Origin: a virus | IMG/VR virus record: IMGVR_UViG_3300025141_016046 | Coordinates: 1 to 64,000 of that record | Strand: one strand, 5' to 3' | Length of the DNA stretch: 64,000 nucleotides | In this document: in pieces, positions 1 through 64,000 of the stretch | Layout of the letters: each line of letters begins with the position of its first letter | How positions within the stretch are numbered: position 1 is the first letter of the stretch | Notes under the pieces: generated by a model | Database searches by the model: none | What the model saw: the letters and a program-made list of their open reading frames with translations, nothing else | Told to the model about the DNA's origin: nothing | Position numbers and translations under genes: made by a program

Positions 1-1
1 C

Positions 2-1948
2 TTAGATAACGTCCATATCCATGACTGTAACTGTACCGTAGAAGTCAGCACGAACCATCTTCTTGCCGTATCGGGTCATCACGCCCTTACGGGGTGTGAA
101 GTCTTCCGGCTGGAAGATAGTAGGAGTGACGATCAGCGGTACGTAAGGTGCATATACGTAGCCTGTCTCTAGGTAGCTTCCACCCTTATAACCGACGAGG
201 ACCTTGTTCCGTGGGAAGTATGGATCCTTGTAGACTGTGAAGCGGTTGCTTAGAGAACCGATCTGTGCAGCACCAAGTGAGAATGGAACACCGACCTGTC
301 CGTCGCCGTCGATCTTAAGGGCTGGCTTATAGAGCACTGATGCCTCGAAGATTGTAGCAACGTCCGGGGAGACCACGATGAAGTTAGCGGAACCACGAAG
401 TGTCTTTCTGTGGATCTCATTAGCAACGTCGATGATTGTCTCAACGAGTGTCTCGTACCATTCGCGAACTGTACCAGTGAACTGAGGACCGGAAGCCAAT
501 GAAGAGCTCTTGGTTGCCTCTGCACCTGATTTCTTGTTAACGAACTTACCTGGTAGACGTGACCAGTAGTAGTTAGCACCCTGTGCCTCAACAAGTAGAT
601 CATTCAAGATCTCTCTATCAATTTCAAGTGCAACCTGCTCTGAGAGGATCTGAGTAAGCTCAACCTCAGCGTCAAGGCTGTGGTAGGCGTTCAAGTCCTG
701 AGCGAGTTCTGGTGACCAGCGAGCGCGGAGCTTACGGGTTACCGCTGTAACAGCGATTGACTCGATCTTGATGTCGATTTCTGGGATGATCGGTGATGGT
801 GAGGATGTGCTGAAGTTGGACTCAAACGATGGAATCGTAAGAGCTGCACCGTCAGAACTGTCAACAGTAAGTGTTGGTGAAACAACATATGATGCTGTTA
901 GGTTCAACTGGCTGGCATCAAGTCGTGTAGTGGAATCAACACCTGAAACAACTGTTAGAAGAACACCGTTTGTTGTGTTTCTATCAGCGAAAGGATCAGC
1001 TGAGAAGATACCTGTACTTGAGTTGTATGTACCGATCTGGTTTAGGCGACGAACATTCTTGATGTTGTTACCACCCTGAATTGAATCAGGAATGTTTCCA
1101 ATCTGCATCTCAGATCCAGCAGCAGCGTCGGAAGGCGTGGTTGTCGAGAAGATACCAACTTCCTTTGCCATTGTAAGATCGATGCTTGATGGGAACTTGC
1201 TTAGGTTGAATAGAACGAACTGGAATCTTCCTGTTCCTGCCTGTCCGGGATCTTCCTCAATAAGCTTGGTAAGCTGTGGGTCGAACTGAATAAGCTTTCC
1301 ATCTGTACCTGTAGCAACAATGGCTGTCTTTGCAGTAATTGCATCTGCACTGTTTCCATATGCACCTGAAGCAGCAACTGCTCCAATGTCAAAAACTACT
1401 GACTTGTGAACCTTTGAAAAGCCTGCACCGACGAGGTCATACTGACCACCAACTGCAGTTGATCCTGAACGAACACCCTTTCCTGATGGAAGGTTGTAGA
1501 TTGAAGATCCTGCCTTATATGTCTGTGCGTCAGCTGTTCCAGCTGAGCCATCTGCATTTGATGTATCACCACCGCGACGTGTGCCGTATGTGTAATCCAG
1601 ATAGAATAGCAGTCCTGAAGGAAGGCTCATTGGCTGAATTGAAACAAGCTCATTTGCAACCAGGCCACCGAAAACACGGCGAACGATTGGGAAAGCGATG
1701 TTGGTGAAACCTTGAAGGTCACCTGAAGCTGAACCGGCAGCGTTGCCAGTTCCGACTGAGTTAGCTTCTCTAAGAAGCTGTGCAGCCTGATTTTCCAGAA
1801 GGCTAGCCATGTTCTCCCGATGCTGTCCATCTAGACCTCTGAGAAGACCGGTACGGGACCACTTCTCAATAAGTCTACGATTCTGTGCACCGAGGTGACG
1901 CTGGCGTATACCTTCTGTCAATTGATTTAACGTAAAGGATTTACTCAT
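2..1948 (-). CDS. 23: Major capsid protein (T4 gp23-like)
   Basis: This protein forms the hexameric shell of the phage head. The gp23 signature is visible at residues about 45-118: a helical segment (ENMASLLENQ), then a stretch containing FPIVRRVFGGL and SIQPMSLPSGLLFYLD, which corresponds to the VQPMSGPTGL region of T4 gp23. The C-terminus carries the family-like GYKGGSYLETGYVYAPYVPL block. At 648 residues it is longer than T4 gp23 (521), the extra length lying in the serine/threonine-rich middle. An AGGAG Shine-Dalgarno sits just ahead of the ATG at 1948. It lies directly downstream of the scaffold gene, as in T4. The gp23 family is normally trimmed by the prohead protease; a homologous protease is encoded at 6022-6642, but I did not pin down a cleavage site. 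The gene looks more GC-rich than its neighbours, as expected for a very highly expressed gene. The stop codon is at the very edge of the window, so the gene is complete. Confidence 0.95.
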   Translation of the reverse strand: MSKSFTLNQLTEGIRQRHLGAQNRRLIEKWSRTGLLRGLDGQHRENMASLLENQAAQLLREANSVGTGNAAGSASGDLQGFTNIAFPIVRRVFGGLVANELVSIQPMSLPSGLLFYLDYTYGTRRGGDTSNADGSAGTADAQTYKAGSSIYNLPSGKGVRSGSTAVGGQYDLVGAGFSKVHKSVVFDIGAVAASGAYGNSADAITAKTAIVATGTDGKLIQFDPQLTKLIEEDPGQAGTGRFQFVLFNLSKFPSSIDLTMAKEVGIFSTTTPSDAAAGSEMQIGNIPDSIQGGNNIKNVRRLNQIGTYNSSTGIFSADPFADRNTTNGVLLTVVSGVDSTTRLDASQLNLTASYVVSPTLTVDSSDGAALTIPSFESNFSTSSPSPIIPEIDIKIESIAVTAVTRKLRARWSPELAQDLNAYHSLDAEVELTQILSEQVALEIDREILNDLLVEAQGANYYWSRLPGKFVNKKSGAEATKSSSLASGPQFTGTVREWYETLVETIIDVANEIHRKTLRGSANFIVVSPDVATIFEASVLYKPALKIDGDGQVGVPFSLGAAQIGSLSNRFTVYKDPYFPRNKVLVGYKGGSYLETGYVYAPYVPLIVTPTIFQPEDFTPRKGVMTRYGKKMVRADFYGTVTVMDMDVI

Positions 1949-1975
1949 CTTAATTTACTCCTAAGTTTGATGAAT

Positions 1976-3478
1976 TTATTTGTTTATTCCCGCGAGCGTT
2001 GCCCATCTACTAACTTCAGCAACCTGACTGCTAGTAGAAGAAGCTTGACGTGTAGCTCGCGATGCGGAACCGAGATTTCTTCGGACCGCTGACTCATTCA
2101 GCGTTCTTCCATTCTTTCGATTCCCGATAGACTCAGCAAGGCTCTTATAAAGAAGCTTTACCTCTCTAAGACTTCGAGCACTATCGAGTGCCTCAATTAT
2201 GGATCGACGCTGCGATGAAGAAACGTCTCTATTCTGAAGCATTTTATTCACATAAAGCAGCTTCGCATTGAATAGATTCATCTCTGTTAATTGCTCACGA
2301 AGTGATACAACTGCACTTCTGTATTCATCGAGCTTAGAGCTCATGGCACGACTATTCCGGCCCTGATTTAAGATAGCTCTACGCAACTTTCGATTCTCTT
2401 TCTTGACGGAGCCGTCTTCTCCGTCCCCTTCTTCTTTTCCTTTTCCATCGTCTTCGTCAGCCTCATTCATGTCATCTGACATGTGATGGCCTTCATCTTC
2501 TGTCTCTGGCATGTGACCGGCTTCGGAAAGACGTCTCATTCTTTTAATTTCTGATCTAAGCATATCGAGATCAACTTCAACTGTTTCTGCAAGATCTTCA
2601 ACACCTGCTCCTGCTTCTTCACCTTCAGCAGGAAGAGGTTCTTCACCTTCTGCTGGTGCAGCTCCCCCGACCTGTGCGGCAATTGCATCTTCTAGTGCTG
2701 CTATTGCATCGTCAATTTCTGGAGGAAGCTCTGGGCCCTCATCAGCAGGTAATTCAGCAGCAGCTGGATCAGCAGCTGGATCGGCACCCGGTTCTGGAGG
2801 CATGTCATCTTGTTCAAAAAGGCTGTAGAGCTCTGAGAGGTCCATATCTGCCTCTTCCTTTTCGCCCTTTTCTTCATCACCTTCAGTGTCTAGCTCTGCC
2901 ATTATCTCACGAAGTGTAGCCTCTTCAGTTTTTTCATCCTTGCTTTCAGAAAGCATGGACGTAATGTCATTGAGATCAATTTCATAAAGAACCTCATTGT
3001 TTCTTGACATCTTAGAATTCTCCTTAATATTAATAGAATTTAATTCCTGTCCTATAACTATTCCATCAGAAGGTAAAGTTCTTGAATCTTCCTTAAGCTT
3101 TCTAGTTATATCTACAAGTTTTTGTTGATGTTTTCTACCTAGCACGCTTGCAGACTCATGAAGAGCATCTAGGACTTTTGTTTTTTGACCAGATTTTGGG
3201 TTAAAAAACTCCATCAGTGTTTCCAGTGCTGTTTCATCTAAAACAACATCTGACTGTTTTGTATTTTTTCTCTCTTTACTTTTCAACCTGGTGTTAGTAA
3301 AAATTTCAGAAATATCATGTGACGATGAATCTTCAGATCCATTAATTAGCTGATCTTCTATAAGCTTTCTAATTTTTGGTGTAACGGATTCAATAATTGC
3401 CTGCTTTGCATTTTTCTCAGCAATTTCTCTAAGTTTTTTAGCGTCAGCAATTGCTTCATCATAAAGTGTATTAGACAT
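1976..3478 (-). CDS. 22: Prohead core scaffold protein (T4 gp22-like), probable dual-start gene
   Basis: This is the likely internal scaffold around which the capsid protein assembles. The C-terminal part (about residues 385-460) holds the gp22-type helical block with NAKLLYVNKMLQ and a following ALDSARSLREVKLLYKSL segment. The centre (about 205-345) is extremely acidic and Pro/Ala/Glu-rich, and the N-terminus (about 1-40) is a charged helix. At 500 residues it is much longer than T4 gp22 (269). A GAGGAG ribosome-binding site precedes the ATG at 3478. A second in-frame ATG at 3010 (residue 157) has its own AAGGAG nine bases upstream, so a 344-residue product containing the acidic and scaffold parts is probable. 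Position between protease and capsid genes supports the call. Confidence 0.85.
   Translation of the reverse strand: MSNTLYDEAIADAKKLREIAEKNAKQAIIESVTPKIRKLIEDQLINGSEDSSSHDISEIFTNTRLKSKERKNTKQSDVVLDETALETLMEFFNPKSGQKTKVLDALHESASVLGRKHQQKLVDITRKLKEDSRTLPSDGIVIGQELNSINIKENSKMSRNNEVLYEIDLNDITSMLSESKDEKTEEATLREIMAELDTEGDEEKGEKEEADMDLSELYSLFEQDDMPPEPGADPAADPAAAELPADEGPELPPEIDDAIAALEDAIAAQVGGAAPAEGEEPLPAEGEEAGAGVEDLAETVEVDLDMLRSEIKRMRRLSEAGHMPETEDEGHHMSDDMNEADEDDGKGKEEGDGEDGSVKKENRKLRRAILNQGRNSRAMSSKLDEYRSAVVSLREQLTEMNLFNAKLLYVNKMLQNRDVSSSQRRSIIEALDSARSLREVKLLYKSLAESIGNRKNGRTLNESAVRRNLGSASRATRQASSTSSQVAEVSRWATLAGINK
3008..3025 (-). promoter_or_regulatory. Internal ribosome-binding site and start codon in the scaffold gene
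   Basis: Reading the minus strand, AAGGAG (3025-3020) is followed by nine bases and ATG (3010-3008), in frame with the 500-codon scaffold gene. The encoded start Met-Ser-Arg-Asn-Asn lies just before the acidic region. This is as strong as the sites used by independent genes in this window, so it probably drives a nested 344-residue protein. Nested in-frame scaffold products are known from other phages, such as lambda Nu3 within gene C. Confidence 0.65.
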
Positions 3479-3546
3479 ACGTTATGCTCCTCAACTAATT
3501 TAATTATTTCACATCATCATAAACTACAAGGACAATTCAATTTAAG

Positions 3547-4203
3547 TTATACTTTAGATTGTTTTTTTTGCTTTTCAGCTGAAATTCTTGCCCTGGCAAC
3601 AGCTTTATCATCAGGATATAGAATATCTTCTAATGTGTAAGCTGTTATATCTTCTCCAGGATCCTCTTCAACAGAACCTAGATAAAGAGGTGCCCTAGAT
3701 GTCCCATATTGAGTTCCAGTTCTCTTATATGTACCTGGGTTAAATGCTACATTTGTAGAAGATCCGCCAAGAGCTGGTCCGTCAAAGCTTCCATAAAGAG
3801 ATTTTTTAGGTATTGGCGTCATAGTTCCATAAAGACTGTCACCTTTTCTCATAGGAGTGCCAGATTCAGGAATTCTAATTCTCTGATTTGATACAAAAGA
3901 AGCTCTATCTGCCCTTCTAGATGGATCGTTTCTGAATGCTCCTAGATTTACCATTCTTACAAATTTATCTAACGATGCAGAGTCTTCTTCAAATGGTCCA
4001 TCGATATCATCATCATCATCAACTGGAGGGTTAACATATGGATATATGTCTCCTCTTTGATAGGATATATCAAACTTAGGATTAACGGTTCCATATCCTC
4101 CGCCGCTTCTTCCATCGTACGGTGTATATGCTGTAGAGGGAGGGCCTTCTTCATTTAAGGCTAATCTCCTTCTGCGATTTATTCGATTAACCTTGTATTT
4201 CAA
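3547..4203 (-). CDS. Hypothetical protein, probable head-region protein (218 aa)
   Basis: I do not recognise this family. The N-terminus is strongly basic (RINRRRRL near residues 7-14), followed by a Gly/Tyr/Pro-rich low-complexity region with repeated YG and SLYG motifs (for example DSLYGTM and KSLYGSF around residues 123-140). The C-terminus is a short charged segment. Such composition suggests a largely disordered or elongated protein rather than an enzyme. The start is a TTG at 4203, preceded by AAGGTG five bases upstream, two bases after the stop of the previous gene. It sits between the protease and scaffold genes, so a role in head or core assembly is inferred from position only. Confidence 0.7.
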   Translation of the reverse strand: MKYKVNRINRRRRLALNEEGPPSTAYTPYDGRSGGGYGTVNPKFDISYQRGDIYPYVNPPVDDDDDIDGPFEEDSASLDKFVRMVNLGAFRNDPSRRADRASFVSNQRIRIPESGTPMRKGDSLYGTMTPIPKKSLYGSFDGPALGGSSTNVAFNPGTYKRTGTQYGTSRAPLYLGSVEEDPGEDITAYTLEDILYPDDKAVARARISAEKQKKQSKV

Positions 4204-4205
4204 AA

Positions 4206-4736
4206 CTACACCTTACCGTCAGAACCCTCGTAAGATCTTCCTGAAATATATGATCCAATGGCCTGACTAGAAATTCCCTTAGACGTGCTAGATGGTTCTG
4301 CAAGGCCTCCTAGCCCTGTACCAAACTCCACACCTGCATCTGGAATCTCTCCAGTATATGCATCTTGATCACTTGCAAATACACTTCCCGGTCCGGGAGA
4401 TGTTGGATTGGGAACATATGCAGAAGCAGGAAGACCTCCCCCACCTGTTTCAACATTTTGCATATTTGGAGAGTTTGAATAGTTTAAATCATACGTTCCA
4501 AATGTGTGACCTGCATCATTGACTACTCCATTAGCTACGCCTGTAGCCTTGTCTCCCTTTCCGCCACCGCCGTTTAATGAAGAAACACCAATATTAAGTA
4601 CTGTTTCTTCATTATAGTCATTGTATAAAGGAGACTTAGAGAACGAAGCCTTAAGATTTACATCGTTTCTACTTCCAAGGCCGCCATCTCCAGATGGTCC
4701 CATGGGTAATACTGTTCCTTGCTTATGAGTTGGCAT
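4206..4736 (-). CDS. Hypothetical Gly/Ser-rich protein in the head cluster (176 aa)
   Basis: No family is recognised. The protein is rich in Gly, Ser, Asn and Pro, with runs such as SLNGGGGKGD and ETGGGGLP, and lacks any membrane segment or catalytic motif I can see. It is probably disordered or a beta-rich structural accessory. I prefer the ATG at 4736 (Met-Pro-Thr-His), one base after the stop codon of the preceding gene, over a GTG four codons upstream that would overlap that gene. It belongs to the run of five small genes between prohead protease and scaffold, so it may be a head-core or head-decoration component (inference). Confidence 0.65.
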   Translation of the reverse strand: MPTHKQGTVLPMGPSGDGGLGSRNDVNLKASFSKSPLYNDYNEETVLNIGVSSLNGGGGKGDKATGVANGVVNDAGHTFGTYDLNYSNSPNMQNVETGGGGLPASAYVPNPTSPGPGSVFASDQDAYTGEIPDAGVEFGTGLGGLAEPSSTSKGISSQAIGSYISGRSYEGSDGKV

Positions 4737-4737
4737 C

Positions 4738-4974
4738 TTACAGATCACTCATAATTTTTTTCTTAACTCTTGCCTTTTCTTTAAGAACTCTTTTAAGCTT
4801 TAATGTCAAACTTGCCTCATGAATCTTAAGTGCCTTAAGATAATCAACGTTCTTTGCAAGTGTATTAGCCATATCCTTGGCATCAACTTCTTCTGCTTCG
4901 ACTTTAAGCTTTGCCTTCTCTTCAAGGACAAGCCTTTTAAGATAGTTCGATGTAAGTTTTTTAACCCTAGCCAT
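4738..4974 (-). CDS. Small lysine-rich coiled-coil protein in the head cluster (78 aa)
   Basis: This short protein is almost entirely helical by appearance and rich in Lys, Glu and Leu, with heptad-like spacing (YLKRLVLEEKAKLK and LTLKLKRVLKEKARVK). The ATG at 4974 is chosen because an AGGAG ribosome-binding site stands six bases upstream; a longer reading from 5028 has no such site. In T4 the portal-protease-scaffold region contains the small charged core proteins gp67 and gp68; this gene has a similar position and size, but I see no sequence match that would justify that name. No membrane segment is present. Confidence 0.65.
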   Translation of the reverse strand: MARVKKLTSNYLKRLVLEEKAKLKVEAEEVDAKDMANTLAKNVDYLKALKIHEASLTLKLKRVLKEKARVKKKIMSDL

Positions 4975-5039
4975 TTCTTTCTCCTGTGCGATGGGCACGT
5001 TACAACTATACATATTATGCACAGTCAAAAATAAACGAG

Positions 5040-5567
5040 CTACTTTCTAGGAGATGACTGAAATGCAAGAGATGCCCATCTGTCTGCTGCACCGGCAAAC
5101 ATCTCCATTGGGTCAGAACTTGCTGCTGCCTTTGCTGCAGTGTCTCCTTGTGTAAGGACAGCTGTCTCATGAGACACGGGCCCAGATCCTGTTTCTGAGC
5201 CGGTTCTTTGCTCTTGAAGTGTAGTTCTTGCTGTATCTTGAAAAATAGAGGATAAAACTGGATCAGAAGTTAGGTTTCTAACTGCATTGTCGACATTTTT
5301 CTCAAATTTTTCATTAATCGGTTTGTCAGTATTTAAGCCATATGAGACTGCATCGAGGCCGGGCCTCCTACGAGAAGAGCCTCCATTGCTTAAAGATCTA
5401 GAAGCTCCGTTTAATGAAGGTGAACTTGATCTCGGTGGTCTTGACACTCTAGATTCTGATATCATCGATCTTGAGCTGTCTCCCTCGCTTAAAATTCCCT
5501 CATTTAGAATTTCAACAAGACACTCTTTTACAACGGACTTTAAAGCGCTTCTTGAAAGCTTAGCCAT
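5040..5567 (-). CDS. Hypothetical protein with docking-like N-terminal helix (175 aa)
   Basis: The function is unknown. The first about 28 residues form an amphipathic helix (KLSRSALKSVVKECLVEIL) that resembles the start of the unrelated protein encoded at 15158-15592. The remainder is Ser/Arg-rich and low in complexity up to about residue 70 (many RSSS and GGSSRR patches), then a short helical part and a C-terminal segment ending near FAGAADRWASLAF. Its start codon overlaps the stop of the preceding gene (TAATG), indicating translational coupling with the protease-region genes. A head-internal or core-associated protein is the best guess from position. Confidence 0.65.
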   Translation of the reverse strand: MAKLSRSALKSVVKECLVEILNEGILSEGDSSRSMISESRVSRPPRSSSPSLNGASRSLSNGGSSRRRPGLDAVSYGLNTDKPINEKFEKNVDNAVRNLTSDPVLSSIFQDTARTTLQEQRTGSETGSGPVSHETAVLTQGDTAAKAAASSDPMEMFAGAADRWASLAFQSSPRK

Positions 5568-6022
5568 TATCCAACTCCCTCGAACAAAGGATAGTTTACA
5601 CCTGTCTGGCTGCCAGACATAGTACCTGTTAGAACAGGAAACTGACCGGAGTCAACGCCAGAAAGACCGGCAGTAATGCTAAATGCTGTTTTGGAATACT
5701 CGGATCTCACAAATAGTGTCTTACATCTTATCTCAAGACGAGGAGAGGATCCAGAAGCAGAAACTAGAAAATAATTACTAACCTCTCCCTGGCCCTTGGC
5801 ATTGACACCATTTAAAGTAAATCCAACACGCATTGGAACGGGTCCATGATTTTCAACAAAAAAGAATCTAGTTGCATATGGAAAATCTATCCGTTGCGGT
5901 GTTGTAGTAAGAGATCCTTCAGCTCCAAGATTTTGAAGTGATGAAGTTACAAAGGGAACACCTGAAACTTGATAAGCAGGAACAAAGTTAGCTCCTGCAC
6001 CTTTTGGCCAATGTTGAGCCAT
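5567..6022 (-). CDS. Hypothetical beta-rich head protein (151 aa)
   Basis: This protein has alternating hydrophobic and polar residues and many Gly, Ser, Thr and Val, typical of a beta-sandwich structural protein; segments such as TRFFFVENHGPVPMRVGFTL and LEIRCKTLFVRS look like strands. I recognise no family. It is translationally coupled on both sides: its ATG overlaps the protease stop at 6022 and its stop overlaps the next start at 5567. Coupling to the prohead protease gene suggests a virion or prohead component, perhaps decoration or head completion, but that is inference. Confidence 0.65.
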   Translation of the reverse strand: MAQHWPKGAGANFVPAYQVSGVPFVTSSLQNLGAEGSLTTTPQRIDFPYATRFFFVENHGPVPMRVGFTLNGVNAKGQGEVSNYFLVSASGSSPRLEIRCKTLFVRSEYSKTAFSITAGLSGVDSGQFPVLTGTMSGSQTGVNYPLFEGVG

Positions 6023-6642
6023 TATTCACCTTCCCATGAAAGTATTTCATTAAATATTCTATCAACCCTGTCACTCTTAGTAAAAATCTTATCTAGGTCA
6101 TCTCTTTTTACTTCTCTACTTTCATTCATCATAAATGCACCAGGTGTAGATGGTTCAGAAACCATGTCAAAGCATATTAGTTGAAAATCATCCTGGACTA
6201 TTTGTGTATCTCCCTGGCGTTTTGTTGTACCAACACCCCTTGAAGATATTCCTAATGTTACACCGGACTCGACTAAGCTTTTAAGAATCTTACCGCTAGG
6301 TGTATCAAGCAACTCAACAGCACCGTAGCATACATCATCTTGCATATATGCCTCCCTAACAATATGAGATGCATTCTTTAGCTCTACTACAGATGAGTCT
6401 GGGTGATCACATTCCCCCAGAGCTCTATTTTCTCTTATAAACTTTTGATAGTTTCTTATTTCTCTTTCTAAGATAGATTTTGGATAGATTCTTCCATTCT
6501 GATTTAAGGTGTCAGATTTTTGAAGAACACCCTTGAGAACAATCTTTCCTCCATTTCGCTGCATATCCTCTTTGAGCGTGTCAGCGTCAATTTTGAGAGG
6601 AAGCCACTCTGTTAAAAGTTTTAGCTTATCATCACTGCTCAT
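6022..6642 (-). CDS. 21: Prohead maturation protease (T4 gp21-like)
   Basis: This serine protease is expected to digest the scaffold and trim the capsid protein during head maturation. The family pattern is clear: NGRIYPKSILEREI (about residues 49-62), the catalytic histidine in GECDHPD (His80) and the nucleophile segment GISSRGVG (Ser133/Ser134), followed by a conserved FDMVSEPSTPGAFM block (about 158-171). The length of 206 aa is close to T4 gp21 (212). Its ATG overlaps the stop of the upstream gene (TAATG), with GAGGAA as ribosome-binding site. Portal, protease, scaffold and capsid genes follow in T4 order, with extra genes between protease and scaffold. Confidence 0.92.
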   Translation of the reverse strand: MSSDDKLKLLTEWLPLKIDADTLKEDMQRNGGKIVLKGVLQKSDTLNQNGRIYPKSILEREIRNYQKFIRENRALGECDHPDSSVVELKNASHIVREAYMQDDVCYGAVELLDTPSGKILKSLVESGVTLGISSRGVGTTKRQGDTQIVQDDFQLICFDMVSEPSTPGAFMMNESREVKRDDLDKIFTKSDRVDRIFNEILSWEGE

Positions 6643-7487
6643 TATTCCTCCATTAGTTCGTGCTTGAGCTTAGACACTAAAAGAAATTTAGATATTGTAG
6701 TGTCATTAATCTCATTTGAATTTGTCTCTTGAATATTTTTTCTAACATCAGATATCTTTTCTAAAATAATATCACTTTGAGCAGTTGTCTTTAGATTATC
6801 AATTTGACAAACTGTAGTCTCTTTTATCATATCTAGCATTTTTCTTATTGACTTGCCGTCATCATTGCTTATTGAAAAAACATATGTTTTAATAATTTCT
6901 TTCTGCTCTTCATTTAGTCTGTCATTATACTTTTTATTAAATTTTTCAGTCAATATCTTAACAACTAAATTATCAACATTTGAGTTAGGTTTATCTTCTT
7001 GAGGGTTGGTATCTTTCTCTTTAAGCAGATTTTCAACTATTCTTGACTCATATACAGCAACCTTTGAGAGGTTTGATAAGTCACCTCGTCTCCACTCATT
7101 AAGCAATGTTTGAATTGTGGCATACATCGTGTAATCTGGAACTCTTCTATGGTAAAACTGATCATCATCAATATTGTAGTTAATTTCTTTAATTAGATAA
7201 GATTTCTCTCTATCTAGCTCTGAGTAGTTTCGTCTTTTTGAAGCATTTTTTGCTTCTGTGAGTATTGCAGCTGCAACAGCAGTTGAGCTAACAGTAGACT
7301 TGGCAAGTGCATTAAATAGTCTAAATTCCTTATAAAGCTCTGTGCTTTCATTAAAATACTTTTCAACAATGTTTAATGCAACTTGTGCTTCATCGTTTTT
7401 TGACTCAATAAGCTTATCAGAGACATGTCTCAAGAGAAGTTCATATATTATTCCAACATTTCTTTTTTTATTGTGAGAATTTTTCAT
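6642..7487 (-). CDS. Conserved-looking helical protein between portal and protease (281 aa)
   Basis: I do not recognise a characterised family. The protein looks almost wholly alpha-helical, charged and soluble, starting with a basic segment and then NVGIIYELLLRHVSDKL. There is an Asn/Glu-rich linker near residues 158-170 and a helical C-terminus ending in LKHELMEE. No signal peptide or membrane segment is seen. It occupies the place where T4 has the small core genes 67 and 68, between portal and protease, so a prohead-core or portal-initiation role is plausible but only positional. Its stop overlaps the protease start. Confidence 0.7.
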   Translation of the reverse strand: MKNSHNKKRNVGIIYELLLRHVSDKLIESKNDEAQVALNIVEKYFNESTELYKEFRLFNALAKSTVSSTAVAAAILTEAKNASKRRNYSELDREKSYLIKEINYNIDDDQFYHRRVPDYTMYATIQTLLNEWRRGDLSNLSKVAVYESRIVENLLKEKDTNPQEDKPNSNVDNLVVKILTEKFNKKYNDRLNEEQKEIIKTYVFSISNDDGKSIRKMLDMIKETTVCQIDNLKTTAQSDIILEKISDVRKNIQETNSNEINDTTISKFLLVSKLKHELMEE

Positions 7488-7488
7488 T

Positions 7489-9612
7489 CTATGCTAACTC
7501 TTCGTCCTCATCTTTGGCTTCACCAAGAATTTGACTGTTACTAATATTTATTCTACTCTCAAGTGATTTCAAAGTTGATCTTAAATCTGATGTCATCTTT
7601 GCTTGATATTGTGACTTTTCATTAAAGAAATTCTCAAAAAATGACTCTTCGTCTATTTCAAGTGATTCCTCTGATTCTGCTAAGGGATTTGGGTTCAAGA
7701 GCCCTTTGAGATCTCTTCCAAGAGTTTTTGTACCATACGGATCTCCAAAGTTAGACCCCTTGCTTCGATCTATTCCTGTACCGCCCATTGGGTCTGGAAA
7801 CATGCCTCTATCACCCATTGCTGTGACAGCATTTTTTACCCTTCTCCTTCTGTTTCTTTTTTCTCTTTCGACAGGTGTGTAGTCACAGCCCTCATCAGCA
7901 TCCTTTTTATCATCCCCTGACTCTTTCTTGTCATCATCATTGTCATCTCTTCCATCTTCAGAGATTAGAGAAGAATATTTTTTAATTTTATTTTGAGCTC
8001 TAATTGGAGCTGATTCGTCATCTAGCCTAAACTTAACAACGTTGTCACTATCTACATCACTTTCATCAAGATCTGTTTGAGGCTGAGGAGAAGAAGATCC
8101 AATAAGAACAGGAAGCCCTCTTGTGTTCATATCATCAGATGCCATTTCTTCTTCTGGACCCTCGCCGCCCGCATCTTCATCACCGCCTTCACCACCTTCA
8201 CCGCCAGACTCAGGAAGCTTTGCTTCTTCAATTTGAAGATCTATAAGCTTATCCTCCATCTTTCCTTTTTCTATCTCGTCTATTTGCTTATCAGTTAGCC
8301 CAAGAATTGTCTTTCTTAAAAAGTTTCTATCAACCATTCCTTCAGGTGCATTTCCTGCTATCTCAAACCTAGATCTAAAAAGCTCGAGTTTCTGCTGTTG
8401 TGCAACTGTAGATGGATTAGAAAGGCTTAGACTAAAATCTAAAAGATCTTCACCCTCGAACCCAAAAGTATAAAGATGAATTATTGCGACTTTGTTTAGT
8501 TCAGAAATTATTGTTCTCTGAATTTTATTAATTGCACGGGAGAATCTTATGTCTTCCTGTGCAAGTGTGGCTTTTGCGCCTAGTCCTTCATCATAGCCAA
8601 GATAGGCTTTTGGAATCTTAAGCGCTGCAAAAAGCTTCTTTTGAATATACTGAACATCTTCAATTGCAGTAGCATTTTGACCACCTGCTAGGGTGTCAAT
8701 AGTTGTGCCTGACTCAGAGCCACGGACAGGAAGATAGTAATCCTCATCAACTGAAAGTGGGTTATATCTCAGGTCAACTCTTCCCGTGTTCTTATCAACA
8801 ACCTGTGCCCTCTTTAATGTTGACTGAACCTGCTCCATATAATTTGGAATATCTTCTGGCGGGACATTTCCTACGTCTATTTTAAAAACTCTTCTCTCTG
8901 GAGATCTAACAACACGATAGACTAGCATTGCGTCTTCCACAAGAATTAACTGTCTCCATATTCTTCTAGCTGATTCAAGAACAGAAGATCCGTATGGAAG
9001 AAATGCATCATTTCCAAGAAGCCTAAAGTGAGTTACTTGCCAATTTTCTAAAACTTGGTTGCCTTGTGTTACCCATCTGTATCTAACAGCCATTGGATCT
9101 TGTGGGTCGAAACCCTCTTCTCTTTCTATCTCATTGACTGGAATTGGCAAGACGTTTATGACACCATGCTCTGGGCTTAAATCGTTAAAAAGAAAAAAGT
9201 CTCCGTACTTACAGAGATTTCTTACCCAAGATGTTAGATTAAATTCAATATTAATCGTGTCAAGAAAAAGATCTTCAAGAAGCTGCTTAATTTTAGGATT
9301 TTCTGAATGTATGTGTAGACAGTGTCCATTTTCATCAGTAGCGGCAGACTCTTCAGCGTATACATCCAGAGCACTTGCTATTTCAGGTGTATACTCCATC
9401 TCGCTGAAATCAGAATATCTAGCCATTCTGTCATATGTTCCATATGCACTCATCGCAGTGCTATAGACGTGGCTTTGAGTCTTTCCAAATACGTCAAACG
9501 CAGAAGAAGGGCTGTCACCTCTAGTTGCCTTAATTCTTCTCTTTACAACCGGTCCGCTTCTAAATAGCTTTGTCAGCCTTCTAAAGAGACCTTCTCTATT
9601 ACTTTCTGCCAT
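7489..9612 (-). CDS. 20: Portal protein (T4 gp20-like)
   Basis: The portal dodecamer forms the DNA entry vertex and nucleates head assembly. Recognisable gp20 features are the YTPEIASALDVYAEE block (about residues 74-88), the WQVTHFRLLG segment, a helix with LESARRIWRQLILVEDAMLVYR (split here by position about 214-235) and the KKLFAALKIPKAYLGYDE region with the following ATLAQEDIRFSRAI. At 707 aa it is longer than T4 gp20 (524). The surplus is a C-terminal tail, very rich in Gly, Glu and Asp (from about residue 470) and then basic (RNRRRRVKN). The start is an ATG at 9612, and a candidate T4-type late promoter lies 46 bases upstream. Confidence 0.93.
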   Translation of the reverse strand: MAESNREGLFRRLTKLFRSGPVVKRRIKATRGDSPSSAFDVFGKTQSHVYSTAMSAYGTYDRMARYSDFSEMEYTPEIASALDVYAEESAATDENGHCLHIHSENPKIKQLLEDLFLDTINIEFNLTSWVRNLCKYGDFFLFNDLSPEHGVINVLPIPVNEIEREEGFDPQDPMAVRYRWVTQGNQVLENWQVTHFRLLGNDAFLPYGSSVLESARRIWRQLILVEDAMLVYRVVRSPERRVFKIDVGNVPPEDIPNYMEQVQSTLKRAQVVDKNTGRVDLRYNPLSVDEDYYLPVRGSESGTTIDTLAGGQNATAIEDVQYIQKKLFAALKIPKAYLGYDEGLGAKATLAQEDIRFSRAINKIQRTIISELNKVAIIHLYTFGFEGEDLLDFSLSLSNPSTVAQQQKLELFRSRFEIAGNAPEGMVDRNFLRKTILGLTDKQIDEIEKGKMEDKLIDLQIEEAKLPESGGEGGEGGDEDAGGEGPEEEMASDDMNTRGLPVLIGSSSPQPQTDLDESDVDSDNVVKFRLDDESAPIRAQNKIKKYSSLISEDGRDDNDDDKKESGDDKKDADEGCDYTPVEREKRNRRRRVKNAVTAMGDRGMFPDPMGGTGIDRSKGSNFGDPYGTKTLGRDLKGLLNPNPLAESEESLEIDEESFFENFFNEKSQYQAKMTSDLRSTLKSLESRINISNSQILGEAKDEDEELA

Positions 9613-9657
9613 GAATATCTCCAGATCAAATATACTATAATAGTCGATCTACATAAA

Positions 9658-11283
9658 TTATTTATACACCCAATCATATTCAGGAGGTATAATGTTCCTT
9701 TCTCCCCACTTATCTTGCCATTTTCCTGGCTTTTTTCCATCTGTATCTGTCCTTACTGGGTTATAAGGTCTTGCTTCTGTGAGTGCACCTGGCATATCCC
9801 TGGGCATATCGAAAGTATTCTGCTTTACAGACATAGCCTCCAGCATTGCCTTATTTAAGGCTGCTGAATTTCTACTATGATCAGATGCTGAGTCATAAAG
9901 CCATAGGCCTATTGCAAGGCTCATGACAAGATCGTCATTATAGTTTCCCCGCATTGCCTGAGCCCTGTTCCCTTTCCAGATAAAGGTCTTCATTTCTTCA
10001 TAAAACCTAGAAGAGTAGATTCTAATCTGTTTATTTCTAATAACCTCTTCAAGCTTTGTCAAGATCATTCCGCGTGTCTTTCCGCTGGTAGTGAATCCTG
10101 CTATAGATGTATCTCCAGGTGGGATATAGTCACCAATTGTAACAGCTTTTCTTCGCCTGTAATAAAGTGCTGGATAGTTTAAGTCTTTTAGCTTTATAAT
10201 TGTAGCAAATCCATAGCTGTTATTTTCTGGACATACAAGAGCTTTATTGTATTTCAAACCAAACTGATTGATAAGAACAGCGAAGTCATCTGGGGGAATT
10301 TTTCCCTTATACTCAGCCACTACTTCTCCCTCATCAATATCAATAATATGAAAGGAGGAATAGTCCTTAGAATCACCTCTTGCAACATCTGCAGATAATA
10401 CATACCTGTGATCTGATAGTGGGTACTTCCATATCCAGACACTCATGTCACGCCCGTCTCTGTCAATTGGACTTCTTATCTGTGAGTGAAGGTATTTTAA
10501 ATCTTCATCAGTAAGAAACGTTTCCCCAGAAGAAGCAAAGTCACAAAGATACTCTTGTGCAACCTTTCTAGCAGAAAAGTTTCTCGTTTCTTTATCAAAC
10601 CATTCTTGATCTCTTTCTGGGTGAACATCCCATGGAAGTCTGATAGCTTTGAACTCATTTAGCCCAGCCTCAGCATTTGTAAAAAGCTCATGATATTGAC
10701 CGCCAACTCCGTTAGGTGTAGACAGAATAACGACTCGACCACCTGTTGAAATTGTGGGATATAATCCCATCCAAAGCTCGTCAAAATTTCTAACAAATGC
10801 AGCCTCATCAACGATAAGCAAAGACAGTGCTTCTGATCGTCCAGCATCCTCAGAGGTTGGGATAGCTTTAATTGATGATCCATGACTAAACTCTAAAAGC
10901 TGCTTATTATTAGTAACAATTTGAGGAAGAACTAGCCACGGTGGCAGATTTCTTATCATTGTTTTAACTTTTTTAATAAAGTTCTGAGCAACACTTAGCT
11001 TTGTTGCAATAACAAGAATATTCTTATCTTTTTGAAAGATTGCCAGCCATGTAGCGTATGCAGCCGTTAAAGTAGAGAGGCCTAGCTGTCTGGACTTGAC
11101 TATTATTGAAAATCTATTTTGAATAAAGTCATCTACACATTGATCCTGAAATGGATATGTGTCAAAGGGTATTAAGCCTCTGACTGGATGCTGGATCTTG
11201 GTATATTTGTTAAAGAAGTATACGGGATCCTTTCCGCACTTAATGATCTCTTTAATCTGTCTTGACTTATTTGTGGACGCCAT
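9658..11283 (-). CDS. 17: Terminase large subunit (T4 gp17-like)
   Basis: This is the packaging motor ATPase and headful nuclease. The ATPase part shows the terminase Walker A SRQLGLST (residues 64-71), Walker B LLIVDE (155-160, catalytic Glu160) and the coupling motif STPN (188-191). The RNase H-like nuclease part shows LSADVARG (Asp299), CPENN (Glu353) and YNDDLVMS (Asp450/Asp451). The length of 541 aa is slightly under T4 gp17 (610). The start overlaps the preceding stop (TAATG). No recognisable small subunit is seen; the preceding 126-aa gene is in the usual place for one but does not look like gp16. Confidence 0.95.
   Translation of the reverse strand: MASTNKSRQIKEIIKCGKDPVYFFNKYTKIQHPVRGLIPFDTYPFQDQCVDDFIQNRFSIIVKSRQLGLSTLTAAYATWLAIFQKDKNILVIATKLSVAQNFIKKVKTMIRNLPPWLVLPQIVTNNKQLLEFSHGSSIKAIPTSEDAGRSEALSLLIVDEAAFVRNFDELWMGLYPTISTGGRVVILSTPNGVGGQYHELFTNAEAGLNEFKAIRLPWDVHPERDQEWFDKETRNFSARKVAQEYLCDFASSGETFLTDEDLKYLHSQIRSPIDRDGRDMSVWIWKYPLSDHRYVLSADVARGDSKDYSSFHIIDIDEGEVVAEYKGKIPPDDFAVLINQFGLKYNKALVCPENNSYGFATIIKLKDLNYPALYYRRRKAVTIGDYIPPGDTSIAGFTTSGKTRGMILTKLEEVIRNKQIRIYSSRFYEEMKTFIWKGNRAQAMRGNYNDDLVMSLAIGLWLYDSASDHSRNSAALNKAMLEAMSVKQNTFDMPRDMPGALTEARPYNPVRTDTDGKKPGKWQDKWGERNIIPPEYDWVYK
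9659..9666 (-). promoter_or_regulatory. Candidate T4-type late promoter upstream of the portal gene
   Basis: The minus strand reads TATAAATA here, an exact match to the T4 late-promoter core recognised by the gp55 sigma factor. A gp55-like gene is present at 49096-49836. The match lies over the terminase stop codon and 46 bases ahead of the portal ATG, which leaves a normal leader. In such AT-rich DNA an 8-base match can occur by chance, and it also encodes the Tyr-Lys-stop end of the terminase, so confidence is limited. Confidence 0.4.
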
Positions 11284-11663
11284 TATTCCACGCGAAAAGT
11301 TGTTATTCTCTTATAGTATGCATTTCTTCTAGGTGAAAAGGCAGATGCAGTAATTACATCAACAACATCTCTTGAATTTAGCTCCTTAACTTTTAGCGAT
11401 CTATCTGCTCTAGACTTAAATTCTTTTTTTATGCTTTTCATATAGTCGTTTATTAGCTTTATCGACTCCTCTTCATGCCTCTCAGCAAGCTTTCTTGTCT
11501 CATATACAGAACCTAAGTTTACAATTGTCATGTACGTAACAGAAAATTTATCATCCTGCAAGCTTGTTTTAATTGATACCGTTGGAGACATAACTGTTGA
11601 AGACTTTCCAAATGTTGTATCACAAATATCTCCCAGTATATTGACTTCTCTAAAGTTTAACAT
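11283..11663 (-). CDS. Hypothetical protein upstream of terminase (126 aa)
   Basis: No family is recognised. The N-terminal half looks like beta strands (SPTVSIKTSLQDDKFSVTYM), while the middle is a long charged helix (about residues 60-95, EERHEEESIK-type composition with many Lys/Glu/Arg). The C-terminus ends in RNAYYKRITTFRVE. The gene is translationally coupled to the terminase large subunit (TAATG at 11283). A small-terminase or packaging-accessory role is possible from position alone, but I see no helix-turn-helix or other support. Confidence 0.6.
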   Translation of the reverse strand: MLNFREVNILGDICDTTFGKSSTVMSPTVSIKTSLQDDKFSVTYMTIVNLGSVYETRKLAERHEEESIKLINDYMKSIKKEFKSRADRSLKVKELNSRDVVDVITASAFSPRRNAYYKRITTFRVE

Positions 11664-11692
11664 AGTTGTTTACTCCTTCTTCTATATATTTT

Positions 11693-12001
11693 CTACAGAG
11701 AGAAAGAAATAGAATCAGTAGCTCTTCTATTCTTTTCTTCTTTTATTTTATTGGCTTCTGGTCGCCATCCACTAAGCCAGGCATCTTGATTTCCATCTGC
11801 CCATAATGATCCACAAGAAAAACAGCAGCTATATTTTTCATAATACTGTCTATCTAATTCACCATTCATACAGATTTCACATAGCTCACAAAAAATAGGA
11901 ACAACCTTAAAGGACTCAATAGGCTTTATAATAGTAAATCCAAGCCTATGGTTAATTTGAATAGTGTCGTTTGAAATTTTAGTTGTACGTGATTTTGGCA
12001 T
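11693..12001 (-). CDS. Small cysteine-rich, zinc-ribbon-like protein (102 aa)
   Basis: Six cysteines are clustered in the centre: FCELCEIC (about residues 38-45) and SCCFSCG (about 58-64). Their CXXC-type spacing suggests one zinc-ribbon or similar metal site. The N-terminus is short and basic and the C-terminus is charged. There is no further match I can name. Its ATG lies inside the end of the upstream nuclease/ATPase gene (23-base overlap), so the two are probably co-translated. A nucleic-acid-binding accessory role is a guess. Confidence 0.6.
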   Translation of the reverse strand: MPKSRTTKISNDTIQINHRLGFTIIKPIESFKVVPIFCELCEICMNGELDRQYYEKYSCCFSCGSLWADGNQDAWLSGWRPEANKIKEEKNRRATDSISFSL

Positions 12002-15000
12002 CTTTTCCGCTAGATAATATATCTAAAGTATTGTCAACAGCATCTTTAACTCCATCAACATGAGAAATTATCATAATATTTTTAAACCACTTTCTCATAG
12101 AATCCAAAAGCCTATTGCATGCTGCAACATTGTTCTCATCTAGTGTACCAAATCCTTCATCAATAATAAATACATCAGGCTTGGGAAGTGATGACACATT
12201 AATCAGTGCAACTCTTATAGCCAGAGAAGATATCATCTTTTCCATTCCAGAGCCAAGTTCAATAACTCTTCTAGAGTCTCCATAATTTATAAATACATCC
12301 ATTGAGTTGGTGTCTGAATCAGCTTCTAGCTCAACTGTAAATCCCATCACACCCTGAAGAATCTTTGATATTTCATTATTGATGTAGGGTAGTTGAGATT
12401 TCATAATAAGTCTTGGAATTCCTTTTTTTGACACACCTTGCATAATCAGATCGTAGACTTCAAGCTCAGAAGAAATTTTATCTGACTCTAGCTTCTCATC
12501 TCTTAGATTTGCAAGCCTCAGTTCAAACTTTCCAGCCTGCTCAACAAGCGATATTCTCTTAGCATCTACTTGTGTTATTTTTTCCAAGATTTCAGAAATT
12601 TTCTTCTTTAGTTTAATTGCAACGCTGCCCTCTTCATCATCTACTACGTGTATTTCCATATTTGCAAGATCATCACGAGATCTATCTAGCTTTCTTTTCA
12701 GCTCACTAATTTCACTTTCTATTTCATGAACTCTAATTTTTGTAGATGAAATGGAGACCCTAAGAGAAGATTCTTTACCAATTAGGCTGTCATATCTTTT
12801 AATCTTCCCTTCAAGATCTTGTGATTCAAGAGACTTAATTCTCCTTCTTGACTCTCTGGCCTGAGAACTTAAAAGAGATATTAGGTCTTTTTGATCGTCT
12901 ATTTTAAGCTTATTTTTATGAGAATCCTTAATAAACTTACAGCTAGGAAATTCACTGCCACATGGAATTCCTTCTAGCTTTTTAACAGATTTTTCTTGAT
13001 TTTTTAATATAGTCTTCTGTCTGTCAATCTCATGCTCTAGCTTTAAAAGATCTGTCTTAGTAGATCTTAGTGTCAAGAGATCTTCCTTAATTTTATCAAG
13101 TGGAAATTGAGACTTAACAGAATCAATCTTAGAAATCTTATCCTCTGAACTAGAAATTGATGCTAAAAGGTTATCTAGATCTTTCTTAATTTCAGTAATC
13201 GATGCTAGCGTTGAAGATATTAAATTTTTCTGATTTTTAATATCAGACATGGTGACAACTTCTCGATCAGGAGAAACAGCAAGTTGTATTTTTAATTCCT
13301 GATGCTGTGATCTTAGCTTATTTAAGAGTATTTCAAGATTTGATATCTTACCCCTCTTGTCCTTTATTTGTTCTTCTTGAACTTTTATCTCAGTATCCCA
13401 GTCAATCTTTGGCAGATTCTTTGCCCTAAGTCTGATCTGAGAAGACTCCTCCTTTGCCATGAAAAACATCTGATCGAATATTTCTAAATCAAGAAATTTA
13501 TTTAAAATATTTTTTCTAGAAGTAGCCTTTTCCTTAATAAATGCATTCATCTCTCCCTGAGATGATAGAGAAGTTAATAGGAAGTCATCAGAAGATCCAA
13601 TCAAGCTTTGAATAATCTTTTCTGTGTCTCTTCTTTGCTCTCCAGACATGTCTTCTATTACAAACCCATCTTCATTAATCTTTGATAGAGAGAGATTTGT
13701 AGTTGAATACACATGTCCCTTTCTTGCTTGGTGCTTAACAGTGCTTCTTTCAATTCTATATCTGATACTGTTTACATCAATATCAACCTGTGCGTGACAG
13801 TGCTTCTTTCTAGTGTTGATAATGTGAATATTTTTAATACTCCCTCTATCAGTAGTATTATACAGGCAATACATTAGAGATCCAATTATAGAAGATTTTC
13901 CTTGTCTATTTTTTCCAAATATTCCTGTAATTCCACCTAGCTTATCAAAGTTTAGTAAATTACCCTTACCGTATCCAAAAGTATTATCAAATCCTAGACG
14001 TCTAATAGACCATCTAATATTTCTAGATACAGACTCTTTTTTTGAGATTTGACTTATGTAATTGGAAATCTTTTCTTCAATTTTTTCCCACGTATCATTA
14101 GAGATATCTGTATTCTCATAGTAATTTCTCATAAGCCGCTGATGGACAGAAAAATCTCTAAGATTTTTCTTTGAAAAAGACTCACCATCTGTTTCAATTA
14201 TTCCTGGATCAACTGCGTGATCCATTTTAAATACAATCTCTGTTGCACTTTTTTGATCCTTTAGGCGTTTATACAGTGTTGTAATGTCAGACTGATGTAT
14301 TTTTCTATCAGATCTGATTCTAAACCTAGATCTATCAAACAGGCTTCCAGTTAGTGCAAGAGTAGAATCTACACTTCCTAGCCAGTCTATTGTAACAAAG
14401 GGCTGCTTGTGCTGAATTTCATAGAACTTGACGTCAAAATCGTCTTTAGATCTAATATCCCAAAATAAGAATCCTTTTCCTGGATCTTCGCCATAGTTTT
14501 GTTGAATTGATGAGCCACAGTATGCTATTGTCTTTTCTTCATTTAAAAACTGAGATTTATGAATATCGCCTAAAAGTGCAAAGTCATAGTCAGAAAAGAA
14601 TTCAAGATCAACTTCACCCTCTATCTCCCAGTCAATGTCTGTCTTAGAGCCCCAGACACCTCCATGATAAAGTGCAATATTTACCTCATCTTTAACAGGT
14701 GTAACATCCTTCCACCCCTCTTCGTCAAAGCATGAAAAGACGCACCAGTTAAACCCTGTTACACCCGTAGGGTAAACGCCTGATTCCTTATAGAGATGAA
14801 CTCTGTGATTATCCAGAGCTGACAGGATTGGACTAATAGCATCCTGGCGATCTCTATTGTTAAGAAGGCCATCGTGGTTTCCTAAAATAACATGAACTTC
14901 ACATATTTTAGACAGCTCAGTAAACCACCAGCAAAGACAATCAATCAACTCAGGAGAAATCCCCTGGGTCTTAGAATGAACTATATCCCCACCTATATAG

Positions 15001-15116
15001 ATAACATCTGGGTCGAGTTCCCTAACTTGCTTTATAAAAGCTGAGAACGACTCTATGTATTCTTCATGACGAGAAAGTCCACGCCAGTGGACATCTGCTA
15101 TGTGGACTATCCTCAT
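11979..15116 (-). CDS. Fused SbcD/Mre11-SbcC/Rad50 recombination nuclease-ATPase (gp47-gp46 fusion)
   Basis: This single 1045-residue chain joins two proteins that are separate in T4 (gp47 and gp46). Residues 1 to about 335 are a calcineurin-type nuclease: ADVH (Asp8, His10), GGDIVH (Asp44), GNHD (80-82), His151 and GDIHK (183-187, where Mre11 usually has GHxH). From about 365 follows a Rad50/SMC-type ATPase: Walker A GKNRQGKSS (401-409), long coiled-coil arms, a hook-like pair Cys719 and Cys726 (CX6C instead of the usual CXXC), a signature-like ELGSGMEK (953-960) and Walker B FIIDE (983-987) with a TLDEN D-loop. The family processes double-strand breaks for recombination-dependent replication. 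The ATG directly precedes the first motif, so the start is secure, though no good ribosome-binding site is visible. Confidence 0.93.
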   Translation of the reverse strand: MRIVHIADVHWRGLSRHEEYIESFSAFIKQVRELDPDVIYIGGDIVHSKTQGISPELIDCLCWWFTELSKICEVHVILGNHDGLLNNRDRQDAISPILSALDNHRVHLYKESGVYPTGVTGFNWCVFSCFDEEGWKDVTPVKDEVNIALYHGGVWGSKTDIDWEIEGEVDLEFFSDYDFALLGDIHKSQFLNEEKTIAYCGSSIQQNYGEDPGKGFLFWDIRSKDDFDVKFYEIQHKQPFVTIDWLGSVDSTLALTGSLFDRSRFRIRSDRKIHQSDITTLYKRLKDQKSATEIVFKMDHAVDPGIIETDGESFSKKNLRDFSVHQRLMRNYYENTDISNDTWEKIEEKISNYISQISKKESVSRNIRWSIRRLGFDNTFGYGKGNLLNFDKLGGITGIFGKNRQGKSSIIGSLMYCLYNTTDRGSIKNIHIINTRKKHCHAQVDIDVNSIRYRIERSTVKHQARKGHVYSTTNLSLSKINEDGFVIEDMSGEQRRDTEKIIQSLIGSSDDFLLTSLSSQGEMNAFIKEKATSRKNILNKFLDLEIFDQMFFMAKEESSQIRLRAKNLPKIDWDTEIKVQEEQIKDKRGKISNLEILLNKLRSQHQELKIQLAVSPDREVVTMSDIKNQKNLISSTLASITEIKKDLDNLLASISSSEDKISKIDSVKSQFPLDKIKEDLLTLRSTKTDLLKLEHEIDRQKTILKNQEKSVKKLEGIPCGSEFPSCKFIKDSHKNKLKIDDQKDLISLLSSQARESRRRIKSLESQDLEGKIKRYDSLIGKESSLRVSISSTKIRVHEIESEISELKRKLDRSRDDLANMEIHVVDDEEGSVAIKLKKKISEILEKITQVDAKRISLVEQAGKFELRLANLRDEKLESDKISSELEVYDLIMQGVSKKGIPRLIMKSQLPYINNEISKILQGVMGFTVELEADSDTNSMDVFINYGDSRRVIELGSGMEKMISSLAIRVALINVSSLPKPDVFIIDEGFGTLDENNVAACNRLLDSMRKWFKNIMIISHVDGVKDAVDNTLDILSSGKDAKITYN

Positions 15117-15157
15117 ATAATTTATATTATTCTATTGGGCTCTCATTGTACAAGGTA

Positions 15158-15592
15158 CTAGCCTTTCATTCTATTAAGCTTGTACTCAAGATAGTGCTTA
15201 ATTTTTCCAATATCATTATCCATTACAGATATTTTTGATTGAACCCATTCAGGAAGATCATCGTCGTCATGGAGCATATCGTGAAGGCTTTGAGCATATC
15301 TTGCAACCTTGAATAGCTGGCTCCTTGTCATTCGTGCCTCTCTATCTCCTGAAGGGCTGTCACCATAGCTTAGGTTTCTTCCGTCTTCATCATGATCAGA
15401 ATGCCTTGCACCACATGGTCCGACAGGATGACCCAGTTTACATTTTTTACAAGTAGGGTTTGGTGACTGTCCCGGGATGTCTCTTTCTGGCTGAAGGCCT
15501 AAGACATCAGGCCTTGAAAAAACAGCATCCTCTTCAAGATCTGCCATTACTTCTCTAATAATATTTCTTAGCTGAGACTTGCTTATCTTCAT
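15158..15592 (-). CDS. Hypothetical protein with docking-like N-terminus and helical C-terminus (144 aa)
   Basis: The function is unknown. The N-terminal helix (KISKSQLRNIIREVMADL) resembles that of the 175-aa protein at 5040-5567. A middle region has clustered Cys/His (CKKCKLGHPVGPCGARH, about residues 48-64), possibly a metal site. The C-terminal part (about 88-140) is helical with LPEWVQSKISVMDNDIGKI, a pattern I have seen in small proteins of large marine phages but to which no function is attached. An AGAGGA ribosome-binding site precedes the ATG. It sits between primase and the recombination nuclease. Confidence 0.65.
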   Translation of the reverse strand: MKISKSQLRNIIREVMADLEEDAVFSRPDVLGLQPERDIPGQSPNPTCKKCKLGHPVGPCGARHSDHDEDGRNLSYGDSPSGDREARMTRSQLFKVARYAQSLHDMLHDDDDLPEWVQSKISVMDNDIGKIKHYLEYKLNRMKG

Positions 15593-15628
15593 CTTATTCC
15601 TCTCGCATACAAAGATAAATATTATGAA

Positions 15629-16609
15629 CTAGAGAAGAGATCCACTTCTAATGGCGCCAATTCTCATCTTAAGCCTCTGATTTGGATTCCAGGGTGCGGA
15701 TTCTTTCTTAATATTTTTAAACTCTTCTTTTGACATGGAGCCAACATCTGAAAAATCACCCAAGCACGCCATTCTAACATCACACCCATAGGAAGTTAGA
15801 AGCTTAGCTATTTCCTGTTCTTTTATTTTCATATCTGAATCCATTGCTAGAATGACTGGTGTTTGATTGGATACAATTCTAGAAAATAAAAGGTAGTCAT
15901 CTCTTAAGCTTGACCCTAACATGCACGTAGAGTTTTCTCCTGCTTTAAACATGTCAAATGGACCTTCAACAATGACAAGCTCTTTTTTCCAGTCGATATC
16001 AATCTCATTAAAGACAATATTCTTTTTATTGTTGTTGGAGTTGATATACTTTCTTCTAACCCCTCTATCAACAGCCCTGGTTACAAAATAATTTAACTCA
16101 CCAAATAAATCAAAAGAAGGAACTATTACCCTCCTTTTAAACCTTCCGCTTCTTGAAGTTCCAAGCCTATATCTCCAAAGATCTCTCTCACATAACCCAC
16201 GAGATCTAAGATACGATATGCATGATCTTATGTCCGGATCTATTGATTTTTGAAAATCTGCTAAAAGAATAAAATCTTCAGGAAGTCTAATTGCATCCTT
16301 GTCTTCAATAATTGAAATCTTATCTATTGTAGAACTAGATCCAGAATACTTTAAAAAAACCTCTATATCATCTCTTGTTCCGTGCTTCTTTAGAACAGAA
16401 AGTATTGTCTTCCCTTTTAGCCCACATGACCAGCAATGGCATTGCCATGTATCTAAATTAACATAAAACTTCTTTTTATTTCCCTTGCCGCACTGTGGGC
16501 AGGAAAATATAGCGTTTTGCTGCTTTCTATCAAGTTCACATGAGCCAAAGACTCGTCTTAGAAATGATATCTTTTGTGTAAATGTAACCACAATAATATC
16601 ATAACACAA
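15629..16609 (-). CDS. DNA primase, DnaG/Toprim type (T4 gp61 counterpart)
   Basis: This enzyme makes RNA primers for lagging-strand replication. The N-terminal zinc-binding part has CPQC (residues 37-40) and CHCWSC (57-62), a CXXC...CXXC ribbon. The Toprim part shows LVIVEGPFD (Glu215) and ILAMDSDM (Asp257, Asp259). The length of 326 aa is close to T4 gp61 (342). The start is uncertain: the longest reading begins at a TTG (16609), a GTG six codons later is also possible, and no clear ribosome-binding site is visible for either. No replicative helicase gene lies beside it in this window. Confidence 0.88.
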   Translation of the reverse strand: MCYDIIVVTFTQKISFLRRVFGSCELDRKQQNAIFSCPQCGKGNKKKFYVNLDTWQCHCWSCGLKGKTILSVLKKHGTRDDIEVFLKYSGSSSTIDKISIIEDKDAIRLPEDFILLADFQKSIDPDIRSCISYLRSRGLCERDLWRYRLGTSRSGRFKRRVIVPSFDLFGELNYFVTRAVDRGVRRKYINSNNNKKNIVFNEIDIDWKKELVIVEGPFDMFKAGENSTCMLGSSLRDDYLLFSRIVSNQTPVILAMDSDMKIKEQEIAKLLTSYGCDVRMACLGDFSDVGSMSKEEFKNIKKESAPWNPNQRLKMRIGAIRSGSLL

Positions 16610-16622
16610 CTTGATATTATTT

Positions 16623-17165
16623 TCAAATAATTAATCCTGCTCTTGAAATCACGTATGCGTCTGCCATGTCATAGCTTATAGGATCTAAAACGCACTGATT
16701 TTTTCGAGGTCCGCTTTTTAAAATTTTTGTAGGCCATTTGAAGTCATCTAGCTCACCTGATGCCCATTCTATGATTTGATCTTTTGTAGGCTTTCCGCCG
16801 TCCTTTTTTCTTTTTATCTTTATTCCGAGAGCCTTTCTTGCCGTGTTTACGTTTATGAACATTGGAGAAAAGTAAAACTCTTCTTGTGCAAGGTAGCTAA
16901 CAATTCCATTAAATCTTGCAAGTGTTAAAAGTGTCTTTGCAGAAGAAAGGCCAGGCCTAAACGCCTGTAAATTTTCTTCAATACACACCTTTTCAATTCC
17001 ATATTCAATATTCAATCTGGATAATTCACGTCTAACTTTTTGAGCTTTCTTAAATATTGTCTTATCTTTTGATAGGACAACAGATCCCATGTCAATTAAA
17101 TTACCACTTGGCCCAATAATACACCAACCTGTGCAACTAGTAGATATATCAAGTCCTAAAATCAT
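16623..17165 (-). CDS. RuvC-like Holliday-junction resolvase
   Basis: This RNase H-fold nuclease probably cleaves branched DNA before or during packaging. The RuvC pattern is visible: LGLDISTSCTGW (Asp6) at the N-terminus, VCIEENLQA (Glu63/Glu64) in the middle, a KPTKDQII helix and a C-terminal YDMADAYVI with Asp166 and Asp169. The length of 180 aa matches the bacterial RuvC family. T4 uses the unrelated endonuclease VII for this job, so this is a functional replacement. The ATG overlaps the stop of the preceding large structural gene (TAATG at 17165), tying it to late transcription. Confidence 0.85.
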   Translation of the reverse strand: MILGLDISTSCTGWCIIGPSGNLIDMGSVVLSKDKTIFKKAQKVRRELSRLNIEYGIEKVCIEENLQAFRPGLSSAKTLLTLARFNGIVSYLAQEEFYFSPMFINVNTARKALGIKIKRKKDGGKPTKDQIIEWASGELDDFKWPTKILKSGPRKNQCVLDPISYDMADAYVISRAGLII

Positions 17166-20077
17166 TAGAAGTCCATCTTAACTCTAAAGAGAAAGTCATC
17201 ATCATCTCTCTTAACTACAGGTTGTGCAAGATTTGCCTTCATAATTACATTCATATTATCATCATGAAAGTATATTCCAGTTATATAGACAAACTCTGAA
17301 TTAACATCATTTGCATCAAGTGATGCAGAAAGAACCTTAAACCCGGGATTAGATGAGCTATTAATTAATCCAGGCTGACAGGGTACATTTACTGACATTA
17401 CATGGATGTTTTGCTCACCGCTAAAAGAAGCTTCAAATTGATTTTTTCCAAAAAGATTTAAGTGTGGAGATTTAATTAAGACTATTCCCTCGTCGTAGAA
17501 TATATTTCCTACGTTGTTGTATGTGGCCTGTTCTGTTAGGCAGTCCGCTCTATATAGAGATCCATGACCGTCATCTTTTAGAGTGATACTTACCTTTCCT
17601 CTTGATCCAGAAATATTTTTATCAGTCAGTGTAAATGTTCCAGGCTGAATTCTATTTCCATAAAATAGGTTTGGAATATTGAATATAACAATCTCATTGC
17701 TTGATGGGTCTCTTGTTGCTTGATAAACTAAAAAGTGATTGTCAGCAGTTCCTTCAAGAACCTTTCCATCAGGCCTGTCAGGAGACGCCAAGAATAAACC
17801 TCCATCAGAGCTAGTATAGTAAGCTAAAGCATGCGAAATTCTGAAAGGGTCGTGAACATCAGTAAGGGGTATGTTAGCGGGTCTAGCTGTAAACATATCG
17901 CTTAGATTTATTAGACTGGGATCAAAGTTACCATAGTCATCTCTATACAGATATCCTTCAGATGATGATGTTATTAGGTCTGAGGTGTCTGATCCTGTAT
18001 ATAGCAGTCCATAGCTTGGCTGAAACTTTCCATTATCGTTTGGAAGAACTGATAGCGATCTCTTTCTTAGTGAAGCTGTTTGAAATAGCCAGTCAGACAC
18101 CTTTCTTTCAGATGGTTCATCCCCATCATAATCTCCCTTGACATCAAATTGAGATGAAGCAGTAAGGAATAAAAGGCGAGGATAGACATCGTTGACAATA
18201 TCTTTTGTAAAATTCTCAAGATTGATCAGTGTAGCATCAACAGTCATTGAAAGACCAGCGTTGAACGGCATTGACATATACGGCTGTACAAACTTATCAG
18301 TAGGATAGCTAACACCGTCTAATGCGCCGCCAGTATCAACAAAATCTTGCCTGCGTGATGATGAAAGAGCATTTGATAAAAATCTTCTATCATGCTTCTC
18401 ATAAGTGAAGAATGGAGGAACATAGAAAAGAAGATCAGATAGATCATCTGGCCCTCTAATCGAGCTAGAGTATATCTGTGTATCTGTTCTATACGTTGAA
18501 AATATCTTAAGGTCGTGGACTTCTGCATTTAGTGGGTGGTTAAAGAAGAACCCCTTTGGATCTCCTAGCTCAATTGCTGGATCAGTACTGTTTCTGCCGT
18601 CCCAGGTTGACACCCTAGGTCTAAGTGTAAATCCTTCATTTTTTCTTGCTGTGAGATTAAAGAATCTCTCTATTGTTGTTGCATTAGATCCTGTGGAGTT
18701 TGAACCCTCATAGAAGTTACCAATAAATAATGCATTTGGATCTGCTCTTCCTGCTGGAAATCTATCCCCTATTGCACGCCCAGTGCCGTCTTCTGCTTTA
18801 GTGTTTTGATTAACAATTGGCCTGATGCTTGAAGAAGAGTCAATTGTAAATTCTGATACTGGATCTCCGTCTATGACAAAGCTACCTGTTCCACTATTGA
18901 CCTTCGGGCTCCACCGAATTGCAACATGGTGCCAGTGATCCTTCTTGAGTGAGTTATCTGGTGAAACCCACGCGTACTTAAACGGTTCAGATTTATAATT
19001 TGCTGAATTGTTTAGATATATCGGTCTATCACTATCCTTGACAATCTTAAATCTTGAAGGAGGATATTCTGCACTTTGTGAGAGCTGAAGAAGAACCCTG
19101 TATCCGCTTGCAGATCCATCTGGTGCCTTTAGTGACCCTGTAACAAGACTGACAGCGTACGCGCCACTCATGTGATAGATTGTTCCAGCTTTAAACTCTC
19201 CCTTCTTAACACCTGACGATGTTTCATTTGTATATCTTGGATTAATATAAAAGTCAAACGTAAATGCAGTCTCAGGAGCATATCTTCCATCAAATCTTTT
19301 TCTTCTTACCAGCTCTTGGGCATCACCAGACCACACCTTATTTAGAGACCCAGTAGGACAAGGGTATATTAGGACTGAGCTTGATAGTGCATGGGTAGGA
19401 TAGAGATTTTGATCACCGTTTGAAGATGTAAAGAAGTTAAGAGTGTGGTAGTTTGTATATGCGTAGTTGGGATGGCTGATTTTTGCTCGATTTCCTTTCA
19501 GCAGTATATTTCTTATCTGGTTCTTAACAATTCTCCTATTTGCAGCAAAGCTTCCTGATATGCGATTCCTATCCATGGGTTTAGTATTAAATTGCTCGTC
19601 GTCCTGAAACAGGAACGGCGGCCTAAATCTCTCAATATTAAATACTTTTGAATTTTTAGCCGATGGTGACATCGACCTTACTGCTTTCATGTATCCTATA
19701 TGATCAGGTGGATCTCCATGAGAATTTAAATTCTCAATTCCAGTGTGCGGCCAGTCTGTCGCATACCCTAGGTAGCTCTGAATATCAGTAGTTGTTCCTG
19801 ATAGCTGCTGGGCTGAATAGAGGTTTATAAGTAGAGCAGACTTTTCTTCATCATACGCAACACTGGTAGGGTCAAGCTCTCTAACGCTCTTTGACACCCT
19901 ATTTGTCCTTGCAGACAGGCTAACCTGGCCCATAGTCCCAGTAGGGCTTGTAATTCCAGAGGCCATAACGGGCTCTTCGTTTACACTATCTACAGAGGAT
20001 GAGACAAACACCCTTTTTGGGTGAGTTGTCACAGTGACCTTTTCAATCAGGTCCCTTGTAATTTTGATAATTGCCAT
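17165..20077 (-). CDS. Large virion protein with LamG/concanavalin-like domain (970 aa)
   Basis: This is a probable tail or surface protein. Residues about 270-550 look like a LamG/concanavalin A-like lectin sandwich: AFTFDFYINPRYTNE, HWHHVAIRWSP (about 381-391), a following FVIDGDPV turn and, near the end of the region, an EVHDLKIFSTYRTDTQ strand pair. The rest is beta-rich and Ser/Tyr-rich. The last about 40 residues (VYITGIYFHDD ... FLFRVKMDF) repeat a module also found at the end of the next protein (20098-21390). There is no signal peptide or membrane segment. Lectin-type domains in phage tails often bind host glycans; that role is inferred. Confidence 0.75.
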   Translation of the reverse strand: MAIIKITRDLIEKVTVTTHPKRVFVSSSVDSVNEEPVMASGITSPTGTMGQVSLSARTNRVSKSVRELDPTSVAYDEEKSALLINLYSAQQLSGTTTDIQSYLGYATDWPHTGIENLNSHGDPPDHIGYMKAVRSMSPSAKNSKVFNIERFRPPFLFQDDEQFNTKPMDRNRISGSFAANRRIVKNQIRNILLKGNRAKISHPNYAYTNYHTLNFFTSSNGDQNLYPTHALSSSVLIYPCPTGSLNKVWSGDAQELVRRKRFDGRYAPETAFTFDFYINPRYTNETSSGVKKGEFKAGTIYHMSGAYAVSLVTGSLKAPDGSASGYRVLLQLSQSAEYPPSRFKIVKDSDRPIYLNNSANYKSEPFKYAWVSPDNSLKKDHWHHVAIRWSPKVNSGTGSFVIDGDPVSEFTIDSSSSIRPIVNQNTKAEDGTGRAIGDRFPAGRADPNALFIGNFYEGSNSTGSNATTIERFFNLTARKNEGFTLRPRVSTWDGRNSTDPAIELGDPKGFFFNHPLNAEVHDLKIFSTYRTDTQIYSSSIRGPDDLSDLLFYVPPFFTYEKHDRRFLSNALSSSRRQDFVDTGGALDGVSYPTDKFVQPYMSMPFNAGLSMTVDATLINLENFTKDIVNDVYPRLLFLTASSQFDVKGDYDGDEPSERKVSDWLFQTASLRKRSLSVLPNDNGKFQPSYGLLYTGSDTSDLITSSSEGYLYRDDYGNFDPSLINLSDMFTARPANIPLTDVHDPFRISHALAYYTSSDGGLFLASPDRPDGKVLEGTADNHFLVYQATRDPSSNEIVIFNIPNLFYGNRIQPGTFTLTDKNISGSRGKVSITLKDDGHGSLYRADCLTEQATYNNVGNIFYDEGIVLIKSPHLNLFGKNQFEASFSGEQNIHVMSVNVPCQPGLINSSSNPGFKVLSASLDANDVNSEFVYITGIYFHDDNMNVIMKANLAQPVVKRDDDDFLFRVKMDF

Positions 20078-20097
20078 GGGCTAAACCTCCAGTAGGA

Positions 20098-21390
20098 CTA
20101 GAAGTCAAGCCTAATCCTGAAAGTCAGGTCCTTCTCGTCATTCTTCTCAACAGGTCTGCTTAGCTTGGCAACTGCAAGAAGATTATTTCTTCCGTCATAT
20201 AAGCCAATAGTGCTAACGAATGAGAATGTTCTCTGTGTAGTTTCCTCTCCTTCGTCAATCACGTTTATTCTTCCAGTGCTGTCAGTAAACGTTGGGTTAG
20301 AAGAGTAGTTAAACTCATCAGATCCAGCTCGGCAGAAGATCAATGTTGAATTAATATTTGTCACATTTTGAAATGTTATTGCAGTAAGTGATCCTGACTG
20401 GAATCTAACAGATGCAAAGTGATCTAGAATGTTATCCATTGAAGCTGATACGACAAAGTCTGGAATAAATTTGGCATTATTATTTCCGTACTCAGCGGCA
20501 TCTGCTGCACCTATTGGAGCTGCTGGTCCAAATCCAAGAATTGTCTGTCCTGAAGCTGCATCGTCAAAAGCTGCAGGAGACATGGCATCAATAACGCCAG
20601 AGGCAGCCTGAGAAGCTGATATTGCCTGTCCGAGATCTAGAAGACCTATTCCCATATCGTAGAATAGAAGGCCAACATTTCTATTTGTGTTAGATGAGTC
20701 AACTATGTTTCCAACCTCGCCGCCTACTGACGTCTCCTTGGCTGTGGCTGACCCGATATCAGTGTAGATGGCTGATCCTGACACAGTTGGAAGGTTAATG
20801 TTTGGACCCATGTTTCCTGACATCTGTGACTGTCCTGAAGCGCTTGGGTCTCCTGGTGCTCTAGATGCAGATTGATAAAACTTCATAGCGAAAGTTTCAC
20901 GCTTAATCCTGTCTCTAGAGAAAAGCCTCTTGAATGTAAAGAAGAGTGCGTGATCAATTCCGTTTGCAGTTGGAGGCTGGGTTGTATCAAAAGGAGTTGT
21001 GAATTGATACGATGCATCACCTAAAAGAAGCTGAGCAAACTGTCTATATACGTTTATCTTTTCTCTCATCATTAGAGAGTTAGAGGGAAATAGTAGCTTT
21101 CCTGCACTATCCTGTCCAGATGAGGCTGCAGCTACATCAGAACTTCCTGAGTATGCACCGTATGTAATATCAAATACTGGGTTTGCTGTCTGAAGTGTAT
21201 AGTCTTGATCGTACACAGTTTGAAAAAGAGATGATGTTACACCTGGACCGACACCTCCGGTAACGAAAACCTGATACTTCTTTCTAGTTGTTGATCCGGA
21301 GATATCCTCCTGAATAATGTCGACCAGCTGATTTAAAACAGACTTGCTAGTCTTAATATCAGCTGCGGAAATTTCTTTAAATGTAGCCAT
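20098..21390 (-). CDS. Structural protein sharing its C-terminal module with the 970-aa neighbour (430 aa)
   Basis: A virion protein of unknown type. It is rich in Ala, Ser and Gly with strand-like segments, and contains a stretch with FFTFKRLFSRDRIKRETFAM near residues 150-170. The C-terminus (IGLYDGRNNLLAVAKLSRPV ... FRIRLDF) is clearly related to the C-terminus of the protein encoded next to it, suggesting a common assembly or attachment module. A start ATG at 21390 follows a short gap after the 235-aa gene. It lies in the large tail-associated cluster. A tail-fibre or baseplate-periphery role is inferred. Confidence 0.7.
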   Translation of the reverse strand: MATFKEISAADIKTSKSVLNQLVDIIQEDISGSTTRKKYQVFVTGGVGPGVTSSLFQTVYDQDYTLQTANPVFDITYGAYSGSSDVAAASSGQDSAGKLLFPSNSLMMREKINVYRQFAQLLLGDASYQFTTPFDTTQPPTANGIDHALFFTFKRLFSRDRIKRETFAMKFYQSASRAPGDPSASGQSQMSGNMGPNINLPTVSGSAIYTDIGSATAKETSVGGEVGNIVDSSNTNRNVGLLFYDMGIGLLDLGQAISASQAASGVIDAMSPAAFDDAASGQTILGFGPAAPIGAADAAEYGNNNAKFIPDFVVSASMDNILDHFASVRFQSGSLTAITFQNVTNINSTLIFCRAGSDEFNYSSNPTFTDSTGRINVIDEGEETTQRTFSFVSTIGLYDGRNNLLAVAKLSRPVEKNDEKDLTFRIRLDF

Positions 21391-21407
21391 TCTTTATCTC
21401 TTGCAAA

Positions 21408-22115
21408 TTATGATGTCTTGTTAATCTTAACAAGGAGGTTCTTTGATGCACCAGATTGCTGCCCTGTAATGGTGATATATGATCTAATAGTAGTCTTATC
21501 TCCTGCAACACCGTATGTGTCAAATAGTGAGGTTGTCAAGGATGATTTCACCTGTATGGTAGGTGCAATTGATGACCCGCCTGTAACAGTATCAAGAGCA
21601 GAGGATCTTGTGATTAGGTATGTTGCAATATTCTCTGAGCTTATTGCAATAGGTCTTACTCCAGATAGCTGAAGAAATAAATTATTCATTTGGACCCTAA
21701 ATACCTGATCAACAAGCTCAACTGGTACTAGCTGATCGCCTCCAATTGACTGCTTAATTGTAGGTGTAGAGCTTCTAGTATTGACAATATTAAGTGTAAT
21801 TGTATCTGAAGTTACACCATCCAGAGTTATCTCTGGAAGTCTAATAAGATTTGGAACAGAAATACTTCTAAGTCTAAACTTTTGAGAAAGATTTCCTCTA
21901 GTAATTCCTTCTAGAATTGGTGTATTTTTTTCAACCTTTTCTTTTCCAACTGTTCTTCCAAACTTTTGTATGATTGAATAATCAACTTCATCGTCTGAAA
22001 GTGCAAACTTAACTATAGAGAAACTTCCATCATTTCTAGCTAGAAGCTCCCTTCCCTTGTCTGTAAGAACGGCATCTAATATGATATTATTAGTGCTATG
22101 ATCAAGAAAACCCAT
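21408..22115 (-). CDS. Phage structural protein with LTDKGRE-type N-terminus (235 aa)
   Basis: The N-terminus (LDHSTNNIILDAVLTDKGRE, about residues 4-23) followed by FSIVKFALSDDEVDY is a pattern I know from structural proteins of large marine phages with no assigned function. The 325-aa protein at 31732-32709 begins similarly (ILDNKLRIMDVTLTEEGKR), so the two are probably paralogous in this part. The remainder is beta-rich with Thr/Ser/Val. No catalytic or membrane features are seen. It is probably an adaptor or tail-associated protein. Confidence 0.7.
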   Translation of the reverse strand: MGFLDHSTNNIILDAVLTDKGRELLARNDGSFSIVKFALSDDEVDYSIIQKFGRTVGKEKVEKNTPILEGITRGNLSQKFRLRSISVPNLIRLPEITLDGVTSDTITLNIVNTRSSTPTIKQSIGGDQLVPVELVDQVFRVQMNNLFLQLSGVRPIAISSENIATYLITRSSALDTVTGGSSIAPTIQVKSSLTTSLFDTYGVAGDKTTIRSYITITGQQSGASKNLLVKINKTS

Positions 22116-22173
22116 TTTTTACCCCTGATTGTAAATATATCGCTTTGTGTGTTATCCAGTAAAATAATTCTAC

Positions 22174-24204
22174 TCAGACATCTATTAGAGTTGCAACCTT
22201 TGTTGTGACAGAATAGTCTACTCCCTCGCCAACTTCAAACAAGTTATCCCTAGTGTCCTTAACATAAATATCAATTAGTTTTGATTTCTGGTTATCTAGA
22301 TTCATCATAGATAATTTATAGCTTGGATTATCATCGCTTGTTGCCATAATATTAAGATCATCTCCGTCTGAGTTTGTAACTGTTAAGTACTCTGGATCAA
22401 AGTAGATTGTTAATTGATTAAATCCAGATGTCTTTATTGTATCTTTGAACAGGTCATTTCTTAGATATAGATTTGGATATGGAATAGGTGCACCTGATTT
22501 TGACAAATATGAAACAATAAGCCTAGACTTAAATTTATCATATGATACACTAAACTGAGCAGAATAGTTTGAACAAAGACCCCTTGCGTCCACGCTAGCT
22601 ATCGAATAGATATATAAAGAATTGTGATTAAAATCCTTATCCCTATAGAGAAGTTGAGGCGAATCTGCAACCTGTATTAGAGCGCCGGATAATCTTGCTA
22701 TTGTGCTTTGAACAAGAGAGTCTGGATCTGGTATCTCTGTTGTCTTTGTAAGTGTAGTTGAGTCATTAAAGTAGTAATTTTTAATTAGCTGAAATGGAGA
22801 TGATGTATCAAGCCTTCTAAATACTCTAAACTCTTTTACATCTCTTTGTCTATTTACTGGCATTGACCACGCTATGTCTAGTGATTCTGACTTTCCATCC
22901 CAGACGAATTCAATATCTGTAGGTGGGGGTGGTGGAATTCTTTCTATGCATATAGATGTTGCAGTCTTACTAGGCCTGGATGCTATTAGAACACCAACTA
23001 CGACAGATTGATTTCTTGATTCATTTCCGGGATATACATTAATTGCACTAAATTCAAGATAAGCAATTGTTCTAACTCTATATCTGTACCCCCTTCCATA
23101 CATAATGTTTGGATCAATTGCGTCACCAGATAGGGGATTTTCAATTATAATTGGATCTAGTGTGAGTACATTTCCAGATTCATCAACCTCGTCCTTTTCA
23201 ATAAGGTATCCGACGACCCTTGCTGAATACTGGCTACCATCTGTCTGGTCAGCCATGTTTTGAGAAATTTTATATGTGACGGGCTCTGCACTGATATCAT
23301 AGTCATCATCACTTAGTGACCCAGCAGTGTTTGCTGTAACTGCTGCAGTTGATATTGAAGAAAGTATACTCTTTACTGTATTGAACTCTTCAAAGTATGA
23401 ACTTCCCCCATCCTTAGACCATGCATTTCCGCATCTTCCTGCGAGAACGTTACTTACAGAAATCCCTAGGTCAAAAACTGTCGAAGTATTAGAGAAGCTA
23501 TCGTTAATAAGAGCTGTCCTATCTTCAGACTGATTAAAAAAGCTTAGGTCACCCACAGACTGATAGCTTGCAAGAGCTGTCCTTAAAGTCTCTTTTGCAT
23601 TTGAATCCAGCCCAGTAGAAGATCCAACAGCTTCAAGATATGAATTAACAACATCGAGATTTGAATCAGATGACTCATTAGATGTTGTAGATGATGCAAA
23701 TTCAAATTCAATCTCTGATGAGTTTATTGCTATCTTTGCAACATCTGTCAGCTTTGTCAATCCTTCTGCATCCTGCAATCCAATTCCGCTATACTGATTA
23801 CTGGTCATAATATCCTCAAAGAGAATATTTTCAACATTGTCTGCTATACTAACTGTAAAGTCTACAACTTCTAGCCTGTCCTCATCTGAATCTATTACAG
23901 ATCTAAGCTCTTTTGGAGACCATGAAATTTTATTAAATCTAGGAAGCCCAACTTCAACAAGCTGTGCCCTTCTTTCAGACTCAGATGCATCATCGCTTAA
24001 AGTTGTAAATGATGTCCGAGACTCACCATCAACAACGACATCTCTAGAAGTAGTCTCATCTGCAACAAAGTAATTGTATTGAAACTCACTAGATACATTG
24101 TCTGGGATTGGTATGTCAGACTGATTGACTCCCTTGCTTGGCATAGATGAATAAGCTGATTCGTCTATCAGGTCATCATATATTGAAAATGATGATATTG
24201 TCAT
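22174..24204 (-). CDS. Large tail-associated protein with fibronectin-III-like region (676 aa)
   Basis: The N-terminal half is acidic and Ser/Asp-rich without a match. Around residues 410-560 a PPPPPTDIEFVWDG segment starts a fibronectin-III-like unit: LDIAWSMPVN, KEFRVFRRLD and, further on, YIYSIASVDARGLCSNYSA, the typical end of such a domain. The C-terminal part is beta-rich. Such modules are common in phage tail and surface proteins as spacers or carbohydrate-binding units. An AAGGAG ribosome-binding site lies upstream of the ATG at 24204. Function beyond a virion role is inferred from the cluster. Confidence 0.65.
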   Translation of the reverse strand: MTISSFSIYDDLIDESAYSSMPSKGVNQSDIPIPDNVSSEFQYNYFVADETTSRDVVVDGESRTSFTTLSDDASESERRAQLVEVGLPRFNKISWSPKELRSVIDSDEDRLEVVDFTVSIADNVENILFEDIMTSNQYSGIGLQDAEGLTKLTDVAKIAINSSEIEFEFASSTTSNESSDSNLDVVNSYLEAVGSSTGLDSNAKETLRTALASYQSVGDLSFFNQSEDRTALINDSFSNTSTVFDLGISVSNVLAGRCGNAWSKDGGSSYFEEFNTVKSILSSISTAAVTANTAGSLSDDDYDISAEPVTYKISQNMADQTDGSQYSARVVGYLIEKDEVDESGNVLTLDPIIIENPLSGDAIDPNIMYGRGYRYRVRTIAYLEFSAINVYPGNESRNQSVVVGVLIASRPSKTATSICIERIPPPPPTDIEFVWDGKSESLDIAWSMPVNRQRDVKEFRVFRRLDTSSPFQLIKNYYFNDSTTLTKTTEIPDPDSLVQSTIARLSGALIQVADSPQLLYRDKDFNHNSLYIYSIASVDARGLCSNYSAQFSVSYDKFKSRLIVSYLSKSGAPIPYPNLYLRNDLFKDTIKTSGFNQLTIYFDPEYLTVTNSDGDDLNIMATSDDNPSYKLSMMNLDNQKSKLIDIYVKDTRDNLFEVGEGVDYSVTTKVATLIDV

Positions 24205-24244
24205 ATCTTTTCTCCTTGATCCATTGTTACTACCGCTGTGTTTC

Positions 24245-27200
24245 TCATGTGTTATCTAGATCACTTTGATATGGAAGAAGCTCTACAGTAACAAAAAAGC
24301 TAAATACTTCAGATAAATATGTCGTACCAGTCATTGGATAGACAGCTCCATCCTGAAGATATGCAACTGTATCTTCAGATGTTTCTTCATAATCTATTTC
24401 AAAACCATCGGGATCGACAAGAATACAAAATACTCTCTCAAATAATGTTGGACAAAAAGCCTGATTTAGATATTTCTCAGGACTGAATAAAAATGACTGC
24501 CTAAGCTTGCTTGCAACATTTTCAGATGAAGATGTTGCAAGATCTAGATCACCAAATGCACCAGCATCTATTCCCTCAGCAACCATTGATAAGATATCAG
24601 ATCTTACTTGATTATAATACCCATCGCTAGAGCTTTGAACTCCCATACTTAGGCTTAAATTTTCTGCATTTCCAGTATACCCAGTAATAAAATCAAAATC
24701 AGCTTGTTGAGTACCAAGCCCGCCACCATCAACTGAGGATGCATAGCTGCAACCCTTTTCAAAGAGTGGAAATGCCCTCTCATTTACATCTATTCCACCG
24801 ATAATTTTTAAGTACTCCTTAAGAATATAGTCTTGTAGGTGATTTCTATTAATCTCATCTGCATTAATTGAAATAGGGCCATCGTTCGCGTCAGGCCCGA
24901 GATCTGTGACTGAGGGTGCAGTGTTATATTCGTCTCCTCTTTGGATAAAAAAGTCCCATGTCAAGTTTGGATAAAGTCCTGTGAAAGTAGATGATTTTTC
25001 ATTAATTGATTCAGAGCTAGAATCATCTGCCGATGTTCCTGGAAATGTCCCATCCGGTTGATATCCTCCTGTGCCTGCTCCTAAGCCCGAGTCCAGCGCG
25101 GACTTGTCATGGGCAGAGGTAGACCAGGCTTCGTCGCATGCAGCTGCTAGAGTTTCTGCGCTAACATCTATTGCAGAAGACATTGGATCAAGCCCCCCGT
25201 ATGTTCTAGTCGATGAAAGAAGCCTTGTGTCAAATATATAATTTCTTGGCTTATACACAACATCACCTCTATCCAGATCCTTCTTATATACCTTGATGCT
25301 AATGTGAGGACTTGATGAGTAATCTTCTGGCTCATAGCCATCATAGCTAGCATAGTTCTCTGCCTCCTCTCTTAGCTTTTCAATTAGGCCGTGGGGAAGA
25401 CCGACTGTTAAAATTTCAAGCCTATCATCATCAGGATCTCCCTTTGATGTTGAGAACTCACCGGACTCCAATCCGTCTTCGTGTGTAGATGGATTAGGCT
25501 GAAGAAGACCGAGCCCAGGAATAATTCTATTGCTTAGGATTTTTGAAGGAATTACCTCACAGCTTGGTATGAGAAGATCTCTAGAGCTAGCTGTCTTTCC
25601 ATCTTCACTAAGATCTTCATCAAAAAATCCTGCTGATGATATTGTTCTAGACCCCTCTCTTAAATTTTTAACAAGGCTGTATGCCTCAGAAGTCATACAC
25701 GCGCTAAACATGGCAGATAGTGCATCATCGTAGCTTATTGACATTCCCTCATTTGCTACTGCATTTTTTGCTGAGAGATCACAATAATCTAGATAGTGGA
25801 TATGGGAGGATGGGTTGGTAGTAAAGCTAAGAATGTCTTCGTATTTTGAATTAATAACGTTTCCAACTGCGACAAGTGCCTCAGACATTGCTTCACATCT
25901 AGTGTACTCCTTTATAAGCCCTGCATGAATGTCTCTTATGGACTCCTCAATTGTGATATCGTATGCTTCACCAAATGCAGAGTTTAGTGCATTTGAAATA
26001 TTTGTACCATACCCGTTTACATTAACTGAATCATTCAAGCTGTATAGACCGCCTCTAGAGAATTTTGCGCAAGCTAGCGCGAGCTGTGTTGTTCTTGCTG
26101 TGTCTAGTCTAAGCACCGTGTAAAATTCAGCATCAAAAGATGCCTGTTGGATAAATGTTGGGCTTCCTCTTGAGAAAAGATCACCCTTTGTGGGTGGACC
26201 GCTTCCATCGGTAGACCGACCTGTCACCTCCTGAAAAATGGCAGACTCCTCTCTCTGTCCAATGGGTATGACGCTCAAATCGCCTGCAAGAACCTGTGTC
26301 TGAAATCCACCGCTGTTTGTAATCTCAATTGAAGAAAGTAAATCTCCGATTATGTAGCAGTAAGCTCTTCTACGAAGAGTGTCTGTGTAGCCTCTAAAGT
26401 CAGTAATTATATCTATTGGCTCATCACTTCCTCTGAATTCTTCTTCGAGAACTAGGCGTATTCTCTCATCATCTTTATCTGTTAGAGCTATTCCTTCAAA
26501 ATCATCACCAACAAATTCAGAATAAAATCTTAATAGCGTCAGATCGGGTAGGTCAAATATTGAACCCCTTGAAGTGCTTGTATCAATTGTTAAAAGTGCA
26601 AGGCCAACAGGAGATCTCATAAGACCGACCCTGTCTTTAATAATAGATTTTGGGCTTGTCATAGCTGTTGAAAAATCTTCCTCCTCTGATGTTACCTGTA
26701 TATTATCAACAGTTCTATGTGCAACATATCTCTTTACCCCTGAACTTGACCAGTATGCTTCATCCTGTATTTCGAGGATGCCGACGCCATCTCCAGCATC
26801 TGATACATCTAGTATTTTTTCTGTCAGCTCTAATGCCAGATTGTAGAAATCGTCATAAGATCGCTGAATTGCATCAATTTCTGAATCGACTTCTTCAGCA
26901 ACATCTTCATCTTCTATCACACCTGTTCCGGAAATAGATGACTTAATTATATCTTCCTGCTTCTTATAGAGCCTTCTCGCATCTAAAAACTGACTTAACA
27001 GGTGCGCAATTTCACTATTGCTTCCAGCCTCAATGAATATTGCAAGTCTAATGAATTCAAGCTCATCTACAGGATCTCGTGTAATTTGCTCTGTCTGATC
27101 TGACACATCACTCCAAGAAGTTCCAGTTGTGCTAAGAACAGACTGCAAGACGTCATTATCGTGAACAAATCCGTTGTCTGATAGATAGTCTGATAGCTGG

Positions 27201-28780
27201 TAACATAGTGCTCTAAAGAAGCTATTTGATGATCTGGCGCCGCCAATTAAGACCGGAACAAGTGCTGCTATTGACTGTGCTTTTGAAGTAAAATCTTTAG
27301 CAAATGCCTCAAAATTAAAGTCAGTTATTTCCCCACTTGAGGCTTGATCTGATGTTTCTATAAACTCTTGTATCTGGTGAACAAAATCTCCTGCAAATGC
27401 TCCAAATCCATGAATTGCATCTCCAAAAGAGCTGTCAACAGAAAATCTTTCAAATGAAAATATTTTTGTACCATCTTCAATTTGAGGGTTTATCAAAGAA
27501 GCAATAGACTCACCAGCAGGAGCGCTGCTAAATAGAGATCCGCCTATGTCACCAATAAGCTGGTCAACAATTGTCTCTACAGAAGGATTGGTAAATATGC
27601 CAGTAGAATTATCAGATTTGGCTCCAAATTCATCTAGCACATCATGAACGTAGTCAGTCCTCTTTAAAAATGACATGGCTATGTCTCTTGATATAATCTG
27701 AGAAATAATTACCATTCTTTCAGTGAGGCTGAGACCGTAAAGGCTATTGTCAAATATGGCAAAGTCTGATCTTGACACAACTGACCCTCCATCAACTGTC
27801 TCCATAGACTGATTTAGTGAATTCAGGCCACTGATTACTCTCTGAAAGCTTCCGCTGCTTCCATCGTCAAAGACATCGTACGGTGCAAATCCGTTTTCAG
27901 ACGTATCTCTCTCTTCCACGCCTGGGTCAAAGAGCTTAGAGCCATATAAAATACACCTTCTTAGGTCTTGAACTATCTGTGCAACTAATTTTGTGCTAGA
28001 TGAGTTTCTAAACTCATCCTCAGAATATTCCATATCACCTGTAACAAGGTTGTGAAAGTTGTCAACATCAGTTATTCTTCTTGGGCTAAAATCTTGCATG
28101 TCTAAGAATGGAGCAGACCCGCCCCACGATCCAAAGTATGTACTTGTGACAGGAAGCCACTCTGATGGCATCATTGTCTCTCTAATGGAATTAAAGACAT
28201 CAAGAAGGGCATTTTGTGATGCTAGCATGCTAGAATCTGATAGTATCTGTCTAATGTTGAAGCTTAATAGTGACATTCCGGCAAGTGCATCCAGAAAATC
28301 CTGACGGGAGCCGATTGTTATATTTGTTGCTGCTGATGTTGCATTGTCAAACTCTCCATTTTCATTTTTTATAAGCTTAATAAGACAGTTTCTAGCAGCC
28401 TCTTTAGTCAAGCTATCGAGTAGAACATTATAATATATTGCATTATAGACACCCTCATTTACTGAATCATCATCTCCGTACAGTGGGACAAAGTCAATAG
28501 AGGTTATAAGTTCGGGTGCAGACACAGAGAGGCCAACAATAGACGCTGGATTTGTGAATGAGGTAAATACAGCATCAGTCGATCCATCTGTTGCAAAGTT
28601 TGTTGTAGTTCCAAAAGATACACTTCCTTGGGCACCGAGACCAGAAGATGACACTTGATCATCCGACATTGATTTCGCAGGCTTTATAATCGAGCTAATA
28701 ACTCCAAGTGCGACATTTTGAAGAGTTGTAGACGGTAGAGCAAATCCAGAATTTGCCAGTGAATTAAAGGTAATTGTCAT
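24245..28780 (-). CDS. Giant unrecognised virion protein (1511 aa)
   Basis: This is the longest gene in the window, and I recognise no family. The composition is acidic and Ser-rich, with mixed helical regions (for example EEVDSEIDAIQRSYDDFYNL) and strand-like regions. There is no signal peptide, membrane segment or obvious repeat. GGAG stands nine bases ahead of the ATG at 28780. It sits between fibronectin-like structural genes and is almost contiguous with the upstream 981-aa gene (one base apart), so it is probably a late virion protein, perhaps of baseplate or tail periphery. The length would also fit a tape-measure protein, but the sequence lacks the long coiled-coil and hydrophobic pattern usual for that. 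Confidence 0.6.
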   Translation of the reverse strand: MTITFNSLANSGFALPSTTLQNVALGVISSIIKPAKSMSDDQVSSSGLGAQGSVSFGTTTNFATDGSTDAVFTSFTNPASIVGLSVSAPELITSIDFVPLYGDDDSVNEGVYNAIYYNVLLDSLTKEAARNCLIKLIKNENGEFDNATSAATNITIGSRQDFLDALAGMSLLSFNIRQILSDSSMLASQNALLDVFNSIRETMMPSEWLPVTSTYFGSWGGSAPFLDMQDFSPRRITDVDNFHNLVTGDMEYSEDEFRNSSSTKLVAQIVQDLRRCILYGSKLFDPGVEERDTSENGFAPYDVFDDGSSGSFQRVISGLNSLNQSMETVDGGSVVSRSDFAIFDNSLYGLSLTERMVIISQIISRDIAMSFLKRTDYVHDVLDEFGAKSDNSTGIFTNPSVETIVDQLIGDIGGSLFSSAPAGESIASLINPQIEDGTKIFSFERFSVDSSFGDAIHGFGAFAGDFVHQIQEFIETSDQASSGEITDFNFEAFAKDFTSKAQSIAALVPVLIGGARSSNSFFRALCYQLSDYLSDNGFVHDNDVLQSVLSTTGTSWSDVSDQTEQITRDPVDELEFIRLAIFIEAGSNSEIAHLLSQFLDARRLYKKQEDIIKSSISGTGVIEDEDVAEEVDSEIDAIQRSYDDFYNLALELTEKILDVSDAGDGVGILEIQDEAYWSSSGVKRYVAHRTVDNIQVTSEEEDFSTAMTSPKSIIKDRVGLMRSPVGLALLTIDTSTSRGSIFDLPDLTLLRFYSEFVGDDFEGIALTDKDDERIRLVLEEEFRGSDEPIDIITDFRGYTDTLRRRAYCYIIGDLLSSIEITNSGGFQTQVLAGDLSVIPIGQREESAIFQEVTGRSTDGSGPPTKGDLFSRGSPTFIQQASFDAEFYTVLRLDTARTTQLALACAKFSRGGLYSLNDSVNVNGYGTNISNALNSAFGEAYDITIEESIRDIHAGLIKEYTRCEAMSEALVAVGNVINSKYEDILSFTTNPSSHIHYLDYCDLSAKNAVANEGMSISYDDALSAMFSACMTSEAYSLVKNLREGSRTISSAGFFDEDLSEDGKTASSRDLLIPSCEVIPSKILSNRIIPGLGLLQPNPSTHEDGLESGEFSTSKGDPDDDRLEILTVGLPHGLIEKLREEAENYASYDGYEPEDYSSSPHISIKVYKKDLDRGDVVYKPRNYIFDTRLLSSTRTYGGLDPMSSAIDVSAETLAAACDEAWSTSAHDKSALDSGLGAGTGGYQPDGTFPGTSADDSSSESINEKSSTFTGLYPNLTWDFFIQRGDEYNTAPSVTDLGPDANDGPISINADEINRNHLQDYILKEYLKIIGGIDVNERAFPLFEKGCSYASSVDGGGLGTQQADFDFITGYTGNAENLSLSMGVQSSSDGYYNQVRSDILSMVAEGIDAGAFGDLDLATSSSENVASKLRQSFLFSPEKYLNQAFCPTLFERVFCILVDPDGFEIDYEETSEDTVAYLQDGAVYPMTGTTYLSEVFSFFVTVELLPYQSDLDNT

Positions 28781-28781
28781 G

Positions 28782-31727
28782 TTAGAACTCTCCGGTTATT
28801 GAAATGCTTCCTGCAACACTAGTGTTTCCCTGTGTGAGGTCTGATAGTATTGGTGTAATTGAATACTCGACATCGCCCAGGATGCCTTTTTGTGATGTAT
28901 CTGTGAATGTAAAGTTACCAGAATTAGACTGAGCATGGTGCACACCTACTGGTATCGTTACACCATTTCTATTTGCTGTAATTATAAAATGATCAATTGT
29001 ATCTATATTACCTGAAATAAACCATCCAATCTTTACATCTCCCGTGCTTATAGCACTTACAGAAGGCTTCGTGATGCTTATTGACGAGCTAGGTGTTGAA
29101 ACATTTATTGATTTAACGATGCCCGTTTCACCGAGTTCAAAAGAGTTAGAAGCATGATTTGAAACAAGGGCTCCTCCATATGAAAGTGTTCCTTGTCTTA
29201 TTGCTGTCGGAGATGTAAACTTTTCAGAAAAATTTGTATCAAACTTTGTAGAACTTGAAGAAGATGATTTTTCAACTGAAAGAGACGGCATAAAGGAAGC
29301 CTGTTTTAACTCTCTAAATGCCTGTGTTGACTTTAGCTCAGAAAGAATGCCAGTTGTAGTCCTCATAAGAGGTTCTAGCTTATAAATATACTCTGATGCA
29401 GACTTAGGAGAAGGAATTCCCATAGAGGTATCTCCAACATCTTTAAAGTTTCCAGATGTCTTTATCCCAAGATCATACTCAATTCCAGTATTCACATCAA
29501 ATCTCTTAACCCTAAAGACAGAAACACTGCTTAGCTGATCCTTAATATCTGAAATATCCTCACTAAACAAATCTGAAAGATCTAAGTCATCAAGTATGGA
29601 TTTTGTAATATCAGCATCTGACTCTGGAATATTCATTGATGCATTAATCGATATTTCATATCCATCTAATGTGCTACTTCTTCTCACGCTTGGTGGATCT
29701 GCATCAATAGAAACTGAATCTCTGACGATCATTCTTTTTTCAATCGTTGATGCCTCAGATATTCTCTCTACACCTGTATTAAAAACTGCCTTACACCTAT
29801 ACTCATAAACATTTTCTTCAACAACAGATGTATCAGTAATCTGAAAGGTTTTTCCCCTTGATGCAAGGCTGTTTGATCCTGCACTATTGATTGGTATGTA
29901 CTTTCTATCTCTATTTGTTAAATTCTTTCTTAAAAAGTATATTCCAACTGGGTCTCCTGATATTATTTTTGCTTCAACTAGAATGCCTTTATTTGAATTT
30001 TTTGAATTTATAGACATTTCTAAAATCTCATCTTCAACTGGCATATCAATATTTCTTCGACTAGGCTTAACTACAATATCTGAAAATGTTGTCATTTCTC
30101 CAGACGCTGATACCGCAACTGCTCTAATTATTGTGGGATTTCCTGATGCAATGGGATATGATTTAATTACAGGGGCATTTTTTTGTGTTAGGGAGAATCT
30201 ATCAATCTGGTTAAATCCCCCTGATTGAGAAATTTTAGATGGACTTATTGTCTTTTGTAATATGATAATTTTATTAGCATTTTTATCAACTTGCTTTACA
30301 ACCATGTGCATCATAGAGTCTTCTGATTCAGCGGCTGTTATAACAGGTGGAGCTATGACAGTATAGAACTCATTTATATTTTTTTTATGATCTATCACCT
30401 TTGTTTCAGTTTGTATTGTTCTTCCCTCTGAGTCGATTAAATCTATGATAACATTAAACTCACCGGGATTTGATATTTTAGAAGTTGGAACTTGAAAAGA
30501 ATACTCAAAATCTGTATCTTCGGTTGTAGTTTCAGATATAGAAGTAACCGATAACATGCTAGGAAGATCTGAAATTGACTCTTGCGATACTGGTGATATA
30601 TTTACAAACTTACTTCTAAGGGAGTTAGATATCTGATTTAGATCATCACTGTTTAATGATTTTACCTGACTATAAGATGTATTTAATGGGCTCATCCTCC
30701 TAGACGTTCCCTCATAATTGTCTCTAGCAGTGTTTATAAAGTCTGATATTGACATTGAAACAATCTGAGAAGCAGCTACACCATATTTTGATATTGCTGA
30801 CATTGCAGCAACCTGTGGATCTTTTTCAATTGACGAGACCCCTGTCTGTCCAATTGATGCCCTTTCAAGAACACCAGATAGTTCATCTTGAGATGTTGAC
30901 TGGCTAATATTTGAAGGCGTAACAGAAGATTCAACAACTTCTCCAGTTAGTGGATCTACATTATACTCAACTGCATTTTGACCAATATTTGTACTATTGC
31001 TCGTACTTTCTCTTTGAACAAGAACAGTATCTAAAACAGGTATAGTGGATTCAGACTTTCCATTATTTGATCTTGATATTCTTCTTTTTTGTAATGTAAA
31101 TTTCACACCACCATCAAAAAATATTTCACTAGTAGTAGCACTTAAAGAGATAGAGTCTCCTGTACCTGATGTGATTGAGTTTAGCATCTTTGATCTAGCT
31201 AGCTCTTTTTTTGAAAGATCGCTTATAAAGGAGTCGATTGATCTAGTCTCACTTGCAATTTCTTGAAGAGATTCTTGTTCACTATTTTCACTAATGGATT
31301 CTTTTAATTGAATATGACTTTTTAATAGAGCTTTAGATATAGAATTATTTTTTGAAAAATTAACCTTTTTATTGTCACTGGTCGTTGTACCTCCAGAAAA
31401 ATAGCTTAAGCTGCTTGATTTTGACTCACTACTTTGAGATGATCTCTCCTCTAGTGACGAGAACCCTCTTGTGTTTAAAGATAGGATTGGACTATTATCT
31501 CCAGAAGCAATTTTTTCAAAATCATTAGTAGGGCGTGTTAGTGTTTCTGGCTGAATTGATACTTTCACGCTTACAGCATCATTGTTTAGTAGCTCATTTG
31601 TTATTGCTGTGAATGATATCTTATAGTTAAACACTATATCACCAGTTGAAGTTTTTTCTGAAGATTCAATTGTAGAAGATACACTTCCGCCGTTTATTGC
31701 AGAAATTGTGGGTAATTGAACTTTCAT
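28782..31727 (-). CDS. Large virion protein with fibronectin-III-like regions (981 aa)
   Basis: A probable tail-surface protein. The first about 300 residues are Ser/Thr/Asn-rich and look disordered, with a helical patch. From about residue 420 beta-rich units appear with a fibronectin-III-like look (APPVITAAESED, IIRAVAVSASGEMT, VYEYRCKAVFNTG), and the last about 90 residues form another such unit (DVKIGWFISGNIDTIDHF ... EYSITPIL). I choose the ATG at 31727 because GAGGAA stands upstream of it and the preceding gene ends just before; a longer TTG reading (31754) would overlap that gene. The substrate or partner is unknown. Confidence 0.65.
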   Translation of the reverse strand: MKVQLPTISAINGGSVSSTIESSEKTSTGDIVFNYKISFTAITNELLNNDAVSVKVSIQPETLTRPTNDFEKIASGDNSPILSLNTRGFSSLEERSSQSSESKSSSLSYFSGGTTTSDNKKVNFSKNNSISKALLKSHIQLKESISENSEQESLQEIASETRSIDSFISDLSKKELARSKMLNSITSGTGDSISLSATTSEIFFDGGVKFTLQKRRISRSNNGKSESTIPVLDTVLVQRESTSNSTNIGQNAVEYNVDPLTGEVVESSVTPSNISQSTSQDELSGVLERASIGQTGVSSIEKDPQVAAMSAISKYGVAASQIVSMSISDFINTARDNYEGTSRRMSPLNTSYSQVKSLNSDDLNQISNSLRSKFVNISPVSQESISDLPSMLSVTSISETTTEDTDFEYSFQVPTSKISNPGEFNVIIDLIDSEGRTIQTETKVIDHKKNINEFYTVIAPPVITAAESEDSMMHMVVKQVDKNANKIIILQKTISPSKISQSGGFNQIDRFSLTQKNAPVIKSYPIASGNPTIIRAVAVSASGEMTTFSDIVVKPSRRNIDMPVEDEILEMSINSKNSNKGILVEAKIISGDPVGIYFLRKNLTNRDRKYIPINSAGSNSLASRGKTFQITDTSVVEENVYEYRCKAVFNTGVERISEASTIEKRMIVRDSVSIDADPPSVRRSSTLDGYEISINASMNIPESDADITKSILDDLDLSDLFSEDISDIKDQLSSVSVFRVKRFDVNTGIEYDLGIKTSGNFKDVGDTSMGIPSPKSASEYIYKLEPLMRTTTGILSELKSTQAFRELKQASFMPSLSVEKSSSSSSTKFDTNFSEKFTSPTAIRQGTLSYGGALVSNHASNSFELGETGIVKSINVSTPSSSISITKPSVSAISTGDVKIGWFISGNIDTIDHFIITANRNGVTIPVGVHHAQSNSGNFTFTDTSQKGILGDVEYSITPILSDLTQGNTSVAGSISITGEF

Positions 31728-31731
31728 ACCA

Positions 31732-32709
31732 TTATTCCTCTGACTGTCTGTCAAATATCATTGTGAACATGTTGATAAATGTTGGCTGTCCGACACTATC
31801 AATAAAAACCTTTCCAACAAAGAACACATGCTTTGGTGAACCATCATCAAGAAGAAAAATACCATAGTCTATCACATCAAGCTTTTTTAATCTTGTGTCA
31901 ACAATCCCGCCTGTCTCAAAAAATTGACACATCATATTTGATGAAAAGCTTGTATTTGTAAACTTAACAGTCTTATACTGGGGTATATATTCTTCACTTG
32001 GATACCCTGGCCATACTTTTTGAAATAAGTCATACCAGTCACTAGGCCTACTTTGATTGAGATCTGTGTATTCTCCAAAGTCTTTTTCAGATCCTGTGTC
32101 AGATTTATCTGCTGCAACAACAGGAGGTAAAAATTTAAAATTTTCAATGTGGCCAAGCCTATAATCCATAAATAGAGGCTCAACTGTATCAAGGCTTATT
32201 GTAGCACCATCAGGATCTGCAAACGGAGACTCATTGCTAATAGAAAAATCTATAAAGTCAATATCTGTATTGAACTCATTGTCACCAAGAAATGTCTTAG
32301 ATGCAATTGTCTGAAGGTTTTTAAAATTATCAATAGACGAGGAAAGAACTCCATCTACTAGACTTGAAAATACTGACCCGCTAGAGACAGAATCAAGCCT
32401 TCTATTGCCAGAGCCTTGAAAGAGCGTTCCATCAGAGCTAACTTCAATGTCACCGCCATTAAATGCAACTAAATTACCAGAATCATCAGTTTCAAATGTA
32501 ATCTGATCTCTAGGAAGGCTTACTGCCTCAAAAAATATTCTATCTGATGCGTCTGCAGATCCACTAGCAATATCTCCCTGATAGAAGGTATGACCATCGG
32601 TAAATGTTGCAAATTCAATTCTAAGCTTTCCAGATGTAATCTGACGCTTTCCCTCTTCTGTAAGGGTAACATCCATAATTCTAAGCTTGTTATCTAAAAT
32701 TCCAGCCAC
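31732..32709 (-). CDS. Phage structural protein with LTEEGKR-type N-terminus (325 aa)
   Basis: The N-terminus (ILDNKLRIMDVTLTEEGKR, then LRIEFATFTDG) resembles that of the 235-aa protein at 21408-22115, and both belong to a pattern known to me only from uncharacterised phage structural proteins. The rest is Asp/Ser/Phe-rich with a strand-like C-terminus (KHVFFVGKVFIDS and PTFINMFTMIFD). The start is a GTG at 32709 with GAGGTG upstream. It lies between surface-protein genes, so an adaptor or connector in a tail or fibre complex is likely. Confidence 0.7.
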   Translation of the reverse strand: MAGILDNKLRIMDVTLTEEGKRQITSGKLRIEFATFTDGHTFYQGDIASGSADASDRIFFEAVSLPRDQITFETDDSGNLVAFNGGDIEVSSDGTLFQGSGNRRLDSVSSGSVFSSLVDGVLSSSIDNFKNLQTIASKTFLGDNEFNTDIDFIDFSISNESPFADPDGATISLDTVEPLFMDYRLGHIENFKFLPPVVAADKSDTGSEKDFGEYTDLNQSRPSDWYDLFQKVWPGYPSEEYIPQYKTVKFTNTSFSSNMMCQFFETGGIVDTRLKKLDVIDYGIFLLDDGSPKHVFFVGKVFIDSVGQPTFINMFTMIFDRQSEE

Positions 32710-32728
32710 AGCTGCACCTCTTCACTAA

Positions 32729-33340
32729 TTATGTGTTTGTGTCATATTCCCACACACAAGTCATCCTAACTTTTCCAGAAGTACTAGCATATGGATCAAT
32801 TGATACAGCAACAGTATCTCCTGAGCTAAATGTCGAACTAGAAAAAGATACAGTTTTTGCTGTATTTGCAGCCGTTAGAGCCTTTGTCTTTGACTCTGTA
32901 GCTGATGCACTTACACTTTCAGTTCCGTCTGTACCTTTATGAAAGGCGATAGTTGTTGCGTGTCCAGGCAAAGAACCCCACGCAACATTTACCTTTATGA
33001 TCACCTTTTTAAGCTGACCGTCATGAGGCGCTTGAAATCCCACCTGTTGATCAGTTACAGTAGTAGTTTCTGTGGTTGTATTTATTGGAACATAGCTAAC
33101 ACTTGTAGATGCTATTGTAAAGTTATGATGTGTATAGTGATGTATCTTTCCGTTAATATTGTCAGTTACCTTGAGACTTCCTGAAACTATGTTGACATGA
33201 TTGAACTCTTCATCATCTAATCCAATCTGGATACGATTTGGAAATATTGTTACATCTACATTGCCTTCATCAGATCCCGATCTTACAGTAATAGATTCTG
33301 CTTTTCTAAGATCATCTGCTGTCAGGTCTGTTGTTGCCAT
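32729..33340 (-). CDS. Small Thr/Ser-rich beta protein, possible fibre or knob component (203 aa)
   Basis: The sequence is dominated by Thr, Ser, Val and Gly with alternating hydrophobic residues, as in a beta-sandwich. Segments such as GKIHHYTHHNFTIAST and GQLKKVIIKVNVAWGSLPG look like strands, and the C-terminus ends in VRMTCVWEYDTN. There are no catalytic motifs. Size and composition fit a fibre-tip, collar or decoration protein. The gene is within the surface-protein cluster and closely spaced with both neighbours. The specific role is unknown. Confidence 0.6.
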   Translation of the reverse strand: MATTDLTADDLRKAESITVRSGSDEGNVDVTIFPNRIQIGLDDEEFNHVNIVSGSLKVTDNINGKIHHYTHHNFTIASTSVSYVPINTTTETTTVTDQQVGFQAPHDGQLKKVIIKVNVAWGSLPGHATTIAFHKGTDGTESVSASATESKTKALTAANTAKTVSFSSSTFSSGDTVAVSIDPYASTSGKVRMTCVWEYDTNT

Positions 33341-33349
33341 GTCTTATTT

Positions 33350-36300
33350 CTACTTTTTACCAGGGCTAAGAGAAGGAGTCTGCGTTGCTACCCTGACTGA
33401 GGTTGAAAGGTCTGTGCCCTTTACAATTGCAACAGTCTTAAGTGTCGCTGGGTTTGTAATATTGACTATATCACCATCAAAATATGGAATAGATGAGGTT
33501 GAAGCAAAGCTCATATTAGAGCATGTTGTTAGATAGGGATCAACTTCATCATTTGAGCTGGGAGATGTAAATCTACAAAAAACAACTGGGTCACTAATGC
33601 TGGTTTTTGTTCTTCCACCGATGGCAAGAACCTCATGATCAGACAGGAATGGTTCAAAAAATCTTCCATCTTTTCTTTGCTCGAGCATATCTCTAAATTG
33701 TCCGAATCTATCTCTTCTAAACACAGCTGTTGGACACTCTGGAGTTATATTTTGAATTCCGTATCTATACCCTGTTGATCCAGATCCCTGAGGTGCTGCA
33801 TGTGAAAATGAATCTACAGTATACTCAAATGTCTCAGCTTTGTGCCAGGGAGTATAGTATGTAGTAGATGTTCCCCCTTTAAATCCTACTTGAAAAAGAA
33901 CCTGCTTAATTTGAAGCTGTGAACTTTGTCCATAGAGATAGCTTGAACCGATAGTAGATCCAGGTATTTGACCGTATACTTGCATATTTGTTTCATCTGT
34001 TAGCTTTCTTGTTGGATTTCCAACATAAGGAAATGGCATTCTGCTATTTCCAGCTTCTACGTAAAAGTCTGGCGGATTAAAAAGAATTGTTGACATAGAT
34101 CCAGTTGATTGAATCTTTTCAAAACCCTCAGCTCTTTTTGCATATTCCTGAATGTCTGGCATAAGAGTGTCATAGTATCTATTGCTGTAGTCTATGCTTG
34201 TAACTGATCGCTGAAATGATCCTGCTCTGTTTGGAGCTGTCCCTCTAGTGAAACTTCCTGCAACACCTCTGACTGATGAGTTGAGATTGCTACTAAACTC
34301 ACTAGTTACATCATTGTGAGGATATTCACTCGACACCATGGCACCTGTAACATAATTGTCAACATAGGTTCCAGCATTAGCTGCCTCAGATGAAATATCC
34401 CACTGATCAACAATCGGCTCAAATATTGCCTCATGAATAGCGTCAGATGAAAGAGGCTGATTGAGTGAGTGATGATGTTCCACCTCATCCTTTACCAGAG
34501 AGCCGTAAAATATAACTATCTGTCTTTCTTTCGATTGGAACAGTTCCAGGTAAGAACCTGTTAGTGAATTCTGACCTCCGAAACCACCTCCACTATTTCC
34601 AGAACCTGTTAGCTCAGAAACATTTCCTGGTGCTATCGCTGCTTCCATCCCAAAGACTATCTCATCTTCAGGAAAGAGAAGATAGGGTGAAACTGCAGAC
34701 TGATTTCTATTTGGGGTATTTGCCAGTCCAGCTTCTGCAGCTGAATTAGATCCAAACACTGTCCTAGAAGATTCTAGCGGCCCCATGGGCTTAGTTGTTC
34801 TAGGGTCAACAGCTGCTATGGAAAGATTTCTTGCAGCAAATGTTTCATTTAAAAATCCTGTGGAAGAACCTCCTGCAACATGCTCCTCATAGTATTGTCT
34901 GAATGTAAATCCAGCATTTCCGCCGTAAGATGCGTCAATTCCTACCTTTCCTGTATACTGTGAGGGGTATACCTTATCATAGTCAAATGCTCCGCTTATA
35001 CTCCCTGGAACCTTTCTTAATCCATCATGCATAAACGGGTTTATGGATGTCCCACCCGGCCAGTAGTGATAGACTGCCTTGGGAGTAGTTGTTGTCTTAT
35101 CAGCCTGGATTGTATCTCCCGGCAAGACAGACCTTCCCTTAAATCCCTTTCCTGCAACTGCCGGCTGGAGTTCTAGCTTTAAAGACCCTGTGTATTGAAG
35201 AACTAGCTGTCCTGCATACGGAGCTTGTTCTATTCCAAAATCATGTGAAAAAGCTGGAGAATTAATTGGTGCGTAAGTATAATGACCGTCAGTGCTTCTA
35301 TCTTGGGCGGCACCCGCCATGGTAAAGCAGTGACTGTTGTAAAATGACATAACACCGCTGCAAACTAAGAACCTTTGACTTCCTGAGACATCTGCTGCTG
35401 AGTCTACTCTAAACGCCTTAGATGGTGTAGGTGTGCTTGCACCTCCTCCCTTAAAGCTTCCACTTATATTTGCTCTCTCCTGCCTGTAGATAAAGAACAC
35501 ATAGTCATCTTGATGTCGATTAGCTGCTCCCTCTCTAGGTCTAGGGTGAACTCTCTGTGCCCTTCCCTCCATCTTAACGACAACCTTCTCCAGCAAAAAT
35601 GGATGAGAAATGTAGTCAGACATTCTAATTGTATTGCTGCTTGTAGCATGGTATATCGTCTTAAAGGGTGCAAATGATGTAATTGTAGGTGATCCGATAA
35701 GATGATACATTGACGACCTAAGCAAGGGAGCTAGACCTTGGTCGTGTGAGCTAGTAGCACTAAGAACGCTGTCTGTAATTACCTGGTGGTTACAAGGTAC
35801 AAACTGTTGTGGGTACGTATTTGTACCTGATGTGCATGAGTTTATATCAGTGTTTCCGCCCTTGATGGCATAATCATACCTTATAGGCTGACCCGTAAGA
35901 GGGTCAGTAAGTCCAATCTGATCCCACTTTCTATCGACATTATTCCAATATGCAAAGCCTGTCTTAGAGGGTTTTGTACTTGAAAGAGTTGGCTCTAAAA
36001 GAACATTTCTCTTTCTGTTTGCTCTCGTAAGAGTTAGAGGTGCTGACTCATCTCCTGTCGGAGTTATATCAAAGAATATGGAGGTCTTGCTCTTTAAGGG
36101 CGAGGTAAATCCATCCATAATCTCTCTCTTGGTTCCTGTTAAATAGAAGTCAGTGTCCTGGAGAGGTATAAGACTATCATCATATGGACCAAGAGATTCA
36201 CCAGGTGTAAACTGAACACGTTTGTCAGATACTCCCTTTCTTAGCTCTCTTGTGACAGTGCCTAGTGAGCTTGTCGGATATATAAAGTTTGTCGAGTCAA

Positions 36301-37459
36301 CGTCTAATACTTGAGGATAGACAGCAGCTGTATTTGTAAATAGAACTGTTTTACTATCATCAAATAGGACGTTGTATTTTCCCGTTCTAGTTCTATCACC
36401 AGTTCTATTGATGGTGGGATATGACCCAGTTGCAGAATCAAGTCTTCTCAGCTCAAGCCTGTAGGGTTCACTTAAGTATCCAGACTTATTAGAGTAAAAT
36501 CCCTTTCTTGCAGCGTACAGGGCAGATGCAGCATTTTCATTAACAAGCCTGCTTCCCTTTGGAATATCCTTCCAAAAGGCAATCTCAGACATGGATCCTT
36601 TAAAAAATTCTGAATTTGATGTAAAAACACCAGCTCCGTTTACCTGTCTTTGAGCGCCTATTGTCAAAGGAGGTAGCGGACTTGGCAGCGTCAGGCCACC
36701 CCAGCTATTTTTCGTAGTTGTAGATGACTGTCTAGTTCCGTTGACAAAAATTGCTATCACAGGATCTGATGCAGCTTTTGTCTGGTCTACATAGAGAAGT
36801 ATGTGTGCCCAGGATCCATCATGCGGCCACGAAGTGTCCATCTTCTCTTCTATAAAGTCGGCTGTTTGTGCTGCAGATCCCTCATACATTCTAAAAGTTA
36901 ATTTATCGTCATCGTCTTCAAAGTAAAGTCTGTAGACCATCTTTGTCTGTGATGCATTATTCCCATTATTTCGAGCTAGTGAGACAATGGTGTCGTCATT
37001 TGAAGAACCACCTGTTCTGTTTACCCATGCCTGGATGCAGAAACCAAGTGTTGTTGATGCTGAGGGTGTGTATTCAGAGTCTCCGACACCCGAACCGTTG
37101 TCTACAAGATATACAGTATTGGTATCATTAAAAGTTGCTGAAAGAGGTCTTTGCCTGTCTGGGCCGTCTTTGACATCAAATGGATTGTCAGCCTCTAAGC
37201 CAACATCTGAGACACCTGATAGTGTTCCGTTGTGGCTATCGTTGTACTGGTTGACTGCTGTCGGTGTTCCCCCGGGCTTTCTAAAATCCCACCAGCCAGC
37301 AAGATATCCTCCTAGCTCATACTCAAGATTCGTCTTTCCCTGTCTTCCCCTTCCAGCTCTTCCCACACCTAATGTAGAAAAATTTAATCTTAAGTCTGGA
37401 TATTCTCTAACTCTATCAACAGGCCTATTAAAATCGCCTAACTGCTTATTGTCACTCAT
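33350..37459 (-). CDS. Very large virion protein with LamG/concanavalin-like domain (1369 aa)
   Basis: A probable tail-fibre or surface adhesin. Residues roughly 60-310 form a LamG/concanavalin-like domain: LAGWWDFRKPG, LGFCIQAWVNRTGG, WAHILLYVDQTK with VIAIFVNGTRQSS, and SMSEIAFWKDIPKGS at its end. The long remainder is Ser/Thr/Tyr/Gly-rich and beta-like, with no motif I can name. The ATG at 37459 overlaps the upstream stop (ATGA). Lectin folds of this kind are found in phage proteins that touch the host glycan surface. There is no signal or membrane segment. Confidence 0.72.
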   Translation of the reverse strand: MSDNKQLGDFNRPVDRVREYPDLRLNFSTLGVGRAGRGRQGKTNLEYELGGYLAGWWDFRKPGGTPTAVNQYNDSHNGTLSGVSDVGLEADNPFDVKDGPDRQRPLSATFNDTNTVYLVDNGSGVGDSEYTPSASTTLGFCIQAWVNRTGGSSNDDTIVSLARNNGNNASQTKMVYRLYFEDDDDKLTFRMYEGSAAQTADFIEEKMDTSWPHDGSWAHILLYVDQTKAASDPVIAIFVNGTRQSSTTTKNSWGGLTLPSPLPPLTIGAQRQVNGAGVFTSNSEFFKGSMSEIAFWKDIPKGSRLVNENAASALYAARKGFYSNKSGYLSEPYRLELRRLDSATGSYPTINRTGDRTRTGKYNVLFDDSKTVLFTNTAAVYPQVLDVDSTNFIYPTSSLGTVTRELRKGVSDKRVQFTPGESLGPYDDSLIPLQDTDFYLTGTKREIMDGFTSPLKSKTSIFFDITPTGDESAPLTLTRANRKRNVLLEPTLSSTKPSKTGFAYWNNVDRKWDQIGLTDPLTGQPIRYDYAIKGGNTDINSCTSGTNTYPQQFVPCNHQVITDSVLSATSSHDQGLAPLLRSSMYHLIGSPTITSFAPFKTIYHATSSNTIRMSDYISHPFLLEKVVVKMEGRAQRVHPRPREGAANRHQDDYVFFIYRQERANISGSFKGGGASTPTPSKAFRVDSAADVSGSQRFLVCSGVMSFYNSHCFTMAGAAQDRSTDGHYTYAPINSPAFSHDFGIEQAPYAGQLVLQYTGSLKLELQPAVAGKGFKGRSVLPGDTIQADKTTTTPKAVYHYWPGGTSINPFMHDGLRKVPGSISGAFDYDKVYPSQYTGKVGIDASYGGNAGFTFRQYYEEHVAGGSSTGFLNETFAARNLSIAAVDPRTTKPMGPLESSRTVFGSNSAAEAGLANTPNRNQSAVSPYLLFPEDEIVFGMEAAIAPGNVSELTGSGNSGGGFGGQNSLTGSYLELFQSKERQIVIFYGSLVKDEVEHHHSLNQPLSSDAIHEAIFEPIVDQWDISSEAANAGTYVDNYVTGAMVSSEYPHNDVTSEFSSNLNSSVRGVAGSFTRGTAPNRAGSFQRSVTSIDYSNRYYDTLMPDIQEYAKRAEGFEKIQSTGSMSTILFNPPDFYVEAGNSRMPFPYVGNPTRKLTDETNMQVYGQIPGSTIGSSYLYGQSSQLQIKQVLFQVGFKGGTSTTYYTPWHKAETFEYTVDSFSHAAPQGSGSTGYRYGIQNITPECPTAVFRRDRFGQFRDMLEQRKDGRFFEPFLSDHEVLAIGGRTKTSISDPVVFCRFTSPSSNDEVDPYLTTCSNMSFASTSSIPYFDGDIVNITNPATLKTVAIVKGTDLSTSVRVATQTPSLSPGKK

Positions 37460-38409
37460 CTTTTTAATCCACCAAATGCTATTGAATCAGTTCCAAGGGG
37501 ATTATTATCATAATCAAATCCTGCACCTTGAGATTTGTGATGATCGTCTATCATCCCTATGTCTCTAATTGAGCCTGTTCCAACTAGTATTTTGCAAAAT
37601 TGATCTTTTGAATCAAGAAAAGGAGGTAGCTTTCTCTGAATATCTGTATTATACCCCGGGGCAAAGAGAGTAATACTCTCGTTTGATAATCCTGACTCTG
37701 CTGCGTCTATAAACGGGCTTGATGACTCTCTATGTGAGCTTGATATGTGGAGTATCTGTGTAATTAGATCTGCTCCGTTTGCACGATGTGTGCTTCCTCC
37801 TAAAATATCTGCCCTCACCTTGTGTGCAACAAATGGAGTTTCTGCAGATCTATTGCTTATAACCTCTCTAATTGCAAGCGGCTCTATTACTCCATCAAGC
37901 TGATCTGGATATTTCATTGAAACATTGTCAAGTATTACTGGATAAGATTGTGAGCCATCTTCATCCTGAATGTATGCTATTGCTCCGCCATAGGCAGATG
38001 TAACATCAGATACAATTCTAGTGTAGACCTTCATTATGCCTATATCTTCATAGGGTTCATTATCTAAAAATAATTTTGGCTGACCAAACCCTGAAACCTG
38101 CACAGAATGAATATCTACTGACTTTTCTCCATCAAAGCCATCCGATGTCATGATTGGAAGACAGCCAATTGTTCCTATAATTCCTGTTGAACCCACTGTA
38201 GATGGAGAATCTCTCCTTAGATATCTTCTTGATACAACGCTGACGCCCTGTCTAAATCTATCAATTTTAGAAGTATTCATACCCCCTTCAGCACTATTCA
38301 TTAGGCTAAATGAGGAGCTTACCCCAACCATTGCTGGCGTAGTCTTAGTAGCTGACCCTGTTAGGGCAAGAATCTTTCCAAACCTATCTTTAAATGGTGA
38401 AATTGTCAT
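37456..38409 (-). CDS. Hypothetical structural protein (317 aa)
   Basis: No family is recognised. The N-terminus (MTISPFKDRFGKILALTGSA) is followed by Ser/Gly/Asp-rich sequence with alternating strand-like parts (VDIHSVQVSGFGQPKLFLD and IGIMKVYTRIVSDV). There are no cysteine clusters, membrane segments or catalytic motifs apparent. It is coupled to the following 1369-aa gene by an ATGA overlap and follows the 1242-aa LamG gene with a three-base gap, so the three are probably made together. It may be an assembly partner of these large surface proteins. Confidence 0.65.
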   Translation of the reverse strand: MTISPFKDRFGKILALTGSATKTTPAMVGVSSSFSLMNSAEGGMNTSKIDRFRQGVSVVSRRYLRRDSPSTVGSTGIIGTIGCLPIMTSDGFDGEKSVDIHSVQVSGFGQPKLFLDNEPYEDIGIMKVYTRIVSDVTSAYGGAIAYIQDEDGSQSYPVILDNVSMKYPDQLDGVIEPLAIREVISNRSAETPFVAHKVRADILGGSTHRANGADLITQILHISSSHRESSSPFIDAAESGLSNESITLFAPGYNTDIQRKLPPFLDSKDQFCKILVGTGSIRDIGMIDDHHKSQGAGFDYDNNPLGTDSIAFGGLKR

Positions 38410-38412
38410 ATG

Positions 38413-41400
38413 TTATCCATCCGCCATCATTGAAGCAATTACAAGATTGTGTATAGCAGTAACAATGTCTGGATCTCTTTCAGAGAGCTTTAGATAAATT
38501 TCATCAGAAAGGTATCTCATCCTATGCCTTTCTAAAACGTGAGACTCTATTACAAAGTTAACACCATTAAAACTTGTCTTTTTAGGTATGAGTTGCTCAA
38601 TCATAATGCCCAACATAGAGTCAAACCATTTGAAAAATTCAAAAAATTGCTTAATGTTAATCTTATCAACAAGCCTGTTAAAATAAATCTTTCTCATTTG
38701 CTCGAGATCGGGATAGAAGTCATCGAACATTAGATTTGGGTCGCCTAGAGCATTATCAAAGAAATCTAATGATGAGAACATTGTCATAATATCTTCATCT
38801 ACTGCTTGCGCAATAGAGAAGTCTACAGCAAATCTTGTATCGTCGTCAGGAATATCATCCCTAGGGATTTCAAAAAGAGGTGCACTATATGCATAGTCAC
38901 TATCTTGAACCTTGTCACTAGAGAAGTAACTTCTAACTCTAACTTTTTCATCTGTTTCGGACATATCAAATCTAGGTGAAAGATGGCTATAGTGAAACTC
39001 TGAAGGTATTATGACTCTTTTATCTGTCTCAAACCCAGACCCTGACATATTGAAATACCTCTTCTCATCACCTCTCGTTCCATGAAGTGCAGGACGTGGA
39101 CCGAATATTCCCCACGGCCTTTCTTGTTTTCCAAATTCCTGCTGTTGTGAAAAATCAATAACGTCTATGGTTCCTAGTGTGTTTGATTCAGTTACTATTT
39201 GATCTGTAGTTGCATCAATCCTCAATCTTCCCCAAGTTCCAGTGGCGACCTTGTCAAAGTTAAAGTTCTTCTTTGGATCCTCTACCCCTAGAGACTTAAA
39301 GTTTCTAGTGTGCTCTTTAAACTCCTCCTCTGTCAAACCTTTTGACCAAAATCTAATATGGCCCACTCGTCCTGAAAAGTTTGTGTATCTTGCAGGTCCC
39401 CATCCATCAGATGTGGGTAGAGAAGACTCAGAATTTAAAAATCTTGTGTCTGTGTCTCTTATGCTTTGTGATCCAATTACTATAAATGAACCTGACTTAT
39501 TATAAAACTTACTTATATTCTGCTGACTATCTGTGCCTATTTGAAAGCTATCAAATAGACTTGCCGTAGTGTGGTATTCTCTCAGTTCTCCGAAGCCATT
39601 TCTTGCGCACCTTAAAAAGTAAGATCCGCTTGTCGGGGAGAGAGTGCCAGATACGGGATCATCTGCTCGATATCTTCCAAATGAAACATTCCACATGTTT
39701 CCATCAAATATTTCTGCACCCGTCAGCACTAGTCTTATTGCAGGTGAAGATGCGTCCCAGTTCGGTCTACCAAAGAGCTCTACTGTGCTAGACCCTGAGT
39801 ATGCAACAACATTGAATATAACAGCATGCCGCTGTAACGGTAAAGTCTGTGTTCCTGTGATGTGCATTCTGGCAAGGCTCTGTGTGGGAAAGTGTGAACC
39901 AGTTATCATCACAGGCATTTGATAGATTCCCTCATATGTCCAAGAGCCAGATGTAAATAGTCCATCGTCACTATTGTTTGAGATACCGTGAACATTATGA
40001 TCCCATCGTGTATCATCTTTACCGGTTCTATCTATGTGCTTGTTAACAAATGTCCCCTGTGGTTCAGGATATCCCGCTTCAAATCTACTTGAGCTCAAAT
40101 ATGTAGACATTAACCTCGGATATTTAAATGATCCCGTTAAAAATCCCTGTTTATTTATCTCAGAGGCTCTTAGCGTAGGATTGTCCATTGCTGATAAAGA
40201 CCCAGAAAAGTCTATCATTGATGAGACCTCTGATCTTTTTACCCTTAGGTTTCTTAATGTTTTTGAGGTTGGACCGCCGAATTCTCTAATTCTAAGTATA
40301 TTATCTGGCTCTATTCCAACTGATCTTATAAGAGACTTAATACTGTGAACAGTTCCTCGAGATACAGTAATCTCTCTCATGTTTGTTAGAATTCTTCTCC
40401 ATATTTGATTTTGCACATAGTTTAGTGAACCACCTGCCCTTGATGGATCAAGTGTTAAGTTTTCTCCATCAACCTGTTGAAGAATACTTGCGTTATTGAA
40501 AACCCTAGGGAGCTCAATTCCAAGATACTTTCCTGCAAACAATAGGAATGGATCTGATATGCTCTCGTTCTCGTAATAGTCAACATTTGTTAGATTTGAA
40601 AATTCATCTATAAACAGCTTTATTTCATCAAATTGTTTTGCATATGTGAGCAGAAGAGCTGTTAATATCTGCGCAGATCCAAGATCACCAGTTCCGGGTA
40701 TTGAAGATCCCGAATAGTTTGAAGATATATCTCCGTCAATAGTATTGAAGCCCTGTGCTTCTTGCCCTTCTTCCAGATAGTGTTGGGGAATTAGCTTTGT
40801 AATTAAGTTTGGATTGTCATTATCATATGAACTAGCTGATAATAATAGATCAGTGTTTAGGGTTGTTATGTCTTCAAGCTTAGGAAATAAAACTGGTGAT
40901 AGATCTAAATTCTCATAAATCATTGGTGAATTAATTTCAGTACCATAGAATGAGCTGGTGCCCCGTAGAGCTATGTCATTTTTCGCTGTATGATAGTTGG
41001 ATATTCTTGAGTGAAGTGACTTACCAGAGCTGTCTAACACAATATCGTTAACACCTGTTGATCCGCTTGGCTCATTAAATTTAAAGTAAAGCTTTAAGTC
41101 ATGAGATGCATAAATAGATTTTTTTGCATATTCTTTTTGATCCTCTAGTGTCCTAATGCTGTGAAAAAATCTAAACTCATCAATTGATCCGGATAGAGTT
41201 TCTGCAGGTGTAAATTGCCAATCTGATGAATCTGTCTCACTAGAAGTTCCACTGAGATACTGTATTGAGCCAGAGCCGATTGTAAAGAAGCTGTCAGGAG
41301 TAAACCCAAGCTTACCTGTCTCAATCTCTCCGTCCGACTCGCCAGCAAGAGATTCATTAATATAAAACCTAAGCTTATTGACGCCTTCTGACCTGTCACA

Positions 41401-42141
41401 AACAACACAGACATGCTCAAAAGAGCCCTTAGAGATTGTACCAGATGCAACTAGAGCGCTTGTTCCAGACACGACAGAGAATATTAAGGCTACATCAGAT
41501 GTTGATGAAGTTCCAAATGCAAGAAGACCAAATCCATAGTTTCTCTTCTCCATTCTCTGAAAGATTACCTGGTCGTTGTTTGTTGCTGACGGGATAAAGA
41601 GTTGCATCTCAGCAGAAAATGACCCTGTTGTTGGATCAAGTATTTTCTCACCAGTTGCAAGTGATGAAAATTCAGGAAATAAACTTCCTGCTTGATCTCT
41701 AACTTTGATATACGTTCCGTTATCAGGTCCGGCAGAAGCACCTGATCCTGAAAAATTAAGGTAGCCCTTATTTTTTGGAAACTTTTTAAGAATTTCCATC
41801 TCATACCCAGTAAGACTATCAAGATATGTCTCAAGCTCTCTTCTTGTTCCATCAAATGGAAATCCATTGATAATTCTATCAAATGCAACATTTACCTTGG
41901 AAACTGCTGAATTAAAAAATGTATGATTTTCAAAATGATCCCAGTCTATATTGAGCTGCTGGGTTGACTTCATTCCCTGGCCTGGGCTATCATACCTAAA
42001 TGATGATGTACTCTCTATGTCTGTGCTTTCAACATCAGAGAGTGAAGACTCGTTTGCCCTTCCGCTTCCTAGCTTAATTCCCCTTATTGTTGCAGGCTTA
42101 AAAAGTCTAGGTGTGTTTAGATCATAAAGACTATTTGACAT
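38413..42141 (-). CDS. Very large virion protein with two LamG-like domains (1242 aa)
   Basis: A probable tail-surface or fibre protein. A first LamG-like domain lies at about residues 145-350 (SFSAEMQLFIPSATNNDQ, FEHVCVVCDRSE, LRFYINESLAGES, SIDEFRFFHSIRTLEDQ). A second, less complete one lies at about 780-990 and ends with GHIRFWSKGLTEEEFKEH, the same closing pattern. The C-terminus contains a helical stretch (MRKIYFNRLVDKINIKQFFE). The ATG overlaps the upstream stop (TAATG at 42141). Duplicate lectin-like units suggest multivalent glycan binding, which is an inference. Confidence 0.72.
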   Translation of the reverse strand: MSNSLYDLNTPRLFKPATIRGIKLGSGRANESSLSDVESTDIESTSSFRYDSPGQGMKSTQQLNIDWDHFENHTFFNSAVSKVNVAFDRIINGFPFDGTRRELETYLDSLTGYEMEILKKFPKNKGYLNFSGSGASAGPDNGTYIKVRDQAGSLFPEFSSLATGEKILDPTTGSFSAEMQLFIPSATNNDQVIFQRMEKRNYGFGLLAFGTSSTSDVALIFSVVSGTSALVASGTISKGSFEHVCVVCDRSEGVNKLRFYINESLAGESDGEIETGKLGFTPDSFFTIGSGSIQYLSGTSSETDSSDWQFTPAETLSGSIDEFRFFHSIRTLEDQKEYAKKSIYASHDLKLYFKFNEPSGSTGVNDIVLDSSGKSLHSRISNYHTAKNDIALRGTSSFYGTEINSPMIYENLDLSPVLFPKLEDITTLNTDLLLSASSYDNDNPNLITKLIPQHYLEEGQEAQGFNTIDGDISSNYSGSSIPGTGDLGSAQILTALLLTYAKQFDEIKLFIDEFSNLTNVDYYENESISDPFLLFAGKYLGIELPRVFNNASILQQVDGENLTLDPSRAGGSLNYVQNQIWRRILTNMREITVSRGTVHSIKSLIRSVGIEPDNILRIREFGGPTSKTLRNLRVKRSEVSSMIDFSGSLSAMDNPTLRASEINKQGFLTGSFKYPRLMSTYLSSSRFEAGYPEPQGTFVNKHIDRTGKDDTRWDHNVHGISNNSDDGLFTSGSWTYEGIYQMPVMITGSHFPTQSLARMHITGTQTLPLQRHAVIFNVVAYSGSSTVELFGRPNWDASSPAIRLVLTGAEIFDGNMWNVSFGRYRADDPVSGTLSPTSGSYFLRCARNGFGELREYHTTASLFDSFQIGTDSQQNISKFYNKSGSFIVIGSQSIRDTDTRFLNSESSLPTSDGWGPARYTNFSGRVGHIRFWSKGLTEEEFKEHTRNFKSLGVEDPKKNFNFDKVATGTWGRLRIDATTDQIVTESNTLGTIDVIDFSQQQEFGKQERPWGIFGPRPALHGTRGDEKRYFNMSGSGFETDKRVIIPSEFHYSHLSPRFDMSETDEKVRVRSYFSSDKVQDSDYAYSAPLFEIPRDDIPDDDTRFAVDFSIAQAVDEDIMTMFSSLDFFDNALGDPNLMFDDFYPDLEQMRKIYFNRLVDKINIKQFFEFFKWFDSMLGIMIEQLIPKKTSFNGVNFVIESHVLERHRMRYLSDEIYLKLSERDPDIVTAIHNLVIASMMADG

Positions 42142-43682
42142 TATTCATCCACGCGAAACTTGTTTCCAACACTTGTAAAAACTCTATCAGTTCCAAAGTC
42201 CTTTATAAGAAAGTCAAATGTATAGACCCTTCCTGAAACTAGTGAATCCATGTAGAAGTCAAAGAACATTCCATCGGAGTCTGTTGAAAGAATAGTTCCC
42301 TTATACTCCTTATCGAATGGAATGACTATTTTTCCATTGAAAGCATCTCTAACCCTATAGTACATTTGTGTATAGATTTCGCTAGTTGCCTCAAGGGGCT
42401 TCTTTTTAAAGATAACTTCTTTTCCAAGATTTTCAACAAATACTCTCAACCTCACCTTTTCAAAGGCACTATATCTTGACCTAAGATTTGTAACGTTTAG
42501 AAATAGCTTGTCAGGTGCATTATCAAAGCTAGTCCGCTTGACATCTCTAACAACCAGTGTTCCTGTATGAAATCCAAGTTTATAGTCTGTAGATCCCCAG
42601 TAAGTAGAAAAAGTTGCAGATGCAGCATTGACTATCTCATTTCTTAGAGTTCCAGATGCAAATGCACCAATAGCAAAAGATGCAGAATAGACACCTGTTA
42701 CGTAGTGTGTACCTATCTTATGCTGAGATGCTGTTACTGAGTGGGTAAAGAATGTTCCTCTATCATGAGATCCAGACTCTATCCTCAATACTGCACAATT
42801 TGCACCCTTTATTTCGTTTCCTGTTCTACCGTCAAGCATGTGAGAAGGTTGATTTCTATGAAAATTATTTAAGAATATAGATCCTGTAAGATTAAAAAAG
42901 AAATTTTCATGATGGTCTATTTGTGAATCATCGTAGTGAACAACAATCTTAGGCCTATTTTCAGGAGTAGTGGCATGTCTTGATGCAAACCTTTTAACAA
43001 ACCTGGTTTTCTCATCTGTCTCCATTGTTCCTGATAGTGATATTCTTAGGCCATGATCAGGTATTTGTCCTGCAAGAACGCCAGATACAATTGTAGTAAT
43101 ATCAATATTTAAATCTTCGTTACCGGATTCAAATAGCTGATCTTTCCAAAGAAATGCAGTTGCACCGTTTCCGTCATGAAGATTTCCACTTGTAATAATA
43201 TCAATATCACCACTTCCAAGCAGGCCCTCTTTATTTGCGCCTTCAAATGTCCAGATTGTAGGAGTCTGACCTGAAACTGAAGCAGTTACAAAGTTACAGG
43301 AATCTAAATCAGAAAAAGAAATAATATCTCTCCCGACACCTTCATCAAATGCCTTTGCAAGGGGTGCAACCAAGATTCTAAAGTTAGAAGGTGTCGTCTG
43401 ACCGCCGTATACATCTGCAAGTTTTAAAAAACATTTAAAAGAAGAGTGAGAAAAGTCTAAAAAAGATCCTGTAATTGATCTTAGTGGGTCAAGATCAAAT
43501 TTAATAAGGCCTCTTGACAGCTCAGTGGGTGTTGTATCTGACCCTGATGTTGACTCTGCGTAGAGCTTAAATATATCTAATGTACCTGCCTTTCCCACAT
43601 TGGCATCTTTTGCCCTTATATCATTATTGATAATCTTATTTGTGATATAGGTGTCTTTGCTAGCAGTTAATATTCTATACAT
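42141..43682 (-). CDS. Structural protein with DNRLRE-like N-terminal domain (513 aa)
   Basis: The N-terminus (ILTASKDTYITNKIIN, ANVGKAGTLDIFKL, then LSRGLIKFDLDPL) matches the layout of DNRLRE domains, beta-sandwich modules known from large cell-surface and phage proteins. The central part includes PKIVVHYDD at the domain end (about residue 243-251). The remainder consists of further beta-rich sequence with FEKVRLRVFVENLGKEV. It is encoded directly downstream of the gp6-like baseplate gene and coupled to the following LamG gene, so it may link fibres to the baseplate (inference). Confidence 0.7.
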   Translation of the reverse strand: MYRILTASKDTYITNKIINNDIRAKDANVGKAGTLDIFKLYAESTSGSDTTPTELSRGLIKFDLDPLRSITGSFLDFSHSSFKCFLKLADVYGGQTTPSNFRILVAPLAKAFDEGVGRDIISFSDLDSCNFVTASVSGQTPTIWTFEGANKEGLLGSGDIDIITSGNLHDGNGATAFLWKDQLFESGNEDLNIDITTIVSGVLAGQIPDHGLRISLSGTMETDEKTRFVKRFASRHATTPENRPKIVVHYDDSQIDHHENFFFNLTGSIFLNNFHRNQPSHMLDGRTGNEIKGANCAVLRIESGSHDRGTFFTHSVTASQHKIGTHYVTGVYSASFAIGAFASGTLRNEIVNAASATFSTYWGSTDYKLGFHTGTLVVRDVKRTSFDNAPDKLFLNVTNLRSRYSAFEKVRLRVFVENLGKEVIFKKKPLEATSEIYTQMYYRVRDAFNGKIVIPFDKEYKGTILSTDSDGMFFDFYMDSLVSGRVYTFDFLIKDFGTDRVFTSVGNKFRVDE

Positions 43683-43687
43683 TGATC

Positions 43688-45520
43688 TTACTCCACAGAT
43701 CCGATAATATCATAATTTGGATATCTCATTTGAAATATTCCACCTCCCGGGGGTGTTACTATCCCTTTAAAAGTAGCCTGTTCCATGTTTAATATTACAT
43801 TGCTATAAATTTTATTTGAAACTGTTCCGCTAAGATTTATCATCTCCAAGCTTGATAGGGATATAACACCGCCTGATTTAATAATTATTCTTTGTATTTC
43901 TGTTAAAAATAAAGGTTGGTCTATTTGAAAGTTTGCAATCTTAAAGTAGTTTTTAATTTTAGCATTAATTGACTGTATTACAGAATTCTTGTTTGCAACA
44001 GAGTTTACTACTATTGAATACTTGACTCCAACGTCTACAATTGGTGAATCTAAAATATCTATTGCATCTGATATTAGCCTATTTTGATTTAGCCATAGTG
44101 CTAGATTGTCTTTCAATGAATCTGGTGCATATTTAAGTTTTCCACTTCTGTCTCGGCATATAATGTATAGCTGTGTTGCTAGCGGATTATCTGAGTTGGA
44201 TCTTATTCCAGCCCTAAAGATTCTTCCAAACCTACTTGGCATCATGTATACATGGGATAGTAAATCATCTCTTGTGACTATTCTAGATTGTGCGTTTCTA
44301 GCAGAAACTATTAATCTCTTGAGGTCTTCAATTGAGGGTTGATTTTCACCCCCTCCTGCTGATTGAGCATTTCTCACATCTACACTTGCTCTTATTTGAG
44401 CCTTGCGTGCAGGTGATACGCCTCCCTTAAATGTCGTCAAAAGTGTTGAGATTCCATTTATAGACCCGGGTGAAACGTTATGAGACAGCCCACCTCCACA
44501 TCTATATTTTACCGTAATTGTCGTACCTATTGGAGAAATTCCCAAGCTTTTTGTTCTTAGCAGATTGTTTGGATCAATTGAAAATCTAGAAATAGTCTTT
44601 TTTCCATACATTGGAAGAGATAGCTCACTGGGATCTGGTATAATATCGTCATCGAGTGTATCGGCCCTACCAGATCCAAACTGAATAGTAGTCTTTCCTG
44701 TCTGTCTATTAAATGTTGATACATATCTGTATGGAGCCGGTAGAAGCTCAAGGTTTTCAGGAACATCGTATGCGTCTGATGAAATATTTGCAACTCTCTT
44801 ATAGACTACATTTTGTACAAGAGAGCCGACTTCATGATATTCATTTCCATTAGCATCCACTACTGCAATAATTTCTGAAACATCAGTATCTGGGATTATT
44901 ATTCTTCTAAAGGGTACAAACTTTGCGCCTATAGAAAAGTCCTTTACTCTTGTTTTTCCAGATACACACTGACCAGTTAATTTAAGAATGTATTCTTTTG
45001 GTGATTCACCTGATCCGTATGGAGTTACTTGTTGAAAGAAGTGGTTTCCCTCCTCGTCAGTTGCACCAAAGTCTAAGTCAGAAATAAGTGTGAAGCCTAT
45101 GCCGTTTGAGGACATGAGCACTGTTCCCTCTCTAATTAATGGAAGATATGAAATTTCTGGCATTGATGAATCAGATGTAGATGATGGAACCTTAATAGAA
45201 AAGACAACGTCTGCAGAAGCAGGTGATGCACCAGATACCTGTACACCTGCCTGCCTAAGAAGCCTTTGAATGTTTTGTGTCTCTGTTGCTGTTTCGATAT
45301 CAAGCTCATTAAACTGATAGTCGAGATAGTAGCTCATCACATCTCCAACATACGCAGTCATGTCAAGGAGCAGCCCACCAAGGCTTGCTTCAGAAAAGTC
45401 TTGCATCTTATCTGGAAAAAATGTCTTTGCATAAAGAAGAAGATCGGCCCTAAGGCTGTCAAAGTCTTTATTTAGATAAGATCTAAGCTCAGATTTTTTT
45501 AATTTTGTATTAACTGCCAT
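43688..45520 (-). CDS. 6: Baseplate wedge protein (T4 gp6-like, baseplate J family)
   Basis: This protein forms the inner ring of the baseplate wedges. The N-terminus is typical: SYLNKDFDSLRADLLLYAKTF, DFSEASLGGLLLDMTAYVGD and MSYYLDYQFNELDIETA (about residues 13-76). A central beta-domain contains YRYVSTFNRQTGKTTIQFGSG, given here in part, and the C-terminal part holds the J-type region with ARNAQSRIVTRDDLLSHVY. The length of 610 aa is near T4 gp6 (660). AGGATAG precedes the ATG. It directly follows the gp25-like gene, as in many contractile tail systems. Confidence 0.92.
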   Translation of the reverse strand: MAVNTKLKKSELRSYLNKDFDSLRADLLLYAKTFFPDKMQDFSEASLGGLLLDMTAYVGDVMSYYLDYQFNELDIETATETQNIQRLLRQAGVQVSGASPASADVVFSIKVPSSTSDSSMPEISYLPLIREGTVLMSSNGIGFTLISDLDFGATDEEGNHFFQQVTPYGSGESPKEYILKLTGQCVSGKTRVKDFSIGAKFVPFRRIIIPDTDVSEIIAVVDANGNEYHEVGSLVQNVVYKRVANISSDAYDVPENLELLPAPYRYVSTFNRQTGKTTIQFGSGRADTLDDDIIPDPSELSLPMYGKKTISRFSIDPNNLLRTKSLGISPIGTTITVKYRCGGGLSHNVSPGSINGISTLLTTFKGGVSPARKAQIRASVDVRNAQSAGGGENQPSIEDLKRLIVSARNAQSRIVTRDDLLSHVYMMPSRFGRIFRAGIRSNSDNPLATQLYIICRDRSGKLKYAPDSLKDNLALWLNQNRLISDAIDILDSPIVDVGVKYSIVVNSVANKNSVIQSINAKIKNYFKIANFQIDQPLFLTEIQRIIIKSGGVISLSSLEMINLSGTVSNKIYSNVILNMEQATFKGIVTPPGGGIFQMRYPNYDIIGSVE

Positions 45521-45524
45521 TTCA

Positions 45525-45998
45525 CTATCCTATGCAATATAAAATAACTTCTATTCCCTTATTTTGTACTTTTATTTTTGGAATACTATATAAAACTCTT
45601 ATAGATATTTGAGCAACTGACTCACTATCTGGTGGGTCTTTAAATGAAGATTCAAAGGAATCTAGATTAATATAAGGCATATATTTTTTAACAGAATCTC
45701 TAATTCTCATCATTGCCTCATTGTCAAAATCTTCATGTGATAGCCGCTCTGTTGTTAATTCTCTTAGGTTTGCACCGAAGTCGTAATGACCTAATCTCTC
45801 ACCATGATTTGTTAAAAGTAGATTTTTTAAATTATCCTGAACCTGTGCCCCTAAGTCAAAATGCATTTCAAAAATACCAGATCTTCCTGTCCCATGTGCC
45901 AGTGGTGTCTTTATTCCAATGGGTGGGGTGTCAAAAGTTCTATTAAACTTTCTATCGCCTGATCTCTCACCAACGCTCTTAAAACTTCTTGTTGCCAA
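45525..45998 (-). CDS. 25: Baseplate wedge subunit (T4 gp25-like)
   Basis: A member of the gp25/lysozyme-like baseplate wedge family that triggers sheath contraction. Typical parts are FEMHFDLGAQVQDNLKNLLL and TNHGERLGHYDFGANLREL (about residues 43-81), followed by a helical region with MRIRDSVKKYMPYI and C-terminal strands (VAQISIRVLYSIP). At 157 aa it is a little longer than T4 gp25 (132), with an N-terminal extension. The start is a TTG at 45998 with GGAAGG five bases upstream; I see no ATG alternative that keeps the domain whole. Confidence 0.92.
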   Translation of the reverse strand: MATRSFKSVGERSGDRKFNRTFDTPPIGIKTPLAHGTGRSGIFEMHFDLGAQVQDNLKNLLLTNHGERLGHYDFGANLRELTTERLSHEDFDNEAMMRIRDSVKKYMPYINLDSFESSFKDPPDSESVAQISIRVLYSIPKIKVQNKGIEVILYCIG

Positions 45999-46038
45999 CT
46001 TTACCTTCCCAGTACTAAATATATGCTCAGATAAATAA

Positions 46039-47322
46039 TCAGCCCGCTATCTCATTTGCAACAGCATTAAAAATCTCTCCCTCACCAAAGATTATTCCAA
46101 CTATCGATACCGCTAACCACTTTACAAATCTACCGATCAAGACAACTAGTGTTGCAGCCTTTGTAATAAACTCTTCTGGATTGCCAAAAATAGCTTGAAT
46201 TATTGATAAAATAATTTCTAAAAGTAACTCAATCAACCCTACGACTCCCTTTGCAAGAGCAGCAAGGATTGATAGGATAAATTCTCCAAGAGCTACCGGG
46301 TTAGTAAAGATATTTGTAATCCAGTCGATTATTGCCTGAAAGACGCCCAATATCCTAGCTAGAATGTTCCCATCAGGTAGTTGAAGAAACATGTCCAAGC
46401 TAAGCGATGGAAGATTAATATTAAATATGTCCAGCGACAGCGTGGGAATGTTTAAGACCCACTCAGGAAGTGTAGGTAATAATGAAGGAATGTCAGGAAG
46501 AGCTAGAAGTGTTAAAAGAAAATCTAAGATTGCCTCTTTGATCTTAGAAAAAATATGATCTTGTACCCAGCTTATGATAGCTTTTAGCTTTTCCTTAATT
46601 GCGTCAATGATCTTACTTTTAAGATCTAGATCCTTTATAAATTCAATAATTTCATAAATAATTCTTGTAATATCATCTAAAAGCCCTATTATCGGCGGGT
46701 AGCCAAATAGAATCAATAGCTCGTCAACGCCATCAAGCATTGGCAGCGACTTAGCTATCATCGCTGCTAATATTATTGCTGCAGATGCAAGCTTCTCAAG
46801 AATTTCTGACAGCTTCAATCCCTCAAGATCAAATGCTATTCTATCTGCGTAGTCATCTATTTTGTCTCCAAGATGCTCTCTAAACTCCTCAAGTCTAGAC
46901 CTTATCTCATCTTGAATTAGGGGCACTGTCTCCTTTATAACCGCACCAATTTTTGCAACAATCCTTGTGGGATCAATAAATCCGACTTGCAACCCGACGG
47001 GAGAGTCAATGTTAAAGTCTAGCATTTCTGCAACTGATGCGGAAAAATCTAAAATTGTCTCATTTGCTGGTGTAAATTGCTCAGGGTCTGCCTCAATCAT
47101 ATCAGCTATGTCGGAATTTCCCTGGAACTCTATGGGAATAAGCGTCTCTGTTACACCGGGCAAGACGTATGCACTTGCAGAAGGAGAGGCACCCGATGTT
47201 CCGTTTCTAATAACATCAACTGAGTCTGTCATAATTGCAGCTTTTTGAGACTCAGTAAGTGTAGCAAGACCTGTATCGGGGTCCTCTGTTAGAATTCCAG
47301 ATGCTACAAGCGCTGACGCCAT
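46039..47322 (-). CDS. Highly hydrophobic protein between spike and wedge genes (427 aa)
   Basis: The function is not recognised. The N-terminal about 110 residues are polar. From about residue 120 the protein is a succession of long hydrophobic or amphipathic helices: ILEKLASAAIILAAMIAK, a Pro-punctuated part (LLPTLPEWVLNIPTLSL), LGEFILSILAALAKGVVG, LIELLLEIILSIIQAIFG and a C-terminal VGRFVKWLAVSIVGIIFG. It has no signal peptide. It is coupled to the gp5-like spike gene (TAATG) and followed by the gp25-like gene, so it is probably a tail or hub component. Candidates are a membrane-interacting pilot protein released on contraction or an unusual hub filler. Confidence 0.7.
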   Translation of the reverse strand: MASALVASGILTEDPDTGLATLTESQKAAIMTDSVDVIRNGTSGASPSASAYVLPGVTETLIPIEFQGNSDIADMIEADPEQFTPANETILDFSASVAEMLDFNIDSPVGLQVGFIDPTRIVAKIGAVIKETVPLIQDEIRSRLEEFREHLGDKIDDYADRIAFDLEGLKLSEILEKLASAAIILAAMIAKSLPMLDGVDELLILFGYPPIIGLLDDITRIIYEIIEFIKDLDLKSKIIDAIKEKLKAIISWVQDHIFSKIKEAILDFLLTLLALPDIPSLLPTLPEWVLNIPTLSLDIFNINLPSLSLDMFLQLPDGNILARILGVFQAIIDWITNIFTNPVALGEFILSILAALAKGVVGLIELLLEIILSIIQAIFGNPEEFITKAATLVVLIGRFVKWLAVSIVGIIFGEGEIFNAVANEIAG

Positions 47323-48713
47323 TACTTCACCAGAACTTTAGTTGCCAGCGTGCTAAAATGAATTGGGGATTCAAGCTCGGGTGATCCTTCTGGATATCCT
47401 AAAATTCCCTGCGCTACTGTGAGAACAGGTGCTGCAGACACAGAGCCCTCTGTCTCTGATGTAAATGTTGGATTTGTTGTCAATATTGCCTTATCAGCGT
47501 CATCTCCTCCAAGCTTTATGACACCCTCGGGGCCTGGAATAAAGACAATATTTCCATCTGCCTTGAGAACAACAGCTGATCCTGTATCAGCATCACCAAT
47601 TGTAATCTTCATGTCCTCTCTTGCAACCAGTCTAACCTGCGTGCTCTTTAATACTATTGCTGGCTTGCCACCTTCTGACCTGTCCATTCCCTCCACATCT
47701 ATGGCGAACATACTGTCTGCGTCTGTCTTCATAGATACGTAAATTCTTGACAAGTCTAGGGAGAAATCAGGTGATCCTTCTGCGGGATTGTCAACACCAA
47801 GCAGCAATTCTTTTCTAGGGTGTTTTGATATTTCATTGTAGCCTCTTTTATTTGTTACACCCTTTTTTGTATATGCAGCAGAGGTTGAATTAGACTGCCC
47901 CCTTCCTACACAAATATCTATTGCACCCTGGCCAGGATCCTTCATGGAAGTTCCAAATGACTTAAATGGTCTATCTCCTGTCGAGTTATAGTCTGTCCCC
48001 ATGACTATGCTTGTATTGTTTGAACCCTGTAGGACAACATCGCCTACTCGTTTTGAAATTCTAGGAACGGGCTCACCAATAAATTCATTTACACTGAGAT
48101 TTCCTCCAAATGATGTTGCATTTTTTACTATTTTTCCAAACCCATGTGACCCTGCAAGTGTTCTTTTCTTTCTTGAGTGAGGATCACCATTTGGAAATCC
48201 TGGAACAGCTTTTTGATTTTTATCTCCTCCTGCACCTAGAAGGAGTGGTATACCACGATCTTTTGTAAGAGATCTATATTGATGAGACCTGTCAGCATGT
48301 GTATAATTTAAATCATCAACCTGAAAGTCTCCACATTTTCTGCTTATCCAGTAGCCTAGTGTTTTGTCATCTGTCTTCTCATAGATTACCCAAACATGCT
48401 CTCCTGGCTTAATTGGTAGACACAAATGAGGTGAAAAGAACGGATAGAATATCTCTCTCTTATCAGTAACACCCATTCCATCGTTTACTCTAACACCTAT
48501 AATACTATTCATTGGCATTCTTTTAATGAAGTTTGGATTTATTATGTTATCTCTTTTACCCCTACCTGACTTTAACTGTCTTATAAGCGTCTTTCTAACA
48601 CTAACTGGATTTGAAACAAACTCTGTTACAACAGCTGTGTGAAACAATTGTATAGATTGTTTTTGAGAATTATCTGATGTATATCCCAGGGGATCAGATG
48701 GATTAAACGGCAT
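47322..48713 (-). CDS. 5: Baseplate hub/spike protein with OB-fold (T4 gp5-like)
   Basis: The membrane-piercing spike at the tip of the tail tube. Residues about 30-140 fit the gp5/VgrG OB-fold (TLIRQLKSG, SIIGVRVNDGMGV, FYPFFSPHLCLPIKPGEHVW, VIYEKTDDKTLGYWISR). The C-terminal part (about 320-420) has short strands typical of a beta-helix shaft (AIVLKSTQVRLVAREDMKIT, VVLKADGNIVFIPG). T4 gp5 also carries a lysozyme domain, which I do not see here. It lies with gp25- and gp6-like genes and just downstream of the late sigma gene. Confidence 0.85.
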   Translation of the reverse strand: MPFNPSDPLGYTSDNSQKQSIQLFHTAVVTEFVSNPVSVRKTLIRQLKSGRGKRDNIINPNFIKRMPMNSIIGVRVNDGMGVTDKREIFYPFFSPHLCLPIKPGEHVWVIYEKTDDKTLGYWISRKCGDFQVDDLNYTHADRSHQYRSLTKDRGIPLLLGAGGDKNQKAVPGFPNGDPHSRKKRTLAGSHGFGKIVKNATSFGGNLSVNEFIGEPVPRISKRVGDVVLQGSNNTSIVMGTDYNSTGDRPFKSFGTSMKDPGQGAIDICVGRGQSNSTSAAYTKKGVTNKRGYNEISKHPRKELLLGVDNPAEGSPDFSLDLSRIYVSMKTDADSMFAIDVEGMDRSEGGKPAIVLKSTQVRLVAREDMKITIGDADTGSAVVLKADGNIVFIPGPEGVIKLGGDDADKAILTTNPTFTSETEGSVSAAPVLTVAQGILGYPEGSPELESPIHFSTLATKVLVK

Positions 48714-48716
48714 TTT

Positions 48717-49082
48717 TTAGCTTCCTATCTGATTGAATATATCTTCTGGGTTTATTACTTCATCATTTTCTTCTGCTTTTCCTACAAGCTCTGCTAACCT
48801 AAGTATCTGATCATTTGATTTTGACATTCTCTCAAGGTATTTAGACATTATAGGCCCAAATGTTGCATGATTTGCAGAATTTCCTTGTGATTGCTTCATT
48901 AAATCCATAAAAAGAATAGATGCATTCTCTCTATCATTTAAGGCATTTTCATAAATTTCTTTCCATAAAAGCTTTTTCTTATCTTTTGTGCTTTCAATTG
49001 CGTCTAAGATATCACCAAAGTCTTCTATTTTTTTATTTTTTTTATTAATTCTCTTTTGGAGATCTGATATTTTATTTGACAT
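48717..49082 (-). CDS. Small coiled-coil protein between sigma and spike genes (121 aa)
   Basis: No family is recognised. The protein is helical and charged, with a coiled-coil-like start (ISDLQKRINKKNKKIEDFGD) and a middle helix rich in Lys, Asn and Met, and it ends in an acidic tail with NPEDIFNQIGS. I start it at the ATG 49082, which has AAGGGGGC upstream, rather than at an ATG 12 codons earlier lying inside the sigma gene. Position next to the gp55-like sigma makes a gp33-like co-activator conceivable; position next to gp5 makes a baseplate assembly role equally possible. Neither can be decided from the sequence. Confidence 0.65.
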   Translation of the reverse strand: MSNKISDLQKRINKKNKKIEDFGDILDAIESTKDKKKLLWKEIYENALNDRENASILFMDLMKQSQGNSANHATFGPIMSKYLERMSKSNDQILRLAELVGKAEENDEVINPEDIFNQIGS

Positions 49083-49095
49083 TTTTTTAGCCCCC

Positions 49096-49836
49096 TTAAA
49101 AGAATATATCAAACTCACCCTGTTTCACGAGAGATTTATAGTGCTTTCTAATAGAAGACATGGCTATTGATAGCTGCTTGGGATTAAGATTTGATATGTC
49201 ACGTAGGTATACAAAGATTGCTCGCTTATTTAGTAGATCAATATCATCAATCTTTTCAAAAAGAGTAATGATTGCATCTATGCAAGCTAGCTCATTCTCA
49301 CCTGAGAGTTTTTGCTTTATCTCTGTCATAAGAGAGAATAGATTTTCCATAGACTCTCTTTTTATCATGTCAGTATCTTGAGGTGGAATTACCTTATAGC
49401 CTTCAATTGCACCCATATCTCTTCTACTAATTGAAAGTGGATCATCAAGACTTACCTGTCTTCTTATTTGCTTTACTCTCTGCTTGCTTTTAATTATAAG
49501 CCAATTTTTTGCAACAACGTTAAAATATGAAAAAGCCTTGGTTCCCCTTGTGTGGTCAAACTTATTTAATGTCTCATATAGAAATACGACACAGTCAGAC
49601 TTAAGATCCTCATAAGAAGAGTGTGAAGACTTAAACCCGTGAATGAAGATTAAATTTTCGACTAGCTTGTCGAATGCTGGAAATATCTTGGAGACATATA
49701 TCTTTTCTCTATCTTTTGGGCACTCCATTCCTTGAAACTTAATGATGGAATTGTGCGTCTCTTCATTGAAATAGAGAATTCTCTTTCCTTTTCCCCTCTT
49801 TCTTCTTATCTTAACGAATTTCTTTTTTCCCTTCAC
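49096..49836 (-). CDS. 55: Late-transcription sigma factor (T4 gp55-like)
   Basis: This sigma-70 relative directs host RNA polymerase to late promoters. A region-2 pattern is clear around residues 70-118: YEDLKSDCVVFLYETLNKFD, HTRGTKAFSYFNVVAKNWLI, followed by a basic KSKQRVKQIRRQVSL segment. At 246 aa it exceeds T4 gp55 (185), with a basic N-terminus. The C-terminal EFDIFF ends in hydrophobic residues like the sliding-clamp-binding tail of T4 gp55. The start is a GTG at 49836 with GAGGGT upstream. The candidate TATAAATA at 9659-9666 would be its kind of target. Confidence 0.85.
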   Translation of the reverse strand: MKGKKKFVKIRRKRGKGKRILYFNEETHNSIIKFQGMECPKDREKIYVSKIFPAFDKLVENLIFIHGFKSSHSSYEDLKSDCVVFLYETLNKFDHTRGTKAFSYFNVVAKNWLIIKSKQRVKQIRRQVSLDDPLSISRRDMGAIEGYKVIPPQDTDMIKRESMENLFSLMTEIKQKLSGENELACIDAIITLFEKIDDIDLLNKRAIFVYLRDISNLNPKQLSIAMSSIRKHYKSLVKQGEFDIFF

Positions 49837-49857
49837 TACTTAAGACCCTCCTCAAAT

Positions 49858-50151
49858 CTACTCTGATACAGCATTTTCATCAATTGATCCGAGAATATTG
49901 GCAACATGAAGAACAGACTCTCTAGTTTCCTTTATATCTCTAATAACTTGCCTAATCTCAAGACTGTCAAAAAAAACAGGTGTTTCAAGAATGCTTGTCA
50001 TTGAAGAGTATTTTTGATCTAGAACATCTAGAGACTCTTCAATACCATCTTGCAATCTTAGTATCAGTGTGCCAAATTTATAATTATAATAAACTGACAG
50101 ACATAATAACAAAGAAAGTGTAGTGGTAGAAGCAATCCAGGCCCAGGTCAA
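49858..50151 (-). CDS. Small membrane-anchored protein (97 aa)
   Basis: One N-terminal membrane segment is visible (about residues 3-22, WAWIASTTTLSLLLCLSVYY), followed by a soluble helical domain with heptad-like leucines and isoleucines, so a type of N-anchored protein facing one side of the host membrane is likely. I recognise no family; size and topology would fit a spanin or lysis accessory, but no lysis genes are nearby. The start is TTG 50151, which overlaps the stop of the glycosyltransferase gene (TTGA), with a GGAGAAG ribosome-binding site upstream. Confidence 0.6.
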   Translation of the reverse strand: MTWAWIASTTTLSLLLCLSVYYNYKFGTLILRLQDGIEESLDVLDQKYSSMTSILETPVFFDSLEIRQVIRDIKETRESVLHVANILGSIDENAVSE

Positions 50152-51314
50152 GATCTTCTCCAGTAGACTTCATCAATTAAAGCGTCATACTTCACACTGA
50201 TTGCTCTTTGAGAAAATGTTTCTTTTAACTTACTAGAAAGGTCGGAAGCCCACTGCTCAGGCTTTTTATAATTATTTCTAAATTTTGTAACTTTCTTTTT
50301 AAAGTCATCCTCAACTGGATCAGCCCATCTAAATCCCTTAAGAAAGATTCTTCCATCAACTCTGCTCTCTGGAATTGTAACTAGGTCATAATTGACAGGT
50401 ATAAATTTCCCTAGATTAAGAAAGTCTAAGTGTCCTGACCAATTTGTTGCAATGACTGGTATTTTTGCAGCAGACGCCTCTAAGAGTGGGAGTCCGAAGC
50501 CTTCGCCTCTAGTAAGACTTACAAGGCATTTTAGTGAATCTACTGCGTAAAGAGATGCAACTTCATCGCCAGTCATATTTCCATGAAGAAGGTGAACTCT
50601 GGGATACGGTCCTTTTCTGGCTTCTGCTATTACCTGGTTTATCTTTTGAAGTGTGATCTGTCTATCTATTCTTGTACCTCTCCCATGATTTGTCTTTATT
50701 ATAATTCCTACATCTGGATCATCACTAAATGATTCAAATAGCCACTTTAGTGTGAAAAGAAGATTTTTTCTATCATTGTACGGATCTCCTCCGGTAAATT
50801 GACCAAACACTAAAAAATTAAAATCAGTGTCTAGCTCAATGTCAAGAGGCATTGGATTTTCATCTATTTGCTCAATGTATGACTCAGGAACAACATGGAC
50901 AGGTGTGGTAGGTGTTCCTGTTCTCATTATAGTATCTCTAATGTGCTCAGTTGGAACTATAACAGCATCCATGTCATTAATTCTAGATATCCATTCTGGA
51001 TTGCACGTATCTGTTTCTACAAATGCACTTACGCCTATATTAAATTCTGCAAGATTTGGATCCCACTCATCTGGTAGTTGAACTTGAAAAGATATGTCAG
51101 GTTTTCCCGGAGACGGAGAGGATTTATTCATTATATCACCGATCAACCCTCCTTCCATTTCTGAATTGATCATCCATGAAGTATTTCCCCACTGGACAAC
51201 CTGTGCAAATAAATTAAAATCTTTTCTAGTCAAGAGCCACTTGAATATCTGCCTAGAGTGGGTTCCATACCCACTATAAGAAAGCAGCGGTGCTCTAATA
51301 ATAACATTCTTCAT
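50148..51314 (-). CDS. GT4-type glycosyltransferase (388 aa)
   Basis: A GT-B-fold retaining glycosyltransferase. The N-terminal domain begins MKNVIIRAPLLSYSGYGTHS with the glycine-rich loop of GT4 enzymes; the C-terminal domain starts near FNFLVFGQFTGGDPYNDRKN (about residues 165-183), and carries the EX7E motif EGFGLPLLE (Glu271 to Glu279) with preceding ASLYAVDSLKCLVSLTRG. The sugar donor and acceptor cannot be read from the sequence. It forms a pair with the next gene, another GT4 enzyme. There is no membrane segment, so it acts in the cytoplasm. Confidence 0.88.
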   Translation of the reverse strand: MKNVIIRAPLLSYSGYGTHSRQIFKWLLTRKDFNLFAQVVQWGNTSWMINSEMEGGLIGDIMNKSSPSPGKPDISFQVQLPDEWDPNLAEFNIGVSAFVETDTCNPEWISRINDMDAVIVPTEHIRDTIMRTGTPTTPVHVVPESYIEQIDENPMPLDIELDTDFNFLVFGQFTGGDPYNDRKNLLFTLKWLFESFSDDPDVGIIIKTNHGRGTRIDRQITLQKINQVIAEARKGPYPRVHLLHGNMTGDEVASLYAVDSLKCLVSLTRGEGFGLPLLEASAAKIPVIATNWSGHLDFLNLGKFIPVNYDLVTIPESRVDGRIFLKGFRWADPVEDDFKKKVTKFRNNYKKPEQWASDLSSKLKETFSQRAISVKYDALIDEVYWRRS

Positions 51315-51324
51315 TCAAAAATTC

Positions 51325-52572
51325 CTATAGGCTAAAAAATTCCCAAGCTTTATAATCATCTTTCCAATTTTCAGAAAGCTCTTCAAGTGTAGTGTGCCAG
51401 CCGTCTACTGTACTTTGTAGAGAAAAGCAATCCTTTGCGTAATCTATACACTTCTTTCTAAGAGATAGCTTTTCATCTCTAGAGAGCTGAGAGATTTTAA
51501 GCAAACCTTCCGCTACTGTATCGCAAGAAACATAGTCTTCATAAATGTATGGAACTTGCTGAGATCCTACTAGTGATCTGAATTCTACTGGAAGTGCGAC
51601 TCCATTTTCCGAACCATCTCTATGATCAACAACCTGTCTTGTTAAACCACCTGTCTTTACAGCGACAATAGGACAGCCTGTCATCATTCCTTCAAGTGTT
51701 GAGAGGCCAAATCCCTCTGCATAGCTAATATTGATACATGTGTCAGATATATTATAAAGCACATTTATTTTATCAAAGTCTAATCTCTCTGTAGAAAAAT
51801 AGACATTATTTATTATTCCATGATGCTGACAGTTTTTAATTAGATTGGGACCTTCCTGATCATATGGGTCTGTATGCATAAGAAGCGTTGCATTTCTATG
51901 CCCCTCTGTCGCTTCAAGCTTATCTAAAAAAACCTTCCAGGACTCTATGACATCAGAAGGTCTCTTTCTCTTGGCATTTCTATTAATCCATATTGCTACA
52001 AAGTGATCAATCCTTTCATCACCGAGAATTTGACGCTTATAGCTTAGCCTCTCTGTTGATGACATTGGAAAAAATACATTATCAGGAACAGCATGTGGAA
52101 TAAAGTTAACTCTTCCGGGAACATTATCATTTATTAGTTCATATGTCATATGAGAGTGACAATTAATTAAGTCTGTAGATTCATATAGTACTTGATTAAA
52201 CTCAGGATAGGGTTCATTATCCCAAACATGCCACCATGCGATTGGACATATTTGATGAATTTCGTCTTCCATTTCAAAAAGCCAGATAAAAAATCTAGGA
52301 TCAGTAAAGATCAAAAGAATATCTGGTTTTTCAGTAGCAAGCGCAAGTCTTAGGAGATTTCTATCTCCAAATCCATCAATTGGTTTAATAATAAAGTCTT
52401 CATTTACAACAACTGTCTCATAATCAGTGTGCTTTAGTGCAGCTCCAAACTGTCTAAAAGTCCAGTGATTCTTTTCTAACAATCCATTAACAAGGTGTCT
52501 AGTCTGTGTGCCGACACCAGAAGTTGAAAGTGCATGATCTGATAAGATCACCACCTTTTTCTTTTCTGCCAT
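51325..52572 (-). CDS. GT4-type glycosyltransferase (415 aa)
   Basis: A second GT-B-fold glycosyltransferase, distinct in sequence from its neighbour. The N-terminal domain has VVILSDHALSTSGVGTQTRH, the donor-domain side has FVAIWINRNAKRKRPSDVIE, and the EX7E motif reads EGFGLSTLE, followed by GCPIVAVKTGGLT. The upstream leader carries a small hairpin (52585-52607) whose 3-prime arm runs into the GAGGAT ribosome-binding site. A TATAAT-like element lies just before it, so this gene may have its own promoter. The role in the glycan island is unknown. Confidence 0.88.
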   Translation of the reverse strand: MAEKKKVVILSDHALSTSGVGTQTRHLVNGLLEKNHWTFRQFGAALKHTDYETVVVNEDFIIKPIDGFGDRNLLRLALATEKPDILLIFTDPRFFIWLFEMEDEIHQICPIAWWHVWDNEPYPEFNQVLYESTDLINCHSHMTYELINDNVPGRVNFIPHAVPDNVFFPMSSTERLSYKRQILGDERIDHFVAIWINRNAKRKRPSDVIESWKVFLDKLEATEGHRNATLLMHTDPYDQEGPNLIKNCQHHGIINNVYFSTERLDFDKINVLYNISDTCINISYAEGFGLSTLEGMMTGCPIVAVKTGGLTRQVVDHRDGSENGVALPVEFRSLVGSQQVPYIYEDYVSCDTVAEGLLKISQLSRDEKLSLRKKCIDYAKDCFSLQSTVDGWHTTLEELSENWKDDYKAWEFFSL

Positions 52573-52584
52573 TGATCTACTATC

Positions 52585-52607
52585 CTCAGTGAAATATTAA
52601 CACTGAG
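52585..52607 (-). promoter_or_regulatory. Leader hairpin ahead of the 415-aa glycosyltransferase gene
   Basis: The plus strand reads CTCAGTG, nine bases, CACTGAG: a perfect 7-bp inverted repeat in the gap between the nuclease and glycosyltransferase genes. On the mRNA the downstream arm continues directly into GAGGAT, the ribosome-binding site for the ATG at 52572, so folding could hide the site. A TATAAT sequence lies just upstream on the same strand (about 52610-52617). There is no U-run after the stem, so it does not look like an intrinsic terminator. Confidence 0.45.
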
Positions 52608-52622
52608 ATATTATAAAGTAAA

Positions 52623-53456
52623 TCACGTACAATGTTCTGTATTTTTAAATTGACAGTAAGTGCAGGAATCTCTATTTTTTAAAAACATTCCTCTGTATAC
52701 AGAGGCTATCATGCTATTCATCATCTTGATACCCTTCTCTAGAGTCTTAGGTCCTACAGATACTGTTACAAGCTCACAGATGCGTCCTGGCTTACCCCCA
52801 CGCTTTAATAGGATAAATCCACATCTTACGTCCTTAAGTGGCACAGAATGCTTTCTAGCCCAAAAGTGCTTATATAGAATAAGTTGCGCTGTCATTAGTA
52901 GACTTTGCTTTTTTTCTCTTCTCCAGCCATAGGATTGAGCTGTTTTCCAGTCTAAAATCCAGTAGTTATATCCCTCGTCCTTTTTCTTTGGAACCTTAAT
53001 TACTGCATCAATAAATCCTTTAAACTTTACAGTCTTTCCCTCAATCTCTTCATAGAGATATTCCTCAGCTTTTACAGGCTCCCAGTTAGGAAATGTGTCA
53101 TCTAGAAAGCTAGGAACTTCATCCCACATATTTTCTGCCCACTGGCACCATGTCTCTACAGGCGCGTACTTATACCAACCAGGCTGTTTTTCAACCCACT
53201 CAGGATTATCAAATCCGTTCTTTTCCCATGCAGATGTTATGTCATTAAAAAGCTTTTTCTTATCAACCTTTCTAGTCTCAAGAAGCGTTTCACAGCCTTC
53301 ATGAACTGCTGTTCCAAAATCAAGATAGGGTGAAGGTTCAAAAGTGTCGATCTTGTCGATGTACATAAGCTTGTGTCGCCAGGAGCACTCCTTCCATATT
53401 TTCACTTCAGAAAATGAAATATGTGGCTTTCCTGTTGGAAAATTATTTTCAGTCAT
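52623..53456 (-). CDS. RecB/Cas4-type PD-(D/E)XK nuclease with probable Fe-S cluster (277 aa)
   Basis: The order of motifs matches the AddB/Cas4 branch of the RecB nuclease family: Cys24 (WKECSW), His52 (GTAVHEG), Asp150 (GFIDAV), Asp169-Trp-Lys171 (ILDWKT), the QXXXY motif Gln191-Tyr195 (QLILY) and a final CX2CX7C (Cys265, Cys268, Cys276). One distant and three C-terminal cysteines are the usual ligands of a 4Fe-4S cluster in this family. It probably acts on DNA ends in recombination or degradation. The context is unusual: it lies among glycosyltransferase and sulfotransferase genes and no CRISPR genes are present. Confidence 0.87.
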   Translation of the reverse strand: MTENNFPTGKPHISFSEVKIWKECSWRHKLMYIDKIDTFEPSPYLDFGTAVHEGCETLLETRKVDKKKLFNDITSAWEKNGFDNPEWVEKQPGWYKYAPVETWCQWAENMWDEVPSFLDDTFPNWEPVKAEEYLYEEIEGKTVKFKGFIDAVIKVPKKKDEGYNYWILDWKTAQSYGWRREKKQSLLMTAQLILYKHFWARKHSVPLKDVRCGFILLKRGGKPGRICELVTVSVGPKTLEKGIKMMNSMIASVYRGMFLKNRDSCTYCQFKNTEHCT

Positions 53457-53500
53457 AATTCAATTATAATTAAAAATATAGAAAAGTACATGGAGTTCTA
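53457..53500. promoter_or_regulatory. Divergent intergenic region, probable bidirectional promoter
   Basis: These 44 bases separate the nuclease gene (minus) from the first sulfotransferase gene (plus). They are nearly all A/T. ATTATAAT at 53463-53470 is self-complementary, so a TATAAT -10 element can be read on both strands. A GGAG ribosome-binding site for the plus gene follows at 53492-53495. A -35 element is not convincing on either side. This is the only head-to-head junction in the window, so the plus genes need a promoter here. Confidence 0.5.
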
Positions 53501-53521
53501 ATGATTAGTGATGAAGAATAC
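53501..53521 (+). repeat. Direct repeat unit at the start of both sulfotransferase genes
   Basis: The first 21 bases of copy 1 (53501-53521) are identical to the first 21 bases of copy 2 (54325-54345), and similarity continues with scattered changes through most of both genes. This is the trace of a tandem duplication that has since diverged. Confidence 0.75.
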
Positions 53522-54328
53522 CAGGAAAGAATTCAAGATCTAAATAATAAAGAGTTTAAAAACCTATATTTTATTCATATTCCTAAGGCAGCTGGGTCAT
53601 ATATAAAACAATTTCCAATCAAGTGGGGGCAAAGTCACGAGCAATTTCACAGCTTTTCTCCAGTAGTCGGACCCTGGGGGACTACTGTTCCAGAGGAGCT
53701 TTTACTACCAAAGTCAGATCCCCAATTACTTCTTGAAAAAGGAGAAATAATATCTGGATACAAGAAGATAGAGCCGACCCAAATATCAAAAAAATTCTTA
53801 AAATTTGCAACTATTAGAAATCCGTTTGACTATCTAGTAAGTTGTTATTTTTCTAAAATGGTTGGAGTAGAATATGTCAATCTAGATGGGTGGCCGTTAA
53901 AGAAAGTTAGCACAGGGGACATAGAGGAATTCTTAATAAGCTTTTCAAAGAGTGAGAGAATGTACCTTCAATCTAGAAAAAATCTATTTCACCAAATATT
54001 CGACAATGAAGGAAGGTGTTGTGTAGATGTTCTAATTAGAGTAGAAAGAATAGATGAGGGACTCAGCCTTCTCAATAAAGAGGTATTTAGCAATAAGCTC
54101 AATATATCAAAAAAAGATCACAAAAATATTACGGGTGAAAGAGAGATAAATGGTAAAAGACAAGGATATGAGAAATTCTATACAAGTAAAACTAAAAAAG
54201 AAATCAAGAAAAAAATTAAAAGAGAGCTTAGCATGTTCGAATACAGTTTCAAGGGTCCTACAAATAAAAGACCCCTTGTATTCTTAGATAGAAATAAAAA
54301 ATACGATATTTTTAAGGATTTTAAATGA
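53501..54328 (+). CDS. Sulfotransferase-like protein, tandem copy 1 (275 aa)
   Basis: The start of the domain has FIHIPKAAGSYIK (about residues 24-36), the 5-prime-phosphosulfate-binding loop pattern of membrane-type sulfotransferases (Sulfotransfer_2-like), and FATIRNPFDYLVSCYF (about 102-117) is the typical 3-prime-phosphate region with Arg106. Such enzymes move sulfate from PAPS to sugars or other acceptors. There is no membrane segment, so it would be cytoplasmic. It is one of only two plus-strand genes in the window. It overlaps its paralogue by ATGA. Both copies are intact, so neither is a remnant. The acceptor is unknown. Confidence 0.75.
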   Translation: MISDEEYQERIQDLNNKEFKNLYFIHIPKAAGSYIKQFPIKWGQSHEQFHSFSPVVGPWGTTVPEELLLPKSDPQLLLEKGEIISGYKKIEPTQISKKFLKFATIRNPFDYLVSCYFSKMVGVEYVNLDGWPLKKVSTGDIEEFLISFSKSERMYLQSRKNLFHQIFDNEGRCCVDVLIRVERIDEGLSLLNKEVFSNKLNISKKDHKNITGEREINGKRQGYEKFYTSKTKKEIKKKIKRELSMFEYSFKGPTNKRPLVFLDRNKKYDIFKDFK

Positions 54329-55152
54329 TTAGTGATGAAGAATACAAGAAAAGAATTCAAGATCTAAAAGATAAGAAATTTAAAAAGCTTTATTTTATTC
54401 ATGTTCCAAAGGCAGCCGGATCTTACGTAAGAGAGTTTCCGATTCCAACTTCTGTTCACGGAAACCATGAGCAGTTTCACAACAATTCTTCATATAGCAT
54501 CGGAAGGATAGTTGATGGAGCAATGCATTCAACAAGGCAGTTACTTGAAAGAGGTGACATAGTTACTGGATATTCAATGATAACTAAGGCCAAAAATAGC
54601 AATATAAGCCAAGATTCATTAAAGTTTGCAACTGTTAGAAATCCGTTTGACTACCTAATAAGTTGCTATTTTTCAGGAATGGTTGGTGCACCCGGTCAGA
54701 CTATTAGATGCAATAATGATCATGGCAGCTATAAGACATACTGCGAGCACTGCAATGGTTTTGGATATGAAAGGTTCTTATCTGAATTCAGCAGAGGACG
54801 GATGTTATACGAACCTTGTAGAAAAAATCTATTTCATCAAGTATTTGACAATGAGGGACGCTGTGGTGTTGACCTGCTTATTAGATCAGAGTATGTTGCT
54901 GAGGGATTGCAGCAGCTAGGTAAGATAATATCTCTTAAAGATGAAGCTAAAAATATTCCAAAAGATCATGCAAATTCTTCTTCTAAAAGAATGAAAAGAG
55001 ACTATAGAGAGTTCTACTCTCCCAAGATAAAAGATATGGTAGAGAGAAAGGTTAGAAACGAGCTTGATATGTTTGGTTACACTTTTGACGGACCAGTTGA
55101 CAAAAGACCCTTTGTATTTCTAGATAGGGATAAAAGATATGATATCTTCTAA
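54325..55152 (+). CDS. Sulfotransferase-like protein, tandem copy 2 (275 aa)
   Basis: A full-length paralogue of the preceding gene: it shares the N-terminal MISDEEY block, the HVPKAAGSY loop, FATVRNPFDYLISCYF, the RKNLFHQVFDNEGRC segment and the C-terminal KRPFVFLDRDKRYDIF. It differs by a short central insertion with three cysteines and a histidine (CNNDHGSYKTYCEHC), which might bind a metal. AAGGA stands six bases ahead of its ATG. It ends tail-to-tail with a minus-strand dehydrogenase gene, the two stop codons overlapping. Distinct acceptor specificity of the two copies is likely but inferred. Confidence 0.75.
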   Translation: MISDEEYKKRIQDLKDKKFKKLYFIHVPKAAGSYVREFPIPTSVHGNHEQFHNNSSYSIGRIVDGAMHSTRQLLERGDIVTGYSMITKAKNSNISQDSLKFATVRNPFDYLISCYFSGMVGAPGQTIRCNNDHGSYKTYCEHCNGFGYERFLSEFSRGRMLYEPCRKNLFHQVFDNEGRCGVDLLIRSEYVAEGLQQLGKIISLKDEAKNIPKDHANSSSKRMKRDYREFYSPKIKDMVERKVRNELDMFGYTFDGPVDKRPFVFLDRDKRYDIF

Positions 55153-56006
55153 TCTTCGCTAACTGCTCGACCTGCCATCTTCTCCCAGTCTCGTTCATTC
55201 TCATTCCTAACCTCTAGATTCTTTTCCCACACACATCGAAGAATTCTTGGATCAACGCTATTATTTTTTGCTACCTTGATAAGTGCATTTAAATCCTTTG
55301 GAAAGCAATGCCCGCCAAATCCCATGCTTCCGTCAGGACCTGGGACTGACCAGTGTGACTTTCCAAGCCTCTCGTCATAAAGTGCATACTCAACAACCTT
55401 ATCATAATCTATGCTGAGTGGTTCGCAGATCTGATTCATCTCATTAGAAAAAATAACCTTAGTGGCAAGGAAGCAATTAGTAAAATATTTGACCATTTCC
55501 GCTGTATTGGATCCTGTCTTAACGATAGGGGTTTGCTTAAATGCCTTTCTAAAGACATTCTTCACGACCGAGGTTCCCGGTCTCGGACCTCCAACTATTA
55601 TTCTAGTCTGATTCTTAAAATCTTCTACTGCATTGGCTTCAGTTAAAAATTCAGGATTAAATACGACTTGTATGTTTGAAACTTTTTTATTTAAATATTC
55701 AGTTGTTCCCGGGGGAATTGTTGACTTAATGACTGCTACCTTGTTGTCTATTTCTTTACAAAGACTGTCAATCTCTAAAATAGTTTCTTCAACAATTCTT
55801 AGATCACAAGAACCGTCCTGTCTCATGGGTGTTGGAAGGCAGACAAATATAACGTCTACTTTTTCAACAAGAGGCGCTAACGAACTACAAGTAGATTTTT
55901 CGGATACAAACTTATCATATGTCTCAATGTTGAATGCATGCTTCATTCCCTCATTTAGAGCTCCTCCAACAAATCCCTGTCCAACTATTCCAATTGTATT
56001 TATCAT
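55149..56006 (-). CDS. Nucleotide-sugar dehydrogenase (UDP-glucose/GDP-mannose family), lacking the C-terminal domain
   Basis: An NAD-dependent enzyme that would oxidise a nucleotide sugar to the uronic acid. The Rossmann loop GIVGQGFVGGAL, the family segment FNPEFLTEANAVEDF and the catalytic cysteine in GFGGHCFPKD are present. The protein ends after about 285 residues, where typical members go on to about 400-450 with a third domain that completes substrate binding, so it is short by that domain. The reading frame is otherwise intact and the stop overlaps the convergent sulfotransferase stop. The start is ATG 56006 with AGGATAGG upstream. It may be active as a reduced form or act on another substrate. 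Confidence 0.85.
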   Translation of the reverse strand: MINTIGIVGQGFVGGALNEGMKHAFNIETYDKFVSEKSTCSSLAPLVEKVDVIFVCLPTPMRQDGSCDLRIVEETILEIDSLCKEIDNKVAVIKSTIPPGTTEYLNKKVSNIQVVFNPEFLTEANAVEDFKNQTRIIVGGPRPGTSVVKNVFRKAFKQTPIVKTGSNTAEMVKYFTNCFLATKVIFSNEMNQICEPLSIDYDKVVEYALYDERLGKSHWSVPGPDGSMGFGGHCFPKDLNALIKVAKNNSVDPRILRCVWEKNLEVRNENERDWEKMAGRAVSED

Positions 56007-56010
56007 CAAC

Positions 56011-56340
56011 CTATCCTTTGTATGCCCTTATAGCACATATCTTGCCATCGCTATTAAACTCAATGACGTCAACAACCCGCAATGCATCATCATTATTAAT
56101 GTAGATCTCTATCTCAGATACAGTTAAATTTCCAGTTTCTGCAATATTGATTGGAACAATATTGATAGTGTCAAACATCTTAAACATTTTTTTATTTTCG
56201 TGAAGAACGTACGCAACGGGTCCAACATTAAGATCCCAATCTCTAAGCGTGATATCTTTAGAAAATAACTCCTTTAAACCGTCTGCATCCTTATTTGAAA
56301 AAGTATCAAAATACTTTAGTGTTAGCTCTTTTAAGTTCAT
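56011..56340 (-). CDS. NTF2/SnoaL-like small protein (109 aa)
   Basis: Length and layout fit the NTF2-like fold: a helical start (LTLKYFDTFSNKDADGLKEL), then DITLRDWDLNVGP and strands ending in DVIEFNSDGKICAIRAYKG. In this superfamily such a single domain can be an isomerase, a cyclase or simply a ligand-binding protein. Genes of this type sit beside sugar-synthesis genes in some bacterial clusters. It is coupled to NeuB by an ATGA overlap and is followed four bases later by the dehydrogenase gene, so a step in sugar metabolism is the likely role. No catalytic residue can be named. Confidence 0.7.
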   Translation of the reverse strand: MNLKELTLKYFDTFSNKDADGLKELFSKDITLRDWDLNVGPVAYVLHENKKMFKMFDTINIVPINIAETGNLTVSEIEIYINNDDALRVVDVIEFNSDGKICAIRAYKG

Positions 56341-57389
56341 TTTATATCCTCCATTGTTAAAATTTGATCGTCAGAAATATCCTTAGACGCGAACCTTCCT
56401 AAGATCTTGTGAAGCATAGTTGGAGAAAGTCCAGTGCCTGGTCGCTTGCATGATAGATTTTTATCAGTAAGCATTTCCCCTTTTTTAATTTTAGAAGTGG
56501 ATACTATACTTCTTCTAGCATAAAGCCTTGCTCTCTCTTCGCTCTCTGTGCACTTCTTTTCTCTTGAGCCCAAGAGTGAAACTGCTAGGTTTATATTTTC
56601 AATAATCTTAGTAACTTCAGGTGGGTCAACTGATAGCCAGTGATCAGCACTTTTGTCAAGTGTCTTGTCTACTGTGTAGTGCTTTTCAAATATAGTTGCT
56701 CCAAGAGCATAGGCAAAAGCAGGGGTCCAAAGATTCATTGTGTGGTCAGATAGACCCATAATACAATCTGGAAACTCTTCTCTAAGGTGCTCTATCATTC
56801 GCAAGTTAATCTCATGATCTTCTGTTGGATACTTGAGATTACAGTGCATAACAACAATTTTATCTGTACCGCATTTTAGTACATTGACTGCAGCTCTTAT
56901 CTCATCTATTGTTCCAGCACCTGTAGAAAGCATAACTATCTTCCCCTTAGATGCTACATTTTCTAGAAGCGGATGATTTGTCAGGTCACATGATGCAATC
57001 TTATAAGCATTGATTCCAACTCTATCGAGGTAGTCTGTTGCTTCATCGTCAAATGGGGTTGACATAAACTCTATATCGTGATAGTCACATATTCGCTTAA
57101 GTTCTGCATGATCTGCCTCACCAAAAGAATCTAAATGAGAATAGGAGTCAAATTGAGATCCTTCACTTTCTATCTCACCTTCCCAATCCCAAAATCTAGG
57201 AGCATCTCTAGTACACAGATTTTTAGCTTTATATGATTGAAATTTAATTGCATGAGCACCTGCTTCAGCAGCTTCTCTAATTAATCTTTCACCGAGATCT
57301 AAAGATCCTAGATGATTTACACCTGCTTCAGCAATAAAAAATGGACTTCCTGATAAAAGACGGTTCCATAGTTTATCAACTGGTGACAT
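56337..57389 (-). CDS. neuB: Nonulosonate (sialic-acid-type) synthase, NeuB family
   Basis: This enzyme condenses phosphoenolpyruvate with an N-acetyl-hexosamine derivative to give a sialic, legionaminic or pseudaminic acid. Family marks are FFIAEAGVNHLGSLDLGERL, HAIKFQSYKA, FMSTPFDDEATDYL, KIASCDLTNHPLLE, VMLSTGAGT and LSDHT with EKHYTVDK. The C-terminal part (about 285-350) is a SAF/antifreeze-like domain (RARRSIVSTSKIKKGEML type). The length of 350 aa is normal. Which nonulosonate is made is not decidable here. An intact NeuA is encoded three genes upstream. A GAGGATC site precedes the ATG. Confidence 0.93.
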   Translation of the reverse strand: MSPVDKLWNRLLSGSPFFIAEAGVNHLGSLDLGERLIREAAEAGAHAIKFQSYKAKNLCTRDAPRFWDWEGEIESEGSQFDSYSHLDSFGEADHAELKRICDYHDIEFMSTPFDDEATDYLDRVGINAYKIASCDLTNHPLLENVASKGKIVMLSTGAGTIDEIRAAVNVLKCGTDKIVVMHCNLKYPTEDHEINLRMIEHLREEFPDCIMGLSDHTMNLWTPAFAYALGATIFEKHYTVDKTLDKSADHWLSVDPPEVTKIIENINLAVSLLGSREKKCTESEERARLYARRSIVSTSKIKKGEMLTDKNLSCKRPGTGLSPTMLHKILGRFASKDISDDQILTMEDIK

Positions 57390-58062
57390 TTTGATCCTCG
57401 TCTATTTTCTTTTTAAGAGACTGCCTTTCTTTGGTTTTTGAAGAAAGACTTCCAGACCTTTTAAAGTATCTGTAGTATGGTAACCTTAAATGGTACCCAT
57501 TAAAGTTCTTAATGTATCTTAAAATAAGATCATAGTCCTCTCTATTTCTTAGAGATTCATCGTATAGCCCTATTGACTCCAGATATCTCTTTCTAAACAT
57601 AATTCCTGCACCATGGTCAAGTAGCACATCTAGAGTGTTTAGTGACTGCTTTCTCTCAAATTTTTCATTTACAACTATGTGATCACAGTAAACAAACCCT
57701 ATATCATCATTCCACTCTAAAATCTCAGATAGTGTGAAGAGAAAGTTTTTATTAATAAAGTCGTCACCATCAACTCTCACTATGTACTTTCCTGATGATA
57801 GCGTGATTCCCTTGTTGGAGGCTGCCGACACTCCGCTATTCTTTTCTAGTCTGGCAGAATTTACTAGTCCAGAAAATTGAGAAATAACTTCCCAGGATCC
57901 ATCGATCGAACAATCATCTACGACAATTATCTCATATCTATCATCCGATAGTGTTTGATTAATGCAGCTATTAATTGCTCTCCCGATATGTTTTTCAAGA
58001 TTAAAGCAAGTTATAATGACGCTTATTAGTATATTGCTATCCTGCGTAGATTTTAATTCCAT
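57376..58062 (-). CDS. GT2-type glycosyltransferase (228 aa)
   Basis: A GT-A-fold family 2 enzyme. The N-terminus ISVIITCFNLEKHIGRAINS and IIVVDDCSIDGS form the nucleotide-sugar site, and IVRVDGDDF carries the metal-binding DXD motif. GAGIMFRKRYLESIGLYDES is the usual acceptor-side segment. At 228 aa it contains only the catalytic domain. It lies between NeuB and a methyltransferase and overlaps both, so it is probably made in stoichiometry with them. The transferred sugar is unknown. Confidence 0.88.
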   Translation of the reverse strand: MELKSTQDSNILISVIITCFNLEKHIGRAINSCINQTLSDDRYEIIVVDDCSIDGSWEVISQFSGLVNSARLEKNSGVSAASNKGITLSSGKYIVRVDGDDFINKNFLFTLSEILEWNDDIGFVYCDHIVVNEKFERKQSLNTLDVLLDHGAGIMFRKRYLESIGLYDESLRNREDYDLILRYIKNFNGYHLRLPYYRYFKRSGSLSSKTKERQSLKKKIDEDQNVTS

Positions 58063-58603
58063 CAGACTTTAACCATCTATCACAAATATTTTCAAAAACT
58101 TCTGGCGGTATGCCTGTTGATCCTAGCTTAGTATAGTTTGTGTTCTTAGTAAAGATAATATCAAACTTCTCTTCTATTTCAACTTCATACATTGAAAAAA
58201 GCTCATCTATATCTCTAACATCCCCTTCAAGTATGTAGTATATAGATTGACTACAGAATTTATCTGCAACCTCGCCTGCAGTTTTTTGATAAGCTTGATC
58301 TCCCTGACCCCTTAGCCTAAAGAGATCAATTCCTATAAACTTATTACAACCCCTCTCCTGAAAAAATGGCCACATTGTGCAAAATCCACATCCTAGATCT
58401 AGTACAGATATTGTATCTTCAGAATTCTTAGATTTTAAAAATGTGCTTAAGTCTCCTGATTTTTCAAATAATTCATTTAGCCTTCTCTCATGTGGAACAA
58501 TCAGCGCCCAGTTCCATAGGCTACCTCTTCCATGTTTATTGGATCTTTCAAGGAGAAAGCTTTCAATCTCCTGTATTAGATTTTCATCCTTGCTAGTTAT
58601 CAT
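58037..58603 (-). CDS. SAM-dependent methyltransferase (188 aa)
   Basis: A class I methyltransferase. Motif I is VLDLGCGFCTMWPFF (about residues 68-82), followed by an acidic residue in FIGIDLFRL and a motif-II-like FDIIFTKNTNYT. The N-terminal helix is charged. The target could be a sugar, as suggested by the surrounding nonulosonate and glycosyltransferase genes. It overlaps the next gene by 26 bases and the preceding NeuA gene by 11. It ends with IKIYAG. The precise acceptor is unknown. Confidence 0.8.
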   Translation of the reverse strand: MITSKDENLIQEIESFLLERSNKHGRGSLWNWALIVPHERRLNELFEKSGDLSTFLKSKNSEDTISVLDLGCGFCTMWPFFQERGCNKFIGIDLFRLRGQGDQAYQKTAGEVADKFCSQSIYYILEGDVRDIDELFSMYEVEIEEKFDIIFTKNTNYTKLGSTGIPPEVFENICDRWLKSDGIKIYAG

Positions 58604-59171
58604 TTTTATTTTCCATCTTTCTTGCTATTTTATCAATATCATCTTTTGTGTGAACGTCTATGTAGTTTGTACTTACAACTCCCTTATAAACACTTAAAGC
58701 CTTTTGATCAACACACCTGTCTAAAAGCACATGAATTGCTGAGTCTTCTATTCCATTTTGATCTACAGTAAATACTTCCCACAGATTATTTTGTATTAGC
58801 TTTTCAATACATTCATCTATCTTTATTGACTCTATTTGTGGTGAATTTGCTTGAATTCTAACCATCAGGTCAAAATAAACACCCGATTTATTTAGATGAT
58901 TTTTTGCATGTGAAAGAACATCCTGCGTCCAGACATTATCCCTTGAAAGGCTGCTAGGCCTATTAATAACGCTAATCCCTTGTGCTTCTACAATATTTTT
59001 TATTTCTTCATCTTCTGTACTGACAAATATATCTTTTTGATCAATATATTTGCTCTTCAGGCAAGCATCAATAGACCAGCAAACTAAAGGTTTGTTGAAG
59101 AGTAGATGGATATTTTTTCTAGGAAGTCTCTTGCTTCCACCTCTAGCAGGTATGACACAGACTATTTTCAA
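58593..59171 (-). CDS. neuA: CMP-nonulosonate (acylneuraminate) cytidylyltransferase, NeuA family
   Basis: This enzyme activates a sialic-acid-type sugar with CTP to give the CMP-sugar donor. The nucleotide-binding start VIPARGGSKRLPRKNI and the following KPLVCWSIDACLKS are diagnostic. The RIQANSPQI segment corresponds to the QLQPTSPL part of the family. At 192 aa it is shorter than the typical 220-230, with a reduced C-terminus. The start is a TTG at 59171 preceded by GGAGG, overlapping the upstream stop (TTGA). Together with NeuB it points to CMP-nonulosonate synthesis. Confidence 0.9.
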   Translation of the reverse strand: MKIVCVIPARGGSKRLPRKNIHLLFNKPLVCWSIDACLKSKYIDQKDIFVSTEDEEIKNIVEAQGISVINRPSSLSRDNVWTQDVLSHAKNHLNKSGVYFDLMVRIQANSPQIESIKIDECIEKLIQNNLWEVFTVDQNGIEDSAIHVLLDRCVDQKALSVYKGVVSTNYIDVHTKDDIDKIARKMENKNDN

Positions 59172-60346
59172 AGATCCTCCACAAGGATAGACTTATCTCC
59201 AGTCATTGAAGTGCATGCAATTCCAATCTTAACATCATCATCATCTGGCTTAAGGAAGCACCTCAAAAGATAGTAAGGACAAGCTGGGCAAACTTCTAAG
59301 TCTAGCTTATGATAGACTATTTCACCTGATTTTTTCTTGGTAAAGACAAATGGATTTTTCTGAAATATTTGATCTCTAAAGGTTATCATTAGACGATTAT
59401 TAGACCACCTCTCCAGCCCTATTTTTATCTCTATCGGCTTCATATTTTCACATATTTGAATTGCCTTTTTTGCATCAGACCATCTAAAGGGTATGTTAAA
59501 TTTTTTAGATGCATTTCTCAATAGGTCTATAGCATAGTACGTCTCATCTCTCATATCTCTATGATCATGACTAAAGTATGAAAGAATTACAGGGCAATTA
59601 TTCTGCCTGGCATACCCAAATGCTTCATCTACTTCCCACTGCTGTAACTCATGAAGCCTTGATTTAAGATCAACAGATCTAGCAACATATCTACGCATTC
59701 TTCCCGGAGAAAACAAGTCTCTTTTGCTTGGGTGATAATATCCCCAATGTCTTGGTGCATGAAACCAGTTAAAGTCAAAAATGTCATCTGTTTTGACTGA
59801 TGTGTACGAAGCCCTATTGGAATAGTCAATCATTAGATTTTCTTCTAGCCATTGAGAGCATTTATTATCCTCTATCGTACCTCCTGCTCTAAATGCTTCT
59901 GGAAAATCATATCTCTCAATAATTCTATGACCTAGTATTTGATAATGTACTTTGGAGCTATCCCAGTCACTAGACCATTGATCACCTATTCCGCTCTTAG
60001 GTGGTTGATGATAGTGCCAGTGAAAGCTGTCACAGTCTGTATTTAGAGACTTAATGTTGTCATATGTGTCATTATATTTTTCAATTCTATTTTTAGGATT
60101 TGTCCTAAACCCCATAAAGTCCATAATAAACCAGTTTAAAATAAAATAATTTTCGAAAGAATCCCGAGAGTCAAATCTAAACCTATCAGATGTTATATCT
60201 GACAGTGATCGCTTTATGTCGTCCCAGTTATCCATAAACTCTTTGGATCCGTCTGGTCTCCTTCTAACGTCGCCCCCAATCGGTCCTTCAGTATCCACAC
60301 AGTGAACAACTAGAACCTGAGCTTTATTTGTTGAGAAACCACCCAT
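59168..60346 (-). CDS. NodB-like polysaccharide deacetylase candidate (392 aa)
   Basis: The sequence has the scattered motifs of the NodB/CE4-type deacetylase barrel in a divergent form: VVHCVDTEGP (Asp near residue 18) for the catalytic acid region, HWHYHQPP for the HXXXH metal site, FRAGG for the third motif and YFSHDHRDMRDE near the end of the barrel. A C-terminal beta-rich part (about 300-392) includes LDLEVCPACPYYLL with a CXXC pair. The gene is coupled to NeuA, so it may remove an acetyl group from the nonulosonate precursor or product. That role is an inference from context, and the family call is moderate. Confidence 0.55.
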   Translation of the reverse strand: MGGFSTNKAQVLVVHCVDTEGPIGGDVRRRPDGSKEFMDNWDDIKRSLSDITSDRFRFDSRDSFENYFILNWFIMDFMGFRTNPKNRIEKYNDTYDNIKSLNTDCDSFHWHYHQPPKSGIGDQWSSDWDSSKVHYQILGHRIIERYDFPEAFRAGGTIEDNKCSQWLEENLMIDYSNRASYTSVKTDDIFDFNWFHAPRHWGYYHPSKRDLFSPGRMRRYVARSVDLKSRLHELQQWEVDEAFGYARQNNCPVILSYFSHDHRDMRDETYYAIDLLRNASKKFNIPFRWSDAKKAIQICENMKPIEIKIGLERWSNNRLMITFRDQIFQKNPFVFTKKKSGEIVYHKLDLEVCPACPYYLLRCFLKPDDDDVKIGIACTSMTGDKSILVEDL

Positions 60347-61184
60347 ATTTTACCATTCCTGAGTCTATGTTATTCTCTTTAAACCAGCAAAAAGTATCAT
60401 TTAAAATACTCCATCGCTTAGTCGCAAAGTCCTTAAAACTATCATCAATTTGATAGTCGCTATCTTTAACTTCAATACAGCCGCTTAGAGATTTTGAAAT
60501 ATCAAGATTAAATCTTGACAACATGTCAAAGTAAATTACTAGCTTGTGAAATCTATTTTTAAATTTATAGTGATTAGAAATGTTCACAATTCCTGCTGCT
60601 ACTCCAGATATTTCTCTTATACTTGCAGAAAAAGTATACCATGCGTTTTCAGCAGCACTATAATACTCATATACTGAATTTTTAAGATTTATATCTTTAT
60701 AGTTTTTTCTTATATTGTCAATTGAGGGCCTGGTAAAATGAGAAAGTGTCATTTTTTCAACCTTTCTTATGCTTCTATCAAGTGATTTTAGATATAGAAG
60801 GACCCTTCTATCACTTACATCCCAGCTCTTTAAGATAGACTCAATTAATAAAATTCTTTCCGGAAGCCACTCTAAAACTTCTATAATGTCAAAATAGTTT
60901 GAATTTACTTTTTCTACAGGTATTTCAACACCCTGAACAAGATTTAATTTAAATCTTTCAATATAGTTTATTTTAGAAAAAATATCTGAAGGCATTATGA
61001 TAACATTTCCGCCTTGCAAGAAATTACTAACATTATCGCTAATTGAAGGCTTTGAATCAAGTACAAGAAAATCTAGATCTGATATTCCAGGATGTGATAT
61101 TTCTCCAACTTGATATATTTGAAGAGATGGGTTATCCTTGCAGAACTCTAATATAGCACGGTCATAATCTTCTTTTGTTTGCAA
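60324..61184 (-). CDS. Nucleotidyltransferase-like protein, divergent (286 aa)
   Basis: The N-terminal part holds a polymerase-beta-type nucleotidyltransferase pattern: VGEISHPGISDLDFLVLD (about residues 26-43), with two acidic residues (Asp36, Asp38) where the metal-binding DXD lies. The usual GS of the loop is GE here, so activity may be altered. The rest is helical (SAAENAWYTFSASIREIS). The start is a TTG (61184) one base after the upstream stop, with no good ribosome-binding site. It is encoded next to a second protein of the same type, and the target cannot be inferred. Confidence 0.65.
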   Translation of the reverse strand: MQTKEDYDRAILEFCKDNPSLQIYQVGEISHPGISDLDFLVLDSKPSISDNVSNFLQGGNVIIMPSDIFSKINYIERFKLNLVQGVEIPVEKVNSNYFDIIEVLEWLPERILLIESILKSWDVSDRRVLLYLKSLDRSIRKVEKMTLSHFTRPSIDNIRKNYKDINLKNSVYEYYSAAENAWYTFSASIREISGVAAGIVNISNHYKFKNRFHKLVIYFDMLSRFNLDISKSLSGCIEVKDSDYQIDDSFKDFATKRWSILNDTFCWFKENNIDSGMVKYGWFLNK

Positions 61185-61185
61185 T

Positions 61186-62199
61186 TTAGATACCCAGTAT
61201 TGACTTCATTTCTTTAATAAGATTATACCCTCTAAGAAAATAATTTTCACCAATAATTTTCATTGCACTATCAGGAATCTCATTTGAAAGAGAGAGATTT
61301 GCTTTCCAGCCTGCTCTTAGCATAGAAGAGACATCAACTATCTCAAAATTTTCTTTACTAATGACTTTCCTACATGCCTCTATTGATTCTGGCTTTGTTA
61401 GATATTCACCCCTAATATTCATAAAATAAGAAGGAAGGAGACAGATAACAGACATAAAGTATTTCATCTGATACATGGAATTTTTATAATTTCTAAAATT
61501 ATCCATCATATAGACACCCTCATAGGCATGATGTTGAAGTGTTCCGCTCCCAAATGCACGCTCTAGGGTCTTGTAAATTGAATTAAATCTATCTATTTGC
61601 TCTTGACTTGAATCTCTCTTGTGTCCAAATAGATCGAACTCTCCAAGAAGCGATACGCTTTGCTCAAAAAGGCTTGTTGGAAGATAGAGGTCGGGATACA
61701 TTAAAAGATCTTTTTCAGCTATAAAGTGAATTCCGTGATGTTGATGATTATCAAGATTCTTAATCATGTTCTCGATTGCCTGACAGATAGACCTAAGCCT
61801 TATCATCTCAGAAGCATCATCTAGCGTCCCATCTCTTATGATTGCAATACTATCAAAGTCACTCCATCCTGGAACATAGTCCAATGTTGCAAGACTTCCA
61901 TGAAGGATAAAACCCTTAAGATAATAATGAGCATTTTGTCTAATAAAGTCAGATATCTCTAAAACAGGCTTAAGAAATGGATCTTTATATTTTTCATAGT
62001 CTATTTTGTCAATGGATGATCTAAAACTATGTGTAGAAAAATCGCTAGGATTTAGACATTTATATGATGATGATACTGACCTTGCTATCATCTCTTTGAC
62101 AAAAAATGGCTCACTATCAATACATCCAGACTTTGTGTGAAGAAACCAGTTTAAAAGACTATTTGAACTCTTTTGAAGATTTATTTGATTTCTGGACAT
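61186..62199 (-). CDS. Polymerase-beta-type nucleotidyltransferase (337 aa)
   Basis: Residues about 97-122 match the nucleotidyltransferase motif well: LHGSLATLDYVPGWSDFDSI, with Gly101-Ser102 and Asp114 and Asp116 as the catalytic dyad. The N-terminal part has a charged helical segment, and the C-terminal half is helical with histidines (QHHAYEGVYMMDNFR). Proteins with this fold transfer a nucleotide to a small molecule, protein or RNA. The adjacent genes suggest a glycan or amino-sugar target, but antibiotic-type, RNA or protein targets cannot be excluded. The start is the ATG at 62199 within the upstream gene end. Confidence 0.75.
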   Translation of the reverse strand: MSRNQINLQKSSNSLLNWFLHTKSGCIDSEPFFVKEMIARSVSSSYKCLNPSDFSTHSFRSSIDKIDYEKYKDPFLKPVLEISDFIRQNAHYYLKGFILHGSLATLDYVPGWSDFDSIAIIRDGTLDDASEMIRLRSICQAIENMIKNLDNHQHHGIHFIAEKDLLMYPDLYLPTSLFEQSVSLLGEFDLFGHKRDSSQEQIDRFNSIYKTLERAFGSGTLQHHAYEGVYMMDNFRNYKNSMYQMKYFMSVICLLPSYFMNIRGEYLTKPESIEACRKVISKENFEIVDVSSMLRAGWKANLSLSNEIPDSAMKIIGENYFLRGYNLIKEMKSILGI

Positions 62200-63302
62200 T
62201 CTTTTTCTATAAAGTCAACAATTCTAGAAGATGCTCCTTCGTAATTTTTAGAAAAGTATTTCTCCTGAAATGATTGCCAGTCTCTATCATCTCTATTGAT
62301 AAGGCCTAGTACGCGATTTAACTCAGACTGCATTCTTAGTCTAAATTCAGATTCGTCATCAGTACTCTTCTTAAGAATTGTATCACAGTGAACTCCATCA
62401 AATATAGGTCCAGAGTAATATTGCTTATTGATTGGATCCATTGCCCTGAAGAGCTGCTCTCTATTTTTGTGAAGTGCTGCATGCATGTCAGAAAACAGAC
62501 AGACATACGGAACCTGAAGAAATGTTAGCTCATTAATTGCTGACGAGCAAAAGTTGAATACACACTTTGACGATGTATAGAGTCTTAAGTGAGAAACAAT
62601 ATTATCATCATAAACATATCCATCAAAATTTGTGAACTTGTGGTATGGATAGGAATATTTCTGTCTTGATTTTAGTATTAATGCATACTTGTTTCTATCG
62701 CAAAAACTTCTTAGTTCAGCTAGAAATATCTTTACATAATCCAAAAATCCACTATAGTTTGACACAAAGCTGTTGTGAGGTGCCATAAATGTTACAATAT
62801 CGAGGTCTTCTTTTATGTTTAGACTCTTAAAGTCATTTATAATTTCAAACCACGGGCTTCCAAGTGACTGAATTTTTGTATGACCTGTGAGCGTCTGAAC
62901 AGTATTTTTAGACCACTCGCTATTTGCAAATAGTGTTGAAGATCCTGAATAGTCATTTCTACTGTTGTATATCTCATTCCAGCAATATTCAACTGCATAC
63001 ACATTAGACTGTCCAGATATTTCGTATATCTCACTCCATATTTTATTGAATAGGTTAATACCTATCAGAAATCTATAGTCATTGTGATTGTTAATTACTG
63101 CCTTTCTTACTTCCTCTCTGTTCCTAAATGTCATCCAGTTTATGTCATCTAGTCTTAATCCAATCTTTGGAATATTGGACAAAGACTCTCTCTTGCATGT
63201 TGAAAAAACATCACACTGATACCCTCTAGATCTGCACTCTCTAATTAGCCCAAGAACAGACTGAACAGTTTGAGACTTATCAATAAAGAATGCAACCTTC
63301 AT
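62181..63302 (-). CDS. GT-B-like glycosyltransferase candidate (373 aa)
   Basis: The layout is that of a two-domain GT-B enzyme: a Rossmann-like start (KVAFFIDKSQTVQSVLGLIR), an interdomain segment (FANSEWSKNTVQTLTG), a second Rossmann part (LDIVTFMAPHNSFVSN) and a C-terminal part with KCVFNFCSSAINELTFLQVP, which resembles the CDP-glycerol/capsule-transferase type where a serine replaces the usual EX7E. It lies upstream of the nucleotidyltransferase pair. It could be the transferase that uses the activated nonulosonate, but I see no direct support. The ATG overlaps the preceding stop (TAATG at 63302). Confidence 0.6.
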   Translation of the reverse strand: MKVAFFIDKSQTVQSVLGLIRECRSRGYQCDVFSTCKRESLSNIPKIGLRLDDINWMTFRNREEVRKAVINNHNDYRFLIGINLFNKIWSEIYEISGQSNVYAVEYCWNEIYNSRNDYSGSSTLFANSEWSKNTVQTLTGHTKIQSLGSPWFEIINDFKSLNIKEDLDIVTFMAPHNSFVSNYSGFLDYVKIFLAELRSFCDRNKYALILKSRQKYSYPYHKFTNFDGYVYDDNIVSHLRLYTSSKCVFNFCSSAINELTFLQVPYVCLFSDMHAALHKNREQLFRAMDPINKQYYSGPIFDGVHCDTILKKSTDDESEFRLRMQSELNRVLGLINRDDRDWQSFQEKYFSKNYEGASSRIVDFIEKECPEIK

Positions 63303-64000
63303 TAGCTATTTAACCACTCGTCAATGTGTGCTTCATCCTTTGCTTCTGGGCTTGAAAAATCCTTTGAAAGCAATACCTGTCCATAGTCAATCTCATTATC
63401 TGGAATTCTTCTATCATCAAAAAATATCCTTCTATCCATTATAATAAGCTCTTTTGATTCATCATTAATTTCATCTATTAGCTTTGCACACTGAATTCCT
63501 GGCTCGCTATTCTTTGTTGGAAGATGATAGTCGTCAAACAAGAGAAATGCATTGTATTTATCCTTACATAGATCCCAATCGCGCTTAACACCGTTGTATG
63601 TGTGATCTCCATCAATATAAATCATATCAAAATTTCCCTCAACACTTGGCAATACACTACTAGAAGCCCCTGATCTAAACTCAATCATTGAAAACCACTG
63701 GCTTGGAAATATTGACTTTAATCTTGTTATTAATGCTTGATCAAAGTTTGGATCAACTGTTACGATTCGCCCTCGGACTCCTGAGTCACTAAATGCCTTT
63801 GCTGCACAAAATGTAGAATAGCCTCTGCCAAATCCTATCTCAAGAAATGATGTTAGCTTAAACTTTCTTATTAGTGTGTATATTAAAAGACCTCTTTCGT
63901 AGTTTGGCCTGAAGAAGCACCCGACAGACCTGTAGAGATCACTATTTTGACCTCTTGTCTTTTTTGCGGTATATTCTCCAATTGCATCAAAATCACCCAG
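63302..64000 (-). CDS. SAM-dependent methyltransferase, 5-prime end beyond the window (partial)
   Basis: The frame stays open to the right edge of the window, so at least 232 residues are encoded and the start is missing. Motif I EIGFGRGYSTF, then IVTVDPNFDQ and IYIDGDHTYNGVKRDW with LLFDDYHLP are the marks of a class I methyltransferase of the Methyltransf_24/CmcI-like type, often acting on sugars or O-methyl targets. A shorter reading from an internal ATG at 63688 would miss motif I and is not the true start. It forms the outer end of the glycan island seen here. Confidence 0.8.
   Translation of the reverse strand: MGDFDAIGEYTAKKTRGQNSDLYRSVGCFFRPNYERGLLIYTLIRKFKLTSFLEIGFGRGYSTFCAAKAFSDSGVRGRIVTVDPNFDQALITRLKSIFPSQWFSMIEFRSGASSSVLPSVEGNFDMIYIDGDHTYNGVKRDWDLCKDKYNAFLLFDDYHLPTKNSEPGIQCAKLIDEINDESKELIIMDRRIFFDDRRIPDNEIDYGQVLLSKDFSSPEAKDEAHIDEWLNS

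What the first reader, a model, noticed from the sequence alone, without database searches (positions are those of the whole stretch)
11979..15116. Mre11-type nuclease and Rad50-type ATPase fused in one chain
All nuclease motifs (residues 8-186) and all ATPase motifs (401-995) are in a single uninterrupted frame of 1045 codons. In T4, bacteria and eukaryotes they are separate subunits. The hook is CX6C instead of CXXC and the fifth nuclease motif reads GDIHK. A fused form would fix the 1:1 ratio and change how the complex opens.
Basis: partly seen in the sequence, partly recalled or inferred. Interest (0 to 1): 0.7.

Follow-up and report, generated by a model that had tools for sequence, protein, structure and literature searches.

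The report
One-chain Mre11-Rad50 in marine phages
A phage gene really does join the DNA-cutting and the ATP-burning halves of a DNA-break repair machine in one protein; such joined forms were described in 2011, but here the joined form is the standard version in a large, old group of marine phages.

Summary
One open frame on the minus strand (11979-15116, 1045 aa) carries a complete Mre11/SbcD-type nuclease and a complete Rad50/SbcC-type ATPase. It is not a lost stop codon: of 114 distinct viral contigs from two scans, 111 carry the same fusion in one frame and 3 are cut by a contig end. The junction is under purifying selection, and the tether between the two parts is 6 or 7 residues in all 111 rows. 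In separate trees of nuclease and ATPase heads, 24 fused phage proteins form one clade against 13 split pairs. In ten large related records it is the only gene found of either kind, and all ten also encode a RecA-type recombinase. The class is not new: Yoshida et al. 2011 (PMC3175470) described Mre11/Rad50 fusions in Mimivirus, a phage, plasmids and eukaryotes, with the same Asp-for-His change in motif V, and argued that marine relatives belong to phages. New here: the phage context, single origin within the phages sampled, and a CX6C hook in 108 of 111 rows. Likely role: DNA-end processing for recombination and replication, as T4 gp46/gp47.

The parts
11979..15116 (-). Fused Mre11/SbcD-Rad50/SbcC gene, 1045 aa, stop included
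   Evidence: fused relatives
14412..15116 (-). Nuclease domain, residues 1-235 (boundary approximate, from the predicted structure)
   Evidence: Metallophos 1-178; SbcD chain 7dog_B, Z 24.2 over 1-299
14559..14570 (-). Nuclease motif V, GDIH (residues 183-186): Asp in place of the first His of GHxH
14217..14411 (-). Capping domain, residues 236-300 (approximate)
   Evidence: secondary structure; one search match to SbcD nuclease-plus-cap chain 7dog_B
14037..14153 (-). Helix-loop-helix (322-332, 340-360), position of the Rad50-binding region of Mre11
   Evidence: the assignment rests on position and form (compare PMC3175470)
14016..14036 (-). Tether between the last Mre11-part helix and the first Rad50-part strand, residues 361-367
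   Evidence: 7 residues in 91 and 6 in 20 of 111 rows
13437..14015 (-). ATPase N-lobe, residues 368-560, with Walker A and Q-loop
   Evidence: (3av0_B, Z 30.4 over 367-1045)
12447..13436 (-). Antiparallel coiled coil, residues 561-890 (approximate)
12939..12962 (-). Hook, C719-x6-C726
11982..12446 (-). ATPase C-lobe, residues 891-1045: SGMEK signature, Walker B, D-loop, H1019
15629..16609 (-). DNA primase gene upstream; the conserved neighbour
   Evidence: phrog_47, 6.4e-38; primase within the locus in 106 of 108 loci with over 2 kb upstream
16623..17165 (-). RuvC-like Holliday junction resolvase
   Evidence: phrog_159, 8.7e-15
15158..15592 (-). 144-aa ORF between primase and fusion, no family match
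11693..12001 (-). 102-aa Cys-containing ORF that overlaps the end of the fused gene by 23 bases
   Evidence: no family match
9658..11283 (-). Terminase large subunit
   Evidence: phrog_2, 6.4e-50; found in 113 of 138 loci

Best explanation
The gene encodes a single-chain SbcCD (Mre11-Rad50) DNA-end-processing enzyme of a T4-like tailed phage, and it is the phage's only such enzyme. SHOWN: one polypeptide; all catalytic residues of both halves kept across the family; old and conserved fusion; no second SbcC or SbcD-type gene found in ten large related records, all of which have a RecA-type gene. INFERRED: two chains pair through the ATP-bound ATPase heads, the nuclease domains and the hook, giving the usual 2+2 machine from one kind of subunit. 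The 6-7-residue tether makes each nuclease half sit on the ATPase half of its own chain. ATP binding closes the heads and restrains the nuclease, hydrolysis on a DNA end lets it cut, and the resulting 3' single strands feed the phage RecA-type recombinase for recombination-dependent replication and break repair, as proposed for T4 gp46/gp47.
For: Fusion in one frame in 111 of 114 distinct marine-type contigs (3 cut by contig ends), 19 of 20 Mel-JY01-type and 10 of 10 LR756501-type contigs. dN/dS under 0.17 in every region with a finite ratio, junction included, in five pairs. Seventeen catalytic positions invariant in every row that reaches them: 108 to 113 of the marine rows, 19 or 20 of the Mel-type rows. 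Predicted structure (mean pLDDT 83.7) matches Rad50 3av0_B (Z 30.4, rmsd 4.7, 358 aligned) and SbcD 7dog_B (Z 24.2, rmsd 3.6, 277 aligned). Single SbcC-type and single Metallophos hit in 11 of 11 records, the window's own included; RecA over cut-off in 10 of 10. Neighbours: primase and RuvC-like resolvase. No conserved internal start near the junction: at most 41 of 111 rows have a start codon at any column from 300 to 399, and at most 3 with a Shine-Dalgarno-like stretch.
Against: No biochemistry exists for any of these proteins. pTM is only 0.55, so the placing of nuclease on ATPase is not shown. Two cultured phages of the sister branch, pT24 and PAU, have no RecA hit, so RecA is not a constant partner. 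The hook is CX6C, not CXXC, so hook pairing is assumed. The gene lies in the head/packaging cluster, not with replication genes as in T4, which would also fit a packaging-linked task.
Confidence: 0.75

Rival explanations
1. Artefact: two adjacent genes joined by a sequencing or assembly error at the junction.
For: Split pairs exist in T4, SPO1-like, Twort-like and T5-like phages.
Against: 111 of 114 distinct contigs are fused, the rest being contig ends; purifying selection runs across the junction; tether length constant.
Confidence: 0.01
2. The fused chain is made but acts as two separate subunits, because it is cut at the tether by a phage or host protease, or because the ATPase half is also made from an internal start.
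For: A prohead protease gene (6022-6642) lies in the same gene cluster. Column 329 holds a start codon in 41 of 111 rows.
Against: Only 11 of 111 rows have any start codon with a Shine-Dalgarno-like stretch in 325-372, though the same loose test also finds one before residue 1 in only 36 of 105 rows, so this is weak evidence. Cleavage was not testable.
Confidence: 0.08
3. It serves mainly DNA packaging or clearing of branched DNA before packaging, together with the RuvC-like resolvase, rather than replication.
For: It lies between primase/RuvC and terminase/portal in the head gene cluster, and this order recurs: terminase downstream in 80 of 94 loci with over 3.5 kb downstream.
Against: The most constant neighbour is a primase (106 of 108). 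In Mel-JY01 the primase stays adjacent while the terminase lies elsewhere.
Confidence: 0.14
4. It is a defence or anti-competitor device related to Lamassu, whose LmuB subunit is Rad50-like.
For: PADLOC model PDLC03859 (LmuB) matches 368-1027 at 8.2e-26.
Against: No other Lamassu gene was seen among the neighbours scanned, though not every window ORF was scanned against PADLOC. The gene is the only SbcC/SbcD-type gene found in these records and coexists with RecA. Nuclease and ATPase best match SbcD and Rad50 structures.
Confidence: 0.04

Closest known systems
Mre11/Rad50 fusion proteins, Mimivirus R555 type (Yoshida, Claverie and Ogata 2011, PMC3175470)
   Same: N-terminal Mre11, C-terminal Rad50 in one chain; GDxxH in motif II and Asp for His206 in motif V; predicted to belong to marine phages, with primase genes on the same scaffolds. 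The best fold matches in BFVD are long giant-virus proteins (Yasminevirus, Harvfovirus, Tupanvirus, Catovirus and others; 18-21% identity).
   Different: Here the chain sits in a T4-like phage head gene cluster, its coil is shorter (1045 against 1351 aa for R555) and the hook is CX6C. R555 itself could not be aligned here.
Fused 'metallo-phosphoesterase' of jumbo phages pT24, PTm1, PTm5, MA9V-1, MA9V-2 and PAU (phrog_35725)
   Same: Same domain order in one chain of about 1300 aa; sister branch in both trees
   Different: Longer coil, CXXC hook in the four checked (pT24, PTm1, PAU, MA9V-1), 15% identity for pT24, no RecA hit in pT24 and PAU
Microcystis phage Mel-JY01 protein WWT39521.1
   Same: Fused, 1066 aa, primase gene just upstream, GDIH and SGMEK
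   Different: CXXC hook; about 29% identity
T4 gp47 + gp46
   Same: Same two activities by motif; phage recombination enzymes
   Different: Two genes with two small genes between them; GHFH, CPTC hook
E. coli SbcCD
   Same: Fold of both parts: 7yzo_D Z 29.7, 4m0v_A Z 24.0
   Different: Two chains; far longer coil (SbcC 1048 aa)

Membership tests
Mre11/Rad50 fusion proteins (PMC3175470) | Mre11-like domain N-terminal and Rad50-like domain C-terminal in one ORF | tested here: met
Mre11/Rad50 fusion proteins (PMC3175470) | Capping and helix-loop-helix regions plus a short linker between the two parts | tested here: met
   (predicted structure; linker 6-7 residues, against 9-12 estimated in the paper)
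Mre11/Rad50 fusion proteins (PMC3175470) | Common descent with Mimivirus R555 | tested here: inconclusive
   Shared motif changes and BFVD fold matches; no tree with R555 could be built
Mre11/SbcD nuclease | Five phosphoesterase motifs with the metal ligands | tested here: met
   D8, H10, D44, N80, H81, H151, H186 invariant; position 184 is Asp, not His, in 113 of 113 marine rows
Mre11/SbcD nuclease | ATP-regulated Mn-dependent nuclease activity | not testable with these tools
   needs purified protein
Rad50/SbcC ATPase | Walker A, Q-loop, signature, Walker B, D-loop, H-loop on two lobes split by a coiled coil | tested here: met
   the signature reads SGMEK in place of SGGE
Rad50/SbcC ATPase | CXXC zinc hook | tested here: not met
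   CX6C in 108 of 111 marine rows, 3 other spacings; CXXC in 13 of 13 split rows and in all 5 checked of the pT24/LR756501 branch. So it is filed as a fusion protein with a Rad50-like half, not as a canonical Rad50
Lamassu (LmuB) | Partner genes LmuA/LmuC | tested here: inconclusive
   Only the fused protein was scanned against PADLOC

The most novel reading that the evidence does not exclude
Tailed phages carry an ancient one-chain Mre11-Rad50 enzyme that arose once by fusion, has stayed fused across marine phages and jumbo phages of several hosts, works as an obligate homodimer with each nuclease locked by a 6-7-residue tether to its own ATPase, and in the marine branch evolved a new CX6C hook; giant eukaryotic viruses share this same enzyme lineage.
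Probability: 0.4. Interest if true: 0.6.

Novelty: new member of a known kind. Interest (0 to 1): 0.42.

Why it matters
A one-chain Mre11-Rad50 with a short natural tether is a ready tool for structural work on how ATP controls this nuclease: stoichiometry is fixed and cis contacts are forced. It also ties the R555-like marine sequences of 2011 to tailed-phage genomes with a defined gene neighbourhood, and raises a specific question about how giant eukaryotic viruses and phages came to share a fused enzyme. The CX6C hook gives a natural variant for testing what hook geometry does.

Tried and rejected
Artefact at the junction: rejected. Novelty of the fusion as such: rejected after reading PMC3175470. 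GDIH as a mark of fusion: not exclusive, since the split T5-like PG07 protein reads GDLH, and a few fused rows read ADIH (5 of 145). A second SbcC or SbcD gene in related records: none found. Fused relatives on plasmids: no plasmid match covers 80% of the query. A group I or other Rfam intron in the interrupted LR756508 gene: no match. An intein model at the start of L131: no match. The closest isolate by terminase, Flavobacterium phage immuto, gives no SbcC-type match, so it informs nothing on the split state. Fold search by Foldseek gives low TM-scores (0.2-0.5) because of the coil; I rely on the domain-wise second look. Broader literature searches for later reports of phage fusions or of a CX6C hook found none in the held open-access library; subscription papers and preprints were not searched.

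Limits: the trees hold 24 fused and 13 split rows that I chose; Bacillus phage 0305phi8-36, Mimivirus R555, the Clostridium kluyveri, Deferribacter and eukaryotic fusions were not available, so one origin is shown only among the sampled phages. LR756508 (interrupted gene) and L131 (N-terminus missing) were left out of the trees. The relatives are the best 80 of 576 confirmed, so weak or split relatives may lie below the cut.

Full report
Observation. The reading frame is real and lies on the minus strand, ATG at 15116 to TAA at 11979-11981, 1045 codons. Residues 1-178 match Pfam Metallophos above its cut-off (47.2 against 21.5 bits); the rest matches SbcC/Rad50 models: phrog_77 at 1.1e-53, TIGR00618 sbcc at 1.8e-22 but far below its own cut-off, Pfam SbcC_Walker_B below cut-off. 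Solved SbcC and Rad50 chains match at 1.8e-12 or weaker.

Not an artefact. A first scan of IMG/VR gave 45 contigs with a relative; a second, with an alignment, listed the best 80 of 576 confirmed. After removing 11 contigs seen twice, these are 114 distinct contigs. In 111 one frame spans both parts; the other 3 (L041, L044, L045) end at a contig end inside the gene. Two more branches were sampled: 20 contigs like Microcystis phage Mel-JY01, 19 fused in one frame and one (L233) in two overlapping frames, and 10 contigs like huge phage LR756501, all fused. Against five near relatives, dN is far below dS in every region; all finite ratios are below 0.17, including residues 331-372 around the junction (dS is near saturation, so the ratios are rough). 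The tether counted from residue 361 to 367 is 7 residues in 91 and 6 in 20 of 111 rows.

Anatomy. AlphaFold2 with 42 aligned relatives gives mean pLDDT 83.7 but pTM 0.55, so domains are trustworthy and their mutual placing is not. It shows a nuclease with capping domain, a helix-loop-helix at 322-360, a first ATPase strand at 368, two long coil arms with the hook between them, and the second ATPase lobe. The second-look alignment puts residues 367-1045 on Rad50 3av0_B (Z 30.4, rmsd 4.7, 358 aligned) and residues 1-299 on SbcD 7dog_B (Z 24.2, rmsd 3.6, 277 aligned). Across the distinct marine-type rows, 17 catalytic positions are invariant wherever the row reaches them (108 to 113 rows). Motif V has Asp at 184 in 113 of 113 marine rows and 19 of 19 Mel-type rows. 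The hook is CX6C in 108 of 111 marine rows and has other spacings in 3 (L029, L032, L089). All 13 split phage and bacterial SbcC proteins that I looked at, and five fused proteins of the pT24/LR756501 branch, have CXXC. So CX6C is a trait of the marine branch, not of fusion. The signature is SGME[KR] in the fused rows tallied, against S-x-GE in the split ones.

Descent. Trees of the nuclease part and of the ATPase heads, each with 24 fused and 13 split rows, put all fused rows on one side of a branch (99/97 and 98/97), with the same inner order: pT24/PTm1/PAU/MA9V-1 with LR756501, then Mel-JY01 types, then the marine types. This fits one fusion followed by joint descent of both halves in the phages sampled. 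The best BFVD fold matches are long giant-virus proteins: six of the first seven are named, all from giant viruses of eukaryotes (18-21% identity). Mimivirus R555 carries the same two departures, GDxxH in motif II and Asp for His206. GDxxH is also seen in SPO1-like and Twort-like split proteins.

Genome context. The window is part of a 75,845-base virus record. The gene lies between a primase and RuvC-like resolvase on one side and terminase, portal, protease and major head protein of T4 type on the other ('T4 type' is my reading of the PHROG families). Of 138 loci examined after dropping duplicates, 108 have over 2 kb upstream and 106 of these hold the primase; 94 have over 3.5 kb downstream and 80 of these hold the terminase. 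The 2011 authors saw primase genes on marine scaffolds with R555-like sequences, which fits this neighbourhood. In ten related records of 123-267 kb there is one SbcC-type hit and one Metallophos hit each, both in the fused gene, and a RecA-type gene in 10 of 10. pT24 and PAU have no RecA hit, which is against a fixed partnership.

How it most likely works. Shown: one chain, both catalytic sets intact, sole enzyme of its kind in these records, RecA alongside in the marine and Mel-type branches. Inferred from established knowledge of Mre11-Rad50: dimer of chains, ATP-driven head closure, nuclease release on hydrolysis, 3' strands for the recombinase. The 2011 paper estimated 28 A between the Mre11 C-terminus and the Rad50 N-terminus in the Thermotoga complex, or 9-12 extended residues. 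A constant 6-7-residue tether is somewhat shorter (though the helix and strand ends used here are predicted), and I take it as a reason to expect cis packing. A packaging-linked role is the main rival because of the gene's place in the head cluster.

Known or new. Fusions are a known kind (PMC3175470; I read parts 1 to 3 of 5 of the text). Fused forms also sit unremarked in databases, as 'metallo-phosphoesterase' (phrog_35725, pT24, PTm1, PAU, MA9V-1) and 'AAA domain containing protein' (Mel-JY01). Reviews seen only as passages (PMC7824862, PMC13282480, PMC11448039) speak of SbcCD in jumbo phages without mention of fusion in those passages. I therefore file the window's protein as a new member of a known kind, with a clade-specific hook as its own feature.

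Noticed in passing
L048:4665-5582 (LR756508.1): The fused gene of this 484-kb phage is interrupted just after GDIHK by about 0.9 kb holding a 305-aa ORF with a TnsA-like endonuclease domain (Pfam 5.8e-6); looks like a homing element inside the catalytic motif, no Rfam intron found.
   Followed up: partly
L131:3-115: Upstream of the conserved motif III region the frame reads like the C-terminal end of an intein ending at GN|C; the contig starts inside it. Resemblance recalled, no model matched.
   Followed up: partly
L233:3304-6544: Only relative seen whole whose fusion is in two overlapping frames (224 and 860 aa): frameshift, error or a true split.
   Followed up: no
window 53501-55152: Two tandem sulfotransferase-family genes on the plus strand, opposite to nearly all other genes, next to NeuB, cytidylyltransferase, UDP-sugar dehydrogenase and glycosyltransferase-like genes: a surface-sugar island in a phage.
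   Followed up: no
L129 and L130: Fused genes on contigs binned as Halobacteriovorax and Methylococcaceae MAGs; probably phage contigs, possibly a hint at hosts.
   Followed up: no
window 11693-12001: Small Cys-containing ORF overlapping the fused gene's end; a relative is found next to the fusion in 89 of 138 loci; no family.
   Followed up: partly
PHROGs phrog_77 and phrog_100: Both profiles are much longer than T4 gp46/gp47 (T4 gp46 starts at column 293 of 967; gp47 ends at 377 of 989), as if fused proteins had been built into both families.
   Followed up: no

Follow-up and report, generated by a model that had tools for sequence, protein, structure and literature searches.

A conserved nonulosonate-type gene module in a T4-like phage, a probable variant of the marine phage glycan island

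Introduction

The glycan islands of pelagimyophages and cyanophages have been interpreted as a means of changing the host O-antigen against co-infection (PMC7029224, PMC7824862), and among bacteria, Leptospira species carry clusters for nonulosonates (PMC3438082). A literature search, with most subscription journals outside its scope, returned no direct report of phage-encoded nonulosonate synthesis. The viral record described here (IMGVR_UViG_3300025141_016046; 75,845 bases) was covered to its end; its bases 1-64000 are termed the window, the whole stretch of 64,000 nucleotides that was analysed. Judged by sequence comparison, the sugar-enzyme module that spans the window's end is real, conserved, phage-borne and of nonulosonate type, and represents a variant of the glycan island known from marine T4-like phages. 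The first-pass annotation had called this region a nonulosonate synthesis island; the genomic context agrees with that name, since bacterial homologs of its GT2 and deacetylase genes lie in NeuB/NeuA loci, whereas the upstream steps of such a synthesis did not turn up.

Results and Discussion

Setting and gene content

The structural module of the window is of the T4-like myovirus type (prohead protease, portal and baseplate wedge in PHROGs), and the large terminase has its best matches in T4-like phages at 33-45% identity, including Flavobacterium phages (about 44%) and Microcystis phage Mel-JY01 (45%). Next to this structural module, positions 56011-64000 fall inside a minus-strand run of 26 sugar-enzyme genes (55149-75680), with intergenic gaps of -29 to +3 nt in the gap table; the island reaches 75.7 kb, past the end of the window. 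The T4 late promoter TATAAATA showed no excess, with 3 occurrences in the window against 5.6 expected, and 0 in L002. The single, tightly coupled run proposed in the first-pass annotation is borne out across 55149-75680 by overlaps or spacings of 1-3 nt, and the ORFs it named are all present in their places on the minus strand (Table 1). Its labels are secured to different degrees: Pfam backs the GT2, the NTF2-like protein and the methyltransferase at 63302 but gives the one at 58037 weak backing, and the ORFs called two nucleotidyltransferases and a GT-B-like enzyme exist but have no library match for these names. Overall, the names NeuB and GT2 are well supported, those of NeuA and the deacetylase fairly so, and those of NT1, NT2 and the GT-B candidate weakly.

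Table 1. Predicted features of the island within the window.
Coordinates	Strand	Feature	Evidence
55149..56009	-	UGD-like nucleotide-sugar dehydrogenase, short form	PF00984/PF03721, TIGR03026
56011..56340	-	SnoaL/NTF2-like small protein	PF12680 (SnoaL_2) 3e-8; 61% homolog at same place in L012
56337..57389	-	NeuB-type nonulosonate synthase, TIM barrel + SAF, 350 aa	PF03102 4e-73 + SAF; catalytic residues invariant
57376..58062	-	GT2a, GT-A glycosyltransferase, subfamily tied to NeuB/NeuA loci	PF00535 4e-27; PDB 6p61 7e-53
58037..58603	-	Putative SAM methyltransferase (weak)	PF13489 0.005, below cut-off; homologs in place in L009, L010
58593..59171	-	NeuA-like cytidylyltransferase, short form, 192 aa, C-terminal D-V-H	PF02348 1.8e-27 (N-terminal half); PDB 6ifd 7e-18
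59168..60346	-	Predicted NodB/CE4-like deacetylase (residues 1-300) + C-terminal Ig-like domain (303-392)	Conserved motifs, predicted fold
60324..61184	-	NT1, imperfect pol-beta NTase-like motif G27..D36-L-D38	Conserved in 10 viruses
61186..62199	-	NT2, pol-beta NTase-like motif G101-S102..D114-F-D116	Conserved in 8 viruses
62181..63302	-	Conserved protein at GT-B position, putative glycosyltransferase	Conserved in viral relatives
63302..64000	-	SAM methyltransferase, runs on to 64075	PF13578 3e-16

Neither Pfam nor PHROGs yielded a match for NT1, NT2, the GT-B candidate or a 338-aa protein further along the run. NT2 fits the motif GS-x(9-13)-D-x-D and has a weak CdnD match (0.019); in NT1 the serine is absent and the spacing is short. 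The 338-aa protein (L002:13030-14046; 69029-70045 on the window's scale) has a 41% identical counterpart in Marine virus AG-345-E15 and 31% identical ones in Listeria phage records. Beyond it (L002:14050-19681; 70049-75680 on the window's scale) lie NTP transferases fused to APH-like or HAD domains, together with choline-kinase-like, cupin and GDPD-like genes, a module that is largely conserved in relatives and resembles phosphocholine-type decoration. The UGD-like protein has the NAD and central domains without the C-terminal UDP-binding domain, and its gene stands beside NeuB in most viral relatives. Exonuclease and UGD are directly adjacent in L003 and L012 and separated by another gene in other relatives; since its content differs in this way, the gap between them is an insertion hot spot. 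In the present record a tandem pair of Sulfotransfer_2 genes occupies it on the plus strand (53501-55152). Two GT4 genes lie on the other side of the island, at 50.1-52.6 kb.

Searches of IMG/VR found 11 close NeuB loci, and 32 loci with an alignment as query. About a dozen records share the core NT2-NT1-deacetylase-NeuA-GT2-NeuB, and in most close loci the usual order is GTB-NT2-NT1-deacetylase-NeuA-(methyltransferase)-GT2a-NeuB-UGD-exonuclease-GT4-GT4, followed by a homolog of the gene at 49096. Since independent viral records repeat these genes in the same order, with identities of 33-88%, the arrangement is not due to chance. The remaining island genes (GDPD, HAD, NTP transferases, choline-kinase-like protein, GT2b and methyltransferases) are also common to the relatives, where they lie beside baseplate genes.

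GT2a and the candidate deacetylase

Searched at 1e-28 against 398 proteobacterial genomes, a GT2a profile hit 15 places in 14 of them. NeuB or a cytidylyltransferase (CMP-sugar synthetase) occurred within 1.5 kb of 12 of these 15 homologs, which represent about six independent lineages because seven rows cluster tightly in the tree, but near none of the 30 best generic GT2 loci; some query proteins were derived from GT2a loci themselves, and queries limited to phage, SAR11 and SpsF proteins already gave most of the neighbors. The generic loci were collected with PF00535, which replaced GT2b as control query; GT2b had found no bacterial match. Views wider than 1.5 kb add further GT2a loci with NeuB or a cytidylyltransferase, and a plasmid search with GT2a gave no match. 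GT2a stands directly beside NeuB in viruses and bacteria, and the GT2 is fused to CTP_transf_3 in L084, L087 and L088; a domain search found no CTP_transf_3 on the GT2 of L089. In L086:6374-8212 (minus strand) and similar loci, a bacterial NeuA fused to a D-2-hydroxyacid dehydrogenase adjoins GT2a. The association of this GT2 subfamily with NeuB/NeuA, and the fusions that occur naturally, suggest an enzyme for a reaction with few known transferases. As a caveat, the DxD and ED motifs are kept in GT2a and speak for a donor of the NDP-sugar and not the CMP-sugar type, so that nonulosonate transferase is only one reading of its function. Cj1143 of Campylobacter jejuni is reportedly a GalNAc transferase fused to a CMP-Neu5Ac synthase; by this precedent, the GT-NeuA fusions may act on sialylated acceptors and not transfer sialic acid itself.

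The candidate deacetylase matched no Pfam family above cut-off; it carries the invariant motifs D-T-E-G, H-x-H, R-A-G, D-x-S and S-H in the expected order. Matches of the full-length model were driven by the Ig-like C-terminal domain only, and the catalytic domain was therefore refolded alone, giving a model of modest confidence (pLDDT 63, pTM 0.70). Compared with 998 chains, the top 15 matches of this model were nearly all CE4-type (Z 6.7-8.1 over 154-211 aligned residues, rmsd 3.9-5.0) and included polysaccharide, chitin and peptidoglycan deacetylases, the allantoinase PuuE and heparan sulfate N-deacetylase; Foldseek returned nothing below E 0.02. Together, the structural matches and the ordered motifs make a NodB-like enzyme likely, in agreement with the initial label. 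In a SAR11 genome, the deacetylase homolog opens a legionaminic-type cluster of NeuB, NeuC, CBS-NTP transferase and NeuA. In the viral relatives L005 and L007, a DUF4910/DUF2172 protein with a weak M28 match occupies the deacetylase position, which would fit the replacement of one amide hydrolase by another.

Proposed pathway and its target

On balance, the region probably represents the core of a phage pathway that makes a nonulosonate-type sugar and transfers it, more likely than not onto virion proteins. By family chemistry, NeuB would condense phosphoenolpyruvate with a host-derived six-carbon sugar; the short, atypical NeuA-like enzyme would activate the product with CTP; the deacetylase, as its fold and motifs suggest, would take off an N-acyl group; the methyltransferases would decorate the sugar; and the NeuB-linked GT2, the GT-B candidate and the GT4 enzymes would build it into a glycan that could be attached to virion proteins in the cytoplasm. 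This reading draws on the catalytic residues of NeuB, the gene order in about a dozen records, the neighborhood of GT2a, the SAR11 cluster, the CE4-like fold and the gap-free operon, and further on the DUF4910/M28-like hydrolase that takes the deacetylase's place in two relatives. Against it stand the short NeuA with its D-V-H motif, a NeuB that scores under the subfamily cut-offs and has changed positions, the lack of Epimerase_2, and the DxD/ED motifs of GT2a.

The same chemistry could serve another target: the nonulosonate glycan may be exported by host machinery and alter the host lipopolysaccharide or capsule, thus excluding competing phages. This is a serious contender, if the less probable one; it is the published reading of equivalent hypervariable glycan islands in pelagimyophages and cyanophages (PMC7029224, PMC7824862), and soluble glycosyltransferases can feed host O-antigen assembly. 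In a crude hydropathy scan, however, none of 30 island proteins had a 19-residue window above 1.6, and the glycan genes of L122 and L124 likewise gave none, so that a protein resembling a hydrophobic flippase, polymerase or polyprenyl-transferase is missing from both sets; moreover, the island is contiguous with baseplate genes. The lack of strongly hydrophobic segments in the scanned proteins, and the island's place directly beside the tail/baseplate module, slightly favor glycosylation of virion proteins in the cytoplasm over modification of the host surface.

NeuB and its precursor

NeuB is scarce among known phages: at 1e-5, INPHARED (50,697 records) gives 3 matches, one of which carries the label Moritella viscosa. 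In a quick tree, the closely related viral NeuB sequences form a single clade (SH-aLRT 100), and the nearest bacterial sequences are those of L078 and L083. The domains of the window NeuB are complete (PF03102 1-241 of 241, SAF 1-62 of 63 in Pfam). With residues numbered as in SiaC and a PDB match as alignment bridge, E25, K53, Q55, T110, K129, S132, S154, Y186, S213, H215, H236, D247 and R314 are identical in the window NeuB and in 10 of 10 relatives; the window protein thereby keeps the entire SiaC catalytic set (E25, K53, Q55, K129, H215, H236, D247, R314), with its R316 aligning to SiaC R314. The window protein and its relatives differ from SiaC at four positions, N74 (E/D), E134 (D), N184 (L) and F288 (Y/N), which we take to be acceptor sugar positions; the kept catalytic residues and these four changes suggest an active synthase for another acceptor. 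An HMM comparison that the first-pass annotation had proposed for placing NeuB among the sialic, legionaminic and pseudaminic subfamilies gave 325.5 bits against TIGR03569 (N-acetylneuraminate synthase equivalog; curated cut-off 399.65) and 258.8 bits against TIGR03586 (pseudaminic acid synthase, PseI equivalog; curated cut-off 340.25); because both NCBIfam scores are under the cut-offs, the protein receives no subfamily name.

The same annotation had placed the NeuC or Pse/Leg steps either outside the window or in the host. The remaining 11.8 kb beyond position 64000 contain no NeuC-type upstream sugar-step genes, and neither epimerase nor aminotransferase genes were found there. Epimerase_2 (PF02350, the hydrolysing UDP-GlcNAc-type 2-epimerase) was absent from all 15 viral records, several of them fragments, and present in 11 of 14 control genomes searched likewise. 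Three of the 15 viral records have a DegT aminotransferase, and genes for a GDP-mannose 4,6-dehydratase and for a carbamoyltransferase are present among the relatives. Because no NeuC-type epimerase appears beyond the window or in the 15 records, the host probably supplies the NeuB precursor, unless this is an unusual one.

These results would also suit an account in which NeuB and the NeuA-like enzyme make a different activated 2-keto-3-deoxy acid, of other chain length or non-acylated (for example Kdn), and the label sialic-like would then be inaccurate in its particulars; the subthreshold equivalog scores, the pocket changes, the lack of NeuC and a short NeuA with only partial similarity to the PseF and KdsB models would all fit. 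We consider this account unlikely, as NeuB retains R316 (SiaC R314) and homologs of both GT2a and the deacetylase are located in nonulosonate loci.

The NeuA-like cytidylyltransferase

The CTP_transf_3 match of NeuA covers only the N-terminal 118 of 217 profile positions in Pfam; PDB CMP-Neu5Ac synthetases match at 7e-18, and among NCBIfam models there is partial similarity only, to PseF and KdsB. Relative to full-length enzymes, the protein is missing about 40 residues in its C-terminal half, and its last motif reads D-V-H (D-I-H in some viruses), in contrast to D-x-D in nearly all full-length viral and bacterial NeuA sequences aligned. The D-x-H motif and the short size are common to all short viral forms aligned; as shape and motif hold throughout, the alignment identifies the short NeuA as a conserved subfamily and not a broken gene. 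Two earlier statements are qualified accordingly by the annotation's own standard of intactness: NeuB is full length with its catalytic residues kept, whereas NeuA keeps the CTP-binding motif but is short, with D-V-H in place of D-x-D. Likewise, both members of the supposedly diagnostic NeuB-NeuA pair are present by family, yet the pair is weaker evidence than had been stated, because this NeuA is a shortened, divergent cytidylyltransferase.

The missing segment and the aspartate-to-histidine change could instead mean that NeuA has decayed or been repurposed, for example as a subunit or scaffold, with a host enzyme performing the CMP activation. The gene is indeed replaced in relatives, by a NeuB-cytidylyltransferase fusion in L005, a 27% homolog in L007 and an SpsF-type enzyme in L038; the fusion (L005:2846-4507) is the second NeuB of that viral record and has a bacterial parallel in L088:6386-8095. 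Decay or repurposing nevertheless seems improbable for a protein whose N-terminal IPARGGSKRL motif is invariant and which is 52-70% conserved across viruses. Finally, assembly of the record as a chimera of phage and bacterial DNA, which its bacterial-looking gene content and nothing further would favor, can practically be dismissed, as the independent 125 kb record G001 and 235 kb record G006 carry the same run, from the baseplate genes through NeuB to the island's far end.

Significance and comparison with known systems

If the conserved cassette does serve an acidic nine-carbon sugar, phages can carry committed steps of sialic-like synthesis, with consequences for virion adsorption and masking. 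A bolder and rather doubtful extension of the virion reading would give a clade of marine T4-like phages its own dedicated set of final steps in a new nonulosonate pathway (with a new acceptor sugar, a minimal NeuA and a deacetylation step) and a GT2 devoted to nonulosonate transfer or extension, with the sugar coating the phages' own virions; if so, the GT2 subfamily, common to phages and bacteria, would form a new class of glycosyltransferases that handle nonulosonates.

The island resembles the hypervariable host recognition cluster (HRC) of T4-like marine phages (pelagimyophages, cyanomyophages): the phage is likewise a T4-like marine myovirus, and among its structural genes lies a large, variable set of glycan genes that includes UDP-glucose dehydrogenase and glycosyltransferases. 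It differs in that a conserved NeuB-centered cassette forms its core, whereas the main text on the HRC mentions no sialic or neuraminic genes (PMC7029224). With the SAR11 legionaminic/neuraminic locus L018 it shares NeuB, a cytidylyltransferase and the deacetylase homolog; in contrast to that locus, the phage is without NeuC, CBS-NTP transferase and NeuD, its NeuA is short, and the two NeuB proteins are 34% identical. The proteobacterial locus L078 (DegT-GT2a-NeuB-SpsF-...-DUF4910) has adjacent dehydrogenase and aminotransferase genes that the phage lacks, yet it matches the phage arrangement in having GT2a directly upstream of a 41% identical NeuB and, close by, a cytidylyltransferase and a gene of the amide-hydrolase type. 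GT2a itself belongs, over its full length (E 7e-53), to the same GT2 subfamily as PDB 6p61, which is presumably a Leptospira glycosyltransferase.
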